From assembly GCF_002367995.1 (NCBI RefSeq), contig NZ_AP018207.1, positions 2,463,083-2,527,082 of the forward strand: a DNA stretch of 64,000 nt. The letters run 5' to 3'. Both the position numbers and the translations under genes were made by a program. Each line of letters opens with the position of its first letter. The first letter of the stretch is position 1. Source of the stretch: Calothrix brevissima NIES-22 (GTDB lineage Bacteria > Cyanobacteriota > Cyanobacteriia > Cyanobacteriales > Nostocaceae). Below the pieces are notes generated by a model. It ran no database searches and was not told the origin of the DNA. It saw only the letters and a list, made by a program, of their open reading frames with translations. Shown one piece after another: positions 1 through 64,000 of this stretch.

Positions 1-70
1 GACAAGGAGGACAAGGTAGATAATTATCAATGCTCAATGCCCCATGCCCAATGCCCCATGCCCCATGCCC
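1..70. repeat. Short tandem repeats (9-mer and heptamer)
   Basis: The first 18 bases carry a 9-base unit (GACAAGGAG type). From about 30 to 70 there is a heptamer series of CCCCATG and CCCAATG units. Such short tandem repeats are typical of gaps in heterocystous cyanobacteria. The run ends at the stop codon of the porin gene, so it lies immediately 3' of that gene. Confidence 0.8.
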
Positions 71-1878
71 TAAAAAGTAAATGTAGTCCGCAATACACCT
101 ACGGCTGTTGTTTCATTTCTGCTGTCGCCTTCCGGATTGAACAACACAAAAGCCCCAGGTGTAACGCTGATATTGTCATTTACCCGTAAGCGGTAATAAG
201 CCTCTAAATGATAAGGAACCGCTCGATTCACACCTGCATCTGCTAATTGTGCTGCACCACTAGCATCAGTACGATAAAGCGGCTGTCCAAAAATTATCCC
301 CGCATTGTTACCAGGCTTTAATAAATCGTTGAAATGAACGCCTACCATCCAACTAGTAAAGGTAGTACCAGCATTAACATCTGCCGAGGAATCATCGACA
401 AACAGCGCTGCACCATAGCCAGATAAGGCAATTTTGGGAGAGAAACGCCAAGTCACAGTCCCACCAAAGGAATTGAGTTTGACTGGTGTGCCTAAAGGTA
501 CTCCAGACAAAGCACCAATATCACTACTAGTTAATCCTGTACCCAAAATATTAATTTCATGATAACTATTGGCATAGTTCAGACCAATAGCTAAAGAATT
601 GCTGGGCTGAAAAGTTAACTGTGCTGCTACTACGCCACTACCGCTAAATACCCCTGCGCCCAAGGGAGTGTTAGAGACTCCTGGGAGAATATCCCCGGCT
701 TTGCTAGGAAGATTGGCATTCACGCTACCATACAAAGCCCTCAGATTTAGCTGGGGGGAAAAACTATAAATAAAGCCAGCTGCAGAAGCTAAACCAGAAC
801 CGGAAGTACCACCAGAGACACGTAATACAGGGTTTAGACTAGCAAAGCGAGAAATCGCCTCTTGTCCTTCACCGTAAAAGGGAGTGATAGCCGGAAAAGC
901 ATCGGAAACTTCTGCTGCTGTCCCCGCAAACAAAGTCAACTTTTCCGCGACAGGAAAGATATAAAGCAGTTTATAAAGCTGAAGCGAGTTTGCACCAACA
1001 CTAGATAAATTCTTCGGATCGACGCCGGGAAATTGCGGTTCAAAGCTAGTACGCGCACTGCTAGAACTGAGTATCGGTGATGCTAAACCTAAACTCTCTT
1101 GTAAACTACCGCTACCATCAACACCACCTAAAAAGTTATGGGATTGCAACCCAGTAATCAGTAAATCTTTACCTGTAAAGCTGGTGTTGAGATTTAACCG
1201 CACTCGGTTCGTCAGAATAATATTAGGATTGTTATCACCAGGAGCACCACCTGTCGCACCAATAGCGGAGATAATTACCTCACCATTCAGCTTAGTAGTT
1301 GTAGAAAATTGATTCGCTTCTAATTCAGCAGTACGACCTTCTAAAGCATCTACCCTACCCCGTAATGTGCTTAATTCCGCCGCAAATTGTTCTTGCAGTT
1401 TTTGTAAGGTATTTAAATCTTCTTTAGTCACTAAATCGCTAGTTGCTGTGGCGATTAGCTCATTAATTCTATTCAGACAAGCATTTAAACCTGCTGCAAA
1501 TTCATAACGGGTGAGAGCGCGGTTACCTCTGTAGGTGCTGTTGGGATACCCAGCAATACAGCCATAACGCTCAACTAAAGATTGTAATGCCGCAAAAGCC
1601 CAATCTGTAGGTTGTACATCTGAAAGTTGCGATACAGATGTCACTTGTTCTATGGCATCAGATGCTAATAGTACAGGAGAAGATTTGGCTTGATTTACAA
1701 TCGATAAATCTGGTTTTTCTTGCTCAACTTTAATCTGAGCAAAACTATTGTTAGATTTTAAATCTTTAGCATTATCTACAGTATCTGGCAAAGCAGATTT
1801 AGCTTGTGCTGGAGATAGTCCAGCAATTAAGTATAAAAAACTTAGCCCACCAGCGTAAGCTAGTAGATTTACTTTCAT
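70..1878 (-). CDS. Iron-uptake-type porin (SLH + OprB-like barrel)
   Basis: This is an outer-membrane porin of the cyanobacterial SLH/OprB family, 602 aa. Residues 1-26 look like a signal peptide ending AQA. An SLH domain follows at about 83-140 (VQPTDWAFAALQSLVERYG, then GYPNSTYRG and LTRYEFAAGL), then a coiled coil at about 145-190 and a long beta-barrel region ending in the aromatic residue F602, as expected for outer-membrane insertion. In this family the SLH domain anchors to peptidoglycan or pyruvylated polymers. Annotated relatives are called iron uptake porins, but substrate specificity cannot be read from the sequence. The gene stands alone, and an inverted repeat about 125 bp upstream (2001-2026) may be an operator. 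Confidence 0.9.
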   Translation of the reverse strand: MKVNLLAYAGGLSFLYLIAGLSPAQAKSALPDTVDNAKDLKSNNSFAQIKVEQEKPDLSIVNQAKSSPVLLASDAIEQVTSVSQLSDVQPTDWAFAALQSLVERYGCIAGYPNSTYRGNRALTRYEFAAGLNACLNRINELIATATSDLVTKEDLNTLQKLQEQFAAELSTLRGRVDALEGRTAELEANQFSTTTKLNGEVIISAIGATGGAPGDNNPNIILTNRVRLNLNTSFTGKDLLITGLQSHNFLGGVDGSGSLQESLGLASPILSSSSARTSFEPQFPGVDPKNLSSVGANSLQLYKLLYIFPVAEKLTLFAGTAAEVSDAFPAITPFYGEGQEAISRFASLNPVLRVSGGTSGSGLASAAGFIYSFSPQLNLRALYGSVNANLPSKAGDILPGVSNTPLGAGVFSGSGVVAAQLTFQPSNSLAIGLNYANSYHEINILGTGLTSSDIGALSGVPLGTPVKLNSFGGTVTWRFSPKIALSGYGAALFVDDSSADVNAGTTFTSWMVGVHFNDLLKPGNNAGIIFGQPLYRTDASGAAQLADAGVNRAVPYHLEAYYRLRVNDNISVTPGAFVLFNPEGDSRNETTAVGVLRTTFTF

Positions 1879-2469
1879 AGCAAACCCTCACGCACCAATT
1901 TGAATTAAATACAAAATTGCCAATACCAAACTATTTGAGCTTGAAAATATAGAAGCTCAAAAAGTGGATTTATGTAGTATTGTGCCTGTCGGAAATAAAT
2001 AATTCTCAGAGAATTAACTGAGAATTTATGATTACCGCAGCGAACTTTAACTACCCATAGTAAAAGTAAACAATATTTAGCTCAAGAATTGATAAATATA
2101 ATTATTGATAATTTTTATGATGACGATTAGCAAAAATAACTAAATTTTTAGAAAAATATGCCTATATTTAAAACTAATTTTTGCATAAAAAAAAGTCCAT
2201 AATTGTGTATAATTACAAGCTATTTATCAAACTCAAATATTGATATTAGCAATAAAACGCTTAAGTTAAACTTATATTCTTGATCACTGGCTTTGTCAAA
2301 ATAGTAAGCGCTATGCTAACCATTAGCTAACATGTATTACTCCATAATTATTACCATCAAAATTTAACTTTTGAGTTAATTATTTGGATATTTGATGAAT
2401 AATTAAGAGAAAATCCCATTGATAGCTGCTGATAGCTAAAAATATCTCTGCCAAAGATTGATTTTGAAG
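1879..2469. other. 590-bp intergenic region, AT-rich
   Basis: This gap lies between the start of the porin gene and the 3' end of the MFS gene, both on the minus strand. It is strongly AT-rich. Apart from the inverted repeat at 2001-2026, I see no coding sequence or RNA gene in it. The porin promoter must lie here. Confidence 0.6.
2001..2026. promoter_or_regulatory. Inverted repeat upstream of porin gene
   Basis: AATTCTCAG at 2001-2009 and CTGAGAATT at 2018-2026 form perfect 9-bp arms separated by 8 bp, 123 bp upstream of the porin start codon. Size and symmetry suit a dimeric repressor site. It does not match the classic Fur consensus well, so the regulator is unknown. Confidence 0.4.
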
Positions 2470-3747
2470 TTATTCCTGAGACAGAATTCGGTTGAGATAC
2501 TGTAAAATACCTACGGCGATTAAGACACTCAAGGAAAAACCAAGCCAAAAGTTATCCGCAATCATTCGTGGTTGATCTAAAGCCCAGCCGCCCAAGGGTG
2601 AGCCGATAAAATGACCTAAAGCCCAGCAAAGTGAATTAATAGAGAAATACACCCCACGCTGTGATTCTGGGGCTAAATCGGTGACGAGAGAGGCTGCAAA
2701 AGGGGTATAGGAAACTAAGGCTAGGGCAAATACTGTTAAGGCTAAGGTTACCCACAGTAGAGGATAATTTGGCGCGATCGCAGTTACCCAAATCAAAATA
2801 AAACCAATCGCCCACAAAATCGCCGAAATTGTCAGCGCCTGGGTGTGGGAGTACTGTTTTAACATCCGCGCCATCGGAAATTGGCAAATCACTGCTAAAG
2901 CCAAATGCCAAGCAAATAAGCTGCTAATTGTGGTTGCAGCTAACCCCAGGGTATGATCTTCCACCCTGACGAAGTTTCTCAAGTAAATGGGCAGGGTGCT
3001 GTGTAACTGCGCAAGACAAGTCGTGAAAGTAATATTCACCGTAACGTAAATTAACAAGCGGCGATCGCTTAATGCCGCTAACCAAGAAGTTAAAGGTGGT
3101 GGTGGCTGAGATTCTGCTATCTCTGGTTGCGAGGTTTCATGAATTGCCAAAAAAATTACCGTAAAAAATACCAGGAAGGAAATTGCATCTATAATAAATA
3201 GCCCCCGGTAATTATTAGCGATCGCTACCCACCATCCTGCTAATACACTGCCGATTGCTAACCCTAAATTATCGGCTACCCTGGCGAGGGCAAAAGTTTC
3301 CCGGCGATTTTCACTTTCGCTAGCGTCAGCTACCACAGATTCGCTAGCAGGCCAATAAAAACCAATACCTAAACCTACAATAGAGCTGCCGATAACCAGA
3401 GTCGTAAAATTATTAGTTGCAGCTAAAACCAGCGAACCGACAGCAGAAATCGCCGTTGCTAATAACAAAGTGCGCCGTCGTCCCCAATCCCGAGAATCGG
3501 CTAGAGAACCACCCAAAATCCGCCCGAAAACACCAGCTACAGAGGTGCTAGTCAAAGCAATACCGACAGTCGTAGCAGATAAGCCAACTTGATTGACAAA
3601 AAAGATGGGCGCGTAAAACAGAGTAAAGCCTGTACCTATTTCCGAAAAAAATCTACCAACAATCAACATCCCCACAGGCGTCTGTAGCTGAGATAGCCAG
3701 GAAGATAACCAATCTTGGGGCGCGAACTCTAATAGTTTAAATTTCAT
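2470..3747 (-). CDS. MFS transporter
   Basis: This 425-aa protein has about twelve hydrophobic segments and major facilitator signatures. The loop between TM2 and TM3 reads GRILGGSLADSRDWGRRRTLL, close to the MFS motif A (GxLaDrxGrrrxl). A second glycine-rich helix pair near the C-terminus (GHFIGSPLGGWALD) fits the second half of the fold. It would sit in the plasma membrane as a proton-coupled exporter or importer. The substrate cannot be predicted. The gene is monocistronic, with a DnaA-box-like cluster in the gap upstream. Confidence 0.85.
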   Translation of the reverse strand: MKFKLLEFAPQDWLSSWLSQLQTPVGMLIVGRFFSEIGTGFTLFYAPIFFVNQVGLSATTVGIALTSTSVAGVFGRILGGSLADSRDWGRRRTLLLATAISAVGSLVLAATNNFTTLVIGSSIVGLGIGFYWPASESVVADASESENRRETFALARVADNLGLAIGSVLAGWWVAIANNYRGLFIIDAISFLVFFTVIFLAIHETSQPEIAESQPPPPLTSWLAALSDRRLLIYVTVNITFTTCLAQLHSTLPIYLRNFVRVEDHTLGLAATTISSLFAWHLALAVICQFPMARMLKQYSHTQALTISAILWAIGFILIWVTAIAPNYPLLWVTLALTVFALALVSYTPFAASLVTDLAPESQRGVYFSINSLCWALGHFIGSPLGGWALDQPRMIADNFWLGFSLSVLIAVGILQYLNRILSQE

Positions 3748-4211
3748 TCAAAGAAAATGTTTTTGTAATTCTTATCATTCACAAGTATTTTCCTCACAGA
3801 TTCCACAGAGTTTCCACAGCCACTTTCCTAGTTTTCCACAGATCCCCCACGAGTTAATCACCTCTTACCATCCTCTTGGGGATTTTTATTTCCTACTCTA
3901 AGAAATCTCAGTGACTGAGTTTATATAAAGTTATGTAACGAAAATCATGCTTAAACCCTGATGATTGCGTTGACATTTACTTTTTATACCACCGTTTTTA
4001 ACATTTCGCAGCATTGACAAACCTACCCCCTCTTAGCGCACAATGATTCGGCTTGCTGTTTTAGTTCGTTGCATCGCTGACATCAACTGTGTAAAATTAC
4101 CTTAAATGTTGGCGGAGATTGTCAGGCAGGTGAAAGATTGCGTATGCCGCCTCTGGCTACTGACTGCAAGCAACTTGTACCTCTTGATTGACCTCAGAGG
4201 AGGAAAATCTC
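3748..4211. other. 464-bp gap with DnaA-box-like cluster
   Basis: This gap separates the divergent MFS gene (minus) and DUF2811 gene (plus). It holds three TTCCACA-type boxes at 3799-3840, described separately, followed by a C-rich then AT-rich stretch. No gene was recognised. Confidence 0.5.
3799..3840 (+). promoter_or_regulatory. Cluster of three DnaA-box-like sites
   Basis: Three direct copies end in TTCCACA: GATTCCACA (3799-3807), GTTTCCACA (3810-3818) and TTTTCCACA (3832-3840). The last equals the form reported for cyanobacterial DnaA boxes. The ends of the boxes are 11 and 22 bp apart, so all face the same side of the helix. A weaker TTTTCCTCACA precedes them at 3789. No dnaN or dnaA lies nearby, so this may be a DnaA-binding regulatory or titration site rather than an origin. 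Confidence 0.4.
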
Positions 4212-4409
4212 ATGAACACAACGGTTAACATTTTTACAGAAATCCCGGAAACACTTCACGAATCGCTAAAAAACTATTTAGAGACACATCCAGACTGGGA
4301 TCAAAACCGGGTATTAACCGCAGCCTTGTCACTGTTTTTATTACAAAATGGCGAGAGCGATCGCCGTGCTGCTCGTGTTTACCTAGAAACCCTGTTTCAT
4401 CACAGCTAA
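4212..4409 (+). CDS. DUF2811 family small protein
   Basis: This 65-aa protein starts at MNTTVNIFTEIPETLHESL and ends in LETLFHHS. It matches the small cyanobacterial DUF2811 family as I know it; function is unknown. A strong Shine-Dalgarno (AGGAGG at 4197-4202) sits nine bases before the ATG at 4212, which I prefer over the in-frame TTG at 4188. The pattern FLLQNGESDRRAARVYLETLF is predicted helical and soluble. A hairpin follows at 4457-4500. Confidence 0.75.
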   Translation: MNTTVNIFTEIPETLHESLKNYLETHPDWDQNRVLTAALSLFLLQNGESDRRAARVYLETLFHHS

Positions 4410-4456
4410 ACAATTGTGGATCTCGGATGCGCAATTTGTGCTGAAGCAGTCAAAGT

Positions 4457-4500
4457 TAAGCAATTCCCTTAGCGGGGAAACCCGCTCAAAGGAGTTGCTA
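4457..4500 (+). other. Long imperfect hairpin (possible structured RNA)
   Basis: The core AGCGGG-GAAA-CCCGCT has a 6-bp stem with a GAAA tetraloop. The flanks extend it as GCAATTCCCTT against AAAGGAGTTGC, with a few bulges, giving a stem of about 18 bp. There is no U-run, so it is not an ordinary terminator. It lies 48 bp after the DUF2811 stop codon and could be a 3' UTR element or part of a small RNA. Confidence 0.4.
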
Positions 4501-4788
4501 TCTAATAAGGCTTAGGGTTTGATTATTTGTCAATACAAATGGCTAATGACTCAGCCAGCTACTCATCCTAGAGTATTGGTCTGTTGTTGTAAATGAGTTT
4601 CTACCAGCTAAAATTTGGCTGCTAGGTTATTTATCTTGATGAGGTGTCAGCACAAAAATACATCATAGCTGGTCAATTTAGTCAATAATCCGCCAATTTT
4701 TGGCAGACTAAACTATTAAAAATCTTCAGGGTTACTGAAATTAATGGTCAAAGTTACGATTAACTTTTCCAAAAAATAGCTAAAATTT

Positions 4789-4810
4789 ATCCTCCACTAG
4801 GAGGATTTCT
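4789..4810 (+). terminator. Terminator-like hairpin
   Basis: ATCCTCC and GGAGGAT form a 7-bp perfect stem around the loop ACTA, followed by TTCTT. It is not close to a recognised gene end on the plus strand (the DUF2811 gene stops at 4409), so it may end a longer 3' UTR or an unannotated RNA. Confidence 0.4.
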
Positions 4811-4996
4811 TATGAGATAGAGTATTTATTTGTAAGTTTTTCCCGAATCAAAATTATCTTAATGACCCAATATATCTGATTCAAATTCAGATATATTCAG
4901 ACTAGCATCTACTAATCAACATTATTACTGTCAAAGAACATATTTACCCAAGCTGAAAGTAAGCCAAGGCAAAAATTGAGCCAATTTCTCGTTTTT

Positions 4997-5027
4997 TAGT
5001 CATTAGTCATTAGTCAAAAGTCAAGAG
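4997..5027. repeat. Heptamer tandem repeat (AGTCATT type)
   Basis: About four degenerate units of the AGTCATT/AGTCAAA heptamer lie just 3' of the response regulator gene. The same family recurs in many other gaps of this window. Confidence 0.7.
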
Positions 5028-5056
5028 TTAAAAACTCTGGACTATAGACTAAGAAC

Positions 5057-5776
5057 TCAAGAATGGACTTCCAACTGTGGCGGGTTAGTTGGGCTTTCAA
5101 ACTTATACCCTACACCACGTACTGTCTGAATTAATGCAGGTTGGCTGGCATCAATTTCAATCTTTTTGCGAATTTGACCGATATGTACGTCAACAACCCG
5201 TTGATCGCCGACATATTCGTAGTCCCAAACCTCTTGAATCAGTTCTGCACGCCGCCACACTCGACCTGGATGGCTAGCTAAAAAATGTAACAAATCAAAT
5301 TCCAGCGCAGTTAAGGGTACTGGTTGGTTATTCAGTGCCACTTCCCGCCGGACTGGATCGATCATCAGCTTTTCAAACACCAGACGTTTTTGTTCGGCTG
5401 TGGTGACAACGCGCTGACGCCTTAAGATAGCTGCTACTCTGACTTCTAATTCTCCCAATCCAAAGGGTTTGGTGAGATAATCATCAGCACCTTTAGCAAA
5501 GCCACGAATTTTGTCAGCTTCGTCAGCACGGCTAGTTAGCATTAGCACAAAAACACCATTACGGCTTTGCATCTCTTGGCAGAGGTTAAACCCAATTACA
5601 TCTGGTAGATTTACATCTAAAATCACCAAATCGGGGTTAAATTGCTCAAATAGCGCTAAGGCGGTTTTGCCATCCTCAGCAGCTTCTACTTGATAGCTCT
5701 GCTTCATCAAAAAGCGTTGGATTAAATTCCGAACCGCAGGGTCGTCGTCAACTACAAGAATCTTGGCAGGAGCCAT
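5057..5776 (-). CDS. OmpR/PhoB-family response regulator
   Basis: This two-component DNA-binding regulator is 239 aa from the ATG at 5776. The receiver domain (about 4-120) has the acidic pocket in VVDDD, the phosphoacceptor D54 (VILDVNLPD) and K103 (DDYLTKPFG). The winged-helix DNA-binding domain follows (LTALEFDLLHFLASHPGRVW, then VVDVHIGQIRKKI and RGVGYKFE). It lacks an adjacent kinase, so the partner is unknown. It differs from RpaA and RpaB as I remember them; an NblR-like role cannot be excluded. In-frame starts also exist at 5782 (ATG) and 5794 (TTG), and none has a strong ribosome binding site. Confidence 0.88.
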   Translation of the reverse strand: MAPAKILVVDDDPAVRNLIQRFLMKQSYQVEAAEDGKTALALFEQFNPDLVILDVNLPDVIGFNLCQEMQSRNGVFVLMLTSRADEADKIRGFAKGADDYLTKPFGLGELEVRVAAILRRQRVVTTAEQKRLVFEKLMIDPVRREVALNNQPVPLTALEFDLLHFLASHPGRVWRRAELIQEVWDYEYVGDQRVVDVHIGQIRKKIEIDASQPALIQTVRGVGYKFESPTNPPQLEVHS

Positions 5777-5794
5777 GACCATCACTTTGCACAA

Positions 5795-6452
5795 AAATTC
5801 TAAGGATTTACAGGAGTTTTGCGTGAAAACGCAGTTTCCACTTGGGGATAAGTTAAGAATCTACAAGGCTAAGAGATGCATTTCCTGATTACCTACTTAA
5901 TCATAGTCTAATCAAGATTCCGGACAATTAAACTTGTAGGCAAACTTGCTGGGATGATTGAGCAAGTGCGGCAAATGTCTAATTTTTCCAGTCAGCAATA
6001 GTTTTGACCTAGCCACAGTCATCTAGTAAACTAGAAAACTCTCCTTTTCCCGCCAGTGGTAATCTAAATTGTTTCAATCTTAAATCGAGATGCCGATTGA
6101 GACCAGTGATTATTCTGAAACTCATTTATGAAAACTTCATCTGAGTAGTTTCAGCCGCCGCAACGGCAACAGAAAAGGTAATTTTTTCATAAAAACTGCA
6201 ATTTAGGTATTCTAAGTTCAAATTCTAGGTTAGAGCCAGAACTAAGTAACGACATGAGGGGATACACGGAGTTCTGGCAATATGTTAAAGTGACTTATAG
6301 TTAAAATTTCCAAGTCGATCAAATCAACCCATGCTACTATCCTGGTAGGGCTGAAAATTGATCGGCAATTAAGTGACGATCAAAATAAAACCTAAAGTTG
6401 TATTTCCGTCAACAAAAGACTGCCGCAGACCGAGGCTGAAGTATAAACTCCC
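5795..6452. other. 658-bp divergent intergenic region
   Basis: The gap separates the response regulator (minus) and the CPP1-like gene (plus), so it must hold both promoters. A small hairpin TGCGT-GAAA-ACGCA lies at 5820-5833. A promoter-like pair on the plus strand, TTGACC near 6003 and TAAACT about 17 bp later, could drive a leader or a small RNA. Nothing else is recognisable. Confidence 0.35.
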
Positions 6453-7079
6453 ATGAGCGATCAAAATCCCTACGAAAAACTTGGGGTCTCAGAAGATGCT
6501 AGCTTCGATGAAATTCAAGATGCTCGCAATCGCCTGATGGAGCAACATATTGGCGATAGCAAGAGTACTGAAGTCATTGAAGCGGCTTACGACGCGATTT
6601 TAATGGATCGCTTACGAATGCGCCAGGAAGGTAAAATTAAAGTCCCTGAGCGAATTCGATTTCCAGAAACTCGAGTGCAATCGCTTCCCAAAGAAAGCCC
6701 AACTAAGAGCGAGCAGTCGCCAGCATGGCTGCAACGCATGTTGGATCGGCCAACCCGTGCTGATGTGTTGCTACCTGGTGCCTGGTATTTGGGTTTGAGC
6801 GCTGCTAGTGTATTCTACCCAGCTACAGGCGATCAAGTTTTGCAGTTAGCATTAGTGGTTGGGGTAGGAATTAGTATTTACTTTCTCAATCGCAAGGAGG
6901 GTAAATTTGGTCGAGCAGTTTTATTTACACTGCTTGGGCTGATCGTTGGCTTAATTGTTGGGGGGCTGGTTGCTAACTGGCTTCTGTCACCAGTAGCATT
7001 TATTAATTTATCGTCAAATCAGTTTTCTACCGTGCTGACGTTTATATTGTTGTGGTTGATTAGTAGCTTTTTACGTTAA
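6453..7079 (+). CDS. CPP1-like family membrane protein (J-like domain)
   Basis: This 208-aa protein opens with a J-domain-like segment (NPYEKLGVSEDASFDEIQDAR, about 5-60) and has three to four hydrophobic helices in the C-terminal half (about 103-125, 130-145, 153-178 and 186-207). This is the layout of CPP1/CDF1-like proteins, conserved in cyanobacteria and chloroplasts. In plants CPP1 acts as a chaperone for protochlorophyllide oxidoreductase; the cyanobacterial role is inferred from that. The HPD motif of true DnaJ is absent. The gene is single and is followed by a strong hairpin at 7160-7194. Confidence 0.82.
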   Translation: MSDQNPYEKLGVSEDASFDEIQDARNRLMEQHIGDSKSTEVIEAAYDAILMDRLRMRQEGKIKVPERIRFPETRVQSLPKESPTKSEQSPAWLQRMLDRPTRADVLLPGAWYLGLSAASVFYPATGDQVLQLALVVGVGISIYFLNRKEGKFGRAVLFTLLGLIVGLIVGGLVANWLLSPVAFINLSSNQFSTVLTFILLWLISSFLR

Positions 7080-7159
7080 CTTCACAGCACAGCTTACCCG
7101 ATTCTTTGAGTGGTAAAGCTGGTTAATTTCAATGTTTAAAAATTTCGGCTTTTTTATGG

Positions 7160-7194
7160 CTAAGGGGTAATAGAGTATATCTATTACCCCTTAG
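7160..7194. terminator. Perfect 14-bp hairpin between convergent genes
   Basis: CTAAGGGGTAATAG and CTATTACCCCTTAG form a perfect 14-bp stem with a 7-base loop, centred between the stop codons of the CPP1-like gene (7079) and the HAD gene (7210). It has no clear U-run on either strand but probably serves both as a bidirectional terminator. Confidence 0.55.
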
Positions 7195-7209
7195 CTGTAA
7201 GGCCAGCTA

Positions 7210-7923
7210 CTAAGGAATATAGGCTGGTTGTGGTTGGGATAATTTACCTTCTAGGAGTAAATCTACAGCAGTAGTTAAATCCCGAACTATGAAGTCGGGT
7301 TGGTAAAGTTCTAGTTGAGCGCGATCGCGGATACCAGACTCAACTGCGATCGCTTTAATTCCGTGTTTTTTCGCTGCTGTAATATCGGCTTCTGTATCCC
7401 CTACCATCCAGCTATCATCCACAGCAGGTAGTTCCGCTATGGCTTTAGCCATTAATAAGGGTTTATCCTCAATATCGCGGGTTTTAACATAATCATTAGT
7501 CAAGCAATAACAGCGATTTTCTGGGAAAAATCTTCCTAGCTGGAATTTTTGGAAAGCATAGTCAAGTTCCCAAACTCGCCGCATTGTCATTACCGCCAAA
7601 TCGATACCCGCTTCCTGAATTTTTAACAGTGCTTCCACTGCACCGGGTACTAAGGTATCGTAGGCAAAGTAAGGTTCTGTATGGACTGTTTGTCGCCGTA
7701 GTTGAGCAAATTCTACTGCTTGTGCTTCATCTAAACCAGAGTTTAGCGCAATTTGTTTTTCCGGAACGCGCGATCGCTTTAATTGCCAAAATTCTCCCTT
7801 AGAAAGTTCTTGTATTGATTGATCTGAACGTCGGGTTTTCTCTAAGCAAAATTGATAAACACGGTAGTACCGTTCGGAAACATCAACTATAGGGCCGTCG
7901 AAGTCAGTAATTAGTCTTAGCAT
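7210..7923 (-). CDS. HAD family hydrolase
   Basis: This haloacid-dehalogenase-type phosphatase has 237 aa. Motif I is DFDGPIVDVS (nucleophile D8, acid D10). Motif II is in LAVMTMRR, motif III is around the K of DKPLLMAKA, and motif IV is MVGDTEADITAAKKHGI, which binds Mg2+. A helical cap at about 15-90 fits subfamily IA, like phosphoglycolate phosphatase or other small-molecule phosphatases. The substrate is unknown. The neighbours are unrelated and the gene is probably monocistronic. Confidence 0.85.
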   Translation of the reverse strand: MLRLITDFDGPIVDVSERYYRVYQFCLEKTRRSDQSIQELSKGEFWQLKRSRVPEKQIALNSGLDEAQAVEFAQLRRQTVHTEPYFAYDTLVPGAVEALLKIQEAGIDLAVMTMRRVWELDYAFQKFQLGRFFPENRCYCLTNDYVKTRDIEDKPLLMAKAIAELPAVDDSWMVGDTEADITAAKKHGIKAIAVESGIRDRAQLELYQPDFIVRDLTTAVDLLLEGKLSQPQPAYIP

Positions 7924-7970
7924 CGGCGGAGACGAATATGTTAAATTTTATGAAATTATCTCACAATTTA

Positions 7971-8028
7971 GTCATTAGTCATGAGTCAACAGTCAACTGT
8001 GAACAATTAACAGTCAACAGTCAACAGA
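7971..8028. repeat. Heptamer tandem repeat
   Basis: Degenerate AGTCATT and CAGTCAA heptamers fill the gap between the HAD gene and the first NYN gene and run into the 3' end of the NYN gene, whose stop lies at 8014. Confidence 0.7.
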
Positions 8029-9303
8029 CTTCAGTACTTCATATTCTCGACCATGCAGTTGTAAGGTAAAGTGAGGAGATGATTGCAAAAATTTGGTAAA
8101 ACTACTACCTAGTTTTAACTTTTTCATAATTGAATTCGGCGATTGTCCGCATATTTTCTGTAACTCTGTGCCTAGTTTAGAGACAGATAATTTACTTTTA
8201 GGAGATTGGGCTTGCATATTCTGAAAAATTTCTAGCAATAATTTTTCCAAATCGGCTTTAGATGCAATCTCCTGTGGGGGAATCGATATTGTTGTAGTAT
8301 TTACTGTTCCTGTGAGATCTTCGGTGTCTGAAGATGCAGTGGATTTCGCTTCTAAAATAGAATTATTTTGATTAAATTCTAGGTTACATCTTTCTTGAAA
8401 AAGATTTGCTATTGTTGTCAAATTGCTCAATCTAGAACTAATTGATTCTTGTTCGGCTTTAATTAAATTCTCAATTTTATCAACTACTCCTGCTAAAGAA
8501 GGAACTTCTGTGGCTAGCGGTACAGAATAGAAAGTTAATTTTCCCGTATTGCGATTTTCTATATGTAAAATTTGCGATTGTCTACGCACCCAATATACAG
8601 TTAAACCTTGATTTTGCATTTCATTGCAGAGGTGAGTTAAAATTCCATCTCCCGAACAAACAAATATTTCTTTGACTGTGGGATAACCACGCAATAAAGA
8701 AGCACCGAAAGCAATCATTTTCGCATCAGCGCCATCTTTACCATCAGGTACATGAAAAAGCTGATATCCACGTTCATATAGTTCTGTATCTTGCTTACCA
8801 TTGCTAGGAGTTTTCCAATTAGCAAAAGCGATTTTTACTTGCAGAGGATAATTACCGATACTAGCTAAAAACTCTTCAGCAGCAATATCTATTTTGAGAT
8901 TTTCTGCATCTAAAAGTAATAAAGAAATTCCTGGAGTTGATTGCGGTTTAATCCCAATATTTGGGCTAATTTTGGCGATGAATTGCTGAAAGGCAGCAGA
9001 TTCTAAGAATTGTGGCGATAAAAAAGTTTGTAAGAGTTCTTGGGCTAAAGTTGTAGACAGAGATGGGGAAGATGTGTTTGTGTTTGTCTCGACTGGTAAA
9101 TCTTCGCTTAAAGACAGTTCTTTTGCTTCCTCTACAGGTAATTTACTATATCCGTTGCTATTCCCAAGCAAGTGAGGTGACGGAGTATTGAGTAATACAG
9201 GCTCAAGGAATTGTTTTCGGCAATTTTTGCACAAATAATACTGCTTACCATTCCTATGACCATTTTTGCGATATGAAGTTGATTCGCAGCGAGGACATTT
9301 CAT
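8014..9303 (-). CDS. NYN-domain nuclease with N-terminal zinc finger and LOTUS-like C-terminus
   Basis: This 429-aa protein starts with a zinc ribbon (CPRC at 3-6, CKNC at 25-28) like those on IS1-type transposase subunits. A disordered linker follows, then a NYN/PIN-like domain at about 126-260 with D132 (LLLDAEN), D190/D193 (GKDGADAKMIAFG) and D219 (CSGDG), the acidic set expected for a metal-dependent RNase. The last about 75 residues (DLEKLLLEIF to HGREYEVL) resemble an OST-HTH/LOTUS winged helix. NYN plus LOTUS is the layout of RNA-binding nucleases such as MARF1. The upstream gene is a paralogue, 135 bp away. RNA is the likely substrate, but this is inference. Confidence 0.75.
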   Translation of the reverse strand: MKCPRCESTSYRKNGHRNGKQYYLCKNCRKQFLEPVLLNTPSPHLLGNSNGYSKLPVEEAKELSLSEDLPVETNTNTSSPSLSTTLAQELLQTFLSPQFLESAAFQQFIAKISPNIGIKPQSTPGISLLLLDAENLKIDIAAEEFLASIGNYPLQVKIAFANWKTPSNGKQDTELYERGYQLFHVPDGKDGADAKMIAFGASLLRGYPTVKEIFVCSGDGILTHLCNEMQNQGLTVYWVRRQSQILHIENRNTGKLTFYSVPLATEVPSLAGVVDKIENLIKAEQESISSRLSNLTTIANLFQERCNLEFNQNNSILEAKSTASSDTEDLTGTVNTTTISIPPQEIASKADLEKLLLEIFQNMQAQSPKSKLSVSKLGTELQKICGQSPNSIMKKLKLGSSFTKFLQSSPHFTLQLHGREYEVLKSVDC

Positions 9304-9438
9304 CTTCTTATTTATTTGGTCTTGTGCTGATATTTACCTTTAAGTGTACAATTTGGAAAGTTTAATTTATAAATTTTAATATAATTACCAAGCTAAGTGT
9401 GAGAAGATTTATACTCAAGACCTAAGATATAGATGAAT

Positions 9439-10815
9439 TTAAGATACAGTTACATCCCATTCTTTACCTGTTTGCTTCAAGGTAAAACTGCTACTAGATT
9501 GTAAAAAAGTAATAAAATTACCAATAATTTGCAAATCTTTTATTTGCTCGTTGATTGATTTATTATATTTATTTTTAAATTCTTGCGCTAAGATATTAGT
9601 CTTAACAAAATTTGTAGAGTTTTTGTTAGTTAAATTTTCTATTAAGTTTTTCAGTGCTTTTTCTAGATCGTTTCGAGAATGAATACTTGACGATAAAGAC
9701 TCTGATTTTTTATTTGCTAGCTGTGCTTGATTTACTTCTAATAAAGTGACATATAATTCTGAATTAGCATCAATTTGATGAATCACAAAATCAGCAGGAT
9801 AATTAATAAAAATATCTCTAGCTTTTTTACCTGGTAAATAGCGAGGAACAACTTGGCTAAGAGTTAATTTATATTTATCTTTAAATACTGTCGATAGTTT
9901 GGAAAGCTGAATCCAAAAACTTTGGCTTTGTTTTTGTTCTAATTTTATTAAAACCTTTAATTGCTGAATAAACTTTTCTATTGTGCCAATTTCATCTGGC
10001 AAAATAGGAATGATAGTGTTGGTTTCGCCAGTCGAAATATTAAATACTCTTACAGTCTCTCCCTGCTGACTAACTTGATACACTATTAATCCATTCTGCT
10101 GAATATGGTTGCATAAGGTAGTCATAACTGTATCTGATGAACAGACAAAAACTGCTTTCACGTTGGGATAACGCTCATGGATTGAAGAGCCAAAAGCGAT
10201 CATTTTGCCATCAGCATGATCTTTACCAGCAGGAACATGAATTAAATCATAGCCACGGCTATGTAATTCAAAATCTAATTTACCCATGCTGCGCCAATTA
10301 GCAAAAGCAATTTTGACTTGAAGAGGAAAGTTAGATAATTCAGTTAAAAATTTTTCTGTTTCATGATTGATTTTTAAATTCTCTGCATCTAAAAGTAAAA
10401 TGGCTATACCCATCTGCTTAGGAGAAATAATCTCAGAAGTAGGTATAAATGTTTCAGATGATTCGAGATATTTAAAATTATTTTTGCTATCTAAATATTC
10501 TTGTTTAATTTGAATATGATGAACTTTATTATATAAATCTATTAATATAGGTGAATTAGATGATTCTGGAATTAAGCAACTTTTTAAACATACATCCAGT
10601 TTTTTCATTAAAGAATCCCAGTCTTGGCTTTGACTAAGAACTACAGCGATTTGTGATTGAAGGCTATAGCGATTCCATTGAACATTTCTGTATTTTTCAT
10701 ATAAAAATTCTGGCTGCTGCTCTTGGATAGAGATAATAGCTTGGCAAACATACGATGCAATTGTATTTATCTTTAAATTATCATCTTTAGTCAGCGAACC
10801 CTCATCATTTGCCAT
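9439..10815 (-). CDS. NYN-domain nuclease with tandem LOTUS-like domains
   Basis: This is a paralogue of the next gene downstream. From the ATG at 10815 it has 458 aa (a GTG three codons earlier is possible). It lacks the zinc finger and instead has a helical N-terminus (about 15-110 in the longer numbering). The NYN core is conserved: D146 (LLLDAEN), GKDHADGKMIAFG and CSSDTVMTTLC. Two repeated segments follow, IEKFIQQLKVLIKLEQKQS onward and DLEKALKNLIENL onward, which look like OST-HTH/LOTUS winged helices. The first of these is decayed in the paralogue. The pair is codirectional and could be co-transcribed. Function is unknown; RNA cleavage or RNA binding is inferred from domains. Confidence 0.72.
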   Translation of the reverse strand: MANDEGSLTKDDNLKINTIASYVCQAIISIQEQQPEFLYEKYRNVQWNRYSLQSQIAVVLSQSQDWDSLMKKLDVCLKSCLIPESSNSPILIDLYNKVHHIQIKQEYLDSKNNFKYLESSETFIPTSEIISPKQMGIAILLLDAENLKINHETEKFLTELSNFPLQVKIAFANWRSMGKLDFELHSRGYDLIHVPAGKDHADGKMIAFGSSIHERYPNVKAVFVCSSDTVMTTLCNHIQQNGLIVYQVSQQGETVRVFNISTGETNTIIPILPDEIGTIEKFIQQLKVLIKLEQKQSQSFWIQLSKLSTVFKDKYKLTLSQVVPRYLPGKKARDIFINYPADFVIHQIDANSELYVTLLEVNQAQLANKKSESLSSSIHSRNDLEKALKNLIENLTNKNSTNFVKTNILAQEFKNKYNKSINEQIKDLQIIGNFITFLQSSSSFTLKQTGKEWDVTVS

Positions 10816-10933
10816 AACTAACACAATAATATTTTTCTAAAAAAATAATCTAATATATGTTATATCTATTCAAAAAACTATTTGATATCCGTGAAACTCC
10901 TTAAAGCTAGGGCTTAAATTTAATTGAGTGAGT

Positions 10934-10958
10934 GAGGATTATTAATATAATAATCCTC
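10934..10958. terminator. AT-rich hairpin between NYN and PstB-like genes
   Basis: GAGGATTATT and AATAATCCTC form a perfect 10-bp stem with a 5-base loop, about 77 bp downstream of the stop of the minus-strand PstB-like gene. There is no U-run on the minus strand, so the terminator role is tentative. Confidence 0.35.
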
Positions 10959-11034
10959 TAATAATTATGAGAAATTACCGAACATACAAATAATTGGGTA
11001 ATAACCCTCATCTTTTTCGTGACTTACAAACATA

Positions 11035-11820
11035 TTAATTCATACGTGGTAAAACGTAGTCGCGGGTGCGGTAATCGGAAGGATTAGAAAAGAGTTTAGT
11101 GGTACTACCAAATTCAACTAGATTGCTAGCCTGATTTTCATTAAGACAAAAGAAAGCTGTAAAATCTGATATGCGTGTAACTTGTCGCATATTATGGCTA
11201 ACAATTACAATTGTGTAATGAGAGCGTAGACTTTGAATCAACTCTTCAACTTTCGTACTAGCAATGGGATCGAGTCCAAAACAAGGTTCATCCATTAAGA
11301 GAACTTTTGGCTTGACGGCTAAAGCACGTGCAATACACAATCTTTGTTGTTGTCCGCCGGAAAGATCTAAAGCTGATTTGTGTAGTTTATTTTTGACTTC
11401 ATCCCAAAGATTAGCATTTTTAATGGCCGACTCAATAATTTCATCTAATTCTGCTTTTGGTCGCCATCCTAAAAGTTTTACTCCATAAGCAACATTATCA
11501 TATACGCTCATAGGAAAGAGATTTGGTTTTGGCAATACCATACTAATTTGGCGACGTACTCGATTTAAGTTAACACGACGCTCATAAATATTTTGACCAA
11601 AAAATTCTACTTTTCCTTGAATGCGGACTTCTTCTGCTTCTAGTTCGCTCATCCGATTAAGCGACTTGAGAAAAGTCGATTTACCACAATTAGTATGGCC
11701 AATAATTGCAGTTACTCTATCTTGGTAAATATCTATTGATATATCTTCCAGTATCTTTTTAGTATCGTAATAAAAACTAAAATTGCTGACTCTTATGGCT
11801 GGTACTAATTTACTCATCAT
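11035..11820 (-). CDS. PstB-like ABC ATPase with altered Q-loop
   Basis: This 261-aa ATPase is clearly of the PstB family ([15 protein letters not shown] signature at 153-157 onward, Walker B LLMDEP with E178, H209 in IVSHNM). Two core motifs deviate. Walker A is GHTNCGKST (41-49) instead of GPSGCGKTT. The Q-loop [10 protein letters not shown] of the partner PstB reads MVLPKPNLFP, so the glutamine is replaced by P97. The Q-loop glutamine couples Mg2+ and the permease, so coupling may differ. It is divergent from pstS and shares the Pho-regulated intergenic region. It could be an alternative ATPase for PstCA or a regulator. Confidence 0.82.
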   Translation of the reverse strand: MMSKLVPAIRVSNFSFYYDTKKILEDISIDIYQDRVTAIIGHTNCGKSTFLKSLNRMSELEAEEVRIQGKVEFFGQNIYERRVNLNRVRRQISMVLPKPNLFPMSVYDNVAYGVKLLGWRPKAELDEIIESAIKNANLWDEVKNKLHKSALDLSGGQQQRLCIARALAVKPKVLLMDEPCFGLDPIASTKVEELIQSLRSHYTIVIVSHNMRQVTRISDFTAFFCLNENQASNLVEFGSTTKLFSNPSDYRTRDYVLPRMN

Positions 11821-12229
11821 CGCTAAGACTTGATAGCAAACTTGACTGGGCAGAACAGTTACAATTCCTTTCTCTATGAGATTATTTCTACTCTTTTATT
11901 GAGCAAAGATTTGTAAAGTATTTGTAAATTCACAGATAAAAGCAAAACTTTCTCACAGACAGATCTATGAGAAATAGTTAAATAAATAATGCGCTAATTG
12001 CATTTGACTTTTAAAGAAAGCATCAAGCTGTTACCAAACAATCATTTTGTGAGCGATTACAACTTACCCTCCATATAACCACTGGTTAACTTTTATATTA
12101 CCTGAGTAAGTCAAAATTCAGACAGCGAGCAATTAACAAATATGTTCGCAATTTTGAACTTCAGACAATTATTGTCATTTGATAGCGATTCGACGGCAAT
12201 CGTAGGTGTGATAAATTAGGAGCATCCTG
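11821..12229. other. 409-bp divergent regulatory region of the pst locus
   Basis: This gap lies between the divergent PstB-like gene and pstS. It contains a Pho-box-like array (12063-12103) and a further inverted repeat TTTCTCA/TGAGAAA at about 11951-11973. It has no ORF. Confidence 0.6.
12063..12103 (+). promoter_or_regulatory. Pho-box array upstream of pstS
   Basis: Four 8-mers recur with an exact 11-bp period: CTTACCCT (12063-12070), TATAACCA (12074-12081), GTTAACTT (12085-12092) and TATTACCT (12096-12103). The cyanobacterial Pho box is known as tandem YTTAAYYW-like octamers separated by 3 bp. Here three units match 7 of 8 positions and one matches 6. This predicts control of the pst operon by SphR/PhoB under phosphate starvation. 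Confidence 0.7.
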
Positions 12230-13243
12230 GTGAACAAGATAAACTTTAAGCTTAACAGCTTGACGGTATTAGGTGTAACCTCAGTAGTAGCTGCCACTTT
12301 TGGATTAACAATGTCTGCGGTTCAATCCCAAAGTCAGAAAACAATTCAAATAGATGGTTCTAGTACTGTCTTTCCAATTACGGAAGCAGTAGCAGAGGAT
12401 TTTCAAAAAGCTCAAGGCGGTAGAGTCAGAGTTACAGTGGGTGTTTCTGGTACTGGCGGTGGCTTTAAAAAGTTCTGTCGTGGTGAAACAGATATATCTA
12501 ATGCTTCCCGTCCTATCCTCCAAAAAGAAATCAGCGATTGCAAAGCGAATGGCGTTCGTTACGTAGAATTACCAATAGCATATGATGCTTTAACAGTGGT
12601 AATTAACCCGCAAAACACCTGGGCTAAGAATCTTTCAGTTGCTGAACTCAAGAAAATTTGGGAGCCTGGGGCGCAAGGTAAGGTGAATAACTGGAGTCAA
12701 GTTCGTTCTGGATTCCCCAATGCACCACTGAAGTTGTTTGGCCCTGGGACTAATTCTGGTACTTTTGATTACTTTACTGAAGCTGTAGTTGGTAAAGCTA
12801 AATCTAGTCGGGGTGATTTTACCGCCAGTGAAGATGACAACGTTCTGGTACAGGGCGTTTCCCGTGATAAAAATGCACTTGGCTATTTTGGTTATGCATA
12901 TTATGCAGAAAATAGCAAACGAATCAAAGCCGTAGCTGTTAACGGGGTATTACCATCAGAAGCTACAGTCAAAAATGGCAGTTATAGTCCTTTATCTCGC
13001 CCTCTGTTTATTTATATCAGTTCCAAATCCATTGATAAACCAGAGGTGAAGCAGTTTGTGCAATTTTATTTGCAGAATGCTGCTAAGTTAGCGAAAGAAG
13101 TTAGATATGTGTCGCTACCAGGTTCAGCGTATACTACAGCGCAAAGCCATTTCAATAAAAAGAGATTTGGCAGTGTATTTGGCGGTCAAGAAGCAGTTGG
13201 TTTAAAGATTGATGAACTATTGCGTCGTGACGCTAAAGACTAA
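12230..13243 (+). CDS. pstS: Phosphate ABC transporter substrate-binding protein
   Basis: This periplasmic phosphate-binding protein has 337 aa and starts at a GTG with AGGAG nine bases upstream. It has a signal peptide of about 1-34 (hydrophobic [20 protein letters not shown]). Phosphate-binding motifs are visible: [11 protein letters not shown] (ligand loop), [18 protein letters not shown] and [12 protein letters not shown]. It is the first gene of pstS-pstC-pstA-pstB and follows a Pho-box array. The form is also close to cyanobacterial SphX proteins, so the name pstS is a family-level call. It delivers phosphate to the PstCA permease. Confidence 0.92.
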
Positions 13244-13356
13244 ACGGATTTTTGAAGTTTAAATAGTTCAAATTCACGAGTTATTCAAGGGAGGTTTTCA
13301 CCTCTCTTTGTCTTAATTGAAGTTAATTTTTGCAAGAGCGATCGCTATCCTGTAAC

Positions 13357-14271
13357 ATGATTGGTGCTAAACCAACTCGACTTTCTCCCAAGCTAGTACG
13401 TAATCTTCGAGAACGGGCGATTGAGTTTGTCTTATTTCTCGCAGCATTATCTTCTGTGGCGACTACCATAGCGATTGTCGCTATTTTGGTTTACGAATCG
13501 ATTTTGTTTTTTCAGAAAGTACCTATTTGGGAATTTCTCACAGATACTCAATGGACGCCTTTGTTTGATGACAAGCACTATGGTATTTGGCCTTTGGTGT
13601 CTGGAACTTTAGTGACTACGGTAGTTGCCTTAATAGTAGCAATCCCACTGGGGACAATTATTGCTATTTATCTGAGCGAATTTGCACCACCGTTAGTGCG
13701 AGAAGTCATCAAACCCGCTTTAGAATTATTGGCGGGAATTCCCACAGTAGTGTATGGCTATTTTGCCTTACTATTTGTGACGCCTTTATTACAGGTAATA
13801 TTCCCCGAATTACCTGGGTTTAATATGTTGAGTGCGGGTTTAGTCATTGGGATTATGATTATTCCCTATGTTAGCTCGTTGAGTGAAGATGCGATGCGAG
13901 CCGTACCGGCACATCTGCGGGAAGGTTCCTATGCAACTGGTGCTACTCGCTTGCAAACAGCTTTACGAGTTGTAGTCCCAGCATCGATTTCCGGGATATC
14001 AGCAGCTTATATTTTGGGAATTTCTCGCGCTGTGGGTGAAACAATGATAGTCGCGATCGCAGCTGGCGGTCAACCCAACCTTACCCTGAACCCAATGGAA
14101 CCAGCTGCAACTATGACAGCTTATATTGTCGCTGTTAGTTTAGGCGATTTACCACATGGAAGTTTGGAATACGAAACTATCTTTGCTGTGGGATTATCTC
14201 TGGTATTGATGACTTTGGTATTTAATATCATTGGTCATTTTCTGGCGAAGCGTTATCGAGAGATTTATTAG
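13357..14271 (+). CDS. pstC: Phosphate ABC transporter permease PstC
   Basis: This inner-membrane permease has 304 aa from the ATG at 13357; an upstream in-frame TTG at 13330 would add nine unlikely residues. It has about six transmembrane segments and the binding-protein-dependent permease EAA loop ([22 protein letters not shown], about 190-215) that contacts the ATPase. Typical Pst motifs include [12 protein letters not shown] and [15 protein letters not shown]. It pairs with PstA, whose gene starts 47 bp later, to form the phosphate channel. Confidence 0.93.
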
Positions 14272-14318
14272 GTGGTCATTTGTCATTTGTCATTAGTTAG
14301 TTAATCAAGAATTTTGTT

Positions 14319-15245
14319 ATGGCGACCACTCAAAATATGCGGCAGATCCGCGCTGTTATTAACCGTAACAAGCTGTCTGAATATATTTTTAGTATTGTTG
14401 GTTTGTTGTCAATGTTGGTGGGAATTATTACTTTATTCGCATTAATATTTGACTTATTTAGTGATGGATTGCCGCGTCTTTCTTGGGAGTTTTTTACTTC
14501 ATTCCCTAGCCGAAGGGCAGCAAATGCGGGGATTCTTTCGGCTTGGGTAGGCTCGATTTTAGTCATGCTAGTAACGGCATCTGCGGCAATTCCTATTGGT
14601 ATAGCGTCAGGAATTTATTTAGAAGAATATGCCCGCAAAAATTGGTTAGCTGATTTTATCGAAATTAATGTCACTAATTTAGCTGGCGTTCCTTCAATAA
14701 TTTACGGTCTTTTGGCGCTGGGTTTATTTGTTTATGGCTTAAATTTAGGCTCTAGTATAGTCACGGCGGGATTAACATTAGCACTTTTAGTTTTACCTGT
14801 GGTTATTGTCACCACTCGTGAATCTTTACGGGCGATTCCTAATAGCATTCGCGAAGCTGCTTATGCTACTGGTGCTTCTAAATGGCAAATGATTTGGGAT
14901 CATGTTTTACCTTATGCCACTGGTAGCATTCTCACAGGAATTATTGTGGCTTTAGCACGGGCGATTGGGGAAACTGCACCGCTTGTAACTATTGGCGCAC
15001 TAAATTTTATTGCCTTTCTGCCAGATTCACCAATTAAAAGTGAATTTCCCTTTATTTCTTTGGCTTGGTTGTCATCAGCTTTTACTGTAATCCCGATTCA
15101 AATGTTTGATTGGGTATCTCGTCCCCAAGAAGCATTTCAAGCAAATGCTGCTGCTGCGGGGATTGTGTTGATAACCATGACTTTGGCTATGAATGCTGTA
15201 GCCATTTATCTCCGCTATCGTTTACGCAAAACAATCAAATGGTAG
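14319..15245 (+). CDS. pstA: Phosphate ABC transporter permease PstA
   Basis: This second permease subunit has 308 aa and about six membrane helices. Motifs include [15 protein letters not shown], the EAA loop [21 protein letters not shown], and [15 protein letters not shown]. The N-terminal 15 residues are polar and cytoplasmic. Its stop codon overlaps the start of pstB (ATGGTAG at 15239-15245), so the two are translationally coupled. It belongs to the pstSCAB operon. Confidence 0.93.
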
Positions 15246-16042
15246 AAAAAACATCTTCAACTGTAGAAACTGTAGAGAAGCCGATTAAGGCTGCGGTTAA
15301 TTATCTGAATTTTTACTATGCTGGTAAAGTCCACGCTTTGAAAGATATTAATTTACCTATTGCTGAGAAACAAGTAACAGCATTAATTGGCCCTTCGGGA
15401 TGTGGTAAAACTACTTTGTTACGTTGTTTCAATCGGATGCATGACCTTTATCCGGGAAATCGTTATCGGGGAGAAATTAATTTAGCACCGGATGGGATTA
15501 ATTTGTTAAGTAATAAAGTCGATCCCATTGAAGTGAGAATGCGGATTAGTATGGTATTTCAAAGACCGAATCCTTTTCCGAAGTCAATTTATGAAAATGT
15601 GGCTTACGGTTTGCGGGTAAGAGGTGAAAAAAAACGCCGGGTTATTGATGAGAAAGTTGAAAAGGCTTTGCGCGGTGCTGCTTTGTGGGATGAAGTTAAA
15701 GATAGATTGCGCGATTTAGCTTCTAATCTTTCTGGTGGTCAACAACAGAGGCTTTGTATTGCTCGTGCTTTAGCAACTGAGCCAGAGATTGTTTTATTTG
15801 ATGAGCCTACATCGGCTTTAGATCCAATCGCTACTTCTAGTATTGAAGAATTAATTGCCCAACTCAAGCAAACGGTAACAATTTTAATTGTGACTCACAA
15901 TATGCAGCAAGCAGCCCGTGTTTCTGACTATACGGCGTTTATGTATTTGGGGGAATTGGTGGAATTTGATAGGACAGAGGCGATTTTTAATTATCCAGCA
16001 AATCAAAAAACCGCAGACTATGTTGGTGGATTATTTGGTTAA
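15239..16042 (+). CDS. pstB: Phosphate ABC transporter ATPase PstB
   Basis: This ATPase has 267 aa. The start at ATG 15239 overlaps the pstA stop by 7 bp; a longer reading to 15110 lies out of frame over pstA and is rejected. It has a canonical Walker A (GPSGCGKTT), Q-loop ([10 protein letters not shown]), signature ([15 protein letters not shown]), Walker B ([13 protein letters not shown]) and H-loop (VTHNM). It powers PstCA phosphate import. It is the normal counterpart to the divergent PstB-like protein at 11035-11820, which lacks the Q-loop glutamine. A terminator-like hairpin follows at 16216-16256. Confidence 0.94.
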
Positions 16043-16052
16043 GTAGGTTTTT

Positions 16053-16096
16053 AAACGCAAAGGAGCGCGGAGGTTAGCGCAAAGTTTCGCGGAGTA
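16053..16096. repeat. Interspersed repeat (GCAAAGG/CGCGGAG family)
   Basis: The stretch starting AACGCAAAGGAGCGCGGAGG recurs in similar form at 27871-27919, and an inverse form occurs at 44252-44282 and 49479-49514. These are degenerate short repeats common in Nostocales gaps. Confidence 0.55.
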
Positions 16097-16215
16097 TTTT
16101 CTAAGTTTATTCGCGATGAATGGATGAAATGGTGTATTGAGGGAAATCGCTACTCCGTTAAATTTCTGTTAAGTTCAATGTAGCCTAATTTACTTGCAAA
16201 ATTTACAAATAGATA

Positions 16216-16265
16216 AACCCAGCAGGGGTCAAATAGTTAGACCTCCTGCCAGGGTTGTGTTTTAT
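16216..16265 (+). terminator. Terminator-like hairpin after pstB
   Basis: AACCCAGCAGG...GTC pairs with GAC...CCTGCCAGGGTT (16216-16256, with small bulges), followed by TGTGTTTTATATT. It lies 174 bp downstream of the pstB stop and is the likely end of the pst transcript. Confidence 0.55.
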
Positions 16266-16626
16266 ATTCTGGCCATGTTTGATCTGGTTAACGCTTATTT
16301 GTAATAAATAATGCTTTATCCTTATTTAGATTAACCAAATTGTGCGGTATTGGCAGTTAAGAAAAGTAAAGAAATTGGTTAAGTTGTTGTTAAAAAATCT
16401 TTTGGCGGGAAAAAATTTTTTCTCGATATTCATGTAATTAATTTTCCGGAGTTTTTGGTGAGGACAAAATCTGTGGAGAAATTCACCCACTAAAGTGTTG
16501 ATGGCGAAAACACAAGCGCAAATTGTGTTAATGCGGGTAATTTTTGGGGAATTATCTTAGTTAGGACTGGTGGTAAATTCAAAGCCACACCTATAGCTGG
16601 CATAATGAGGCAAAATTTCCCATTTT

Positions 16627-19398
16627 ATGAAGACTAATCCATCATTTAGTAAATTTCGCGCTTTACCATTACAACTTGTGCTGATTGTTCCCTTTGTGGC
16701 GCAAGTATTTGGTGCAGTGGGGTTAGTAGGATATTTGTCTTTCAAAAATGGAGAAAAAGCGGTTCAGCAGCTGGCAGAACAGTTGATGAAGCGAACCAGT
16801 AGTCAGGTAGATAATCATTTAGATGCCTATCTATCGGTTCCCCATAAAGTCGCTCAGATTAATGCGGATGCAGTGCGGATGGGGTTGCTGAATGTAGGCG
16901 TAGGCGCAGCCAGCCGTAGGCATCGCCAAACTGTTGGCAAGTACTTTTGGCAGCAAATGCAGGCTTATGACTTCACCTATATTGGTTTGTATCTTCCTAA
17001 TGGGGAAGGTGCTGGTGCTGCTCGTTACGATGGCAAAACTGTCACTATCGATGATATCGCTCCGAAAACACCCACCCTCCCAAATAATTGCACAACTTAC
17101 TTGACAGACAACGATGGTAACCGCACTCAAATTTTGACTCAAATACCGTGGGATAGTCTCAACGAACCAACATACACAGCACCGGTAAAAGCTGGAAAAC
17201 CTACTTGGTCTCGGATCTATACTTACTACGATCCAGCCTTTCCGCCCTATGTTGCAGCATCGGCAGGTACTCCAGTTTATGATGCCAGCAAAAAGCTGAT
17301 TGCTGTGGTGGGGGTTGATATTCATCTATTGAAACTCAGCGAATTTTTGCGAACTTTAGATATCAGTCGTGCTGGAACAGTGTTAATTATGGAGCGCGAT
17401 GGGATGTTGGTAGCTAATTCTGCTCCAGAGCAACCTTTTAATTTAGTCAATAATGAAATTAAGCGCGTCAAAGCAATAGACAGTAGTAATCCCACGATAA
17501 AAGCTATAGCCCAGAAGCTACAACAAAGCATTCCTAACCTCAAAACTATTACCAATATCAAAAAACTCAAGGTTAATGTTCAAGGAGAAAAATATCATGT
17601 CTACATCGATCCTTGGCGCGATGAATATGGCTTGGATTGGTTAGTTATCACCAGCATTCCTGAAAGTAGCTTTATGGCACAAATCAACGCCAACACGCAA
17701 ACGAGCATTTTGCTGTGTTTTGGGGCGCTGGTAGTCGCTACAGGGATTGGAATTTTGACTTCCCGTTGGGTTGTAAATCCTATCCTGCGACTGAATCAAG
17801 CCAGTCAAGCAATGGCAGGTGGCGATTTAGATCAGACAGTTGCTGAAGGAAATATCCAAGAACTGAATACTCTGGCTGATTCTTTTAACTATATGGTTGG
17901 GCAACTGCGGGAATCTTTCACAGCTTTAGAACAAAGTAACACCGAGCTAGAAAAACGGGTGGAAGAACGCACTGCCGAACTACAACAAGCTAAGGAAGTT
18001 GCCGAAGCTGCAAACCACAGCAAGAGCAAATTTCTGGCGAATATGAACCACGAGTTGCGAACCCCCCTCAACGGTATCCTTGGTTATGCCCAAATTCTCC
18101 AACGCGATCCTGCAACTACCGAAAAGCAACAAAAGGGATTGAGCGTGATTCATCAATGTGGTTTTCACCTGTTGACGCTGATTAATGACATTCTCGATTT
18201 ATCGAAGTTAGAAGTACAGAAGATGGATCTCTATCCCCAAGATTTCCATTTAGCAAACTTCCTGACAACTACGGTGGAAATCTGCCGCATTAAAGCAGAG
18301 CAAAAGGGCGTAGGGTTTCATTACCAGCTGGCTGATAACTTACCGATCGCAGTTTATGCTGATGATAAACGCTTACGGCAGGTGTTGCTGAATTTACTCA
18401 GTAATGCGGTGAAATTTACTGATTTTGGCAGTGTGACATTTAGGGTTGAGGCAGTAGGGAAAGGGGAAACCGCAAATTGTACAAAAATCCGCTTTCAAGT
18501 AGAGGATACGGGTATTGGCGTAGCGGCAGAAAAATTAGCAGCGATATTTTTACCCTTTGAGCAAGCCGGAAAACGCGATCGCAATATTGAAGGTACAGGT
18601 TTAGGTTTAGCAATCAGTCAGCAAATTGTGCAGATGATGGGCGGCACAATTCAAGTTAAGAGCATTCTCGGTAAAGGTAGCACTTTTTGGTTTGAAATTG
18701 ATTTACCTACAGCCGCCGATTGGCTGTCTCAGTCTGAGACTAACCATCAAAAGTTAATCGGCTATCAAGGAGAACGACGCAAAATTTTGGTGATTGACGA
18801 TTACCCAGAAAATCGTGCTGTGGTAATTGGGATGTTGGAACCTCTAGGTTTCAAGCTAGCCCAAGCAGATAACGGGCAGACTGGATTTGACAAAGCTATC
18901 GAAATGCGCCCCGATTTGATTATTACCGATGTCATGATGTCAAACATGAATGGGCTAGAAATGACTCGCCGCCTACGCCAATTGCCAGATTTTGCGAATA
19001 CACCAATTATTGCTTCTCCTGCCAGCTTATCTCAAGTGGATATGCAACAGACGATGGATGCAGGTTGCAGTAGCTTTTTCCCCAAGCCGATTGAGTTTAC
19101 TGGACTGTTGGCTGAGTTGCAACGCCATTTACAGTTGCAATGGATTTATGAAACTCCACTACAGACGCCTGAAATTACCACTGTCAATGACAAGTCAGAT
19201 TGGATAGTACCAACAGCAGCAGAACTAACCGCTATCTATCAAGCAGCTCAAGATGGCTTTATGGCTGACATTCAGCAGGAAGCCAACCGCCTCAAACAAC
19301 TAAATCCTCAGTATGCGCCCTTCGCCAACCAACTGCTAGACCTGAGTCAGAAGTTTGATGATGAGGGCATAATTAATTTGCTACAGCCTTATATGTAG
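16627..19398 (+). CDS. Hybrid sensor histidine kinase (dCACHE-HAMP-HisKA-HATPase-REC)
   Basis: This 923-aa membrane kinase has a TM helix at about 14-36, a periplasmic dCACHE sensor at about 40-350, a second TM at about 355-377, HAMP, a short coiled coil, then HisKA with H475 ([20 protein letters not shown]). The HATPase has the N box NLLSNAVKF and the G boxes DTGIGV and [10 protein letters not shown]-terminal receiver has D768 (LIITDVMM) and the lysine in FFPKPIEF. The last about 80 residues are helical and may dock the partner. A repeat-derived segment (16893-16926) inserts about 11 residues in frame in the sensor domain. The gene downstream is a REC-histidine kinase, and the two probably form one phosphorelay. 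Confidence 0.92.
16893..16926. repeat. Interspersed repeat inside kinase CDS
   Basis: The sequence TAGGCGTAGGCGCAGCC followed by AGCCGTAGGCATCGCC looks like an interspersed Nostoc-type repeat (imperfect palindrome around GCAGCCAGCC). It is translated in frame as [11 protein letters not shown] in the dCACHE domain. Assignment to a repeat family is from memory. Confidence 0.45.
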
Positions 19399-19474
19399 TT
19401 ATACATAGGAAATTAACTATTAAAAATCTCCATCTTTAAATTTTTTAGGTTTAATTTTGATGAGGAGTTCATCC

Positions 19475-20761
19475 ATGACCGTTGAAACTAATACTCGTAC
19501 CGGAACTATTTTAGTAGTGGATGATAATCCTACCAATATTCAAGTTTTGTTTGATATATTAAGCGAAATTGGCTACCGAGTAGCGATCGCTAAAAGTGGC
19601 GAAGCAGCCCTCCAACGTCTACAATCTTACCAGCCAGACCTGATTTTGCTAGATGTGATGATGCCGGGAATTGATGGGTTTGAAACCTGTCAACGCCTCA
19701 AAGCCGAACCGACTACCTGTGAAATCCCGGTAATTTTTATGACCGCTCTTTCCGATACTGTAGATAAAGTCAAAGGGTTGAGTTTAGGTGCAGTAGATTA
19801 TATTACCAAGCCCATCCAACATGAAGAAGCATTAGCCAGAATTCGCGTACATTTACAACTGCACAATTCCCAAAAAATTCTCGAACAACGCACCAGCGAA
19901 CTTTCTCAGGCGCTAGATAACTTAAAACAAACACAGGTACATTTAGTACAGAGTGAAAAAATGTCTTCTCTCGGTCAATTAGTTGCAGGTTTAGCCCATG
20001 AAATCAATAATCCCATCAACTTTATTTATGGCAACCTCAAGCCGGCTGAAGAATATATCCAGGATTTGATTACCTTTATTTCCTTATATGAGGAATGTCA
20101 TCCCCAACCCCATCCGAAAATTCAAGCTTGGATGGAAGAAGTAGATGTAGATTATTTAGCAGAAGACTTGCCGAAGTTACTTAAGTCTCTCAAACTGGGG
20201 AGCGATCGCATTCGCGAACTCGTGATTTCTCTACGAAATTTCTCACGTTTAGACGAAAGCGAATCCAAACCCGTTGATATACATTCAGGTATCGACAGCA
20301 CTTTATTGATTTTGCAACATCGCCTGAAAGCTAGCCCCAATCATCCCACAATTCAAATTATCAAAGATTATGGACAACTACCAATGGTGGAATGTTACCC
20401 CAGCCAACTCAATCAAGCGATCATGAATCTTCTGAGTAATGCCATTGATGCGCTGGAAGAATCCACCGCTAACACCACACCACAAATTACCATTCGCACC
20501 TTTGCTACCAATGATAACTGGATCGCGATCGCGATCGCGGATAACGGTATCGGTATCAGCGAAGAAATTCGTTCTCAACTTTTCGATCCCTTCTTCACCA
20601 CTAAACCCATTGGTAAAGGTACTGGATTAGGATTATCTATCAGCTATCAAATTATTACCCAGAAACACAACGGCAAAATTGATTGTTATTCCACTCCTGG
20701 AAAAGGGACTGAGTTTATCGTACATATTCCCGTGCGACAGGATATGTGTAAAATTAATTAG
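19475..20761 (+). CDS. Response regulator-histidine kinase fusion
   Basis: From the ATG at 19475 (Shine-Dalgarno GAGGAG at 19462) the protein has 428 aa. An N-terminal receiver domain (VVDDNPTN, phosphoacceptor in LILLDVMMPG, lysine in YITKPI) is followed by a coiled coil, a HisKA domain with H in GLAHEINNPINFIYGNL and a HATPase (NLLSNAID, ADNGIGI, GTGLGLSI). There is no membrane segment, so it is cytoplasmic. Its position 76 bp after the hybrid kinase suggests it receives phosphate from that kinase or from its REC domain. It carries no DNA-binding output, so the final target is unknown. Confidence 0.9.
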   Translation: MTVETNTRTGTILVVDDNPTNIQVLFDILSEIGYRVAIAKSGEAALQRLQSYQPDLILLDVMMPGIDGFETCQRLKAEPTTCEIPVIFMTALSDTVDKVKGLSLGAVDYITKPIQHEEALARIRVHLQLHNSQKILEQRTSELSQALDNLKQTQVHLVQSEKMSSLGQLVAGLAHEINNPINFIYGNLKPAEEYIQDLITFISLYEECHPQPHPKIQAWMEEVDVDYLAEDLPKLLKSLKLGSDRIRELVISLRNFSRLDESESKPVDIHSGIDSTLLILQHRLKASPNHPTIQIIKDYGQLPMVECYPSQLNQAIMNLLSNAIDALEESTANTTPQITIRTFATNDNWIAIAIADNGIGISEEIRSQLFDPFFTTKPIGKGTGLGLSISYQIITQKHNGKIDCYSTPGKGTEFIVHIPVRQDMCKIN

Positions 20762-20776
20762 GGTCATTGGTCAGTT

Positions 20777-21329
20777 TTATCTGCCAATCACTTCTTCTAG
20801 GTTTGGTTTATTTTCTGCTGAAGATTGTTTATCAAATAAATCTCCCTTTAAATTTTTCTGGCGATTTTGAAACTCACCTAACAATTTGTAGAAAGTATTG
20901 AAACCTTCTTGCTCATTCGCGCAATGGAGCATAATTATTTTTGCCCAAGAATTTGAGGTTGATACCTGATATTTCTTTTGTACCCAAGGTTGAAACTCTC
21001 GATAAAAATCCATTTCTTCCTGAGTAGCTTCAATTCCTAATTCTCTCAAAGCTGTTTTGAAACCTACTAAGAAATGAAACAAATCGCTAACAGAAGCTTT
21101 TCCCAGATACATACCTGGTTTGGTGTGAATTTTCTGCAAAATCTCAAATAATTGGGAGCATCCCAAATGTGCAAAAACGCCCTCACCCTATAAGGGTGGG
21201 GCTAGAAATACGAAGCCTGCCTTCGCAGGCTAAAAGTTTGATAGCCTGCGAAGGCAGGCTTTGTTGGTATAGCAATACCCTAGAAGGGTATTGCGTCAAA
21301 ATTGGGATGCTCCCAAATAATTTACTCAT
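20777..21329 (-). pseudogene. Hypothetical gene interrupted by a MITE near its start
   Basis: The 3' part encodes about 125 aa of an unrecognised protein (LFEILQKIHTKPGMYLGK, a conserved-looking RPGMYLG-type opening, helical throughout). The original start is 180 bp upstream: ATGAGTAAATTATTT at 21329-21315 encodes MSKLF, and the coding sequence resumes after the 161-bp element at LFEILQ. The 169-bp net insertion shifts the frame, and reading from the true ATG meets a TGA inside the element near 21186. A TTG inside the element terminal repeat (21166) is in frame with the rest, so a fusion product might still be made. A ribosome site AGGTGA precedes the original ATG. Confidence 0.7.
21154..21314. 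mobile_element. 161-bp MITE with 8-bp target duplication
   Basis: The element has 13-bp terminal inverted repeats (GGGAGCATCCCAA at 21154-21166 and its complement at 21302-21314) flanked by an 8-bp direct repeat AAATAATT (21146-21153 and 21315-21322). It contains no ORF. The inside is a chain of hairpins: CACCCTATAAGGGTG (21184-21198), a pair of inverted 19-mers AAGCCTGCCTTCGCAGGCT (21213-21231) and its partner (21243-21261), and CAATACCC-TAGAA-GGGTATTG (21273-21293). Each terminal repeat is itself a small palindrome. The transposase that would move it is not in the window. Confidence 0.85.
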
Positions 21330-21463
21330 TTCTATCACCTGCAATGATTATTTATCCTATTTAATCTAAATAATCAATTAAAAATTCTCCGCTTGGACAT
21401 TCAAAATCATTAAACCAATCTCCTCCCAAATAAGATCCTCCAAATTGGAATCAGCCAGAATTC

Positions 21464-21497
21464 CCTTCTGCCTTCTGCCTCCTGCCCTCTGCCTTTC
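21464..21497. repeat. Heptamer repeat (CTTCTGC type)
   Basis: A pyrimidine-rich run of CTTCTGC/CCTCTGC heptamers lies upstream of ubiD. Confidence 0.6.
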
Positions 21498-21552
21498 TTG
21501 ATAATATAAGAGAACGCTTCACAGTTCTTAACTATTCAGCTTTACTAAAACA

Positions 21553-23061
21553 ATGGCGAGAGATTTGCGGGGATTTATCAAACTTCTGGAAGAAAGAGGG
21601 CAATTAAAGCGAATTTCTGCTTTAGTGGACTCAGATTTAGAGATTGCGGAGATTTCTAACCGGATGCTGCAACAAGGCGGGCCGGGCTTACTGTTTGAAA
21701 ACGTCAAAGGCGCATCCTTCCCGGTGGCGGTGAATTTGATGGGAACTGTGGAAAGGATTTGCTGGGCGATGAATATGCAGCAGCCAGAAGAGTTAGAAAC
21801 TCTGGGTAAAAAGCTGAGTATGCTGCAACAACCCAAGCCACCGAAGAAGATTTCCCAAGCCATCGATTTTGGTAAGGTGCTGTTTGATGTTCTGAAAGCT
21901 AAACCAGGACGCGACTTTTTCCCCGCTTGTCAGCAAGTGGTAATTCAAGGGGACGATGTAGATTTAACTAAGTTGCCTTTGATACGTCCTTATCCTGGTG
22001 ATGCTGGCAAGATTATTACTCTAGGGCTAGTAATTACAAAGGATTGCGAGACTGGTACGCCTAATGTGGGTGTGTATCGCCTGCAACTGCAATCTAAAAA
22101 TACCATGACCGTACATTGGTTATCGGTGCGGGGTGGGGCGAGACATTTACGCAAAGCTGCCGAACAGGGTAAAAAATTAGAAATTGCGATCGCACTTGGT
22201 GTAGATCCTTTAATTATTATGGCAGCCGCTACACCCATACCTGTAGATTTATCAGAATGGCTATTTGCTGGGCTGTATGGCGGTTCTGGGGTGCAGTTGG
22301 CTAAATGTAAAACCGTAGATTTGGAAGTTCCCGCCGACTCAGAATTTGTCTTAGAAGGGACAATTACACCAGGAGAAATGTTACCTGATGGCCCCTTTGG
22401 CGATCACATGGGCTATTACGGCGGTGTGGAAGATTCGCCCTTAATTCGTTTTCAATGCATGACACACCGCAAAGATCCGATTTACTTAACAACATTTAGC
22501 GGTCGTCCACCCAAAGAAGAAGCTATGATGGCGATCGCGCTGAATCGGATTTATACCCCAATTTTACGCCAACAAGTCTCAGAAATTGTCGATTTCTTCC
22601 TCCCAATGGAAGCTTTGAGTTACAAAGCGGCGATTATTTCCATTGATAAAGCATATCCCGGACAAGCAAGACGCGCTGCTTTAGCGTTTTGGAGTGCTTT
22701 ACCCCAATTTACTTACACCAAGTTTGTAATTGTGGTTGATAAAGATATAAATATTCGCGATCCGCGTCAAGTTGTCTGGGCAATTAGTTCTAAAGTTGAC
22801 CCCACCAGGGATGTATTTATCTTACCAAATACACCCTTTGACACCTTAGATTTTGCCAGCGAGAAAATTGGTTTGGGCGGACGGATGGGAATTGATGCTA
22901 CCACCAAAATTCCCCCAGAAACAGAACATGAATGGGGCGCACCACTAGAATCAGATTCCGATGTCGCGGCGATGGTGGATAGACGCTGGGCTGAGTATGG
23001 GTTAGCAGATTTGCAATTAGGTGAAGTTGACCCAAATTTGTTTGGCTACGATATGAGATAG
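21553..23061 (+). CDS. ubiD: UbiD family prenyl-FMN decarboxylase
   Basis: This 502-aa protein has the UbiD layout: N-terminal RDLRGFIKLLEERGQLKRI, a central prFMN/metal-binding region (TVHWLSVRGGARHL), the EGTITPGEMLPDGPFGDHMGYY segment, and a C-terminal KPPGL-like tail (GGRMGIDATTKIPPE). In cyanobacteria UbiD acts in plastoquinone synthesis, decarboxylating the prenylated 4-hydroxybenzoate intermediate. It needs prenylated FMN made by UbiX, which is not in this window. The gene is single and is followed by a perfect hairpin (23076-23099). Confidence 0.92.
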   Translation: MARDLRGFIKLLEERGQLKRISALVDSDLEIAEISNRMLQQGGPGLLFENVKGASFPVAVNLMGTVERICWAMNMQQPEELETLGKKLSMLQQPKPPKKISQAIDFGKVLFDVLKAKPGRDFFPACQQVVIQGDDVDLTKLPLIRPYPGDAGKIITLGLVITKDCETGTPNVGVYRLQLQSKNTMTVHWLSVRGGARHLRKAAEQGKKLEIAIALGVDPLIIMAAATPIPVDLSEWLFAGLYGGSGVQLAKCKTVDLEVPADSEFVLEGTITPGEMLPDGPFGDHMGYYGGVEDSPLIRFQCMTHRKDPIYLTTFSGRPPKEEAMMAIALNRIYTPILRQQVSEIVDFFLPMEALSYKAAIISIDKAYPGQARRAALAFWSALPQFTYTKFVIVVDKDINIRDPRQVVWAISSKVDPTRDVFILPNTPFDTLDFASEKIGLGGRMGIDATTKIPPETEHEWGAPLESDSDVAAMVDRRWAEYGLADLQLGEVDPNLFGYDMR

Positions 23062-23075
23062 TTGCAAAATTCTCT

Positions 23076-23099
23076 GGGGACGTACAGATGTACGTCCCC
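23076..23099 (+). terminator. Perfect 10-bp hairpin after ubiD
   Basis: GGGGACGTAC and GTACGTCCCC form a perfect stem with a 4-base loop, 15 bp after the ubiD stop. There is only a weak T-run after it, but the position fits a transcription terminator. Confidence 0.5.
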
Positions 23100-23107
23100 A
23101 TAATTTT

Positions 23108-23214
23108 AGGGCTTACCCAGATTCTCAACATTGTTGGCGTTCTTGGCGTCTTCTCTGCAAGATGCTGCGGGAAAACAGTGCAATAAATTAAGCGGTAATT
23201 TTTGCGTAAGTCCT
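23108..23214. mobile_element. Degenerate MITE-like element (GGACTTACGCA family)
   Basis: The right end TTTTTGCGTAAGTCC matches the terminal repeat of the element at 29915-29999, and the left end GGCTTACCCAGATTC is a decayed form of it. Both share the internal word TTGGCGT-CTTGGCGTC. It is about 107 bp and noncoding. Confidence 0.4.
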
Positions 23215-23360
23215 GAATTCAATACGCTTGGTGTTAACTCAATTGTATTGTATTAACGTGAGTTCGTAGTGAGGATTAAAGTCCTCAAAATTAGAACTGA
23301 ATTTCTGACTAAAAAAATAACTTGGATTTTTTATTATTCCTAATAATTAAATAGATAAAT

Positions 23361-23405
23361 TACGAATTACAAATTACGAATTACAAATTACGAATTACGA
23401 ATTAT
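23361..23405. repeat. Heptamer tandem repeat (AATTACG/AATTACA)
   Basis: About six units of AATTACG or AATTACA occur in tandem, 40 bp upstream of the SLH-WG gene. Confidence 0.75.
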
Positions 23406-23447
23406 TGTGAGATACTTGCACAAGTATAAATGTAAAAAACACATTTT

Positions 23448-24236
23448 ATGGTAAATAGTCCCCTATTTTCAGATATCCAAAATCATTGGGCAAAAGCCTC
23501 TATTTTAGCTGCATCTCAGAGAAATATCTTAAAAGGTTATCCTGATGGAACTTTTCGCCCTAATGCACCTGTTAATCGTGCGGAGTTTGCAGCAATAATT
23601 GTTACAGGTTTACCCAAACAGTCAGTATCTCGCCCCCCGATTACCTTTACTGATGTACCGGCGAGTCATTGGGCGGCTAAAGCCATCGCTCAAGCATATC
23701 AGACAAACTTCCTCTCTGGCTATCCCAACAGTTTATTTAAGCCCAGTGAACTCGTGTTACGGGTACAAGCTTTAGTAGCAGTAGCTTCTGGCTTAAAATA
23801 CCAAGCTACAGCCGATCCAGCCACTACTTTAAAGAAAAATTACGATGATTTGGCGCAAATTCCCAGTTATGCGATAAATGCGATCGCAGCCGCAACGGAA
23901 AAAGCGATCGTTGTCAACTACCCCGACATCAAACGCTTACAGCCGAATCAAAACATTACCAGAGGCGAAATCGCCGCCTTAGTTTGTCGAATTTTGGGCA
24001 TTCAGACTGTACCGTACAATTACATCCCTGGTATAGAATTATTCGTGATTTCACCAAAATTTGATACAGCTGATGCTTTTACAGCAGAATTGGCAAGAGT
24101 GCAAATTAATAATCAGTGGGGTTATATCGATAAAACCGGACAATTTGTCATTCCTCCAGAATTTGATGAAGCCCATCCTTTTGTAGAAGGATTGGCATTA
24201 GTTAAAGACAATATTATTAAATCAAGCATCACCTAA
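23448..24236 (+). CDS. SLH-domain protein with WG repeat (N-terminal half of a split frame)
   Basis: This 262-aa protein carries three SLH-like units at about 5-50 (FSDIQNHWAKASI, GYPDGTFRP), 65-115 (FTDVPASHWAAKAI) and 120-180, followed by one WG unit (WGYIDKTGQFVIPPEFDEA) and a truncated second one. No signal peptide is visible although SLH proteins are normally exported. The frame ends at a TAA at 24234, and the next gene begins 3 bp later in the same frame, so the two ORFs read as one frame broken by a single stop codon. It may therefore be one half of a formerly fused protein. Confidence 0.75.
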   Translation: MVNSPLFSDIQNHWAKASILAASQRNILKGYPDGTFRPNAPVNRAEFAAIIVTGLPKQSVSRPPITFTDVPASHWAAKAIAQAYQTNFLSGYPNSLFKPSELVLRVQALVAVASGLKYQATADPATTLKKNYDDLAQIPSYAINAIAAATEKAIVVNYPDIKRLQPNQNITRGEIAALVCRILGIQTVPYNYIPGIELFVISPKFDTADAFTAELARVQINNQWGYIDKTGQFVIPPEFDEAHPFVEGLALVKDNIIKSSIT

Positions 24237-24239
24237 TTC

Positions 24240-26099
24240 ATGGAAATTCGCGGTATTTGGATTACAACCACAGCTAGCCAAGTCTTAAATTCTCAACAGA
24301 ATATTGCTGAGGCGATGAATTTTCTCGCCGACACAGGATTTAACGTCGTCTTTCCTGTTGTTTGGAATAATGGCGAAACCATTTATCCCAGTAAAGTCAT
24401 GGGAGAAAATTTTGGCATAGAAATTAATCAGAGATTTAAAGGTAGAGATCCCTTAGCAGAATTAATAGCTGAAGCTAAACGAGTTAATATTGCAGTTATT
24501 CCTTGGTTTGAATATGGTTTTGCCAGTTCCTATCAAAAACCAAATGATACTATCCTCACCAAAAAACCAGAATGGGCGGCGATTGATGCTAATAAAAAAC
24601 CAGTGGTTAAAAATGGCTTTACTTGGCTAAATGCTTTTGATAGTCAAGTCCAAGAATTTTTATTAAGTTTATTTCTCGAAGTCGTTAAAAAATATGAAAT
24701 AGCAGGAATTCAAGGAGACGATCGTTTTCCCGCTTTACCCAGCGAAGCCGGTTATGATGATAAAACAATTGCCCGTTACAATCAAGAATTTAACCAATCA
24801 CCACCAGCAAATATAAAAGATCCAACTTGGTTGCAATGGCGGGCTGATATTCTTTCTAATTTTTTAACCCGCGTCTACCGGGAAATTATTAATATCAAAC
24901 CTGAATTAATTATTTCCTTATCTCCCAGCGTTTATCCTTGGGGTTATGAAAACTATCTCCAAGATTCTCAAACCTGGGTTGATTTAGGATTAGTTGATTT
25001 AATTCATCCCCAGGTATATTGGAAAGAATTTGACACTTATAAGCGAGATATCGATAGATTTATAGCCAATAATTTTAGTAAACAGCAATTATCCCAACTC
25101 GTTCCTGGTATATTGTTAAAACAAAGTAACTATCGAATTTCACCAGAATATTTAGTCCAGGCAATTAAGTATAATCGTTCTGTGGGGCTGCAAGGAGAAT
25201 TATTATTTTTCTACGAAGGTTTACTAGAAGATAATAAAGCCTTAGCCAAGGTGCTAAAATCTGAAGTTTACGCACAACCACCTGGTAAATTTGACCCTAA
25301 AGAAATTAAAAATAATAGCTTTACCCATAGGCGGATAAATAGTCATTATATTACCAAGAATCTCTCACAAGAAATTATCTTGAAAGCTCAATTTGATTGG
25401 GTGGAACCATTTTCTCAAGGAATCGCCGCCGTCAAAATGGGATATAAATATGCTTATATTGATAAAACAGGTAAATTGCTCACTCGCTTTGACTATGATG
25501 TAGCTGAACCTTGTAGAGAAGGACTAGCACTAGTAAAATTTAAAAATCTATATGGCTATATCGATGTAACTGGTAATCTAAAAATTAAGCAACAATTCAA
25601 TGATGCCAAATCATTCTCTGAAAGTTTAGCTGCTGTCAAAAAAGGCGAGAAGTGGGGATATATTGGACAAGGATATATTGGGAATAATGTGCCATTAGTA
25701 ATTCCTACAAACTTTGATGATGCTAAATCATTTTCTGAAGGATTAGCTGCTGTCAAAATTGCTGATAAATGGGGATATATTGATAAGCAAGGTAACGGTA
25801 TTATTCAATTCAATTTTGATGATGCTAGCAATTTTTCAGCAGGTTTAGCATTAGTCAAATTCCGAGATAAATTAGGTTATATAGATAAAAACGGCAATTA
25901 CCTGATCCAACCCCAGTTTGATGATGCTGATATTTTCTCAGAAGGTTTAGCCCCTGCGAAAGTAGGTAATAAATGGGGATATATTAATCAGTATGCTGAA
26001 TTTACCATTCCCCCAAATTTTGATAATGCTAAACCTTTTGTTGATGGTATGGCATTAGTTAATGTTGGGGGTAAATGGGGATATATCCGTAAATTTTAA
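24240..26099 (+). CDS. GHL10 (family 10 glycosidase-like) protein with WG repeats
   Basis: This 619-aa protein has a GHL10/DUF187-type TIM-barrel at about 1-330 (EIRGIWITTTASQVL, FNVVFPVVWNNGETIYPS, VIPWFEYGFASSY, GIQGDDRFPALPSE, LIHPQVYWKEF). Members are thought to cleave glycan or peptidoglycan-related chains; activity here is unproven. The C-terminal half has about seven WG repeats (FDDAKSFSEGLAAVKIADKWGYIDK type). It is in the same frame as the SLH-WG ORF just upstream, with TAA-TTC between. No signal peptide is present at its own ATG, which supports the idea that it was the C-terminal part of a larger protein. Confidence 0.78.
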   Translation: MEIRGIWITTTASQVLNSQQNIAEAMNFLADTGFNVVFPVVWNNGETIYPSKVMGENFGIEINQRFKGRDPLAELIAEAKRVNIAVIPWFEYGFASSYQKPNDTILTKKPEWAAIDANKKPVVKNGFTWLNAFDSQVQEFLLSLFLEVVKKYEIAGIQGDDRFPALPSEAGYDDKTIARYNQEFNQSPPANIKDPTWLQWRADILSNFLTRVYREIINIKPELIISLSPSVYPWGYENYLQDSQTWVDLGLVDLIHPQVYWKEFDTYKRDIDRFIANNFSKQQLSQLVPGILLKQSNYRISPEYLVQAIKYNRSVGLQGELLFFYEGLLEDNKALAKVLKSEVYAQPPGKFDPKEIKNNSFTHRRINSHYITKNLSQEIILKAQFDWVEPFSQGIAAVKMGYKYAYIDKTGKLLTRFDYDVAEPCREGLALVKFKNLYGYIDVTGNLKIKQQFNDAKSFSESLAAVKKGEKWGYIGQGYIGNNVPLVIPTNFDDAKSFSEGLAAVKIADKWGYIDKQGNGIIQFNFDDASNFSAGLALVKFRDKLGYIDKNGNYLIQPQFDDADIFSEGLAPAKVGNKWGYINQYAEFTIPPNFDNAKPFVDGMALVNVGGKWGYIRKF

Positions 26100-26421
26100 A
26101 GGTAAGACTATTTGAGCCACTGCGAGAAAATCGTAGCGACTGTCTTGAATGTCAAGCGATCGTTAACAAAAAAGTGGTGGTGGAAACATTGACGCAACTG
26201 AGGATCGCTGCGCTAGATTCGGCGGTGTCTGGTACGGGCTACAAGGCTTGTGGCTATGTAGTCTAGATAGTCACAGCCCGCACCAGACACTCCTGCGATG
26301 CACCGAATCTTCCTCAGTTGCTGGATTTCCCGTTGAGGCAAAAAAAGAGCATGAAAAATTGACCCAAGTCATGCGATCGCCTACTCGTGTCAGCTAGTAT
26401 TGTATAAAAAAGGTTGCAGTG
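26100..26421. other. 322-bp region between GHL10 gene and IS110 transposase
   Basis: This stretch holds a large nested inverted repeat (26195-26320) and no ORF. It lies just 3' of the IS110 transposase, so it may include the right end of the insertion sequence. Confidence 0.5.
26195..26320. repeat. 126-bp nested imperfect palindrome
   Basis: CAACTGAGGA at 26195 pairs with TCCTCAGTTG at 26311-26320. Internally GTGTCTGGTACGGGCT pairs with AGCCCGCACCAGACAC (26275-26290) with one mismatch, and between them GTGGCTAT...ATAGTCAC forms a further inner stem. It would fold into one long cruciform or a structured RNA. Candidates are a MITE or an RNA adjoining the IS110 element. Confidence 0.6.
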
Positions 26422-27384
26422 CTAAGAATTAACAATTGTTTTCTTGTTATCAGAAATGCACCAAGGCAAATTATCTCGAACCATTGCATTTAAAATGACT
26501 AACATTTTATGAACACAAGCGGTCAGAGCAAGTTTTTTTGATTTACCACGCTCAACAAGCCGTTCATAAAAAGCTTTGATAACTGGATTATGACGCATTG
26601 CAACAACAGCACCCATATAAAGAGTGGCACGAACATGGGCACGACCACCGTTAATCATACGCTTACCTTTGTGTTGCCCACTATCATGATTAATAGGTGC
26701 AACACCAACTAGACGCGAGATTTGTTTGGCAGTTAATTGACCGAGTTCTGGTAAGTCAGAAACTAGGGTTGTAGAAATAACTTGACCAATACCAGGAGTA
26801 GTTTTGAGGAAATTGACCTTATTAATCCATTGTTGATTTTTTTGAGTTAATTGCTCAATTTCTTGGTTAAGTTGTTTTAGACGACCTTCAAGATATTCAA
26901 TATGTGCTTCAATATCTGCCAATGCTTTGCCACGAGAGCGTGAGCGACGATTTTTCTCCGCAGTTTGGATTTCAACTAATTGTCTTCTGCGACTAATCAA
27001 CTCTCCTAATTGACGCGCCTCTTCGGATTGAATTGGTAAAACCTGGGGTTTCATTGCTTCCCCAAATTGTGCCAGAATTTGTGCATCAATAGCATCAGTT
27101 TTAGCCAGCCTTCCTGTAGCTTTGGCAAAATCTCTTCCCATGCGAGGATTAATTAATGCTACTGGTAAAAGTGCTGCTTGCAATTGAATGATAAGTTCTG
27201 TTTCTAAACCTCCTGTTGCTTCTAACACAATCAGATTTAAATCATAGGATTTGAGTTGTTCTACTAGATGAGATATTTCTACTTCTGTGTTAGCAACTTT
27301 CAATGCTTTACCCAAAGGACGGATGTAAACATCAAGAGCGGCTTTACTCACATCAATGCCTACCCATTGAGAAATATTTTCCAT
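26422..27384 (-). mobile_element. IS110-family transposase (intact ORF)
   Basis: This transposase has 320 aa from the ATG at 27384 (GAGAG upstream; the track-type start two codons earlier is a TTG). The N-terminal RuvC-like domain shows the DEDD set: D in GIDVSK, E in VLEATGG, and two Asp in KTDAIDAQ. A coiled coil follows at about 130-185, then the C-terminal domain with PGIGQVISTTLVSD and INHDSGQHKGKRMINGGRAHVR, which holds the catalytic serine of this family. IS110 elements use a bridge RNA encoded in a noncoding end. The ORF seems undamaged, so the element may be active. Confidence 0.9.
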
Positions 27385-27590
27385 TGTCAACTCTCAACTA
27401 ATTTCTGTACTTTTTTTTGAATTCATCCCCTTGATTTAACTCATCCTTGCCCGATACGGACTGTATACTTTAAATATCAGTATTTAAAGATTTGACCCCG
27501 GCGACTGTTCGAGTTCTGTCAACGAGATTGTTGTAGTGACCCATGCTACGAAGCGGTCTATGATGACCAAGGTTGGGACGGTCTACTACT
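27385..27590 (-). other. Presumed left end of IS110 element (bridge RNA candidate region)
   Basis: About 200 bp of noncoding DNA lie 5' of the transposase, up to the CHAT remnant. It contains a perfect hairpin (CTTTAAATA-TCAG-TATTTAAAG, 27468-27489). On the minus strand it contains CCGTATCGGGC, a word that from memory also occurs in the IS621 bridge RNA. In the IS110 group the bridge RNA is transcribed from this side. The outer boundary is estimated from where CHAT homology resumes and is uncertain by about 20-30 bp. Confidence 0.4.
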
Positions 27591-27794
27591 ATTTCTAAGA
27601 TACAAGTGTCTTTATGGAAAGTTGATGATAAAGGCACATCTGAGTTTATGCAAGAATTTTACAAGCAAATGTGGCAGCAAAATAAATCAGCTTCTCAGGC
27701 TTTGCGGGCGACGCAATTAAAAATGTGGGAACAAGAGAAATGGCGTAATCCTAATTATTGGGCGGCGTTTACGTTTTTGGGCGAATGGAATTAA
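27573..27794 (+). pseudogene. CHAT-domain protein C-terminal remnant
   Basis: The last about 65 residues of a CHAT (caspase-like) protease domain remain: VSLWKVDDKGTSEFMQEFY, then SASQALRATQLKMWEQEKW and YWAAFTFLGEWN, the usual CHAT ending. The catalytic His and Cys region and all upstream sequence are missing, apparently removed by the IS110 insertion or a related deletion. No matching 5' piece is seen on the other side of the IS. The remnant has no obvious start codon of its own. Confidence 0.7.
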
Positions 27795-27823
27795 GCAGGT
27801 CGGCGTCATGAAAATACTGGCAA
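27792..27823 (+). repeat. Interspersed repeat, copy 1 (inverted to 38629-38661)
   Basis: The word TTAAGCAGGTCGGCGT, followed after CA by GAAAATACTGGCAA, recurs inverted at 38629-38661 with only a few changes. It sits just upstream of a terminator-like hairpin here and next to a repeat-filled gap there. Confidence 0.6.
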
Positions 27824-27870
27824 GGGCTATTATTAGAGAGGCTATAGCCCTTGTCTGTAATATTTTTTTT
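27821..27870 (+). terminator. Rho-independent terminator after CHAT remnant
   Basis: CAAGGGCTAT (27821-27830) and ATAGCCCTTG (27844-27853) form a 10-bp stem, followed after 8 bases by a run of eight to ten T. It is a convincing intrinsic terminator for the former CHAT gene. Confidence 0.7.
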
Positions 27871-27919
27871 AACGCAAAGGTACGCTAAGGTTCACGCAAA
27901 GGTACGCGGAGTTTTTTTT
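27871..27919. repeat. Interspersed repeat (GCAAAGG/CGCGGAG family)
   Basis: The repeat beginning AACGCAAAGGTACGCTAAGG and ending CGCGGAG is related to the one at 16053-16096. Confidence 0.55.
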
Positions 27920-28297
27920 AGATCCCTATCTGCCAAAATAATTACTTGTATCTTGATATTAAATTGGTGTTACTTAATTTGTAATTCGTAATTAAATCAC
28001 TCTCAATGGGGATATTAACCAAGCTGAATGTATGGTAGAAAGCTATATTGATGCTCCCCGCTAATGTGCAGGATTTCGTAGATAAGACGGCAAAAACGCT
28101 AAGAATTATCAGACTTTGCCTCAATTGTAATTGACTAAGAAATATACAGATAAGTTAAGAACTATGACATAAAAAATCTGTCTTTGTTATGATTTCAGAT
28201 TTTCAAGTTTTTTAGTTATTTTTATTTGTATTAGCAGCCATCGTCAAGATGTAAAATATTAATAATACAGTCTTGAAAGCAAGACAGGGAAGGGATT

Positions 28298-29905
28298 ATG
28301 GTAACATTAAACGTGTCAGAGCTAGATGGAGTCGATCGGTTTCGTCGTTTGCAATCAACTTTGCGCGATCGCTGGAAAACTATCGAACTGTTTGACAACA
28401 GCGAAGCCGATATTTTAATTATTCCTTCCTTGAGTATTGACCAGCGAGAACTACAAAAAGTAGAAGGCTGCGAACATTATGAAGAACGATTATTATTTTC
28501 TTTGATGCGGTTGCGGAATCCGCGAACTCGGTTAATTTATGTAACATCAATGCCGTTGCATCCAAGTATTATTGATTACTATTTGCAACTGTTACCAGGA
28601 ATTCCTTTTTCCCACGCCCGGAATCGGTTACTGTTACTTTCTACTTATGATTCTTCGCTTAAACCCCTCAGTCAAAAAATTTTAGAACGTCCGCGTTTGC
28701 TAGAGAGAATTCGTCAAGCTTTTAGACCAGAACAAGCCTTTATGGTGTGCTACAATTCCACATCATTAGAAGCAGAATTATCGTTAAAATTGGGCGTACC
28801 CCTATATGCAGCCGCCCCAGATTTGCAAATTTGGGGTTCAAAAAGTGGTAGTCGCCAGATATTTGCAGAAAGTGGGGTACCTCATCCAGATGGTAGTCAA
28901 AGGGTATGGAGTGCGCAAGATTTAGCACAAGCAGCTAGCGATTTGTGGGAACGCCAACCGACATTACAAAGAATGGTAGTCAAACTCAATGAAGGGATTT
29001 CCGGTGAGGGAAATGCTTTGCTAGATTTACGACCAATTATGAATGTAGCACCAGGAGAAGCTTCTAGTGCTAAACGAGTCGCAACAATTAGCGATCGCTT
29101 TGCAAATTTGCGTTTTCAAGCATCTCAAGAAACCTGGGCTAATTTTTCCGGACGCATCTGTGAATTAGGGGCGATTGTCGAGGCTTTTGTCGAAGGAGAA
29201 AATAAGCGATCGCCTAGCGTTCAAGGACGGATTACACCCACAGGGGAAATCGAAATACTTTCCACCCATGACCAAATTTTAGGGGGGCCTGACGGTCAAA
29301 TTTATCTCGGTTGTCGCTTTCCCGCAGATGAAAGCTACCGCTTGGAATTACAGCAATTAGGATTAAAAGTAGGGAGAAAACTCGCCGAAAAAGGTGCTTT
29401 AGAAAGATTTGGGGTAGATTTTATCGCCGTAGAGCAAGAAAATGGTAAATGGGATATTCAAGCTATTGAAATTAACCTGCGTAAAGGCGGTACTACTCAC
29501 CCATTCATGACCCTGAAATTATTAACTAATGGGCGCTATGACCTATCTACAGGGTTATTTTACAGTCAACAAGGTCGTCCAAAATACTACATCGCCACCG
29601 ATAATTTGCAAAAAGACCGCTATCAAGGCTTATTACCCAACGATTTAATGGATATTATTGCCCATCACAGATTGCACTTTGATAGTTGCACTGAGACGGG
29701 TACAGTATTTCACCTCATGGGTTGTCTTTCCCAGTTTGGCAAATTGGGATTAACCAGCATCGGTGATTCATTGCAACAAGCAGAAGATATATATAACCGG
29801 GTGGTGAAAGTTTTGGATCAAGAAACCCGCAGCGATAGTCAAGATTTTCCCTCATTTTCCGATTATGCCTTCCCCTTAGTTTGGGACGGACAGTTTAATT
29901 CCTAA
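28298..29905 (+). CDS. ATP-grasp protein, PGM1-type peptide ligase related
   Basis: This 535-aa cytoplasmic protein has an ATP-grasp core at about 195-395: lid and ATP-binding strand (MVVKLNEGISGEGNALL), then FVEGE, and the metal-binding segment ERFGVDFIAVEQENGKWDIQAIEINLRKGG with the E-x-N motif. It resembles proteins annotated as peptide ligase PGM1-related, named after the pheganomycin ligase. That enzyme joins peptides to an unusual amino acid. The substrate here is unknown and no obvious biosynthetic partner genes flank it, so a ligase role for a small peptide or amino acid is inference. AGGGA before the ATG may be its ribosome site. Confidence 0.78.
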   Translation: MVTLNVSELDGVDRFRRLQSTLRDRWKTIELFDNSEADILIIPSLSIDQRELQKVEGCEHYEERLLFSLMRLRNPRTRLIYVTSMPLHPSIIDYYLQLLPGIPFSHARNRLLLLSTYDSSLKPLSQKILERPRLLERIRQAFRPEQAFMVCYNSTSLEAELSLKLGVPLYAAAPDLQIWGSKSGSRQIFAESGVPHPDGSQRVWSAQDLAQAASDLWERQPTLQRMVVKLNEGISGEGNALLDLRPIMNVAPGEASSAKRVATISDRFANLRFQASQETWANFSGRICELGAIVEAFVEGENKRSPSVQGRITPTGEIEILSTHDQILGGPDGQIYLGCRFPADESYRLELQQLGLKVGRKLAEKGALERFGVDFIAVEQENGKWDIQAIEINLRKGGTTHPFMTLKLLTNGRYDLSTGLFYSQQGRPKYYIATDNLQKDRYQGLLPNDLMDIIAHHRLHFDSCTETGTVFHLMGCLSQFGKLGLTSIGDSLQQAEDIYNRVVKVLDQETRSDSQDFPSFSDYAFPLVWDGQFNS

Positions 29906-29914
29906 TTACCTTAA

Positions 29915-29999
29915 GACTTACGCATATTCTACGAATTCTTGGCGTCTTGGCGTCTTGGCGGTTCCATAAATAAAGATTTGGGAAATTTTTGCGTAAGTC
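29915..29999. mobile_element. 85-bp MITE-like element with TIR GACTTACGCA
   Basis: GACTTACGCA (29915-29924) and TGCGTAAGTC (29990-29999) are perfect 10-bp terminal inverted repeats. The inside contains CTTGGCGT direct repeats. A degenerate relative lies at 23108-23214. It is noncoding and sits 10 bp after the ATP-grasp stop codon. Confidence 0.65.
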
Positions 30000-30024
30000 A
30001 TGTTACCTCAAAAAATCTCCACTT

Positions 30025-30105
30025 TCCTCTCTGCGCACTCTGCGTCCTCTGCGGTTTACAATTCAACTATTTAACCACAGAGGCGCAGAGAACACAGAGA
30101 AAAGA
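30025..30105. repeat. Inverted repeat element (CTCTGCG / CGCAGAG family)
   Basis: The left arm (CTCTCTGCGCACTCTGCG onward) and the right arm (AACCACAGAGGCGCAGAG onward) form an imperfect palindrome of about 30-bp arms with a 15-bp AT-rich loop. This widespread short element would form a stem-loop between the ATP-grasp and kinase genes. Confidence 0.65.
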
Positions 30106-30178
30106 GGTGATGGAGTGCAATCTGTTGCAACTTCTGACTACAACCGACAATAAACGCTAAAATCGATTCAGCCTTTGT

Positions 30179-31927
30179 ATGTTAGCGGTTGTGTCTCACA
30201 ACACTCTGAGTGCGGTTCACTGCATAAATCCCGATTGTCAACGTCCCTATCCTCAACCTTGGGGAAACAAATTTTGTAACAACTGTGGCGCACCGTTACA
30301 GCTGTTAGATCGTTATGTACCAATTCAACCTTTGGGTGCGGGAGGATTTGCCCAAATTTACACAGTTTGGGATGAAAAAACTCAAACAGAAAAGGTACTC
30401 AAGGTTTTGGTGGAAAGTTCCGCCAAGGCGCTAGACTTGTTTAAACAAGAAGCTGATGTTTTAAGTAGTCTACGCCATCCAGGTGTGCCAAAAGTAGAGG
30501 CTGATGGGTATTTTTTACTCAATTTAGCTAACCCCCAACAACGCCAACTGCATTGTTTGGTGATGGAAAAAATTAATGGTCAGACTTTAGAGGAGGTACT
30601 GAAAAATTATCCTCAAGGCTGTCCAGAAAATCTAGTAGTAACCTGGTTAACCCAAGCGGTGCAAATTTTACAAGAATTGCACAAACGCCAGATTATCCAC
30701 CGGGATATTAAACCTTCTAATTTAATGCTGCGTAATCGGCTGGGAAATACATCAATAACTGGGCAAAATCAGCTAGTATTGATTGATTTTGGCGGTGCAA
30801 AACAATTTAGTCCGGCGAAAGTGCGATCGCAATCCAGTTCTACAAGGTTATTTTCTTCTGGTTACAGTCCGCCAGAACAAGTCATTGGCGGTAATGTCGG
30901 GCCTAGCGCGGATTTTTACGCTCTAGGGCGGACAATGATTGAATTACTCACAGGGAAATATCCGCCAGAATTGGAAGATCCGCAAACTGGGTTATTGCAA
31001 TGGCGCAATCGGGTTAATATTAATCCCAGGTTGGCAGATTTATTAGATGACATGATCCAAGAAGATGTGCGATCGCGTCCTTTAAATGCCAAAATCATCC
31101 AAAGACGGTTAACCAGAATCGCTCAAGTCTCCTCGCCTCAACAATTATCAGTTTTTATTAAAAATCATCTACAGCAAGCATCAGTCCGATGGAAAATGCT
31201 GATGCAAGCCATTGAACAAGCTGTAAAGGAATTTACTAAAGCCGTAAGTAAAACTACGCTATTAATTTTCAAAAGTATTGGCAAATTCCTCCTCGCCTGT
31301 TTAATCACAATTTGGGCGATGATCCTTACAGGGAGTGGTGCGGTACTCGGTACAATCGCCGGATTCTTTTTAGCATATCGCACAATTTTAGGCGATCGCG
31401 TTGCGCAACAGATTATAACTCAGCTACCAGGGTTGTTTACACCAGATCAAACAATTGCGATCGCCGAAATTTTAGTATTTGCGATCGCTGGCTTAGGAAC
31501 TGCCTGGGGACTCACAATAGCCGGCGGTTTTGCCCAGCGACGGCGATTTTTAGTCGTATCGCTTATGGGTATAATTAGTTACAGCCTAGCTTGGTTAATT
31601 TTGCAACTAACCATCCCCACCAACAGTAATGAAGGATTAGTCATTTCAATCGTGTTTGCAGTATTCCTGCTAACATTGAGCTTAGGACTACGCAGCCATC
31701 GTATAGTGTACGCAGTCATTGCTTCTTTAGGTACTGCAATGTTATTTGCAGGAGCCATTCGCTTAGACATTCTGCCAACCATCTTCCAATTTTCCAGCCC
31801 ACCCCAATGGTATCAAGTATTAATACCTAGTACATTTTTTGCCATAGAAGGCATCTTGATGAGCTTCTGGTTAGGAGTGAGCTATTACCTCATAGTACCC
31901 GGCTTGCGCTTCTTAGGCTGGCGTTAG
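30179..31927 (+). CDS. Serine/threonine protein kinase with zinc ribbon and C-terminal membrane segments
   Basis: This 582-aa kinase has a zinc ribbon at about 15-40 (CINPDC and CNNC). The kinase domain runs from about 48 to 310: glycine loop LGAGGFAQIY, lysine in EKVLKVLVE, catalytic loop IIHRDIKPSNLML, LIDFGGAKQF (DFG) and GYSPPEQ. The C-terminus has about six to seven hydrophobic helices (about 370-580), so the kinase is membrane anchored with a multi-span tail. This zinc-ribbon/kinase layout is common in cyanobacterial Hanks-type kinases. Its targets are unknown. It is flanked upstream by repeats and downstream by a large hairpin, and appears monocistronic. Confidence 0.9.
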   Translation: MLAVVSHNTLSAVHCINPDCQRPYPQPWGNKFCNNCGAPLQLLDRYVPIQPLGAGGFAQIYTVWDEKTQTEKVLKVLVESSAKALDLFKQEADVLSSLRHPGVPKVEADGYFLLNLANPQQRQLHCLVMEKINGQTLEEVLKNYPQGCPENLVVTWLTQAVQILQELHKRQIIHRDIKPSNLMLRNRLGNTSITGQNQLVLIDFGGAKQFSPAKVRSQSSSTRLFSSGYSPPEQVIGGNVGPSADFYALGRTMIELLTGKYPPELEDPQTGLLQWRNRVNINPRLADLLDDMIQEDVRSRPLNAKIIQRRLTRIAQVSSPQQLSVFIKNHLQQASVRWKMLMQAIEQAVKEFTKAVSKTTLLIFKSIGKFLLACLITIWAMILTGSGAVLGTIAGFFLAYRTILGDRVAQQIITQLPGLFTPDQTIAIAEILVFAIAGLGTAWGLTIAGGFAQRRRFLVVSLMGIISYSLAWLILQLTIPTNSNEGLVISIVFAVFLLTLSLGLRSHRIVYAVIASLGTAMLFAGAIRLDILPTIFQFSSPPQWYQVLIPSTFFAIEGILMSFWLGVSYYLIVPGLRFLGWR

Positions 31928-31980
31928 GCATGGGGCACTTGTACTGAGCGAAGTCGAAGTATTGGGCATTGGGCATTGAT

Positions 31981-32036
31981 ATCCTCCTTGTCCTCCTTGT
32001 CCTCCTTGTCCCCCTTGTCCCTCTTCCCTTGTCCTC
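31981..32036. repeat. 9-mer tandem repeat (CTCCTTGTC)
   Basis: About five units of CTCCTTGTC or close variants occur in tandem. The inverted form of the same 9-mer occurs at 1-18 and 42466-42495. Confidence 0.7.
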
Positions 32037-32058
32037 AAACAAAGCCCCAAAATTTAAA

Positions 32059-32095
32059 ATCCCCCTAGCTGCTTCTGAGCTTGAGCTAGGGGGAT
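32059..32095. terminator. 12-bp perfect hairpin
   Basis: ATCCCCCTAGCT and AGCTAGGGGGAT form a perfect 12-bp stem with a 13-base loop, 132 bp after the kinase stop. It is a terminator-like or repeat-derived structure without a U-run. Confidence 0.45.
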
Positions 32096-32459
32096 CGCAT
32101 ATGTGATAGTCTATAAAAGGTTCAGTATAGTTCGTTACGACACGATTCTAATCCCTAAATTTAGTTTTGGGTAGTATATTCACCCGAATTTATAAGAATT
32201 TTATAACTTCTTCACTGCCGCTTCATTACCCGTAATTTGCCGAAAAATTCGGATATCTTGTGTATGAGAATAGGTATAGTTGTTATACCTTACCCAACAA
32301 TCGTCAATTAGCTGTAATCCAAACGATCCGCTTGTACTGTGGTATGAGCCTTAAACTAGCCTTTCGGTATCTCGCGACAGGTTAGGAGAATTTAGGTATT
32401 ACAGGTGTTCAACTGCACTTGCTATTACATATCATCATTTGTAAATATCCTTAAAAAAT

Positions 32460-32987
32460 ATGAAACTCCACATTACCGCCACTCTCACCCTGTTAGCTTG
32501 TTTTGGGCTAGCAGGACAAGCCTTCGCTTTCAATCCCCAAGACTTAGAGCAATTGAAAGCAACTAAAAGTTGTCCTAGATGCGATTTAAGTGGTGCCGAT
32601 CTTACTCAAGTTCCCTTAACGGGGGCTAACTTACGCGGCGCTAACTTGAGAGCAGCGAATTTATCCCAAGTCAACTTGACAAATGGCGATCTCACAGGGG
32701 CAAATCTAGAAACTGCTATTCTTAGTTCTGCCAATCTCACCGGTGTCTCATTCACAGGTGCAAATTTAAAGTCAGCATCCTTAGAAAAAGCTAATCTTTC
32801 CTACGCTGGGTTTATTAGCGCTAACTTAGAAGCTGCTAACCTCAAAGATGCAACATTGCTATTTACTAATTTCCGGGGAGCCAATTTCCGCCTGACTACC
32901 CTAGCTAATGGTGTCGTCACTTCCGATAAACCCTACGGTTGGTCTTTACAAGAAGGTACAGAAGCAGATGTAAATCCGAGGAAATAG
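32460..32987 (+). CDS. Secreted pentapeptide-repeat protein
   Basis: This 175-aa protein has a signal peptide of about 1-23 (LTLLACFGLAGQAFA) and then about 20 pentapeptide units (ADLTQ, ANLRG, ANLSQ, ANLET and so on, A(N/D)LxX) from residue about 43 to 155, which fold into a right-handed quadrilateral beta-helix. A CPRC pair precedes the repeats. Such proteins are abundant in cyanobacteria, often in the periplasm or thylakoid lumen; their functions are mostly unknown. The neighbours give no clue. Confidence 0.85.
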   Translation: MKLHITATLTLLACFGLAGQAFAFNPQDLEQLKATKSCPRCDLSGADLTQVPLTGANLRGANLRAANLSQVNLTNGDLTGANLETAILSSANLTGVSFTGANLKSASLEKANLSYAGFISANLEAANLKDATLLFTNFRGANFRLTTLANGVVTSDKPYGWSLQEGTEADVNPRK

Positions 32988-33309
32988 CGCTTTCACCAAA
33001 AGTCTACGCTTTTGTGTCAGATTCTTCAACAAAGCCCGCCTACGCGGGTTTTGTTGTTTTTGGTAGTAAGGGACTTACAAAAAATAAATTACCCATATTT
33101 CGTAGTGCGAGCATCTTGCTCGCTTTTGAACACCAGCGAGCAAGATGCTCGCACTACAAATTTATTGGGTATTTAAAAATTGGATCTCCCTAAACTTCCA
33201 GAAAATAATATTTTCTTTCCTCCCCTTGCTCCCTGCTCCCTGCTCCCTAGTTAACGATCGATTAACACTTCTTTATCATGGAGAAAAAGCTGTCAACTGC
33301 GATCAATTC
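32988..33309. other. 322-bp gap with palindromes
   Basis: It contains a small hairpin CAACAAAGCCCGCC-TACG-CGGGTTTTGTTG at about 33028-33058, a perfect long palindrome at 33102-33157, and CTCCCTG heptamers at 33222-33250. An ORF beginning at 33145 extends the amidohydrolase upstream through this repeat-derived sequence and is not credible. Confidence 0.5.
33102..33157. mobile_element. Perfect 23-bp-arm palindrome (MITE-like)
   Basis: The arms at 33102-33124 (starting GTAGTGCGAGCATC) and 33135-33157 are perfectly complementary over 23 bp with a 10-base loop. Weaker pairing (TACCCA/TGGGTA) extends outward to about 33090 and 33172. It is a strong hairpin in DNA or RNA, typical of small non-autonomous repeats. 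Confidence 0.6.
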
Positions 33310-34497
33310 ATGCTCAACCAAATAAAAGACTTGGCCACAAAGCTAGCACCTCGCCTGATTGAAATTCGTCGCCACATCCACTCACACCCAGAACTTAGCG
33401 GTCAGGAATACCAAACAGCAGCCTTTGTTGCTGGCGTGCTATCTTCTAGCGGTTTGTATGTACAAGAAGGTATTGGTAAAACCGGCGTAATTGGCGAATT
33501 ACGGGTTAATAGCAATGATGAAAGATTATTAGCTATTCGCACTGATATGGACGCTTTACCCATTCAAGAACGTACTGGCTTAGAATATGCATCTCGCGCC
33601 GAAGGTGTAATGCACGCTTGCGGCCATGATGTTCACACCACAGTTGGGTTAGGCACGGCAATGGTACTATCCCAAATGGCAGAAGAACTAGGTGGTAAAA
33701 TCCGGTTTTTATTTCAGCCAGCAGAGGAAATTGCTCAAGGGGCTAGTTGGATGGTAGAAGATGGAGCGATGAAAAATGTCTCAGCGATATTAGGGGTACA
33801 TGTTTTTCCTTCGATCCCTGCTGGTTCTATCGGCGTGCGTTATGGTGCATTGACAGCTGCGGCTGATGATTTAGAAATTTTGATTATTGGCGAATCTGGA
33901 CATGGTGCGCGTCCCCATGAAGCAGTTGATGCAATTTGGATTGCTTCCCAGGTAATTACGGCTTTACAGCAAGCTATTAGCCGGACACAAAATCCTTTAC
34001 GTCCTGTGGTGTTAACTATAGGACAAATTAACGGTGGTAGAGCGCCGAATGTAATTGCTGATAAAGTGAGGTTATTGGGAACAGTGCGATCGCTCCATCC
34101 TGAAACCCGCGCTCAACTTCCCAACTGGATTGAGAACATAGTTGCTAGTGTTTGCCATTCCTATGGCGCTACTTATCAAGTCAATTATCACCAGGGTGTA
34201 CCCAGCGTGCAAAATGATTACGCCCTGACACAATTATTACAATCAGCCGGTGAAGAAGCTTGGAGTAGCGATCGCGTCCAAGTCTTACCCGAACCCTCCC
34301 TCGGCGCAGAAGATTTTTCCGTTTATTTAGATTATGCTCCCGGTTCTATGTTTCGCTTGGGTGTAGGCTACAAAGAGAGAATTCTCAATCACCCATTACA
34401 CCACCCTGAATTTGAAGTTGATGAAACTGCCATTATTACTGGTGTCGTAACAATGGCATATGCCGCGTATAAATACTGTCAAAATTCTCAAACCTAA
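33310..34497 (+). CDS. M20 family amidohydrolase
   Basis: This zinc-dependent metallopeptidase-type amidohydrolase has 395 aa from the ATG at 33310; the 55 upstream residues are read from repeat DNA. Metal ligands are visible: HACGHDVHT, PAEEIAQGA, LGVHVFP and LHHPEFEVDE. The dimerisation domain (about 185-295) has GHGARPHEAVDAI. The family includes N-acyl-L-amino acid amidohydrolases and IAA-amino acid hydrolases; the substrate cannot be fixed. It acts in the cytoplasm. Confidence 0.9.
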   Translation: MLNQIKDLATKLAPRLIEIRRHIHSHPELSGQEYQTAAFVAGVLSSSGLYVQEGIGKTGVIGELRVNSNDERLLAIRTDMDALPIQERTGLEYASRAEGVMHACGHDVHTTVGLGTAMVLSQMAEELGGKIRFLFQPAEEIAQGASWMVEDGAMKNVSAILGVHVFPSIPAGSIGVRYGALTAAADDLEILIIGESGHGARPHEAVDAIWIASQVITALQQAISRTQNPLRPVVLTIGQINGGRAPNVIADKVRLLGTVRSLHPETRAQLPNWIENIVASVCHSYGATYQVNYHQGVPSVQNDYALTQLLQSAGEEAWSSDRVQVLPEPSLGAEDFSVYLDYAPGSMFRLGVGYKERILNHPLHHPEFEVDETAIITGVVTMAYAAYKYCQNSQT

Positions 34498-34614
34498 TTC
34501 AATTGCTGATTCCTGTTTTGCTTCAACTTGATTACCTCAGTTGAAGCAACTCTTGATTTGTACAAGGCAAAATTTTGTACAATATGACTAATTTGTACAA
34601 AATAGTCAAATATT

Positions 34615-34866
34615 ATGGATATTGTTAGTGCAACTGAAGCTCGTGCTAATTTACCAGAGTTAATTAATCGTGCTGAATACGGCAAAGAACGTATTTTGAT
34701 TGAGCGTCACGGTAAAGCAGTTGTCGCAATTATCAATCTTGATGATCTCAAATTGTTGGAAGCGATTGAAGATGCGATAGACTCAGCTAGCCTACGTAGT
34801 GCCATAAATCAAAATGAAGGATTTACCACCATAGAAGCAATCATTGCCAAGCACGGTGATGAGTGA
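34615..34866 (+). CDS. Type II antitoxin, Phd/YefM family
   Basis: This 83-aa antitoxin has the typical opening MDIVSATEARANLPELINRA, then ILIERHGKAVVAIINLDDL, which forms the DNA-binding N-terminal fold, and an acidic C-terminal tail that neutralises the toxin. Its stop overlaps the toxin start (ATGAGTGA). It should repress its own promoter. A preceding TTGTACAAAA motif repeated at about 34556, 34575 and 34593 may include its operator. Confidence 0.88.
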   Translation: MDIVSATEARANLPELINRAEYGKERILIERHGKAVVAIINLDDLKLLEAIEDAIDSASLRSAINQNEGFTTIEAIIAKHGDE

Positions 34867-35134
34867 GCGTTATATATTGAGGATTGCCAAAACAGCAGAA
34901 AAAGATTTGCTGGAGTTGCAAGCTAAACAGTTTAAGCAGGTAGTATCAAAAATCTTATCGCTCCAAGGTAATCCTAAACCGCAAGATTGCAAATCTCTCA
35001 AAGGTTATGAAGGTGGTTATCGTGTAGACTCTGGCGAATTCAGGATTCTTTACACTATTGATGATGAGACTCAATTAGTTGATGTATTTAGAGTAGGGAA
35101 GCGAAATGATGATGAAGTCTACAAAAATTTGTAA
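34859..35134 (+). CDS. Type II toxin, RelE/ParE family
   Basis: This 91-aa toxin starts at the ATG at 34859, overlapping the antitoxin by 8 bp; an earlier in-frame ATG at 34844 is unlikely. RelE-fold features include YILRIAKTAEKDLLEL, KSLKGYEGGYRVDSGEFRILYTIDDE and VFRVGKRNDDEVYKNL, which match the mRNA-interferase type with basic residues in the last strand. It likely cleaves mRNA on the ribosome when free. It is followed by a terminator shared with the convergent hemerythrin gene. Confidence 0.88.
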   Translation: MSERYILRIAKTAEKDLLELQAKQFKQVVSKILSLQGNPKPQDCKSLKGYEGGYRVDSGEFRILYTIDDETQLVDVFRVGKRNDDEVYKNL

Positions 35135-35135
35135 A

Positions 35136-35168
35136 TAAAAACTCCCAACACCTCAGTGCTGGGAGTGT
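35136..35168 (-). terminator. Intrinsic terminator between convergent genes
   Basis: ACTCCCA...TGGGAGT (35141-35166) forms a stem with a further GCAC/GTG pairing in the loop. On the minus strand it is followed by TTTTTATTT, a good U-run for the hemerythrin gene, and it could also stop the toxin-antitoxin transcript. Confidence 0.7.
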
Positions 35169-35217
35169 ACAACTCTAACTAACCTTTACTAACCTCTAGA
35201 GAAAAGCTGAATTCGTT

Positions 35218-36270
35218 CTACACGTTGGCTTCGCTGACAACGCCAAGTCTTTCTTGAATTTTCTTCTTAGCAGCTTTGAACTCAGTAGCCCATTGTTCGG
35301 TTTGGTCGCTGCTTAGGTTGTTGCGAATAGCTGCAAACATTGTGCTTTCTTCTTGACGCATATGGTCGCCAACTGCATCCATCAACTGCTTAACTTTATC
35401 CTTGAATTGCTGTGAAGAGGGGCTAATAGCCTTAATTTCTTCCAACACCCGCTTCATTTCAGCTTGTTCATCATACAGTTCTTGGGTGTCATCCTGACCG
35501 TAGAAAGCACGTACTCTAGGATAAACAACTTCCTCTTCAGCTTCAGCGTGAGCTGTTAAATCCTTGTAAATTTGACCAAAGTACTCTTGGATTTTTTGCG
35601 GATCTTTGCTTTGCAGCAGTTCGGTAAACAGAGTATTTACCTTGTTGTGATCCAAACGAATGACATCTTGGATATTCATATCCTTTTTGTCACTACCTTG
35701 GGTAACTGCACTACCAACTACACCACTAACTGCGGCTAAAGCATCTTGAACTCTTGCCCAAATACCTTGATCTGCTTCTTGTCCGGTGAGTTCGCGAACG
35801 CCCAAGATTTCCAGAATACCTTTGAGTTGCTCTTGGTGAGCGCGGTTTTCAAAGTTAACGGCGTTCAAAGGCCCAATTGCCAATATGACATCAGCGCCAA
35901 CTTTTTGCGCAGCTTTGTGCACAATCAAGCCACTCATAACTATTTGATGCTTCAGCAATTCATGCTGAGAGACTTTTTCATACAAACTCAGTTCGGAACC
36001 TTGGAACATTTTCCGAGCCTTATCAGTAAATTCGCGAACTGTTTGTTTAGGTTCAGCTTGAATACCATACTGACCGATAACAGTTTCTAAAATGCCCAGG
36101 TTTTTTTGGTCGTCTTTGATAAAATCCCGGATGCGGTCAGAAATTTCGGCATCTAAACCTTGCTGCAAAAGTTGCTGTTCATTTTCTAAAACCAACTGTT
36201 GCAGTGCTTTCATATTTGCCAATTTAACGGCAATTGCATTACGTTTAGTATCATCTAAATTAACTACCAT
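35218..36270 (-). CDS. Hemerythrin-domain protein
   Basis: This 350-aa protein has a C-terminal hemerythrin/HHE-like four-helix bundle at about 200-345 with candidate iron ligands in RLDHNKV (H208), HAEAEEEVVYP, DEQAEMKR and DHMRQEESTMF. The N-terminal half (about 10-160) is also helical and may be a second, ferritin-like bundle (MKALQQLVLENEQQLLQQGL). Iron-binding HHE proteins serve oxygen or nitric oxide sensing or storage. The exact role is unknown. It is transcribed away from the DUF2993 gene, with 393 bp between. Confidence 0.82.
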   Translation of the reverse strand: MVVNLDDTKRNAIAVKLANMKALQQLVLENEQQLLQQGLDAEISDRIRDFIKDDQKNLGILETVIGQYGIQAEPKQTVREFTDKARKMFQGSELSLYEKVSQHELLKHQIVMSGLIVHKAAQKVGADVILAIGPLNAVNFENRAHQEQLKGILEILGVRELTGQEADQGIWARVQDALAAVSGVVGSAVTQGSDKKDMNIQDVIRLDHNKVNTLFTELLQSKDPQKIQEYFGQIYKDLTAHAEAEEEVVYPRVRAFYGQDDTQELYDEQAEMKRVLEEIKAISPSSQQFKDKVKQLMDAVGDHMRQEESTMFAAIRNNLSSDQTEQWATEFKAAKKKIQERLGVVSEANV

Positions 36271-36663
36271 TATTCAGTTCTCCTCAGGAAAAGAATTCTT
36301 AGTTGTCACTAATACCAAGTTTGCATACTGCTGAGAATCCTTCCCTCTTTCTTTTGAGTGATTACTTGAGTGACTTCAGGTAGAAAATAAAAAAAAGTGA
36401 CTCTGAAATTTATACTTCTACTTTTAGATAGATAGAAACTTACTCTTGAGTCTTTCGCTAGATAGATAAATTTTTATTGCAGATTTTTTAGATTTGCTCA
36501 AAGATAGTCAAACAATTTTGGATTTTAGAGTCAATGATTTGATATTGACCACATTTACCTAAGCTAGGAGCGCTATTTATGTTTCCAAGCAGTAGCATTT
36601 AGGCAATCAAAAAACAAATCCAAAATTAAAAATTGGCGATGTCAAATAGGAGATTAATTGATA
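36271..36663. other. 393-bp divergent gap
   Basis: AT-rich DNA between the hemerythrin gene (minus) and the DUF2993 gene (plus), with TAGATAGA-type short repeats at about 36426-36470. Two divergent promoters are expected but not assigned. Confidence 0.4.
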
Positions 36664-37410
36664 ATGCCGGACAGTCCTGGACTAGGAGAGCAAGCCCTAA
36701 ATAAAGCAGCAGAAGTAGGTTTATCTAGCCAATTAGATGAAGTAGAAAATTTAGATGTCAATATCAAAACAGATCCGCTCAAATTGGTTCAGGGACAGGT
36801 AGATTCAGTCTCCATTGATGGAGAAGGGATGGTGATGCAAAAAGACCTCCGCGTGGAGGAGATGAATATGCAAATCCAAAGCGTCGCCATTAATCCTTTG
36901 AGTGTTGCATTTGGCAAAATTGAACTGACAAAGCCAACTGTGGGAAGTGCGCGAGTTGTGTTAAATGAAGCCGATATTAACCGCGCCTTTAATTCTGATT
37001 ATGTTCGTTCTCAACTGCAAAGTCAGCAAATCCAAGTCAATGGTAAAGCAACAACAATTAACCCCCAAAATGTAGAATTTCGCCTACCTGGTGAGGGAAA
37101 AGTTGCTATCAATGCCAATATCCTTTTAGGAGAAACTGGGGAAGCTCACCAAGTGGCTTTTGAAGCAGTACCTCGCGTAAGTGCAAATGGGAAAACTGTT
37201 TCTTTAGAAAATGTGGAATATGGACAAGGTGAGGAAATATCACCAGAATTGACAAAAGCTTTGGTGAATCAAACTAGCGAACTTTTGAATTTAAGCAACT
37301 TTGACTTGGAAGGAATGACCTTACAAGTTAATAGTTTACAGGTAGAAACAGGCAAATTAATTCTTCAAGCTCAAGCTTATGTTGAGCAAATCCCTTCCAT
37401 TGAAAAGTAA
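36664..37410 (+). CDS. DUF2993 (LmeA-like) protein
   Basis: This 248-aa protein starts at the ATG at 36664 with AGGAG (36648-36652) upstream; a TTG two codons earlier is possible. It matches the DUF2993/LmeA family of phospholipid-binding beta-rich proteins: ENLDVNIKTDPLKLVQGQVDSVSIDGEGMV, then EADINRAFNSDYVRSQLQSQ. No signal peptide or membrane helix is visible. It lies 12 bp upstream of a DUF2231 membrane protein, so the two are probably one operon. Confidence 0.75.
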   Translation: MPDSPGLGEQALNKAAEVGLSSQLDEVENLDVNIKTDPLKLVQGQVDSVSIDGEGMVMQKDLRVEEMNMQIQSVAINPLSVAFGKIELTKPTVGSARVVLNEADINRAFNSDYVRSQLQSQQIQVNGKATTINPQNVEFRLPGEGKVAINANILLGETGEAHQVAFEAVPRVSANGKTVSLENVEYGQGEEISPELTKALVNQTSELLNLSNFDLEGMTLQVNSLQVETGKLILQAQAYVEQIPSIEK

Positions 37411-37422
37411 GGTAATAAAATA

Positions 37423-37965
37423 ATGGAAACAACAGAAAAAACCTCGACACCATTTCCAAATATTCCCCCAATTATTGAAAGTGACGATCGCGAATTTAAT
37501 GATACTGGTGTACCAAGTACAGTAGCGATCGCCGGTCATCCCCTCCACCCCTTAACTGTAATTTTCCCCATCGCCTTTTTAGCTGCTGCGTTGGGCAGCG
37601 ACTTTGGCTATTGGTTAACCAAAGATTTCTTCTGGGCTAGGGCTTCGATGTGGTTAATTGGGTTAGGATTAGCCGGAGGTGCGATCGCAGCTTTAACCGG
37701 ACTCAGCGACTTTACAAAAATTGAACGAGTCCGCAAGCGTCAAGCCGGCTGGGCGCATTTGATTCTTAACGTTTCTATTCTCGTCTTAACTCTCGTCAAC
37801 TTCCTCATCCGTCTAGGTAATGTTGACTCACGTATCCTACCTTGGGGACTTCTCATCTCATTAATTGTCGGCACCTTAACTAGCATTTCTGGCTGGTTTG
37901 GTGCCGAACTTTCCTATCGTCATAAAATCGGTGTAGTAGGCGCTGGTAGTAAAAGATATCCGTAA
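37423..37965 (+). CDS. DUF2231 membrane protein
   Basis: This 180-aa protein has four hydrophobic segments at about 45-63, 77-95, 110-130 and 138-158, preceded by the HPLHPLTVIFPI motif of DUF2231. The conserved histidines have been suggested to bind haem or metal in this family, but no function is established. It follows the DUF2993 gene at 12 bp. Confidence 0.8.
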   Translation: METTEKTSTPFPNIPPIIESDDREFNDTGVPSTVAIAGHPLHPLTVIFPIAFLAAALGSDFGYWLTKDFFWARASMWLIGLGLAGGAIAALTGLSDFTKIERVRKRQAGWAHLILNVSILVLTLVNFLIRLGNVDSRILPWGLLISLIVGTLTSISGWFGAELSYRHKIGVVGAGSKRYP

Positions 37966-38308
37966 ATATCTAAAAGAATGTAGTTAAATACACTGAATAA
38001 GGTGGCATTGTCCACCTTCACCTTGTTTGGTGCAACTCAAAGAACTGAAAATCAGCCTAAATAAATAGCGATCGCTATTGATTATTTCATCTGTGCTCAT
38101 CATAGTTGCGATGAGCTTTTTCTTTATATATAAAAATTACGCAACTATCCCTCAAATCCGATTTTTGCTGACCAATCTTACCAACAAACAGAACTTTCCC
38201 ATAGAAAATATAGCTATTCTCCTTGTCCTTCTTCCCTTGTCCATATTGATTAACTATTGAGTTATGCTTGAGCTTAGTTATGCCTAAATTACATCCCAAT
38301 AATTAAAA

Positions 38309-38536
38309 ATGCAGAAAAAAGTTAAAGTGAAACCTAATTCTAAACAGCAAAAAATTGCAGAACAAACCGACGGTAGTCTAAATGTACATTTAAAATCCCC
38401 GCCAGTAGATGGTAAAGCTAATGAAGAGTTAATTAAACTACTAGCAGAAAAATTTAATGTCCCCAAATCTCACATCAAAATTAAACTGGGCGCATCTTCT
38501 CGGCAAAAATTGGTAGAAATTGACACCGATATTTAG
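38309..38536 (+). CDS. DUF167 (YggU-like) protein
   Basis: This 75-aa protein has the core of the DUF167/YggU family: [14 protein letters not shown], then [26 protein letters not shown] and [14 protein letters not shown]. The fold is small alpha/beta; function is unknown. It is a single short gene with a plain upstream region. Confidence 0.85.
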
Positions 38537-38628
38537 TATTAACTCAGTATGTATAAATAAATCAAACTACATTACGACACGTAACTAGACTTAAAACCCT
38601 TACCAATTACAAATGACAAATGACAGAC

Positions 38629-38661
38629 TTTGCCAGTATTTTCGTTACGCCGACCTACTTA
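38629..38661 (-). repeat. Interspersed repeat, copy 2 (inverted to 27792-27823)
   Basis: Read on the minus strand it gives TTAAGTAGGTCGGCGT, then after AA GAAAATACTGGCAA, matching the sequence at 27792-27823 with few changes. Confidence 0.6.
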
Positions 38662-38744
38662 ACTCAGTATTTAGGAGTTAGTTAACAGCTATCAGGGTAA
38701 AGCTGATAACTATTAACTAATAACTTTTGATAATCATCATGCGA

Positions 38745-39356
38745 TCATTCTTGGTTAATACTTATATATCCTGATTGAGATTTGACCCGTTCTATCCAAG
38801 CTTGAATTGCTGAAAATTGTGTCAAATCAAATCCACCTTCATCCGCAACATGGGTATAAGCAAACAATGCAATATCAGCAATAGTGTAGCGTTCGCCAAC
38901 AAAAAACTGATTAGCGCTTAAATGTTTTTCCATCAGTTTTAATGCAGCATAACCAGGTTCGCGCCTTTGTTTGATAGCTTCTTGATATTCTTCGGCTTTA
39001 CCCAAAATAGAGATTAAATATCTCGATGTGGCAATAAAAGGCTCGTGACTAGATTGTTCAAAAAATAACCACTGCATCACTTGAGCGCGGAGAAATCTGT
39101 CATAAGGTAGAAATTCTGTGCCTTCACTTAAATACACCAATATGGCATTTGATTCTGATAAGTATTTCCCAGGTTCAATCTCCAAAAGGGGAATTTTACC
39201 GCGAGGATTTTTACTCAAAAATTCGGGTGTTCGAGTCTCGCCTTTGGTGATATCAACTTCTATTCTCTCAAATGGCATCCCAATTTGTGTCAATAGAAGA
39301 CGTATCTTGTAGCCATTACCTGAAGGTAAAAAATCGTACAGCCGTAATATTTCCAT
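38745..39356 (-). CDS. Glutathione S-transferase family protein
   Basis: This 203-aa protein has an N-terminal thioredoxin-like fold (about 1-75; LYDFLPSGNGYKIRLLLTQI, then NPRGKIPLLEIE with the cis-proline, and LSESNAILVYLSE) and a C-terminal helical domain with GERYTIADIALFAYTHVA, the N-capping box of GSTs. Substrate specificity cannot be predicted. It is convergent with the DUF167 gene. Confidence 0.88.
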   Translation of the reverse strand: MEILRLYDFLPSGNGYKIRLLLTQIGMPFERIEVDITKGETRTPEFLSKNPRGKIPLLEIEPGKYLSESNAILVYLSEGTEFLPYDRFLRAQVMQWLFFEQSSHEPFIATSRYLISILGKAEEYQEAIKQRREPGYAALKLMEKHLSANQFFVGERYTIADIALFAYTHVADEGGFDLTQFSAIQAWIERVKSQSGYISINQE

Positions 39357-39560
39357 GCCAAAAATATAATAGGGAATATGTGCAGAATGTGGGGTTTAAA
39401 ATACAATATCTTACCAAATGATTTTCAAAAAACCGGATATTTTCTGATTTATATTCAGTATCTGACTGTGAAGTAGAATTATCTGAAGAAATAAAAAAAA
39501 TATTAATTATTTATCATTATTTTAGATGTGTGATTTTAATCTGTGGTCACAAATAAAAAT

Positions 39561-40244
39561 ATGTGTGGAAGATTTACCTTAAACCAGACAGCAGCCACCC
39601 TAGCTCAAGCTTTTGAACTAGAAGCAGTACCCGACTTGACAGCGCAATATAACGTTGCACCTACGCAAATGGTGGCGACAGTAGTACGAAAATCTGAGAG
39701 TGACAAGCGACAATTTCAGCAGTTACGTTGGGGGTTAATCCCCTCATGGGCGAAAGACCCAGGAATAGGGGCAAAATTGATTAATGCTAGATCTGAAACT
39801 GTAGCAGAAAAACCTTCTTTTCGTTCAGCTTTTAAGCACAGACGCTGCTTAGTTTTGGCTGATGGCTTTTATGAATGGCATCAAAAACAGGGTAAAAAGC
39901 AACCTTTTTATTTTCGCTTGCAAAATGGTCAACCATTTGCTTTTGCTGGTTTGTGGGAGAAATGGCAATCTCCTGAAGGTGAGGAAATAAACTCTTGTAC
40001 AATTTTGACTACAGCCGCTAACGAAGTGCTACAACCAATCCATGACCGAATGCCAGTAATTTTGGCACAGGAAGATTACAATCTGTGGTTAGATCCCCAA
40101 CAGCAAAAGCCGGAAGTCCTACAGCCGCTATTGCGTCCCTATCCCGCCGCAGCTATGAGCAGCTATCCAGTTAGCACTTTGGTCAATAAACCCCAGCATA
40201 ATACTCCAGAGTGCATTCTGCCAATCAGCGAGAACAATCCCTGA
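39561..40244 (+). CDS. SRAP/YedK family protein
   Basis: This is a SOS-response-associated peptidase (HMCES/YedK family), 227 aa from the ATG at 39561. Removing the initiator Met exposes catalytic Cys2 (MCGRFTLNQ); the ORF start 6 codons earlier would hide it. Other family residues include NVAPTQMV, RWGLIPSWAKD, NARSETVAEKPSFRSAF, GFYEWHQ and ILTTAANEVLQPIHDRMPV. It covalently traps abasic sites in single-stranded DNA. Confidence 0.9.
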   Translation: MCGRFTLNQTAATLAQAFELEAVPDLTAQYNVAPTQMVATVVRKSESDKRQFQQLRWGLIPSWAKDPGIGAKLINARSETVAEKPSFRSAFKHRRCLVLADGFYEWHQKQGKKQPFYFRLQNGQPFAFAGLWEKWQSPEGEEINSCTILTTAANEVLQPIHDRMPVILAQEDYNLWLDPQQQKPEVLQPLLRPYPAAAMSSYPVSTLVNKPQHNTPECILPISENNP

Positions 40245-40451
40245 GAAATCAGTAAAATTAGGTATTAAGTGTAGCGATATAGCGATCGCTAATTTACCAA
40301 ATTAATACAATTTGCGGCTCTCCCCTTTCATCCGTTTGACTAAAGAGGGACAATAAGGAAGTTCCGCCTATGCCCACAAAATAACCACGGCTAAACAAAC
40401 TCCCCTTTGAGCATCTTTTAAGCCAATAGCTGCAACCCCACAAAAGCAAAT

Positions 40452-40973
40452 ATGCCAAGAACCCAGAAAAACGATAACTTTATTGACAAATCCTTTACAG
40501 TCATGGCAGATATCATCCTCAAGATCCTGCCAACCAACAGAAAAGCTAAAGAAGCGTTTGTTTATTACCGAGATGGCATGTCAGCTCAGGCAGAAGGCGA
40601 ATATGCTGAAGCCTTAGAATATTACGAAGAAGCCCTGACATTAGAGGAAGATCCTAACGATCGCGGTTATATCCTCTACAATATGGGATTAATCTATGCC
40701 AGTAACGGGGATCATGGCAAAGCTTTAGAACTTTACCACCAAGCAATAGAATTAAACCCCCGACTACCCCAAGCCTTAAACAACATCGCCGTGATTTATC
40801 ACTACAAAGGCGAAAAACTCAAAGAAGCTGGGGATAATGACGGTGGTGAAGCTATGTTTGACCAAGCCGCCGATTACTGGGTGAGAGCAATTCGCATGGC
40901 TCCCAACAACTATATTGAAGCCCAGAACTGGTTAAAAACCACTGGCAGAATGCAAATTGACGTATTCTTTTAG
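40452..40973 (+). CDS. ycf3: Photosystem I assembly protein Ycf3
   Basis: This 173-aa protein carries three TPR motifs (about 35-70, 72-105 and 120-155; [19 protein letters not shown]-like, [19 protein letters not shown] and [20 protein letters not shown]). Near-full-length similarity to Ycf3 and the final IDVFF are recognisable. It is a chaperone for PsaA/PsaB assembly at the thylakoid membrane. The gene is followed by heptamer repeats and gatC. Confidence 0.95.
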
Positions 40974-40975
40974 TC

Positions 40976-41076
40976 GATAGTCCAAAGTCAATAGTCAATA
41001 GTCCAAAGTCAACTAACTATTGACCATTGACCATTGACTAATGACAATTGACCAATGACCAATGACTCTTATTCAC
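40976..41076. repeat. Heptamer tandem repeats between ycf3 and gatC
   Basis: Units of AGTCCAA, AGTCAAT and the reverse series TGACCAT/TGACCAA fill the gap. The two halves are roughly inverted relative to each other, so the gap can fold as a hairpin. Confidence 0.75.
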
Positions 41077-41077
41077 A

Positions 41078-41368
41078 ATGATTGACCGCGAACTAGTCCA
41101 TAAAGTAGCCCTTCTTGCTAGGTTAGAACTAACACCAGAAGAAGAAGAGCAATTTACCACTCAACTAGGAAGTATTCTTGATTACATCGAACAGTTAAAT
41201 GAACTAGATGTAAGTGATGTAGCGCCCACAACTAGGGCGATAGATGTCAGTAATGTTACCCGCGAAGATGAATTAAAACCCTATCCTGACCGCGAAGCCA
41301 TCCTCCAAGGCGCGCCGGAACAGGAAGGAGACTTTTTCAAAGTACCAAAAATTCTCAATGCGGAATAG
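41078..41368 (+). CDS. gatC: Asp/Glu-tRNA amidotransferase subunit C
   Basis: This 96-aa subunit ([40 protein letters not shown], then [15 protein letters not shown]) belongs to the GatCAB complex, which converts Glu-tRNA(Gln) and Asp-tRNA(Asn) to the amidated forms. GatC wraps around GatA and stabilises it. gatB lies 1.3 kb downstream; gatA is not in the window. Confidence 0.93.
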
Positions 41369-41446
41369 TCAATAGTCCACAGTCAATAGTCAATAGTCCA
41401 ATAATAAATGACAACTGACCACTGACAACTGACCACTGACAACTAA
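41369..41446. repeat. Heptamer tandem repeats
   Basis: AGTCAAT/AGTCCAC units followed by TGACAAC/TGACCAC units, again in inverted halves, lie between gatC and the next gene. Confidence 0.75.
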
Positions 41447-41460
41447 CCAAGGAGATAATT

Positions 41461-42432
41461 ATGGGTTTGGGAATCCTCAAAGATGGAAGGTGGATATCGG
41501 AACGGGATCAAGAAGATTCTCAAGGTAGATTTATTCGTCCCTCAACCACTTTTCGCCATAAGATTACAGATGATGGCTCTAGTGGATTTAAAGCTGAAAG
41601 AGGACGCTATCATCTGTATATTTCCTGGGCTTGTCCTTGGGCTTGTCGGACTGCAATTATGCGTCAGTTAAAAGGATTAACTGATGTAATTGGTTTATCT
41701 GTAGTTGGGGCGGTAATCGATGAAAATAGTTGGGAATTTAGCGAGGAACCAGGCGCAATTCCCGATACAGTTAACGGTACTCAATATCTTTGGCAACTTT
41801 ATCTCAAGGCTGACTCTAACTACAGTGGACGGGTAACAGTCCCCGTTTTATGGGATATTCAACAACAGACAATTGTTAATAATGAATCTCGCGAAATCAT
41901 TCGCATGTTGGATACAGAATTTAATGATTTTGCGAAAACAAATGTTAATTTCTATCCCACCGAATTACAGCAACTAATTGACGAGACGATTGACGCAATT
42001 TATAAACCAATTAATAACGGTGTGTATCGCGCAGGATTTGCTACTAGTCAATCGGCTTATGATGAAGCTGTCACAGAATTATTTGCTGCACTAGATAATT
42101 GGGAACAAGTTTTAAATCGACAACGCTATCTCTGCGGTAGTCAAATTACAGAAGCAGATTGGTGTATGTTTACTACCTTGTTTCGCTTCGATCCCGTTTA
42201 TTACGTCCATTTCAAATGCAATATCCGGCGAATTTTTGATTATCCTAATCTGTGGAATTATCTCAAAGAACTTTACCAAGTGCCGGGAGTTAAAGAAACT
42301 TGTAATTTAGACCATATCAAACGGCATTATTACCGCAGTCATCCCAAGGTAAACCCTACAAGGATTGTACCAAAAGGGCCGTTAATTGATTTTGATGCGC
42401 CTCATAATCGCGATCGCCTACCTATTCTCTAG
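41461..42432 (+). CDS. Glutathionyl-hydroquinone reductase-like GST
   Basis: This 323-aa protein (family of YqjG/ECM4, GST omega-like) has the active Cys in SWACPWACRT and an N-terminal GST fold. Additional regions SRFIRPSTTFRHKIT-like and VPVLWDIQQQTIVNNESREI match this class, which reduces glutathionyl-hydroquinones. It belongs to no recognisable operon, being separated by repeats from gatC and gatB. Confidence 0.85.
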   Translation: MGLGILKDGRWISERDQEDSQGRFIRPSTTFRHKITDDGSSGFKAERGRYHLYISWACPWACRTAIMRQLKGLTDVIGLSVVGAVIDENSWEFSEEPGAIPDTVNGTQYLWQLYLKADSNYSGRVTVPVLWDIQQQTIVNNESREIIRMLDTEFNDFAKTNVNFYPTELQQLIDETIDAIYKPINNGVYRAGFATSQSAYDEAVTELFAALDNWEQVLNRQRYLCGSQITEADWCMFTTLFRFDPVYYVHFKCNIRRIFDYPNLWNYLKELYQVPGVKETCNLDHIKRHYYRSHPKVNPTRIVPKGPLIDFDAPHNRDRLPIL

Positions 42433-42465
42433 CAATCTAGCAATCATATTTGATATGCGAACAAA

Positions 42466-42495
42466 AGGGACAAGGAGGACAAGGAGGACAAGGAA
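42466..42495. repeat. 9-mer tandem repeat (AAGGAGGAC)
   Basis: Three to four units of AAGGAGGAC lie just after the GST-like gene. They resemble Shine-Dalgarno sequences but are not close to a start codon. Confidence 0.65.
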
Positions 42496-42644
42496 GATAT
42501 ACGTTTGTGAATCATTTAGAATTGCTATAGTCGGCAATCCCTATCTCACAAACTCAGCAATCAACACTATTTAAGACTGCAACGCAACTTCTAGGGCAGT
42601 TACAATAGTACCCTTAAGAAGGATTATGCCCGATTTTTGATTTT

Positions 42645-44120
42645 ATGACTTCTGCTACAACTGTAAAAACCGAGTACGAAGCGATTATTGGTTTAGAAAC
42701 CCATTGTCAGCTGAGTACAAATACCAAGATTTTTTCTACCAGTTCGACAGCATTCGGTGGAGACCCCAATACTAACATCGATCCAGTATGTATGGGTTTA
42801 CCTGGAGTATTACCAGTTCTCAACCAAAAAGTACTTGAATATGCCGTCAAAGCAGGTTTGGCGCTTAATTGTCAAATCGCTAAATATAGCAAATTTGACC
42901 GTAAACAGTATTTTTATCCAGATTTACCTAAAAATTACCAAATATCACAATATGACTTACCAATCGCTGAACATGGTTGGTTAGAAATTGAATTGGTAGA
43001 TGCTGATGGCAATCCTACACGCAAACGCATTGGGATTACCCGATTGCACATGGAAGAAGATGCAGGTAAATTAGTCCACGCAGGTAGCGAAAGGCTTTCC
43101 GGCTCTAGTTATTCTCTGGTAGATTACAATCGCGCAGGTGTACCATTAGTTGAAATCGTTTCCGAACCAGATCTGCGTTCTGGACAAGAAGCTGCTGCTT
43201 ATGCCCAAGAATTGCGGCGCATTGTACGCTATCTTGGCGTTAGCGATGGCAACATGCAAGAAGGATCTTTACGTTGCGATGTCAACATCTCTATTCGTCC
43301 AGTAGGACAAAAAGAATTTGGCACAAAAGTAGAAATTAAAAACATGAACTCATTCAACGCCATCCAAAAGGCGATTGAATATGAGATTGAACGCCAAATT
43401 GCAGCCACAGAAGCTGGCGATCGCATTATCCAAGAAACTCGGCTGTGGGAAGAAGGTTCGCAACGTACAATTAGTATGCGGACAAAAGAAGGTTCTAGCG
43501 ATTACCGCTATTTCCCCGAACCAGATTTAGCACCAATTGAAGTTTCCCCAGCACAATTAGAAAATTGGCGCAGCGAACTTCCCGAACTCCCAGCCCAAAA
43601 ACGCCATCGTTACGAAACTGAATTAGGGCTTTCTGCCTACGATACTGGAGTTTTGACAGAAGATAAGCCTGTTGCTAACTATTTTGAAGCCGCGATCGCA
43701 GCTGGTGCAAATCCCAAAGCTGCTGCTAACTGGATTACTCAAGATATTGCAGCTTACCTCAATAAGCAAAAACTCACCATCAGCGAAATCGGTTTAACTC
43801 CCCAAAATTTAGCTGATGTGATTTTGCTGATTGAACAAGGTAAAATCAGTAACGCCCAAGCCAAACAAAAGTTACCAGACTTGCTTAAAGGCGTATCTCC
43901 TGAGAAAGCTTTCGCCGGACAAGAACTCATCAGCGATCCTGCTATTTTAGAACCCATCGTCGATGAAGTCATCGCCGCCAATCCCAAAGAACTCGAAAAA
44001 TATCGCAACGGTAACACCAACCTCAAAGGCTTCTTTGTTGGACAAGTCCTGAAAAAAACCGAAAAACGCGCCGATCCCAAGCTGACAAATGAATTGGTAG
44101 AAAAGAAACTCAATTCTTAA
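42645..44120 (+). CDS. gatB: Asp/Glu-tRNA amidotransferase subunit B
   Basis: This 491-aa subunit has the GatB signatures: YEAIIGLETHCQLSTNTKIF, VCMGLPGVLPVLN, RKQYFYPDLPKNYQISQYD and EGSLRCDVNISIRP, plus a YqeY-like C-terminal helical domain (about 340-490). It is the tRNA-activating kinase subunit of GatCAB. The gene lies upstream of the small RNA array; the C-terminal region points at the gap. Confidence 0.95.
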   Translation: MTSATTVKTEYEAIIGLETHCQLSTNTKIFSTSSTAFGGDPNTNIDPVCMGLPGVLPVLNQKVLEYAVKAGLALNCQIAKYSKFDRKQYFYPDLPKNYQISQYDLPIAEHGWLEIELVDADGNPTRKRIGITRLHMEEDAGKLVHAGSERLSGSSYSLVDYNRAGVPLVEIVSEPDLRSGQEAAAYAQELRRIVRYLGVSDGNMQEGSLRCDVNISIRPVGQKEFGTKVEIKNMNSFNAIQKAIEYEIERQIAATEAGDRIIQETRLWEEGSQRTISMRTKEGSSDYRYFPEPDLAPIEVSPAQLENWRSELPELPAQKRHRYETELGLSAYDTGVLTEDKPVANYFEAAIAAGANPKAAANWITQDIAAYLNKQKLTISEIGLTPQNLADVILLIEQGKISNAQAKQKLPDLLKGVSPEKAFAGQELISDPAILEPIVDEVIAANPKELEKYRNGNTNLKGFFVGQVLKKTEKRADPKLTNELVEKKLNS

Positions 44121-44199
44121 CCCCAATTCAATCAATGATTTTTCGCTCATCCCCTGTTTAACCACCAGGGGATTTTTACCCCTTACCTAATGAATAATG

Positions 44200-44312
44200 A
44201 CTATTAGACTTCTTTCATGGGCGGGTTTCCCAACTTGAGCAAAGTCTCCGTCACGCAAAGACGCGAACAAGAACGCAAAAATTAGGACTTTTGCAAGAGA
44301 TTCCATGAGCTA
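44200..44312. repeat. Interspersed repeat, copy A (inverted to 49450-49567)
   Basis: TTAGACTTCTTTCATGG at 44203 and GCAAAGACGCGAACAAGAACG with GGACTTTTGCAAGAGATTCC later in this stretch correspond, in reverse, to the stretch at 49450-49567. This is a dispersed repeat found in two Nostocales-type gaps of the window. Confidence 0.5.
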
Positions 44313-44410
44313 TCCTCACAAGGAACAATAAAAATCCATCTTCTCTAGTCCCTAGCCCCTAGCCTAAGCGCCCCTATTTTTAGGGCTTGTTTAATGACTA
44401 ATACAAAGAT

Positions 44411-44443
44411 GGGTTATACCCCTCAATCCTAAAGTGCTATACT
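44411..44443 (+). promoter_or_regulatory. Promoter of small RNA unit 1
   Basis: -35-like TTATAC (44414-44419) and -10 TATACT (44438-44443) with an 18-bp spacer. The -35 lies in a short palindrome GGGT-TAT-ACCC (44411-44421), at the same place as in the other units. Confidence 0.55.
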
Positions 44444-44449
44444 CTGTTA

Positions 44450-44500
44450 ATTGAATACACCATGATGGTCTGGAGAGCTTTTAAATGGCTCTTCTTTTTC
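44450..44500 (+). ncRNA. Putative small RNA, unit 1
   Basis: The first, most diverged unit of a four-copy array. It contains CACCATGATGGTCTGGAGAG and ends in a terminator stem GAGAGC/GCTCTT with a T-run (44494-44500). The start is inferred 7-9 bp after the -10. There is no ORF. The conserved core CACC-TGATG-TCTGGAGAGC is shared with units 2-4. Confidence 0.55.
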
Positions 44501-44545
44501 TTGACTCCACCAACTTAGACAAAAATATTCCAAAATTTTTAATAG

Positions 44546-44579
44546 GGGGTCTTGCCCCTCATAACAAATGTGTTATAAT
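44546..44579 (+). promoter_or_regulatory. Promoter of small RNA unit 2 with palindrome
   Basis: -35 TTGCCC (44552-44557), 16-bp spacer, -10 TATAAT (44574-44579). GGGGTCTTGCCCC (44546-44558) is a perfect palindrome over the -35, and ATAACA-AATG-TGTTAT (44561-44576) is a second palindrome touching the -10. Both are candidate operators. Confidence 0.7.
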
Positions 44580-44585
44580 CTGATA

Positions 44586-44638
44586 TATAGATGCACCCTG
44601 ATGATCTGGAGAGCTGCCCAAGTAGCTCTCTCTTTTTT
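44586..44638 (+). ncRNA. Putative small RNA, unit 2
   Basis: About 50 nt starting near ATAGATGCACCCTGATG and ending in an intrinsic terminator: GAGAGCT (44609-44615) with AGCTCTC (44624-44630) around an 8-base loop, then TCTTTTTT. It is identical to unit 4 over 78 bp (44546-44623 against 44836-44913), including the promoter. No start codon leads to a meaningful ORF. Confidence 0.7.
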
Positions 44639-44689
44639 AAAGCTTCCATAAAACTTCATGATATCTTTGCACAAAAATCGCTGACTGAT

Positions 44690-44722
44690 GGGTATTGACC
44701 CTCATGCGCAAAATGCTATGAT
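44690..44722 (+). promoter_or_regulatory. Promoter of small RNA unit 3 with palindrome
   Basis: -35 TTGACC (44695-44700), 16-bp spacer, -10 TATGAT (44717-44722). The palindrome is GGGT-ATTG-ACCC (44690-44701): its arms differ from units 2 and 4 (GGGG/CCCC) but remain self-complementary, a compensatory pattern. Confidence 0.7.
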
Positions 44723-44728
44723 ATGCTG

Positions 44729-44780
44729 CGTAGATGCACCCTGATGACCTGGAGAGCCGCTTAAGTAGCTCTCTTTTTTT
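44729..44780 (+). ncRNA. Putative small RNA, unit 3
   Basis: Starts near CGTAGATGCACC and keeps the core CACCCTGATGACCTGGAGAG. The terminator stem is GAGAGC/GCTCTC (44752-44757 with 44768-44773) followed by seven T. The terminator loop sequence differs from units 2 and 4 while the stem is kept. Confidence 0.65.
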
Positions 44781-44835
44781 ATTAGCGATAAAACAGCAAA
44801 AAAAGATTAATCATTTTTTTATATTTTTTAAGTAA

Positions 44836-44869
44836 GGGGTCTTGCCCCTCATAACAAATGTGTTATAAT
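44836..44869 (+). promoter_or_regulatory. Promoter of small RNA unit 4 with palindrome
   Basis: -35 TTGCCC (44842-44847), -10 TATAAT (44864-44869), with the same GGGGTCTTGCCCC palindrome (44836-44848) and ATAACA/TGTTAT palindrome as unit 2. Confidence 0.7.
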
Positions 44870-44875
44870 CTGATA

Positions 44876-44926
44876 TATAGATGCACCCTGATGATCTGGA
44901 GAGCTGCCCAAGTGGCTCTCCTTTTT
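44876..44926 (+). ncRNA. Putative small RNA, unit 4
   Basis: This copy is 78-bp identical to unit 2 through the promoter and transcript. One A-to-G change (44914) sits in the terminator stem and keeps pairing as U-G (GAGAGCT with GGCTCTC). A CTTTTT tail follows. It lies 145 bp from the 3' end of the convergent MBL gene. Confidence 0.7.
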
Positions 44927-45070
44927 CAATTTTTATCCACAACTGAATATTTTCTAGTCAAGACTTGAGTCTTCTATGTGTCACCGAGCTTTTTTCTTGC
45001 ATGAACTAAGGGCAGTTTTATTAATCAATGCACAATGACTACAATGCCCTAACAATTTCCAGCAGAATAC

Positions 45071-45943
45071 CTAAACAGCTTTCATCCATTCAATACACTT
45101 TTTCATTTCTTGGTGCATGGTATCAACATCAGCATGAAATCTTCGACCATGACCAGGTAATACCCACTCAAATGAGTAATCAGCTAACTTACTCATTGAT
45201 TTAATCTGTTCTGACCAAGAATACCAACAGAAATCGCGGAACGCAACCAATTGTTGTAAATTATTTGACCAAGCGAGATGATCGCCAGTAAAGAGAAACT
45301 TATTTTGATAAAGTAAAACAGTGTGCCCTTGGGAATGACCGGGAACTGGGATAATTAATACATCTGCACTCAAAGCAAATGGTTCCACACCAGTCAGTTG
45401 GATTTCTACATTGCGAGTACCCGCAGTAATATCATCTGCATGAAGAATGCGCTGACAATGAAAATGTTCGGCAAACTTTTGATGATCTGCAATATCATCT
45501 CTGTGGGTGAGGTACATATAAGCAATTCCCCCAATGTCCTCTAAACGCTTGACTAGAGGCGCTGAAAAACTAGGAGAATCAACTAAAATATTCCCTGCTG
45601 GATGTTGAATAAAATAGCTAGCAGCAGCAAAAGATTTTTCTGAGTGATAGCCACAATGGTAAACATTTTCTGCTATTAATATTGGCAGAGTTTCTTGAGC
45701 AATTTTAATATCTTCAGGTTTTTCAACTGTACCAATAGAATTAGTAGGACAAGATAAAAGTGCTTGTAGTGCTGCTAATCTTTCAGTTGGATTTGTGGGT
45801 TGATGATAAACTGCTGACTGTTCGTCAATACTATGAAATACTTCCGGAGCCATCCAGCGACAGGTATCACAATCTATACAAGTATTATCTACATAAAAAT
45901 CGCCGTGAACATTTTCTGAGCGACGTAGTTTTAAATTCGCCAT
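45071..45943 (-). CDS. Ferredoxin-MBL fusion protein
   Basis: This 290-aa protein fuses an N-terminal [4Fe-4S] ferredoxin-like domain (about 12-75; CIDCDTCRWMAPEVF and CPTNSIG) to a metallo-beta-lactamase domain (about 95-290; GNILVDSPSFS, THRDDIADHQKF, GHSQGHTVLLY, TGDHLAW and PGHGRRFHADV). The usual HxHxDH motif is HRDDIADH, lacking the middle His, so metal binding may be altered. A redox-linked hydrolase is a possible role; substrate is unknown. It is convergent with gatB across the small RNA array. Confidence 0.85.
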   Translation of the reverse strand: MANLKLRRSENVHGDFYVDNTCIDCDTCRWMAPEVFHSIDEQSAVYHQPTNPTERLAALQALLSCPTNSIGTVEKPEDIKIAQETLPILIAENVYHCGYHSEKSFAAASYFIQHPAGNILVDSPSFSAPLVKRLEDIGGIAYMYLTHRDDIADHQKFAEHFHCQRILHADDITAGTRNVEIQLTGVEPFALSADVLIIPVPGHSQGHTVLLYQNKFLFTGDHLAWSNNLQQLVAFRDFCWYSWSEQIKSMSKLADYSFEWVLPGHGRRFHADVDTMHQEMKKCIEWMKAV

Positions 45944-46164
45944 ATTAAAATCCTTTCCGTCTAGCTAATTGCTGATTCTCAGCAACTTATATCACCACGC
46001 TAGCAAAACTCAACGCAGATTATAGAAGTCTTGAGAGATAAATTGATTGCTCAAATAGAGACATATTTTGATACAGCTAGCAGCAAAGGATCGTCTTTTG
46101 CTCATAGTGCAAAATTAGGTATTTTATAGAGAAATAAAAATAAGCGATCGCCTACTTCCACAAC

Positions 46165-46815
46165 TCATAAATAACCTTCAACTTCAGCAAATTTACGCAA
46201 TCGTGGCAAACATTGACGTTGATAAAAGCTGCTTAAAGTCGGGATAGGTAAGCCAAATTGCTCAGATAATTCCTTCCAACTAGCTTCAGGGGGTAGGCGT
46301 TTCAAAATTAATATCTGACAATTGACATCAGGACGGCCTTTCACATAAGTAGCCCGCAAATCTCTCGTAGTATCTGCTTTTACCCAATTTCTGACATTTT
46401 CTAAAATTGGCGGTGCTTCTGGGGTAGCAGCTAGGTTTTCTACAGGATCGATCGTCTCACTGCGATCGCCTGAACCAGACTGAAGTACTTTTAAAGGAAC
46501 CTTAATAATTTGTTCTCGTTGTTGGTTGATATAAAAGTCTTGTAATCGGCGTTTTAAATATGCATTCAACCAAGTTACAACACTTCCATAGTTAGGATCG
46601 TAAGCTTGGCCTGTGCTAGCTTCACAAATATTACGACAAAAATATAACCAAGTTTGTTGGAGAGCGTCTTGATAATAGGAAGCAGTTTCCTTCCAGAGTT
46701 TGTTTGCAGTCAGGCGAATGATTTGTGTAAGCAACTTTTGACGCTGTAGACTTCCAGGTGGATTTTTACAGGCTTGGGTAACTAAGTGGCGTAGCTGTTC
46801 ATCAAGTTGAAGCAT
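46165..46815 (-). CDS. Sigma-70-like protein
   Basis: This 216-aa protein resembles cyanobacterial sigma-70-family sequences: a region-2-like helical part (about 30-100; DALQQTWLYFCRNICEAST) and a region-4-like helix-turn-helix at the C-terminus (SWKELSEQFGLPIPTLSSFYQRQCLPRL). The middle is a linker. It lacks a clear region 3 and may be a group-4 (ECF-like) sigma factor or a related regulator. Targets are unknown. It is isolated, between the ferredoxin-MBL gene and the DUF2330 gene, all on the minus strand. Confidence 0.6.
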   Translation of the reverse strand: MLQLDEQLRHLVTQACKNPPGSLQRQKLLTQIIRLTANKLWKETASYYQDALQQTWLYFCRNICEASTGQAYDPNYGSVVTWLNAYLKRRLQDFYINQQREQIIKVPLKVLQSGSGDRSETIDPVENLAATPEAPPILENVRNWVKADTTRDLRATYVKGRPDVNCQILILKRLPPEASWKELSEQFGLPIPTLSSFYQRQCLPRLRKFAEVEGYL

Positions 46816-47042
46816 ACCAATCTGGGTTTAAAAAGCAAGAATAGCACAGTATGGCGTATAACAATGTACTAAAGAATTACCCTTCGTCGTGATATTAATT
46901 CTGATGCTTCATCCAGAAAATGAAGATTTTGATAAATAGTCACAGGAAAGACGTAGAGAGTTTGTGAGATAAACTGTCCCCACGTCTTGCAAAAGCGTTG
47001 AAATTATGGAACTTACAGTCAAATTAGTGAACTGTTATGTAC

Positions 47043-48419
47043 CTATAAACCCAACCAAGAAAAGAATTGTTTCCACCAAGAATTTGTAATTTCGCCAACA
47101 GTTAACTTCATCTTGCGGCGAATATCTTGAATATTCCAGTTGGTTAGCTTGGCTAAAGTTTGCGCTTCTTGTTCAAAGCGTTTAGGTAAAGACTGTTTAT
47201 ATTCTCTTCCCGCAGGACATTTGACCTCACCTAAAAACGGATGTTGTAAAATATAACGTCCCTGGAAAGACTCACGATTAGAAGTTTCTTGGAACATTGG
47301 ATCTTCAGGAAACTTATTGCGAGTATAGCGGATATGCAAGCGACTGATGAAAACACCACTGTTATAAACTGGAGGACGGACACTGCGACGGGATGCGGGA
47401 AAGTCATCACTAGAATCCCCATCTAGCCAAAATACACCAGCTTGCTTGAGTTCTTCCGGCGATAAAGGTTCAGCAGAACAAGGATCGCAACTGCTCATAT
47501 CCCAGGCGTATTCCAAGAAAGCAACTTTGCGGTCTTCTTTATTGTAGGCTGTTTGGAACATGGACTTATAGAATTCGCCAAATTCCTCTTTGACATACAG
47601 GGGAATATTAGCATCCGAAGGGACTTTTACTGTCCGGTAATTGGTAGTTTCTGCTTGTCCTTTGGGCGATAGGATATAAACAATCACATCCTGTTCGCTA
47701 ACTGCATTAACCATACCTAAGCGGATGGGTAACATGAACTTTGGCGATTTATAGGAAATTTGTATTGGGCGCAAAAACTGATAACCAGAGTCTTCAAATT
47801 TTTCGAGGTTGACTTTAGCAACAAAGAATTTCATCGCCGAACGAATATATGGCTTGAGTAAATCTTTTGCACCTTTAGGAATTTTGTAACCATTTTGACG
47901 CAGCCAGGTTTCTAATCCACCCGATTCTTTAGCGCTGAGAATCACAATGTCATATTCACCGACATTGAAACGCGCCTCGACAGTAACACCCAATTTATCA
48001 GCACTGGCTCTGCTAGCTCCGCCTTCATTTCTGGCGGATGGTGCAGGTACCGCTTGCATTCTTTCCTCATCAAGTCGAGCGCAGGGATCTGAATCGAAAT
48101 ATTCTACCAAGCGGGGTGCGCTAAAAGCGTCAAGACGTTCAATAATCTTGGGTTCAGCAACGCGAACTTGCTCTTTTTTCAAAACAGTTGGTACGGGAAC
48201 AACGATCGCAAAATCTTTGACTTCCCCTTGAAAATCATTTGCCATTGTCAACACAGTGCGATCGCCATCTCGCGCAATTACTACTTGAGAAGCTTTGTTA
48301 TATAACTTGGCGTCAGCTTTAGACACATAAAATCCGCAAAATGCCCATGCTGTCGGCGCAAAGCACAGTACAGCTACCAACACCATCACTATGGGGATGA
48401 AGAATTTTAAAGGTTTCAT
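47043..48419 (-). CDS. DUF2330 protein
   Basis: This 458-aa exported protein has a signal peptide of about 1-26 (FFIPIVMVLVAVLCFAPTAWA) and the DUF2330 hallmarks CGFYVSKADAKLYNKASQVVIA and NDFQGEVKDFAIVVPVP. A CDPC motif (SSCDPCSAEP) follows in the middle. Residues around 120-140 (VPAPSARNEGGASRA) look like a translated interspersed repeat. Function is unknown. It lies 26 bp downstream of an RnfD-like gene, so the two probably form one operon and may act together at the membrane. Confidence 0.8.
   Translation of the reverse strand: MKPLKFFIPIVMVLVAVLCFAPTAWAFCGFYVSKADAKLYNKASQVVIARDGDRTVLTMANDFQGEVKDFAIVVPVPTVLKKEQVRVAEPKIIERLDAFSAPRLVEYFDSDPCARLDEERMQAVPAPSARNEGGASRASADKLGVTVEARFNVGEYDIVILSAKESGGLETWLRQNGYKIPKGAKDLLKPYIRSAMKFFVAKVNLEKFEDSGYQFLRPIQISYKSPKFMLPIRLGMVNAVSEQDVIVYILSPKGQAETTNYRTVKVPSDANIPLYVKEEFGEFYKSMFQTAYNKEDRKVAFLEYAWDMSSCDPCSAEPLSPEELKQAGVFWLDGDSSDDFPASRRSVRPPVYNSGVFISRLHIRYTRNKFPEDPMFQETSNRESFQGRYILQHPFLGEVKCPAGREYKQSLPKRFEQEAQTLAKLTNWNIQDIRRKMKLTVGEITNSWWKQFFSWLGL
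48003..48055. repeat. Repeat-derived segment inside DUF2330 gene
   Basis: This stretch is translated as VPAPSARNEGGASRASA and reads like an interspersed element with GCTAGC and a compositional bias unlike the flanking coding sequence. It is in frame. Identification as a repeat is from memory of Nostoc-type sequences and is tentative. Confidence 0.35.
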
Positions 48420-48445
48420 TTTATTTCTCGATTTTGTTAAAGGGG

Positions 48446-49279
48446 TTAGGGGCTAGGGACGGGAGAATTATCAGTAACATTGTTGTTATCTTCTTTACTT
48501 AGCCAGGAATATTTAGGAGCGGAGAAAAAGACATCGAATAGCAGCGTTAATGGCGCTAGGATAAATAATGCCCAAAAAACTGCGCTGGAAATAAAGAAGT
48601 AATTCCGCAGTATAAAAGTGAATAGAGCAATGCAGACTGCCCAGAGTATACGCCCAATTCTGGCATTAGGAATTGACCGAGGATCGGTGACCATAAATAG
48701 AGCAAATAACAACAAAGATCCACTCATCAACCGATGCAGATAAACATCCCAAGTCCACCCCAGCCAGAGATTACGCATTGCCTCTAGCATGGCGTAGGAA
48801 CCCAAAAACGCTGCTGTAGTGTCCCAACGACCAACTCGTTGTAAAATCATCCCCCCAGTCCCGAAAAATAACAGCCCATACCACCAGTCCTCACCCCACT
48901 GTCCGGGAGAAACCCAAGCATCAGAGGTGAGTAATAAAGCGGTAATAATGCCAAAATTCGCCGGATTGAAGAAATGCTTATTTCCGACTTGGAAGAGAAA
49001 CTTACTGGCGATCGCACTTGCTGCGGCTAAAGCCATTGTTGTCCAATGATCCGCCCGCAACAGTAAGCTGAGTCCTAAGGAGGTAATTAGGGCGCTACGA
49101 AGATTCAGCTTGTGTTCTTGGCTAATTAGCGATGACAAAATCCATTGAGTTAATAGACAAGTTGCGATCGCCACCCCAATTAACTCCGGACGCAGCGTCC
49201 AATCCCTAGTCCCAATTCCCAAAACAAGGAACAACGACAAAAACAGAATTTGATAATCTCGGATATCATTTAACACCAT
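48446..49279 (-). CDS. RnfD/NqrB-like membrane protein
   Basis: This 277-aa protein has about eight hydrophobic segments and shares features with RnfD/NqrB electron-transport subunits: NLRSALITSLGLSLLLRAD, FFNPANFGIITALLL and MVTDPRSIPNARIGR. The ordinary Rnf complex partners are absent here, while DUF2330 sits directly downstream. The flavinylation threonine context of RnfD is not clear to me, so a redox role is only suggested. Membrane localisation is certain. Confidence 0.78.
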   Translation of the reverse strand: MVLNDIRDYQILFLSLFLVLGIGTRDWTLRPELIGVAIATCLLTQWILSSLISQEHKLNLRSALITSLGLSLLLRADHWTTMALAAASAIASKFLFQVGNKHFFNPANFGIITALLLTSDAWVSPGQWGEDWWYGLLFFGTGGMILQRVGRWDTTAAFLGSYAMLEAMRNLWLGWTWDVYLHRLMSGSLLLFALFMVTDPRSIPNARIGRILWAVCIALFTFILRNYFFISSAVFWALFILAPLTLLFDVFFSAPKYSWLSKEDNNNVTDNSPVPSP

Positions 49280-49591
49280 TACCCGTCTACTCCGGGATTC
49301 CTCGCAGATTTTTCCTCAATCTAGACGGTGAAACGGGTAAATAATGCCGTTGTTACAGTTTTTGTTACAAACTCAATTTCTCAGCATCAGAAATCAGGCG
49401 AGAACTTTATACAAATTAATCTTGCGTATCTATTCGCTACAATTCAAACATTAGACCTCTTGCAAAAGTCATAATTTTCGCGTTCTTCTTTGCGTCTTTG
49501 CGTCTTTGCGTGAGCTTTTCAAACTCCTAGTCAACACAGCGACAATATTTATGCAAGAAGTCTATTATCTTCCATACCAACTCTGAAGCTT
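49280..49591. other. 312-bp gap before GNAT gene
   Basis: It holds an interspersed repeat (49450-49567, related to 44200-44312) with TTGCGTC units. No ORF. Confidence 0.4.
49450..49567. repeat. Interspersed repeat, copy B (inverted to 44200-44312)
   Basis: AGACCTCTTGCAAAAGTC and TTTTCGCGTTCTTC with TTGCGTCTTTGCGTC, ending GCAAGAAGTCTATTA, correspond inverted to copy A. Its ends are partly inverted repeats of each other (AGACCTCTTGCA and TGCAAGAAGTCT). Confidence 0.5.
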
Positions 49592-50089
49592 ATGCAAATC
49601 CGCAATGCGACACCAGCCGATGTCCCCAAAGTCTTACCTATGGTTGCAAAGATTTGTGCATTACATGATGCTTGGGACTCCGCCAAATATGGATTTTTGC
49701 CCAATCCAGAACAGCGTTATCAAAACTGGTTAGGGCGGTTAGCAAATAGCGATGGCGTTGCCAACGCTTCCAGCGTACGCAGTGTATTTTTAGTAACTGA
49801 AGATGAAGAGAACTTGGTAGCGTTTTTAGTAGCAACAGTTGAACGCGAAATCCCAATTTATCGGTTACAAGAATACGCCTTCATTCATGATATTTGGGTT
49901 GAGCCAGAATATCGCCAAAAAAGAGTAGCAAAGCAGATGGTGATGCAAGCTGTGGAACGCTTCGAGCAAATGGGAGTGAAGCAAATTAGATTAGACACCG
50001 CAGCCATCAACGAAGCCGCACGCAAATTATTTACATCTTGTGGTTTTCGCATCAGCACTATAGAAATGCTGATGGAATTTAGTCAATAG
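49592..50089 (+). CDS. GNAT family N-acetyltransferase
   Basis: This 165-aa protein has the GNAT fold: N-terminal MQIRNATPADVPKVLPMVAK, the acetyl-CoA-binding stretch IHDIWVEPEYRQKRVAKQMVMQAV (Q/R-x-x-G/A loop form RQKRVA) and C-terminal AARKLFTSCGF. Its acceptor is unknown. The middle of the protein contains a stretch (SDGVANASSVRS) with repeat-like composition at 49748-49788. Confidence 0.85.
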   Translation: MQIRNATPADVPKVLPMVAKICALHDAWDSAKYGFLPNPEQRYQNWLGRLANSDGVANASSVRSVFLVTEDEENLVAFLVATVEREIPIYRLQEYAFIHDIWVEPEYRQKRVAKQMVMQAVERFEQMGVKQIRLDTAAINEAARKLFTSCGFRISTIEMLMEFSQ

Positions 50090-50186
50090 TCAATAGTCCA
50101 GAGTCCAGAGTCCAGAGTCAATAGTCCACAGTAATTAACCTTAAACATTGACCATTGACCATTGACCATTGACCATTGACCATTGA
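50087..50186. repeat. Heptamer tandem repeats
   Basis: AGTCCAG/AGTCAAT units followed by TGACCAT units fill the gap between the GNAT gene and ndhN in inverted halves. Confidence 0.75.
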
Positions 50187-50663
50187 CTAACCAGCTAACA
50201 GCGTTTTTTCCAGAGGTGTCCAACGAAAAGCGCGATCGCCACCTCTTTCAATTACAACCTTGACTTTTGGCTCTAAACGTGGTAAAGCCGTTAAGTAATC
50301 AAGTTCTTGATTGGAAAGAATATGTCCCTCAATAATCCACAATACGAGTCCTTTGGACTTTGGTGGTAACTGTTCTAAGTGGGAACCGATCAGAGGTGGC
50401 AAATAGTATACATTACCTACTGCCGCACCACTACCAGTACTTTTTTTACCCAAATGAGGTGGTCTGACGCCATGAACTCCGGTGAGATAGGCAGCCAAAT
50501 CCCCTAGTCCCTTAGCACTAATGTGGAGAGTTTCGTAGCCGGTTGCACGCAGTCGGCGGCGATACCGACCTTCATAACCCCCCTCTGGAGGTACATAAAC
50601 ACCAAGAGAACCAACTTTTTCTAGTTCGCGAATAAAAGCGTTGCCAGTGGTAAGTAGCGCCAT
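50187..50663 (-). CDS. ndhN: NAD(P)H-quinone oxidoreductase subunit N
   Basis: This 158-aa subunit of the cyanobacterial NDH-1 complex is recognised by near-full-length family features: MALLTTGNAFIRELEKVGSLGVYVPPEGG, GYETLHISAKGLGDLAAYLTGVHGVRP, and PKVKVVIERGGDRAFRWTPL. It is one of the oxygenic-photosynthesis-specific subunits of the peripheral arm, on the cytoplasmic side, in cyclic electron flow and CO2 uptake. The gene is single. Confidence 0.92.
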   Translation of the reverse strand: MALLTTGNAFIRELEKVGSLGVYVPPEGGYEGRYRRRLRATGYETLHISAKGLGDLAAYLTGVHGVRPPHLGKKSTGSGAAVGNVYYLPPLIGSHLEQLPPKSKGLVLWIIEGHILSNQELDYLTALPRLEPKVKVVIERGGDRAFRWTPLEKTLLAG

Positions 50664-51664
50664 AGATATTCGTTCTATCTCACTTTAGATATCTCTATTA
50701 TTTATCGTGAACCGTTCAATTAGGCTCAACAATTAATTTATGATCTAGATTAGGATTACTTGCTGTCAATCCATCCGGCAATATCGCTTCATCACCAATT
50801 TGCTCCCTCTAGACAGCACGGGAATGAGAGACAAAGGGAAAAGATAATTATTACCTATTCTTTTCTTCCCCAATGCCCAATGCCCAATGCCCAATGCCCA
50901 ATGCCCAATGCCCTATTCCCAAAAACTTTCTAGACAAATCTAAATAAATCATATATATTGTTAGATTGTGACCAAATACGCAAATTAGGCTGCCCTCTTA
51001 TTGGCATTCTGAGCTAGTGTAAGCATCAAGAGTTAATGACTTGATAGCAAATTTGCAAAAAGCTAGCGTAGAGCGATCGGAGACTGGTAAACTAAAAAAG
51101 CTTTCGGGTCAAATATAGAACTTATGGCTGGAAAATTCAAGCCAACCCTAAGTTCCAGGCTACATTCACTCCTGTAGTCCTGAAAAAGTAGGCAAAACCT
51201 TGAACAATAGTTTAAGGTATTTTAGTCGGAGTAGAAACTAAGCAGTAGTGTTGGTTTGGTCGCATTACATCAGCCTTAGTTAAAGGATACTGAGTGGCAA
51301 GAAGCTGCTTAAGTCCAACTACAGCACGGCTGTCGCTAAATGTCGGCAAGCCCGGTTTTAGCGCCTGCCTCCAGAAAGTGCCTAAGCAATTGCTTGGATA
51401 AAAGCATTGCTGCACAAAGTGCAAAGCCCTCAAGCCTTGCCTTGATTCCAGAAGTTAACCCTTCTTATAAAGAAGGTGCTGATGGCTGTTCTGGTGAACT
51501 GGTGAGTGAAAGTAAACGGATTCACCAAACAGTAAGGACATAGTTTTTTGTGTCCCGGAAAACTTGGAGCCTCCAACACGGCTCTAAATTTATCGGTGGA
51601 CAAAAAGCCTGTCTTTTAGAGTCCGATGCCAAGGTTAGCAAGTAGATAAGGAGAACCAGTTACT
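50664..51664. other. 1.0-kb gap and leader of the ribosomal protein cluster
   Basis: It contains CCCAATG heptamers (50871-50917) and a long region of about 600 bp before rplC. A 67-codon ORF (51340-51543) and an antisense 73-codon ORF were seen but look like chance. The last about 120 bp before the GTG of rplC contain AAGGAGA at 51647-51653. Autoregulatory leaders are known for ribosomal operons, but no specific ligand-binding motif was identified here. Confidence 0.45.
50871..50917. repeat. Heptamer tandem repeat (CCCAATG)
   Basis: Six near-perfect units of CCCAATG in tandem. It is the cleanest short tandem repeat in the window and the same family as at 30-70. Confidence 0.85.
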
Positions 51665-52300
51665 GTGTCTGTAGGGATTCTCGGCACCAAGCTGGGCATG
51701 ACCCAAATATTTGACGAAGCAGGAGTAGCAATTCCTGTTACTGTCGTCCAAGCGGGCCCATGCACTGTTACCCAAGTAAAAACTAAACAAACTGATGGTT
51801 ATTCGTCCATTCAAGTTGGTTTTAGTGAAGTTAAACCCAAAGCGCTAAACAAACCGTTGTTAGGGCACTTAGCAAAATCATCTGCCCCAGCGTTGCGCCA
51901 TTTGAACGAGTATCGCACAGATACTGCCAGCGATTATGCTTTAGGTCAAGAAATTAAAGCAGATATTTTTAGTGCAGGTCAAATTGTAGATGTAATCGGT
52001 ACAAGTATCGGTCGCGGTTTTGCAGGCAACCAAAAGCGCAACAACTTTGGTCGCGGGCCCATGTCACATGGTTCCAAAAACCATAGAGCACCCGGTTCCA
52101 TTGGTGCAGGTACCACCCCAGGTCGTGTTTATCCCGGTAAACGGATGGCAGGACGTTTAGGTGGTAGTCGCGTCACAATCCGCAAATTGACTGTAGTACG
52201 AGTCGATGCAGAGCGCAATTTACTGCTAATCAAGGGAGCTATTCCTGGTAAACCAGGTGCGCTGGTAAATATCGTACCTGCCAAGAAAGTTGGTAAGTAG
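51665..52300 (+). CDS. rplC: 50S ribosomal protein L3
   Basis: This 211-aa protein is recognised by [19 protein letters not shown] and [19 protein letters not shown], where the methylated-Gln region ([12 protein letters not shown]) lies. It starts with a GTG and AAGGAGA twelve bases upstream. L3 starts assembly of the 50S subunit. It is the first gene of the cluster here; rpsJ, which precedes it in many bacteria, is not upstream, as usual in cyanobacteria. Confidence 0.97.
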
Positions 52301-52403
52301 TCAAGAGTCATTAGTTGTTAGTCATTAGTCATTAGTCATTGGCTAAGGACAAGTGACAAAAGACAAATGACAAAAGACAAATGACAAGGGACAAGTGACA
52401 AAC
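52301..52403. repeat. Heptamer tandem repeats between rplC and rplD
   Basis: AGTCATT units (52310-52340) then ATGACAA/GTGACAA units (52355-52403) form partly inverted halves. The last unit reaches up to the ATG of rplD, replacing a normal Shine-Dalgarno. Confidence 0.8.
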
Positions 52404-53036
52404 ATGGTTGAGACTATAGTTAAAAATTGGCAAGGAGAACAAGTCGGAGAGACTTCGTTTGAGTTGCGGGTTGCCAAAGAAGAAACAGCAGCCCATATTG
52501 TCCACAGAGCTTTGGTGAGACAACAGACCAATGCTCGTCAAGGAACTGCTAGTACAAAAACCCGTTCTGAAGTCAGAGGTGGTGGTCGCAAACCTTGGCG
52601 GCAAAAAGGTACAGGTCGCGCCCGTGCAGGGTCTATTCGTTCACCCCTGTGGCGTGGTGGTGGTGTAATCTTTGGCCCCAAACCCAGAGATTATGATTTA
52701 AAAATGAACCGCAAAGAGCGGCGTTTAGCACTGCGCACAGCATTTGTGAGCCGTGTGGACGACTTGATTGTTGTAGAAGAATTTAGCGAACAGCTATCCC
52801 GCCCCAAAACGAAAGAATTAGTCGCAGCACTAGCGCGTTGGGGAGCTGCACCAGAAAATAAGACACTGTTAATTTTGTCTGACATTGCGGAAAACGTGAA
52901 TTTATCCGCCCGCAACGTCGAAAATTTAAAGCTAATTGCAGCAGATCAGTTAAACGTTTTCGATTTACTGCACGCTGACAAAATAGTCGTTACAGCATCA
53001 GCCCTTGCAAAAATTCAGGAGGTCTACAGTGCCTAA
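52404..53036 (+). CDS. rplD: 50S ribosomal protein L4
   Basis: This 210-aa protein starts at the ATG at 52404 (the in-frame GTG at 52395 lies in repeat DNA). The L4 signatures are [21 protein letters not shown] and [21 protein letters not shown], forming the loop that lines the exit tunnel. Its stop overlaps the GTG of rplW. Confidence 0.96.
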
Positions 53037-53343
53037 CTTCGACCCCCGCAACCTAGCTGACTTAATTCGTCGCCCGATTGTTACAGAAAAGGCGACAATC
53101 CTGATGGAGTTAAACAAATATACATTTGAAGTAACTCCCAAGGCTACCAAACCAGAAATTAAAGCTGCCATCGAAGACTTATTTCAGGTCAAGGTTGTCA
53201 AAGTCAATACTTGTAACCCACCCAGAAAAAAGAAGCGCGTGGGTAAATTTATTGGTTACAAGCCCCAATACAAGAAAGCGGTTGTTACTATCGCAGCTGG
53301 GGATGTAGAGAAGGTTAGACAAGTTCTATTCCCAGAGGTCTAA
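53029..53343 (+). CDS. rplW: 50S ribosomal protein L23
   Basis: This 104-aa protein starts at the GTG at 53029, overlapping rplD by 8 bp with AGGAGG at 53018-53023, which decides the start. It reads [20 protein letters not shown] and [21 protein letters not shown]23 sits at the tunnel exit and binds SRP and trigger factor. Confidence 0.95.
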
Positions 53344-53350
53344 AACAAAG

Positions 53351-54214
53351 ATGGGTACTCGTTCTTATCGCCCCTATACCCCTAGTACTCGCCAAGTTAC
53401 AATCTCTGACTTTGCGGAAATCACCAAAACCGAGCCAGAAAAATCCCTGACTAAGTACGTACATCGTGCTAAAGGACGGAACAACCAAGGCCGGATTACC
53501 AGCCGTCGTCGGGGTGGCGGACACAAAAGACTGTATCGGATTATCGATTTTAAAAGAGATAAAAGAAATATTGTCGCTACAGTTACAGCAATTGAATACG
53601 ATCCCAACCGCAACGCGCGGATTGCCTTGGTGCAATATGAAGATGGCGAAAAGCGGTACATTCTTCATCCCAACGGCTTAAAAGTTGGTACCAAAATTAT
53701 TGCTGGGCCAGAATCTCCTATTGAAGATGGGAATGCTTTACCCCTAGCGAATATTCCCTTGGGTACCAGCGTACATAATGTGGAAATGACACCTGGTAAA
53801 GGCGGTCAAATTGTGCGTGCAGCTGGTGCGACAGCGCAAGTAGTCGCCAAAGAAGGTAATTACGTTACCCTCAAGCTACCTTCTGGTGAAGTGCGCTTAA
53901 TTCGCCGTGAATGTTACGCCACCATTGGACAAGTAGGTAACACCGACGCCAGAAACTTAAGTGCAGGTAAAGCTGGACGCAATCGCTGGAAAGGACGCCG
54001 TCCCAAAGTTAGAGGTAGCGTCATGAACCCAGTAGACCATCCCCACGGTGGTGGTGAAGGTAGAGCGCCGATTGGGAGATCTGGGCCTGTTACTCCTTGG
54101 GGTAAACCTACTTTGGGTGCCAAAACACGCAAACCTAAGAAAGCTAGCAGTAAATTCATTGTGCGCCGTCGCCGTAAATCTTCTAAACGCGGTCGTGGTG
54201 GTCGTGAATCCTAG
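53351..54214 (+). CDS. rplB: 50S ribosomal protein L2
   Basis: This 287-aa protein has [34 protein letters not shown], and the peptidyl-transferase-proximal [20 protein letters not shown]. It is a primary rRNA-binding protein. The basic tail ends [11 protein letters not shown]. It begins 7 bp after rplW. Confidence 0.97.
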
Positions 54215-54358
54215 AATTTTAGATTTTAGATTTTGGATTTTCGATTGGGTTTAACTAATGAGCATTCAAAACTTTTAAAGCTTAATTAAAATACCTAGTC
54301 ATCCAAAATCCGAAATTCATGCATCCAAAATCCGAAATCCTAAAAGCAAAATAGCACT
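54215..54358. repeat. Repeat-rich gap before rpsS
   Basis: TTTTAGA-type units (ATTTTAGATTTTAGATTTTGG) at 54218-54245, and CATCCAAAATCCGAAAT twice at about 54299-54345, occur in this 144-bp gap. There is no strong Shine-Dalgarno for rpsS. Confidence 0.6.
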
Positions 54359-54637
54359 ATGGGTCGTTCTCTAAAAAAAGGTCCTTTCGTAGCCGATCAC
54401 TTACTCAGCAAAGTTGAAAAGCTGAACGCCAAAAACGAAAAACAAGTTATTAAAACTTGGTCGAGAGCATCGACAATTTTACCCCTGATGGTTGGTCACA
54501 CCATCGCTGTTCACAATGGTCGCCAACACGTTCCCGTGTTTGTCAGCGAGCAAATGGTAGGACACAAATTGGGAGAATTTGCCCCTACACGTACCTACAG
54601 GGGTCATGGCAAAAGTGATAAAAAATCAGGGAGATAG
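54359..54637 (+). CDS. rpsS: 30S ribosomal protein S19
   Basis: This 92-aa protein is recognised by [40 protein letters not shown] and [16 protein letters not shown]. It lies in the head of the 30S subunit with S13. Confidence 0.96.
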
Positions 54638-54639
54638 TC

Positions 54640-54710
54640 AAAAGTCCAAAGTCCATAGTCCAAAGTAAAAACTATTGACTATTGACTATTGACTATTGAC
54701 AAAAGGAAAA
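54640..54710. repeat. Heptamer tandem repeats before rplV
   Basis: AGTCCAA/AGTCCAT units then TTGACTA units fill 54638-54702, followed by AAAAGGAAAAAA, which contains the AAGGA Shine-Dalgarno for rplV. Confidence 0.7.
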
Positions 54711-54714
54711 AAAT

Positions 54715-55074
54715 ATGGCTACTGATACTACTGAAGTCAAAGCGATCGCTCGTTTTATCCGCATTTCTCCCTTTAAAGTGCGTCGTGTACTCGATCAAAT
54801 TCGGGGCAAATCGTACCGAGAAGCGCTGATTATCCTGGAATTTATGCCCTATCGCGCCTGCGATCCTATTTTAAAGGTTCTCAGAAGCGCTGCCGCTAAT
54901 GCCGAGCATAATGCTGGTTTAGATCGCGCCCAGCTAATCATTACCCAGGCATACGCCGACCAAGGCCCAGTACTCAAACGATTCCAACCCAGAGCGCAGG
55001 GTCGAGCTTACCAAATTCGCAAGCCAACGTGTCATATCACCGTAGCTGTAGGCGCTGGCGCTGCTGCGGAATAA
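54715..55074 (+). CDS. rplV: 50S ribosomal protein L22
   Basis: This 119-aa protein has [41 protein letters not shown], and the tunnel-lining loop [22 protein letters not shown]. Its N-terminus MATDTTEVK is typical of cyanobacterial L22. Confidence 0.96.
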
Positions 55075-55125
55075 TTCATAGACACAAAACATTGCGTAAA
55101 GTAAGAAATTTTAGAGGAAGCATTT

Positions 55126-55890
55126 GTGGGACAAAAAATTCATCCAGTTGGTTTTCGGCTGGGTATTACACAAGAACACCAATCTCGCTGGTTTGCCGTT
55201 CCTGACAAATATCCAGAACTGCTCCAAGAAGACCACAAACTCCGTCAATATATAGAACAAAAGCTGGGCAGATTGGCGCAAAACAACGCCGGGATCTCAG
55301 AAGTCCGAATTGAGCGCAAAGCCGACCAAATCGACTTAGAAGTCCGCACAGCTAGACCTGGTGTAGTTGTCGGTCGTGGTGGTCAAGGTATCGAATCCTT
55401 ACGTACCGGACTCCAAGAACTGTTGGGTAGCAATCGCCAAATTCGCATCAACGTAGTTGAAGTTCAACGAGTCGATGCTGATGCTTACTTGATTGCTGAA
55501 TATATCGCTCAACAATTGGAACGCCGCGTATCTTTCCGTCGCGTAGTCCGCCAAGCTATTCAACGTGCCCAACGTGCAGGCGTCCAAGGCATCAAAGTTC
55601 AAGTTAGCGGTCGGTTAAACGGCGCAGAAATCGCCCGTACAGAATGGACTCGTGAAGGTAGAGTACCCTTACATACCTTAAGAGCTGATATTGATTACTC
55701 TTACTGCACAGCCAAAACCGTTTACGGTATTTTAGGCATCAAAGTGTGGGTATTTAAGGGCGAAATCATCCCCGGACAAGAAGAAACCCAAGCCGCACCC
55801 ACAGCTACCCGCGAACGGGAACGCGAACCTCGCCGCCGTCAACAACAACGCCGTCGCCAACAATTTGAAGACCGCTCAAATGAAGGGTAA
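55126..55890 (+). CDS. rpsC: 30S ribosomal protein S3
   Basis: This 254-aa protein starts with GTG (GAGGAA upstream). It has a KH domain (about 60-110; [21 protein letters not shown]), [14 protein letters not shown], and a basic tail ([17 protein letters not shown]) longer than E. coli S3. It forms part of the mRNA entry site. Confidence 0.96.
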
Positions 55891-55892
55891 AT

Positions 55893-55974
55893 CGTCATTA
55901 GTCATTAGTCCTTAGTCCTTGGTAATGACAAATGACAAATGACAAATGACAAATGACAAATGACAAGTGACAAA
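55893..55974. repeat. Heptamer tandem repeats between rpsC and rplP
   Basis: AGTCATT/AGTCCTT units, then at least six ATGACAA units, lead up to the ATG of rplP. It is the longest perfect heptamer run inside the ribosomal cluster. Confidence 0.85.
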
Positions 55975-55976
55975 CC

Positions 55977-56411
55977 ATGTTAAGTCCTAGAAGAACTAAA
56001 TTCCGCAAACAACAACGCGGACGGATGGAGGGGCTAGCCCACCGTGGTAGTACCCTGAACTTTGGCGATTTTGCACTCCAAGCTCAAGAACCCGCTTGGA
56101 TTACCTCAAGGCAAATCGAGGCTTCCCGTCGAGCCATGACTCGTTACATTCGCCGGGGTGGACAAATTTGGATTCGGATTTTCCCTGATAAACCCGTAAC
56201 CATGCGCCCAGCAGAAACCCGGATGGGTTCCGGTAAAGGTAACCCAGAATTTTGGGTAGCTGTAGTTAAGCCAGGACGGATTTTGTTTGAAATCGCTGGT
56301 GTTTCTGAAGAAATCGCCCGCGAAGCCATGCGCTTGGCTGCATACAAGCTGCCAATTAAAACCAAATTTATTGTCCGCCCCCAAATACAGGAAATACAGG
56401 AGCAGGAGTAG
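55977..56411 (+). CDS. rplP: 50S ribosomal protein L16
   Basis: This 144-aa protein has [60 protein letters not shown]. It contacts the A-site tRNA elbow. The gene is 3 bp from rpmC. Confidence 0.96.
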
Positions 56412-56414
56412 GTT

Positions 56415-56642
56415 ATGCCTCTTCCCAAAGTTTCAGAAGCTAGAGAATTAACTGACGAGAAACTGGCTGAGGAAATTGTTGCTGTTAAAAGACAACTATT
56501 TCAATTGCGCTTGCAAAAAGCGACCAGACAATTAGACAAGCCCCATCAGTTTAAACATGCCCGACATCGCCTAGCACAACTGCTAACGGTAGAAGGAGAA
56601 CGGAAACGGGCAGCAAGTCAACAGTCTCAAGAACAAAAGTAG
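56415..56642 (+). CDS. rpmC: 50S ribosomal protein L29
   Basis: This 75-aa helical protein reads [20 protein letters not shown] and [20 protein letters not shown]. It has a slightly longer tail (QQSQEQK) than E. coli L29. Its start follows the rplP stop by 3 bp. Confidence 0.95.
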
Positions 56643-56648
56643 GAGATT

Positions 56649-56900
56649 ATGGCAGTCAAAGAACGAGTTGGCTTGGTAGTGAGCGATAAAATGCAAAAAA
56701 CGGTAGTAGTAGCCGTAGAAAACCGCGCTCCTCACCCCAAGTACGGCAAAATTGTAGTTCAGACCCGGCGCTATAAAGCTCACGATGAAGAGAATCAGTG
56801 CAAAGTGGGCGATCGCGTTCGCATTCAGGAAACTAGACCCCTGAGCAAAACCAAGCGCTGGCAAGTCACAGAAATTCTCAACGCTAAAGCTACAACTTAA
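56649..56900 (+). CDS. rpsQ: 30S ribosomal protein S17
   Basis: This 83-aa OB-fold protein has [38 protein letters not shown] and [22 protein letters not shown] at 56641-56645 lies just before the ATG. Confidence 0.95.
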
Positions 56901-56941
56901 TAGTTGTTATCAAATTAACAACTTAACAAGGGAGACAAATT

Positions 56942-57310
56942 GTGATTCAACCCCAGACTTACCTGAATGTCGCAGATAATAGCGGTGCCCGGAAGCTAAT
57001 GTGCATCCGCGTATTAGGCGCTGGCAACCGTCGTTATGGCGGCGTGGGTGATAAAATTATTGCCGTTGTCAAAGATGCTCAACCCAATATGGCTGTGAAA
57101 AAGTCAGATGTGGTCGAGGCAGTAATTGTCCGCACTCGCAAAAGTATCAATAGAGATAGCGGTATGAGCATTCGCTTTGACGATAACGCCGCAGTGATCA
57201 TCAACAAAGATGGTAACCCCAGAGGCACACGGGTATTTGGCCCAGTAGCACGGGAACTGCGTGATAAAAACTTCACCAAAATTGTTTCATTGGCTCCGGA
57301 GGTGCTGTAA
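56942..57310 (+). CDS. rplN: 50S ribosomal protein L14
   Basis: This 122-aa protein begins with a GTG (GGGAGA upstream): [26 protein letters not shown]-type segment [20 protein letters not shown], and [20 protein letters not shown]. Its TAA overlaps the rplX ATG by one base. Confidence 0.96.
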
Positions 57311-57660
57311 TGGTAAAACAGCCACAACCCAAGGTGTTTCATAAAATGCACGTCAAAACTGGCGACACTGTACAAGTGATTGCTGGTAAAGACAAAGGAA
57401 AAGTTGGTGAAGTGATCAAAGCACTGCCTCAACTAAGTAAAGTTATTGTCAAAGGCGTCAATATTAAAACTAAGCATGTAAAGCCTCAGCAAGAGGGTGA
57501 ATCAGGAAAAATAGTTACCCAAGAATACCCGATTCACAGCTCCAACGTGATGCTTTACTCGACTAAGCAAAATGTCGCCAGTCGCGTATGCTACACCTTC
57601 ACTGCTGAAGGTAAAAAAGTGCGGAAGCTCAAGAAAACTGGCGAGATTTTAGATAAATAA
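57310..57660 (+). CDS. rplX: 50S ribosomal protein L24
   Basis: This 116-aa KOW-motif protein has [40 protein letters not shown] and [14 protein letters not shown]. Its start overlaps the rplN stop in TAATG, indicating coupled translation. Confidence 0.95.
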
Positions 57661-57774
57661 TCATCCGCCAAGGGACGATTTTAGATGAGATTTTAAATTC
57701 AATCTAAAATCCAAAATCTAAAATCTAAACTTCGAGGTTCCCTGACCAAGCCCAGGGATAAACAGGAAAAAACT
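57661..57774. repeat. Repeat-like gap before rplE
   Basis: ATCTAAAATCCAAAATCTAA-type units (57700-57728) resemble the 54215-54345 gap. AAACAGGAAAAAACT with AGGA precedes the rplE ATG. Confidence 0.5.
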
Positions 57775-58323
57775 ATGGCGACAACAAGACTAAAAACCTT
57801 ATACCAAGAGACAATCGTTCCCAAACTGACCAATCAGTTTCAGTATACTAACGTTCATCAAGTACCAAAGTTGGTGAAAGTTACTGTAAACCGAGGTTTA
57901 GGGGAAGCGGCTCAAAATGCGAAAGCATTAGAAGCGTCTCTCAACGAAATTGCGGTGATTACTGGTCAAAAACCAGTAGTAACCAGAGCGAAAAAAGCGA
58001 TCGCAGGCTTCAAAATTCGTCAAGGTATGCCTGTTGGCATCATGGTCACCTTGAGAGGCGAAAGAATGTATGCCTTCCTTGATAGACTGATTAGCTTGTC
58101 CCTACCTAGAATTAGAGATTTTCGCGGCGTTAGCCCCAAAAGCTTTGATGGTCGCGGTAACTACACACTAGGTGTAAGAGAACAGCTAATTTTTCCAGAA
58201 ATCGAGTACGACAGCATCGATCAAATCCGTGGTCTAGATATTTCCATCATCACCACAGCGAAAAACGACGAAGAAGGTCGCGCCCTACTGAAAGAATTGG
58301 GTATGCCTTTTCGCGATCAATAA
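57775..58323 (+). CDS. rplE: 50S ribosomal protein L5
   Basis: This 182-aa protein has [59 protein letters not shown] and [17 protein letters not shown]. It binds 5S rRNA. rpsN, which follows in E. coli, is absent here, as known for cyanobacteria, and rpsH comes next. Confidence 0.96.
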
Positions 58324-58343
58324 GTTCATCTAAAGAGGGAACG

Positions 58344-58745
58344 ATGGCGGCTAACGACACAATTGCAGATATGCTGACGCGCATCCGCAATGCCAATTTG
58401 GCGAGGCATCAAACTACACTAGTGCCTGCGACAAAAATCACCCGTAGTATTGCGAAAGTACTACGAGATGAAGGCTTTATTGCTGAATTTGAAGAATCAG
58501 GAGAAGGCGTAAAACGTAACTTGGTGATTTCCCTGAAATATAAGGGTAAAAATCGTCAACCACTAATTACTGCCCTCAAGCGCGTAAGTAAGCCTGGTTT
58601 GCGGGTTTATTCTAATCGCAAAGATTTACCCAGAGTACTCGGTGGTATCGGCATCGCCGTTATTTCAACATCCAGTGGAATCATGACCGACCGTGAAGCG
58701 CGGCGTCAGAACTTGGGTGGCGAAGTACTGTGCTATGTCTGGTAA
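58344..58745 (+). CDS. rpsH: 30S ribosomal protein S8
   Basis: This 133-aa protein has [40 protein letters not shown], and [20 protein letters not shown]. It is a primary 16S-binding protein. Confidence 0.96.
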
Positions 58746-58856
58746 TTAATCGTCAATAGTCAATAGTCAATAGTCAATAGTCAATGGTCAATCTTCATTG
58801 ACAACTGGCAACTGACAACTGACAACTGACAACTGACAACTGACAAAGGACAAAAA
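58746..58856. repeat. Heptamer tandem repeats before rplF
   Basis: AGTCAAT units (58752-58795) are followed by TGACAAC/TGGCAAC units (58798-58845) and a GGACAAAAAG segment near the rplF ATG. The two series are inverted relative to each other. Confidence 0.85.
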
Positions 58857-58859
58857 GTC

Positions 58860-59408
58860 ATGTCTCGTATTGGTAAACGTCCAATTACTATTCCCGCCAA
58901 AGTGCAAGTGGCGATTGATGGCACAAAAGTTGTCGTCAAAGGGCCTAAAGGAGAACTTTCTCGTGATTTACCTACTCAAGTGATAGTCTCTCAAGAAGGC
59001 GAAACATTACTGGTAACCCGTCGGGATGATTCTCGTACCGCCAGACAAATGCATGGTTTGAGCCGTACCTTAGTAGCCAATATGGTTGAGGGCGTGTCTC
59101 AAGGTTTTCAACGCCGTTTAGAAATCCAAGGTGTTGGTTACCGGGCACAAGTGCAAGGTCGTAACCTAGTTTTAAACATGGGTTACAGCCATCAGGTACA
59201 AATTGAACCACCCGAAGGTATTCAGTTTGCTGTGGAAGGTACAACTAACGTCATAGTCAGTGGCTATGACAAAGAAATCGTAGGTAACACAGCAGCGAAA
59301 ATTCGTGCGGTTCGGAAACCAGAACCTTATAAAGGTAAGGGTATTCGCTACGCCGGTGAAGTGGTCAGACGGAAAGCTGGTAAGACTGGTAAGAGTGGTA
59401 AGAAGTAA
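58860..59408 (+). CDS. rplF: 50S ribosomal protein L6
   Basis: This 182-aa protein has [40 protein letters not shown], and [21 protein letters not shown]. Two homologous domains are present. It lies 2 bp from rplR. Confidence 0.96.
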
Positions 59409-59410
59409 AC

Positions 59411-59773
59411 ATGAAACTTACTCGTAGAGAATCAAAAACACGTCGCCATAGACGTATCCGTGGTAAAGTTCAAGGCTCTCCAGAACGTCCACGCCTAGCT
59501 GTATTTCGCTCCAACGAGCATATTTACGCTCAAGTAATTGATGATACTCAGCATCATACTTTGGTTTCAGCTTCAACTGTAGAACCAGGGTTGAAATCGA
59601 GTTTAGTCTCAGGTGCTAACCGTGACGCATCAGTGCAAGTTGGCAAACTCATAGCAGCGCGATCGCTAGAAAAAGGCATCACGAAAGTCGTCTTCGATCG
59701 CGGTGGTAACCTTTACCACGGTCGCATCCAAGCACTAGCTGACGCCGCTCGTGAAGCTGGTTTAGATTTCTAA
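59411..59773 (+). CDS. rplR: 50S ribosomal protein L18
   Basis: This 120-aa protein has [39 protein letters not shown], and [20 protein letters not shown]. It binds 5S rRNA. It is followed by a heptamer-filled gap before rpsE. Confidence 0.96.
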
Positions 59774-59774
59774 A

Positions 59775-59868
59775 GTCATTTGTCTAAGTCATTAGTCATT
59801 TGTTCAACAACCACTAACAACTGACAACTGACAACTGACAACTGACAACTGACAATTGACTAACAGAG
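59775..59868. repeat. Heptamer tandem repeats before rpsE
   Basis: AGTCATT/AGTCATTTGT units then about five TGACAAC units run to about 59860. The rpsE ATG follows a short AGAGAG segment. Confidence 0.8.
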
Positions 59869-59879
59869 AGCATTTAATT

Positions 59880-60407
59880 ATGGCAACTGGTCGTCGTAAA
59901 GCAAACCGCGCAAAAAAAGAAGAAACCAATTGGCAAGAGCGAGTCATTCAAATCCGCCGGGTGAGTAAAGTCGTCAAAGGTGGTAAAAAACTCAGCTTCC
60001 GCGCGATCGTCGTCGTTGGTAACGAACGCGGTCAAGTTGGTGTTGGTGTAGGTAAAGCCTCAGATGTCATTGGCGCGGTGAAAAAAGGCGTAGCCGACGG
60101 TAAAAAACATCTCATTGACATCCCCATTACCAAGTCTAATTCTATACCCCACCCCATTGATGGTGTAGGTGGTGGAGCTAAGGTGATTATGCGCCCAGCC
60201 GCACCCGGTACTGGGGTAATTGCTGGTGGTGCTGTGCGGACTGTATTGGAATTAGCTGGAGTACGTAACGTCCTAGCGAAACAACTCGGCTCCAACAATC
60301 CACTCAACAATGCTAGAGCCGCAGTCAACGCCTTATCTACCCTGCGTACTTTAAATGAAGTCGCTGAAGATCGGGGTGTTCCTATTGAAAATCTCTACAT
60401 TGTTTAG
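59880..60407 (+). CDS. rpsE: 30S ribosomal protein S5
   Basis: This 175-aa protein starts at the ATG at 59880 (GAGAG upstream; an in-frame ATG at 59856 lies in repeat DNA). It has [39 protein letters not shown] and [19 protein letters not shown]. It acts in translational accuracy. rpmD (L30), which often follows, is absent, as usual for cyanobacteria. Confidence 0.95.
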
Positions 60408-60455
60408 TAGAGCCAATTTTTCCGAGTATTTGTGTAAAAAATTACTATTTACATC

Positions 60456-60902
60456 ATGAGACTCAACGATGCCAAGCCTCAAAAAGGCTCAAAAAAACGC
60501 CGTAAGCGTGTAGGTAGAGGTATTTCCGCAGGACAAGGTGCAAGTGCCGGTTTAGGGATGCGGGGGCAAAAATCTCGTTCTGGTAGCGGTACCCGCCCAG
60601 GCTTTGAAGGTGGTCAGCAGCCATTGTACCGCCGCTTACCCAAGTTGAAAGGTTTTCCCCAAGTTAATCGGAAAATTTACACTACGATTAATGTAGATAA
60701 GCTAGCTTCTTTGCCTGCCAATACAGAAGTAACTTTGGAATCCTTAAGAGCAGCCGGTATTCTGACTGCGGCAAAAGGCCCATTGAAAATTTTGGGTAAC
60801 GGGGAACTGAACGTTCCACTCACAGTCAAAGCAGCAGCTTTCACGGGCCAAGCTCGTAGCAAAATTGAGGCAGCTGGAGGAAGTTGCGAAGTGACAGAGT
60901 GA
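60456..60902 (+). CDS. rplO: 50S ribosomal protein L15
   Basis: This 148-aa protein has [40 protein letters not shown], and [20 protein letters not shown]. It precedes secY by 71 bp. Confidence 0.96.
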
Positions 60903-60973
60903 AGCCCAATAGCGCACTTAAAATGCTAGCCAACTCGCTTCCAGCGCCTGGTTCACGATAAAGGTAGCACTCT

Positions 60974-62287
60974 ATGATCAGTCGAGACAAAGCCCCAACG
61001 GCTCAAGAAACTTTTATGCAGATGGCTCAAGCAGCTGGACTGAGAGGTAGGCTGCTTGTAACTGTCGGTATTTTAATTTTGGTTCGCCTGGGCATTTTTC
61101 TGCCTGTACCTGGTATTGATAGAACTAGGTTTCATGACGCTATATCGGGAAATAATTCCATTTTTGGTTTATTGGATATATTTTCCGGCAGGGGACTTTC
61201 AACTTTGGGAGTCTTTGCTTTGGGTATTTTGCCCTTTATTAATGCGTCCATTATTATCCAATTACTCACTGCGGCCATACCTTCTTTAGAAAAGTTACAG
61301 AAAGATGAAGGTGAAGCGGGGCGGCGGAAAATTTCGCAAATTACTCGCTATGTCACTGTAGGTTGGGCAATTATTCAAAGTACAGCTTTTTCGGCTCTTT
61401 TCCTCCAACAGTTTGCCTTACAGCCAGGCCCCTTATTTGTAGCAGAAACTGCGATCGCTCTTACCGCCGGTTCAATGTTCGTGATGTGGGCATCAGAACT
61501 GATTACCGAAAGAGGTATTGGTAATGGAGCATCATTGTTGATTTTTGTCAATATTGTGGCGTCCCTGCCAAAATCTTTGGGAGATACCATTGACTTAGTG
61601 CAAGTTGGCGGTCGGGAAATTGTCGGTCGGGTGATTGTGCTGGTAGTAGTTTTCCTGGCGACAATTGTTGGTATTGTATTTGTGCAGGAAGGCATTCGCC
61701 GCATCCCGATTATTTCCGCAAGGCGTCAAGTGGGGCGGCGAGTTTTGGCTGAACAACGTAGCTACCTACCTCTGCGACTTAACTCTGGTGGCGTGATGCC
61801 AATTATTTTTGCCGCAGCTATCCTGAGTTTGCCACTATTAATTGCTAATTTCACGAAAAACCCGGATTTGGCGAGGATTGTTAACACTTACCTCAGTCCC
61901 GGTGGTTCTCAGCCTTGGGCTTATGCCTTGGTTTACTTAATTTCTATTGTTTTCTTCAGCTATTTCTATTCTTCGTTGATTGTCAACCCCGTAGATGTAG
62001 CCCAGAACTTGAAGAAGATGGGTTCAAGTATTCCCGGAATTCGCCCTGGTAAAGCAACTAGTGAGTATATCGAGCGGGTAATTAATCGACTGACTTTTTT
62101 AGGTGCAATCTTTTTGGGCTTTGTGGCAATTATCCCCACTGCTGTGGAAAGTGCTTTAGGAGTACCAACCTTTAAGGGATTAGGAGCTACATCTTTATTA
62201 ATCTTGGTTGGTGTGGCAATTGACACGGCGAAGCAAGTCCAAACCTACGTAATATCTCAGCGCTATGAAGGAATGGTGAAACAATAG
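60974..62287 (+). CDS. secY: Protein translocase subunit SecY
   Basis: This 437-aa channel protein has ten membrane helices. Recognisable segments include [25 protein letters not shown]-like [58 protein letters not shown] and the C-terminal AAIPT-type [14 protein letters not shown]-like region. It carries Sec export and thylakoid insertion. Its TAG overlaps the GTG of adk by one base. Confidence 0.96.
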
Positions 62288-62841
62288 TGACGCGATTAAT
62301 CTTCTTGGGGCCACCTGGAGCTGGTAAAGGAACACAATCTCAAAAATTGGCTCTTCACTTGCAGATTCCCCATATTTCTACGGGTGATATCTTAAGACAA
62401 GCGATGAAAGACCAAACTCCTTTGGGAGTTAAAGCTCAAAGTTATGTTGATAGCGGTGAGTTAGTTCCCGATCAGCTAGTACAGGACTTGGTACAGGAGC
62501 GGCTAGAGCAACCTGATGCTCAATCTGGTTGGATTCTCGATGGCTTTCCTCGGAAAGTAACACAAGCAGCTTTTTTAGGAGAACTGCTGGAAACAACTCA
62601 TCAAGGTGGCGAAAAGGTAGTAAACCTTGATGTCCCCGATGATGTGGTGGTTACTAGGTTACTGGCTAGAGGGAGAAAGGATGATAGCGAAGAAGTGATT
62701 CGTCGTCGTCTCGAAGTTTATCGCTCGGAAACTGCACCTTTGATTGATTATTATGGCGATCGCCAAAAGCTACTCACTGTTAATGGTAATCAGTCCCCAG
62801 AAGAAGTCACAAGCGCGCTGCAAAAGGTAATCGAGTCTTAA
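62287..62841 (+). CDS. adk: Adenylate kinase
   Basis: This 184-aa enzyme (short-lid form) starts at a GTG overlapping the secY stop. It has the P-loop [15 protein letters not shown]-binding [25 protein letters not shown] and [21 protein letters not shown]. It converts AMP and ATP to ADP. The short lid explains the smaller size than the 214-aa E. coli enzyme. Confidence 0.95.
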
Positions 62842-62866
62842 GCAAGCAGATATATCAGGGGTAGCC

Positions 62867-62895
62867 GGGAGAAATCCCTAGATGAAATTTCTCCC
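62867..62895 (+). terminator. Hairpin between adk and infA
   Basis: GGGAGAAAT and ATTTCTCCC form a 9-bp stem with a loop of about 11 bases, 25 bp after the adk stop, framed by GGGG/CCCC. It could attenuate between the secY-adk part and infA. Confidence 0.4.
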
Positions 62896-63069
62896 ATATC
62901 CCCAATTAATTGCCCAGATAAAATTCTTGGCTGTCTGGCTGTGTAGGGCAGATAGCAACTTTAGCTAAGATATATTAAGAAACTGTTGATATATTTCGTA
63001 AAGTATGTTCTCTTGCAAATGAAGCTCAAGCAATAGAACAGGAGAATGTTGAGTTGAGGAAAAAACAAG

Positions 63070-63294
63070 TTGTCTAAACAAGATTTGATTGAAATGGAAG
63101 GGACAGTCACCGAGTCATTACCCAATGCGATGTTTCGCGTTGACTTGGATAATGGCTTTAATGTCCTGGCACACATTTCCGGCAAAATCCGCCGAAATTA
63201 TATCAAGATTTTACCTGGCGATCGCGTCAAAGTGGAGTTAACTCCCTACGACTTGACAAAAGGTAGAATCACCTATCGACTGCGCAAGAAGTAA
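63070..63294 (+). CDS. infA: Translation initiation factor IF-1
   Basis: This 74-aa S1-like OB protein ([40 protein letters not shown]) starts with a TTG at 63070; GAGG lies ten bases upstream and the length matches the family. Its position between adk and rpmJ is conserved in cyanobacteria. IF-1 binds the ribosomal A site. Confidence 0.94.
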
Positions 63295-63374
63295 GGTTAT
63301 GTAGAGAATATTACCATATAATCCCTTTGTTGGGTGTTCCCTAGTCATTTAACTGACTAATTTCTGTAAAAATG

Positions 63375-63380
63375 CTATAA
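63375..63380 (+). promoter_or_regulatory. Possible promoter of rpmJ (-10 TATAAT)
   Basis: TATAAT at 63375-63380 lies 30 bp upstream of the rpmJ ATG, but no good -35 is evident. It may drive rpmJ and the downstream genes separately from infA. Confidence 0.35.
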
Positions 63381-63409
63381 TTCACTATTTGGAGTTAATT
63401 ACAAAAGGC

Positions 63410-63523
63410 ATGAAAGTCCGAGCCTCAGTCAAAAAGATTTGCGAAAAGTGTAACGTGATCAAACGCCGTGGTCGCGTTATGGTGATTTGTGTTAACCCCA
63501 AGCATAAGCAACGTCAAGGCTAG
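63410..63523 (+). CDS. rpmJ: 50S ribosomal protein L36
   Basis: This 37-aa protein is too short to be obvious among ORFs but is clear: [20 protein letters not shown], then [15 protein letters not shown]. It carries the zinc-binding C-x2-C...C-x4-H set. It starts 115 bp after infA and precedes rpsM, as usual. Confidence 0.95.
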
Positions 63524-63638
63524 TGTTCTGATAATCAATCAGAACTAAATGCGACACAAAAACGCCAGACAAAGCCCAAAATGCGCTTAACCGCATTTTT
63601 ATCACAGCAATAGCCAGAACAAGAGGGAGAAATTCATT

Positions 63639-64000
63639 GTGGCACGTATTGCCGGAGTAGACCTGCCACGCGACAAGCGTGTCGAGATTGGTCTCACCTA
63701 TATCTACGGAATTGGTTTATCTCGGTCGCAAGAAATATTAGCGACTACAGGTGTTAACCCAGACACCCGCGTTAAAGAACTCAGTGATGCTGATATTGCT
63801 GCCCTAAGAGCCGAAATCGAAAGCAACTATCAAGTTGAAGGTGACTTGCGCCGATGGGAAGCGATGAACATCAAGCGCCTGATTGATATTGGTACTTACA
63901 GAGGTCGGCGTCATCGCATGGGCTTACCAGTAAGAGGACAAAGAACTCGCACCAATGCCAGAACCCGTCGCGGTAGAAGGCAGACAGTGGCAGGTAAGAA
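63639..64000 (+). CDS. rpsM: 30S ribosomal protein S13 (partial)
   Basis: It starts at a GTG at 63639: [20 protein letters not shown], then [20 protein letters not shown]. The C-terminal basic segment [20 protein letters not shown] reaches the window end, so only the last few of about 126 residues are missing. S13 contacts the P-site tRNA and S19. Confidence 0.95.

Follow-up and report, generated by a model that had tools for sequence, protein, structure and literature searches.

What do the four short tandem units behind gatB of Calothrix brevissima NIES-22 encode, and what would control them? We analyzed a 64,000-nucleotide stretch of this genome (herein termed the window; coordinates are window positions unless preceded by the contig label C1) together with related genomes. 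The best reading of the sequence data is that the units specify an ancient base-pairing small RNA that is controlled by HetR and is older than heterocysts. Spelled out, they would be four genes of a ~53-nt trans-acting sibling of the small RNA NsiR1, with HetR-controlled promoters and a 5′ segment that acts by pairing, and we put the probability of this whole reading at about 0.8.

Four tandem units downstream of gatB

The gatB gene (42645 to 44120, plus strand), an ORF with the Pfam domains GatB_N and GatB_Yqey and the NCBIfam assignment TIGR00133 gatB, encodes subunit B of the Asp/Glu-tRNA amidotransferase. The interval between it and a convergent gene is spanned by four tandem units on the plus strand (44400 to 44932). 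The convergent gene (45071 to 45943, minus strand), which adjoins the array, carries a 4Fe-4S ferredoxin domain and then a metallo-beta-lactamase-type domain (weak, below the Pfam cut-off). Copies of a 101-nt direct repeat start at 44400, 44536, 44679, and 44826 (spacings of 136, 143, and 147 nt), with identities to unit 2 (100%) of 61% for unit 1, 72% for unit 3, and 94% for unit 4. Reading the sequence confirmed the claim of an earlier note on this DNA that 78 bp are identical between unit 2 (44546 to 44623) and unit 4 (44836 to 44913). Genome-wide (9.26 Mb, nine contigs searched), the units occur in four copies, all at the array.

Each unit is built on the same plan: a palindrome at −35, a TG-extended −10 element, an RNA region of ~53 nt, and a GGAGAG...CTCT hairpin followed by T. 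The short region of the units begins near GATGCACCCTGATG, which has diverged in unit 1. The palindromes read GGGTTATACCCC in unit 1, GGGGTCTTGCCCC in units 2 and 4, and GGGTATTGACCC in unit 3, and they match GGGN5CCC exactly in units 1, 2, and 4 and with one mismatch in unit 3.

The putative operator of unit 2, GGGTCTTGCCC (44547 to 44557), lies inside GGGGG-TCTTG-CCCC (44545 to 44558) and overlaps the −35 element TTGCCC; it is followed by the TG-extended −10 element TATAAT (44574 to 44579) and by a small RNA with predicted ends at 44586 and 44638, which contains the segment ATAGATGCACCCTGAT (44587 to 44602) and a terminator stem (44608 to 44631) and scores 80.5 bits with R1, the covariance model described below. 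Unit 3 has the putative operator GGGTATTGACC (44690 to 44700; the one-mismatch site) overlapping the −35 element TTGACC, the −10 element TATGAT (44717 to 44722), and an RNA predicted at 44729 to 44781 (71.5 bits), with the segment GTAGATGCACCCTGAT (44730 to 44745; 16/16) and a stem at 44751 to 44774. In unit 4, the putative operator is again GGGTCTTGCCC (44837 to 44847, inside GGGG-TCTTG-CCCC at 44836 to 44848), the −10 element is TATAAT (44864 to 44869), and the RNA is predicted at 44876 to 44927 (77.9 bits), with ATAGATGCACCCTGAT at 44877 to 44892 and the stem at 44898 to 44921. Unit 1 has the exact putative operator GGGTTATACCC (44411 to 44421), a TG-extended −10 element TATACT (44438 to 44443) recognized by alignment with the other units, and an RNA region (44450 to 44499; 52.7 bits) with the diverged 5′ segment ATACACCATGATG and a terminator stem at 44472 to 44494. 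All −10 elements and RNA regions are on the plus strand. The combination of a kept operator and a drifted 5′ segment in unit 1 recurs in a genome of the same genus (L006) and might reflect decay or a new target.

A promoter scan found σ70-like −35 and −10 elements at 16-nt spacing, with TG-extended −10 elements, in units 2, 3, and 4; in unit 1, TATACT was present without a scored −35. The promoters alone prove nothing, because the scan called four promoter-like sites (the fourth, at 44501, outside the units) and shuffled sequences gave 2.5 ± 1.3. Terminator-like sites numbered four, versus 0.7 ± 0.7 in shuffles, and corresponded to units 1, 2, and 4 and to a site at 44372 before the array. The terminator of unit 3 was not called, its stem having a mismatch, yet it folds at −13.0 kcal/mol. 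Fold z-scores were −2.34, −2.94, −1.09, and −2.55 for units 1 to 4, and the fold of unit 3 was equaled by 26 of 200 shuffles. The description of four tandem units, each with palindrome, promoter, and terminator, is thus confirmed. The features of a base-pairing small RNA appear to be present, namely, an own promoter, a short predicted transcript, an intrinsic terminator, and a conserved segment outside the stem.

Conservation of the RNA and its place behind gatB

A BLAST query beginning after the palindrome (44560 to 44640) found matches in 216 of 388 genomes of the order and in 97 of 149 genera (E ≤ 0.01). R1, a covariance model of the RNA alone that was built from 40 diverse sequences and likewise excludes the palindrome, matched 230 of the 388 (E ≤ 1e-8) and, in a set of 244 genomes taken from the phylum, 75 (E ≤ 0.001); 13 of these 75 matches were weak (1e-4 to 1e-3, families f46 and f47) and were not counted as members, and three checked genomes with such weak matches had no HetR. 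Beyond the order, the class yielded nine genomes with a match; every one of them has HetR, and the eight that were fetched all have an exact operator. The unit is therefore kept in related strains, and its conservation across many genera bears out the proposal of a multicopy small RNA locus. Genomes carry between 1 and 14 copies (R1 matches). A wider contig search returned 18 stretches, far fewer than the BLAST count suggests, and served for names only; a match in Ca. Abyssobacteria from this search was set aside as probably due to chance.

In the 40 diverse sequences, 98.2% of the stem cells are paired, and the covariation score of the stem (0.300, versus 0.247 ± 0.015) was reached by none of 500 shuffles. 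Two stem pairs are changed on both sides (reached by 52/500 shuffles) and 14 further pair types occur (111/500), neither of which is significant with 40 sequences. Of 146 copies, 130 share the core ATGCACCCTGAT without change, among them 22/22 in genomes without detected HetR, although the search itself favors this segment.

Of the 99 fetched RNA loci, 67 (20/30, 11/20, 23/30, and 13/19 by batch) have a GatB relative on the same strand upstream of the RNA, whose first recognized copy follows ~60 to 600 nt after GatB. Many of the remaining loci have short flanks, so that the absence of GatB there says little; L131, a 28.5-bit match in which no 5′ segment was seen, was excluded from the loci. 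Among named records, the gatB arrangement occurs in Leptolyngbya sp. PCC 7375, Leptolyngbya Heron Island J, Adonisia turfae, Calothrix parasitica NIES-267, Plectonema cf. radiosum, and Richelia and Rivularia MAGs. In family f8, two of six loci are behind gatB. In family f18, 11 of 12 are, and because of this position we regard the f18 RNAs as orthologues without the operator.

The −35 palindrome and HetR

HetR requires GGGN5CCC, its site at hetP is GAGGGGTCTAACCCCTC, and the 21-mer crystallized with it ends ...CCCCTCAT (PMC4649674, PMC4192349). In the array, the putative GGGN5CCC operator is centered ~35 nt before the predicted start. We compared operators with HetR (PF03574) for 147 R1 matches (146 distinct; E ≤ 1e-6) in the 99 fetched loci; since the BLAST query and R1 both exclude the palindrome, these screens did not select for it. 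The HetR-positive set comprised 124 copies in 76 genomes of 17 families. Taking the best copy of each genome, the site was exact in 56 of 76, had one mismatch in 19 (16 of which belong to family f1), and had two in one (G096), so that 75/76 were within one mismatch; by copy, 11 of 124 had two or more. Family f1 is that of the window itself and, by GTDB usage, presumably the heterocystous clade. Outside f1, the site was exact in 40 of 44 HetR-positive genomes, and gene and operator occur together in 16 further HetR-positive families as well as in named Leptolyngbya and Adonisia records.

The genomes without detected HetR contributed 22 copies in 22 genomes. In the 18 of these from f18 (12) and f8 (6), families without any listed HetR-positive genome, the RNA is intact and no site came within one mismatch, all having at least two; their promoters show no half-site column above 0.72 but keep the TG-extended −10. 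As f8 and f18 are two lineages, few independent operator changes stand behind this contrast, which is uncorrected for relatedness. The other four genomes (G258, G199, G008, and G144) keep an exact site; their families otherwise have HetR, two of the genomes are 89 and 82% complete and the others 99 and 97%, and we assume recent loss of HetR. An exact site arose in 0.6% of shuffled zones. The reversed pattern CCCN5GGG was never exact and came within one mismatch in 18/76 HetR-positive genomes and 1/22 others; because of this control, exact sites carry weight and one-mismatch sites are weak evidence alone. Conservation extends to the flank CCCCtCA (C 0.92, T 0.73, C 0.92, and A 0.88 in 60 HetR-positive genomes with the site at its modal place, where selection at one mismatch or fewer inflates the half-site columns), and the inner five bases vary more. 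The palindrome thus fits GGGN5CCC and follows the presence of HetR among orthologues, which supports the earlier suggestion that a regulator may bind it at −35.

The RNA itself also tends to accompany HetR. By R1, 195 genomes have both, 35 the RNA only, 41 HetR only, and 117 neither (odds ratio of 16, uncorrected for relatedness); by BLAST, the respective counts are 196, 20, 40, and 132 (odds ratio of 32, likewise uncorrected). An R1 match at E ≤ 1e-8 is absent from 41 of 236 HetR-positive genomes. All 40 HetR-positive genomes missed by BLAST have an R1 match at E ≤ 0.01, 30 of them with only 27 to 34 bits. Of these 30, five were read, each of which has copies of the 5′ segment, under a HetR-type operator in L152 and L155 and, in L149, L150, and L151, in arrays whose promoters resemble DIF1, the TCCGGA element of NsiR1 promoters.

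It counts against HetR control that the site of unit 3 has one mismatch, whereas GGGN5CCC is called indispensable in PMC4649674. A strict operator search of the own genome gave 10 matches, versus 5 for a control pattern; two are units 2 and 4, and at the other eight no hetP promoter was recognized by eye. It also speaks against HetR control that the array locus was not identified in Table 1 (HetR ChIP-seq) of PMC4192349; the terms “sRNA,” “NsiR1,” and “non-coding” do not appear in the main text of that paper.

We infer from these features that each unit would fire from its own extended −10 promoter and that HetR, binding the operator that overlaps the −35, would set the level of the RNA. The palindrome of a genuine small RNA might instead be read by a factor that travels with HetR in filamentous cyanobacteria, such as HetZ, HetP, or another regulator. 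Codistribution cannot separate HetR from equally distributed genes; close HetF, for example, is found in 26 of 27 HetR-positive genomes tested and in 0 of 3 HetR-negative ones, which have weak HetF relatives only. However, the palindrome agrees with the solved HetR operator of hetP in half-sites, 5-nt spacer, and flank (PMC4649674, PMC4192349), and HetZ has been tied to a different motif, TCCGGA (PMC7377430), so that we think a different reader improbable. Granted HetR, activation seems slightly more likely than repression. A repressing HetR would sit on the −35 and shut the RNA off, and the RNA would then mark cells with low or inactive HetR. This is quite conceivable, if not what we expect: the right half-site overlaps a usable −35 (TTGCCC or TTGACC) in units 2, 3, and 4, the TG-extended −10 persists in HetR-less lineages that have no operator, and one gene is reported to be derepressed in a hetR mutant (PMC4192349). 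On the other hand, the commonest inner sequence, TGACA (11/60 genomes), leaves no good −35, and the extended −10 would then depend on assistance; moreover, NsiR1, with DIF1 near a similar place, is expressed in differentiating cells (PMC9045159).

Two further readings question the small RNA itself. The conserved segment could be a tiny ORF (Met-His-Pro-Asp...) whose product is a signaling peptide; most copies are readable as ATG CAC CCT GAT, immediately followed by a stop in the majority of copies of L148 and L150, two f2 arrays. Against translation, CAC, CCT, and GAT never vary at their third positions among 40 diverse sequences, so that synonymous changes are lacking; what follows GAT is read differently from one RNA body to another, and no ribosome-binding site was seen by eye. 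For the lack of synonymous changes and the differing downstream reading, we rejected the peptide, which we hold to be very unlikely. That the units, tandem and near-identical as they are, form a functionless dispersed repeat or mobile element has a negligible likelihood; the four copies sit in one place, and the position behind gatB is conserved in 67/99 loci. The possibility that they match a mere dispersed repeat, which the earlier note had raised against its own interpretation, is contradicted by this confinement to one place.

Candidate targets and relation to known systems

Under the HetR-controlled small RNA reading, the 5′ segment GUAGAUGCACCCUGAU would pair with mRNA leaders and block their translation, by analogy with NsiR1 (PMC9045159). 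The leader of hetF is a plausible target, in which case the RNA would complete a loop back to HetR. NsiR1 is reported to repress alr3234 and hetF and to pair with the leader (PMC9045159). Duplexes of the own-genome hetF leader with units 2, 3, and 4 were calculated at −37.1, −32.8, and −41.7 kcal/mol (intramolecular structure being ignored), and 6, 15, and 0 of 200 shuffles, respectively, were as strong; unit 1 gave nothing above shuffles (86/200 as strong). Owing to its overlap with nsiR1.1, this leader contains a 15/16 complement. A search of the own genome for the complement of the 16-nt segment with wobbles allowed found one exact match outside RNA genes, with ~1 estimated by chance, at C1:373783 (L163). 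At this locus, the sequence around the start codon of a CHASE2 histidine kinase (Pfam) can pair with the segment over 17 bp, wobbles included. With one mismatch, 46 own-genome matches less 16 in RNA genes left 30, versus 31 for a backward control, and thus no excess. A 13-nt complement had 48 matches in 11 genomes, RNA genes included, versus 33 for the control; no gene recurs among 23 loci read of those 48, and two lie 35 to 36 nt before a start codon (L256, L261). The hetF leader and the CHASE2 kinase are therefore put forward as candidate targets only. Since HetR-less copies keep the core and the three HetR-less genomes tested are without a close hetF, the ancestral target was probably a gene other than hetF.

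The role of hetR in nonheterocystous species has been called a mystery (PMC11298460), and the array RNA, small and widely conserved, is a concrete candidate for a HetR target in such filaments, for which the HetR-less orthologues provide a ready natural control. Deletions of hetR, of patX, and of both genes have been published for Leptolyngbya sp. BL0902 (PMC11298460). A bolder extension, to which we give somewhat less than even odds, is that no other direct output of HetR is as old or as widely conserved as this RNA: the RNA behind gatB would have come under HetR when filamentous cyanobacteria acquired the regulator, and NsiR1 would be a later duplicate whose HetR operator was exchanged for DIF1. 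If so, the HetR circuit of multicellular cyanobacteria, heterocyst-free ones among them, would have the step from HetR to a small RNA at its core.

The comparison with NsiR1, drawn in the earlier note as an example of tandem small RNAs, proved to be more than an analogy. None of 4,227 Rfam models matched the window at its gathering score; the best neighbor of the units was NsiR1 (RF02399), a heterocyst-specific, nitrogen-stress-induced small RNA whose model gave units 3, 2, and 4 scores of 25.0, 17.8, and 14.8 bits against a cut-off of 39 and did not report unit 1. The 16-nt 5′ end GUAGAUGCACCCUGAU is common to both RNAs (unit 3 matches at 16/16 and units 2 and 4 at 15/16; unit 1 has diverged). 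Both are ~60 nt long, come in tandem copies with their own promoters and terminators, and have a regulatory element at about −35, and NsiR1 is also linked to HetR (PMC9045159). They differ in the 3′ hairpin, which in the array has the GGAGAG stem, and in the promoter, which carries DIF1 (TCCGGA) in NsiR1 and the putative HetR operator GGGN5CCC in the array, where TCCGGA near −35 is absent from all four promoters. NsiR1 copies lie near and antisense to hetF, whereas the array lies behind gatB, ~1.5 Mb from hetF (NCBIfam HetF), and unlike NsiR1, the array RNA is also present in HetR-less genomes.

The own genome also has a genuine NsiR1 array (C1:999696-1001617), where 12 matches exceed the cut-off; a further such match lies at C1:4268899. 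Of 11 copies shown from the NsiR1 array, 10 have TCCGGA near −35 and the other TCCTGA, and the 3′ hairpin is unrelated to that of the RNA behind gatB. Solitary NsiR1-like copies lie away from both arrays at C1:4268899 (L144, TCCGGA) and C1:1975965 (L145, TCCCGA). Among 11 scanned loci of the family found behind gatB, two reach the NsiR1 cut-off (L115, 39.5 bits; L095, 39.4 bits); judged by such scores, the boundary between the two RNA families is soft. DIF1-type copies outside f1 (L148, L150, L151, L216, L218, and L222) also reach this cut-off. The arrays L148 (G033), L150 (G001), and L151 (G285) of family f2 hold NsiR1-like RNAs above the Rfam cut-off with TCCGGA-like promoters. L152, L153, L154, and L155 combine the shared 5′ segment and a HetR-type operator with other terminator hairpins, and L152 and L155 reach the NsiR1 cut-off. 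Ten of 27 hetF loci have a TCCGGA copy in antisense orientation in the 600 nt before hetF. Eight of the ten are outside f1 (8/25 non-f1 hetF loci: L216, L218, L220, L221, L222, L231, L235, and L237), and the NsiR1-type antisense arrangement, described for NsiR1.1 in Nostoc (PMC9045159), seems to be older than heterocysts.

Among other RNAs, RNA162 of Limnospira indica, an expressed 57-nt RNA of a nonheterocystous species that is said to resemble NsiR1, may, compared by its description, belong to the array family or to the DIF1 branch (PMC8400943). PMC4734099 predicts conserved Nostoc small RNAs, and its text, as available, does not name the array RNA. Our literature searches turned up no account of this RNA family behind gatB or of its HetR operator; the RNA may sit unnamed in supplementary tables.

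With the hetP-type HetR regulon, the array promoters have the GGGN5CCC operator and the CTCA flank in common (PMC4192349, PMC4649674). The HetR regulon of heterocystous cyanobacteria includes hetP, hetZ, patA, and hetR, whereas the gene that HetR would control here is a small RNA. NsiR1, so far studied as a heterocyst RNA, is placed in an older superfamily that, as far as its sequences indicate, is modular: a constant 5′ segment is joined to several exchangeable 3′ hairpins and terminators and to two exchangeable promoter types, with either a HetR operator or DIF1 at a similar place.
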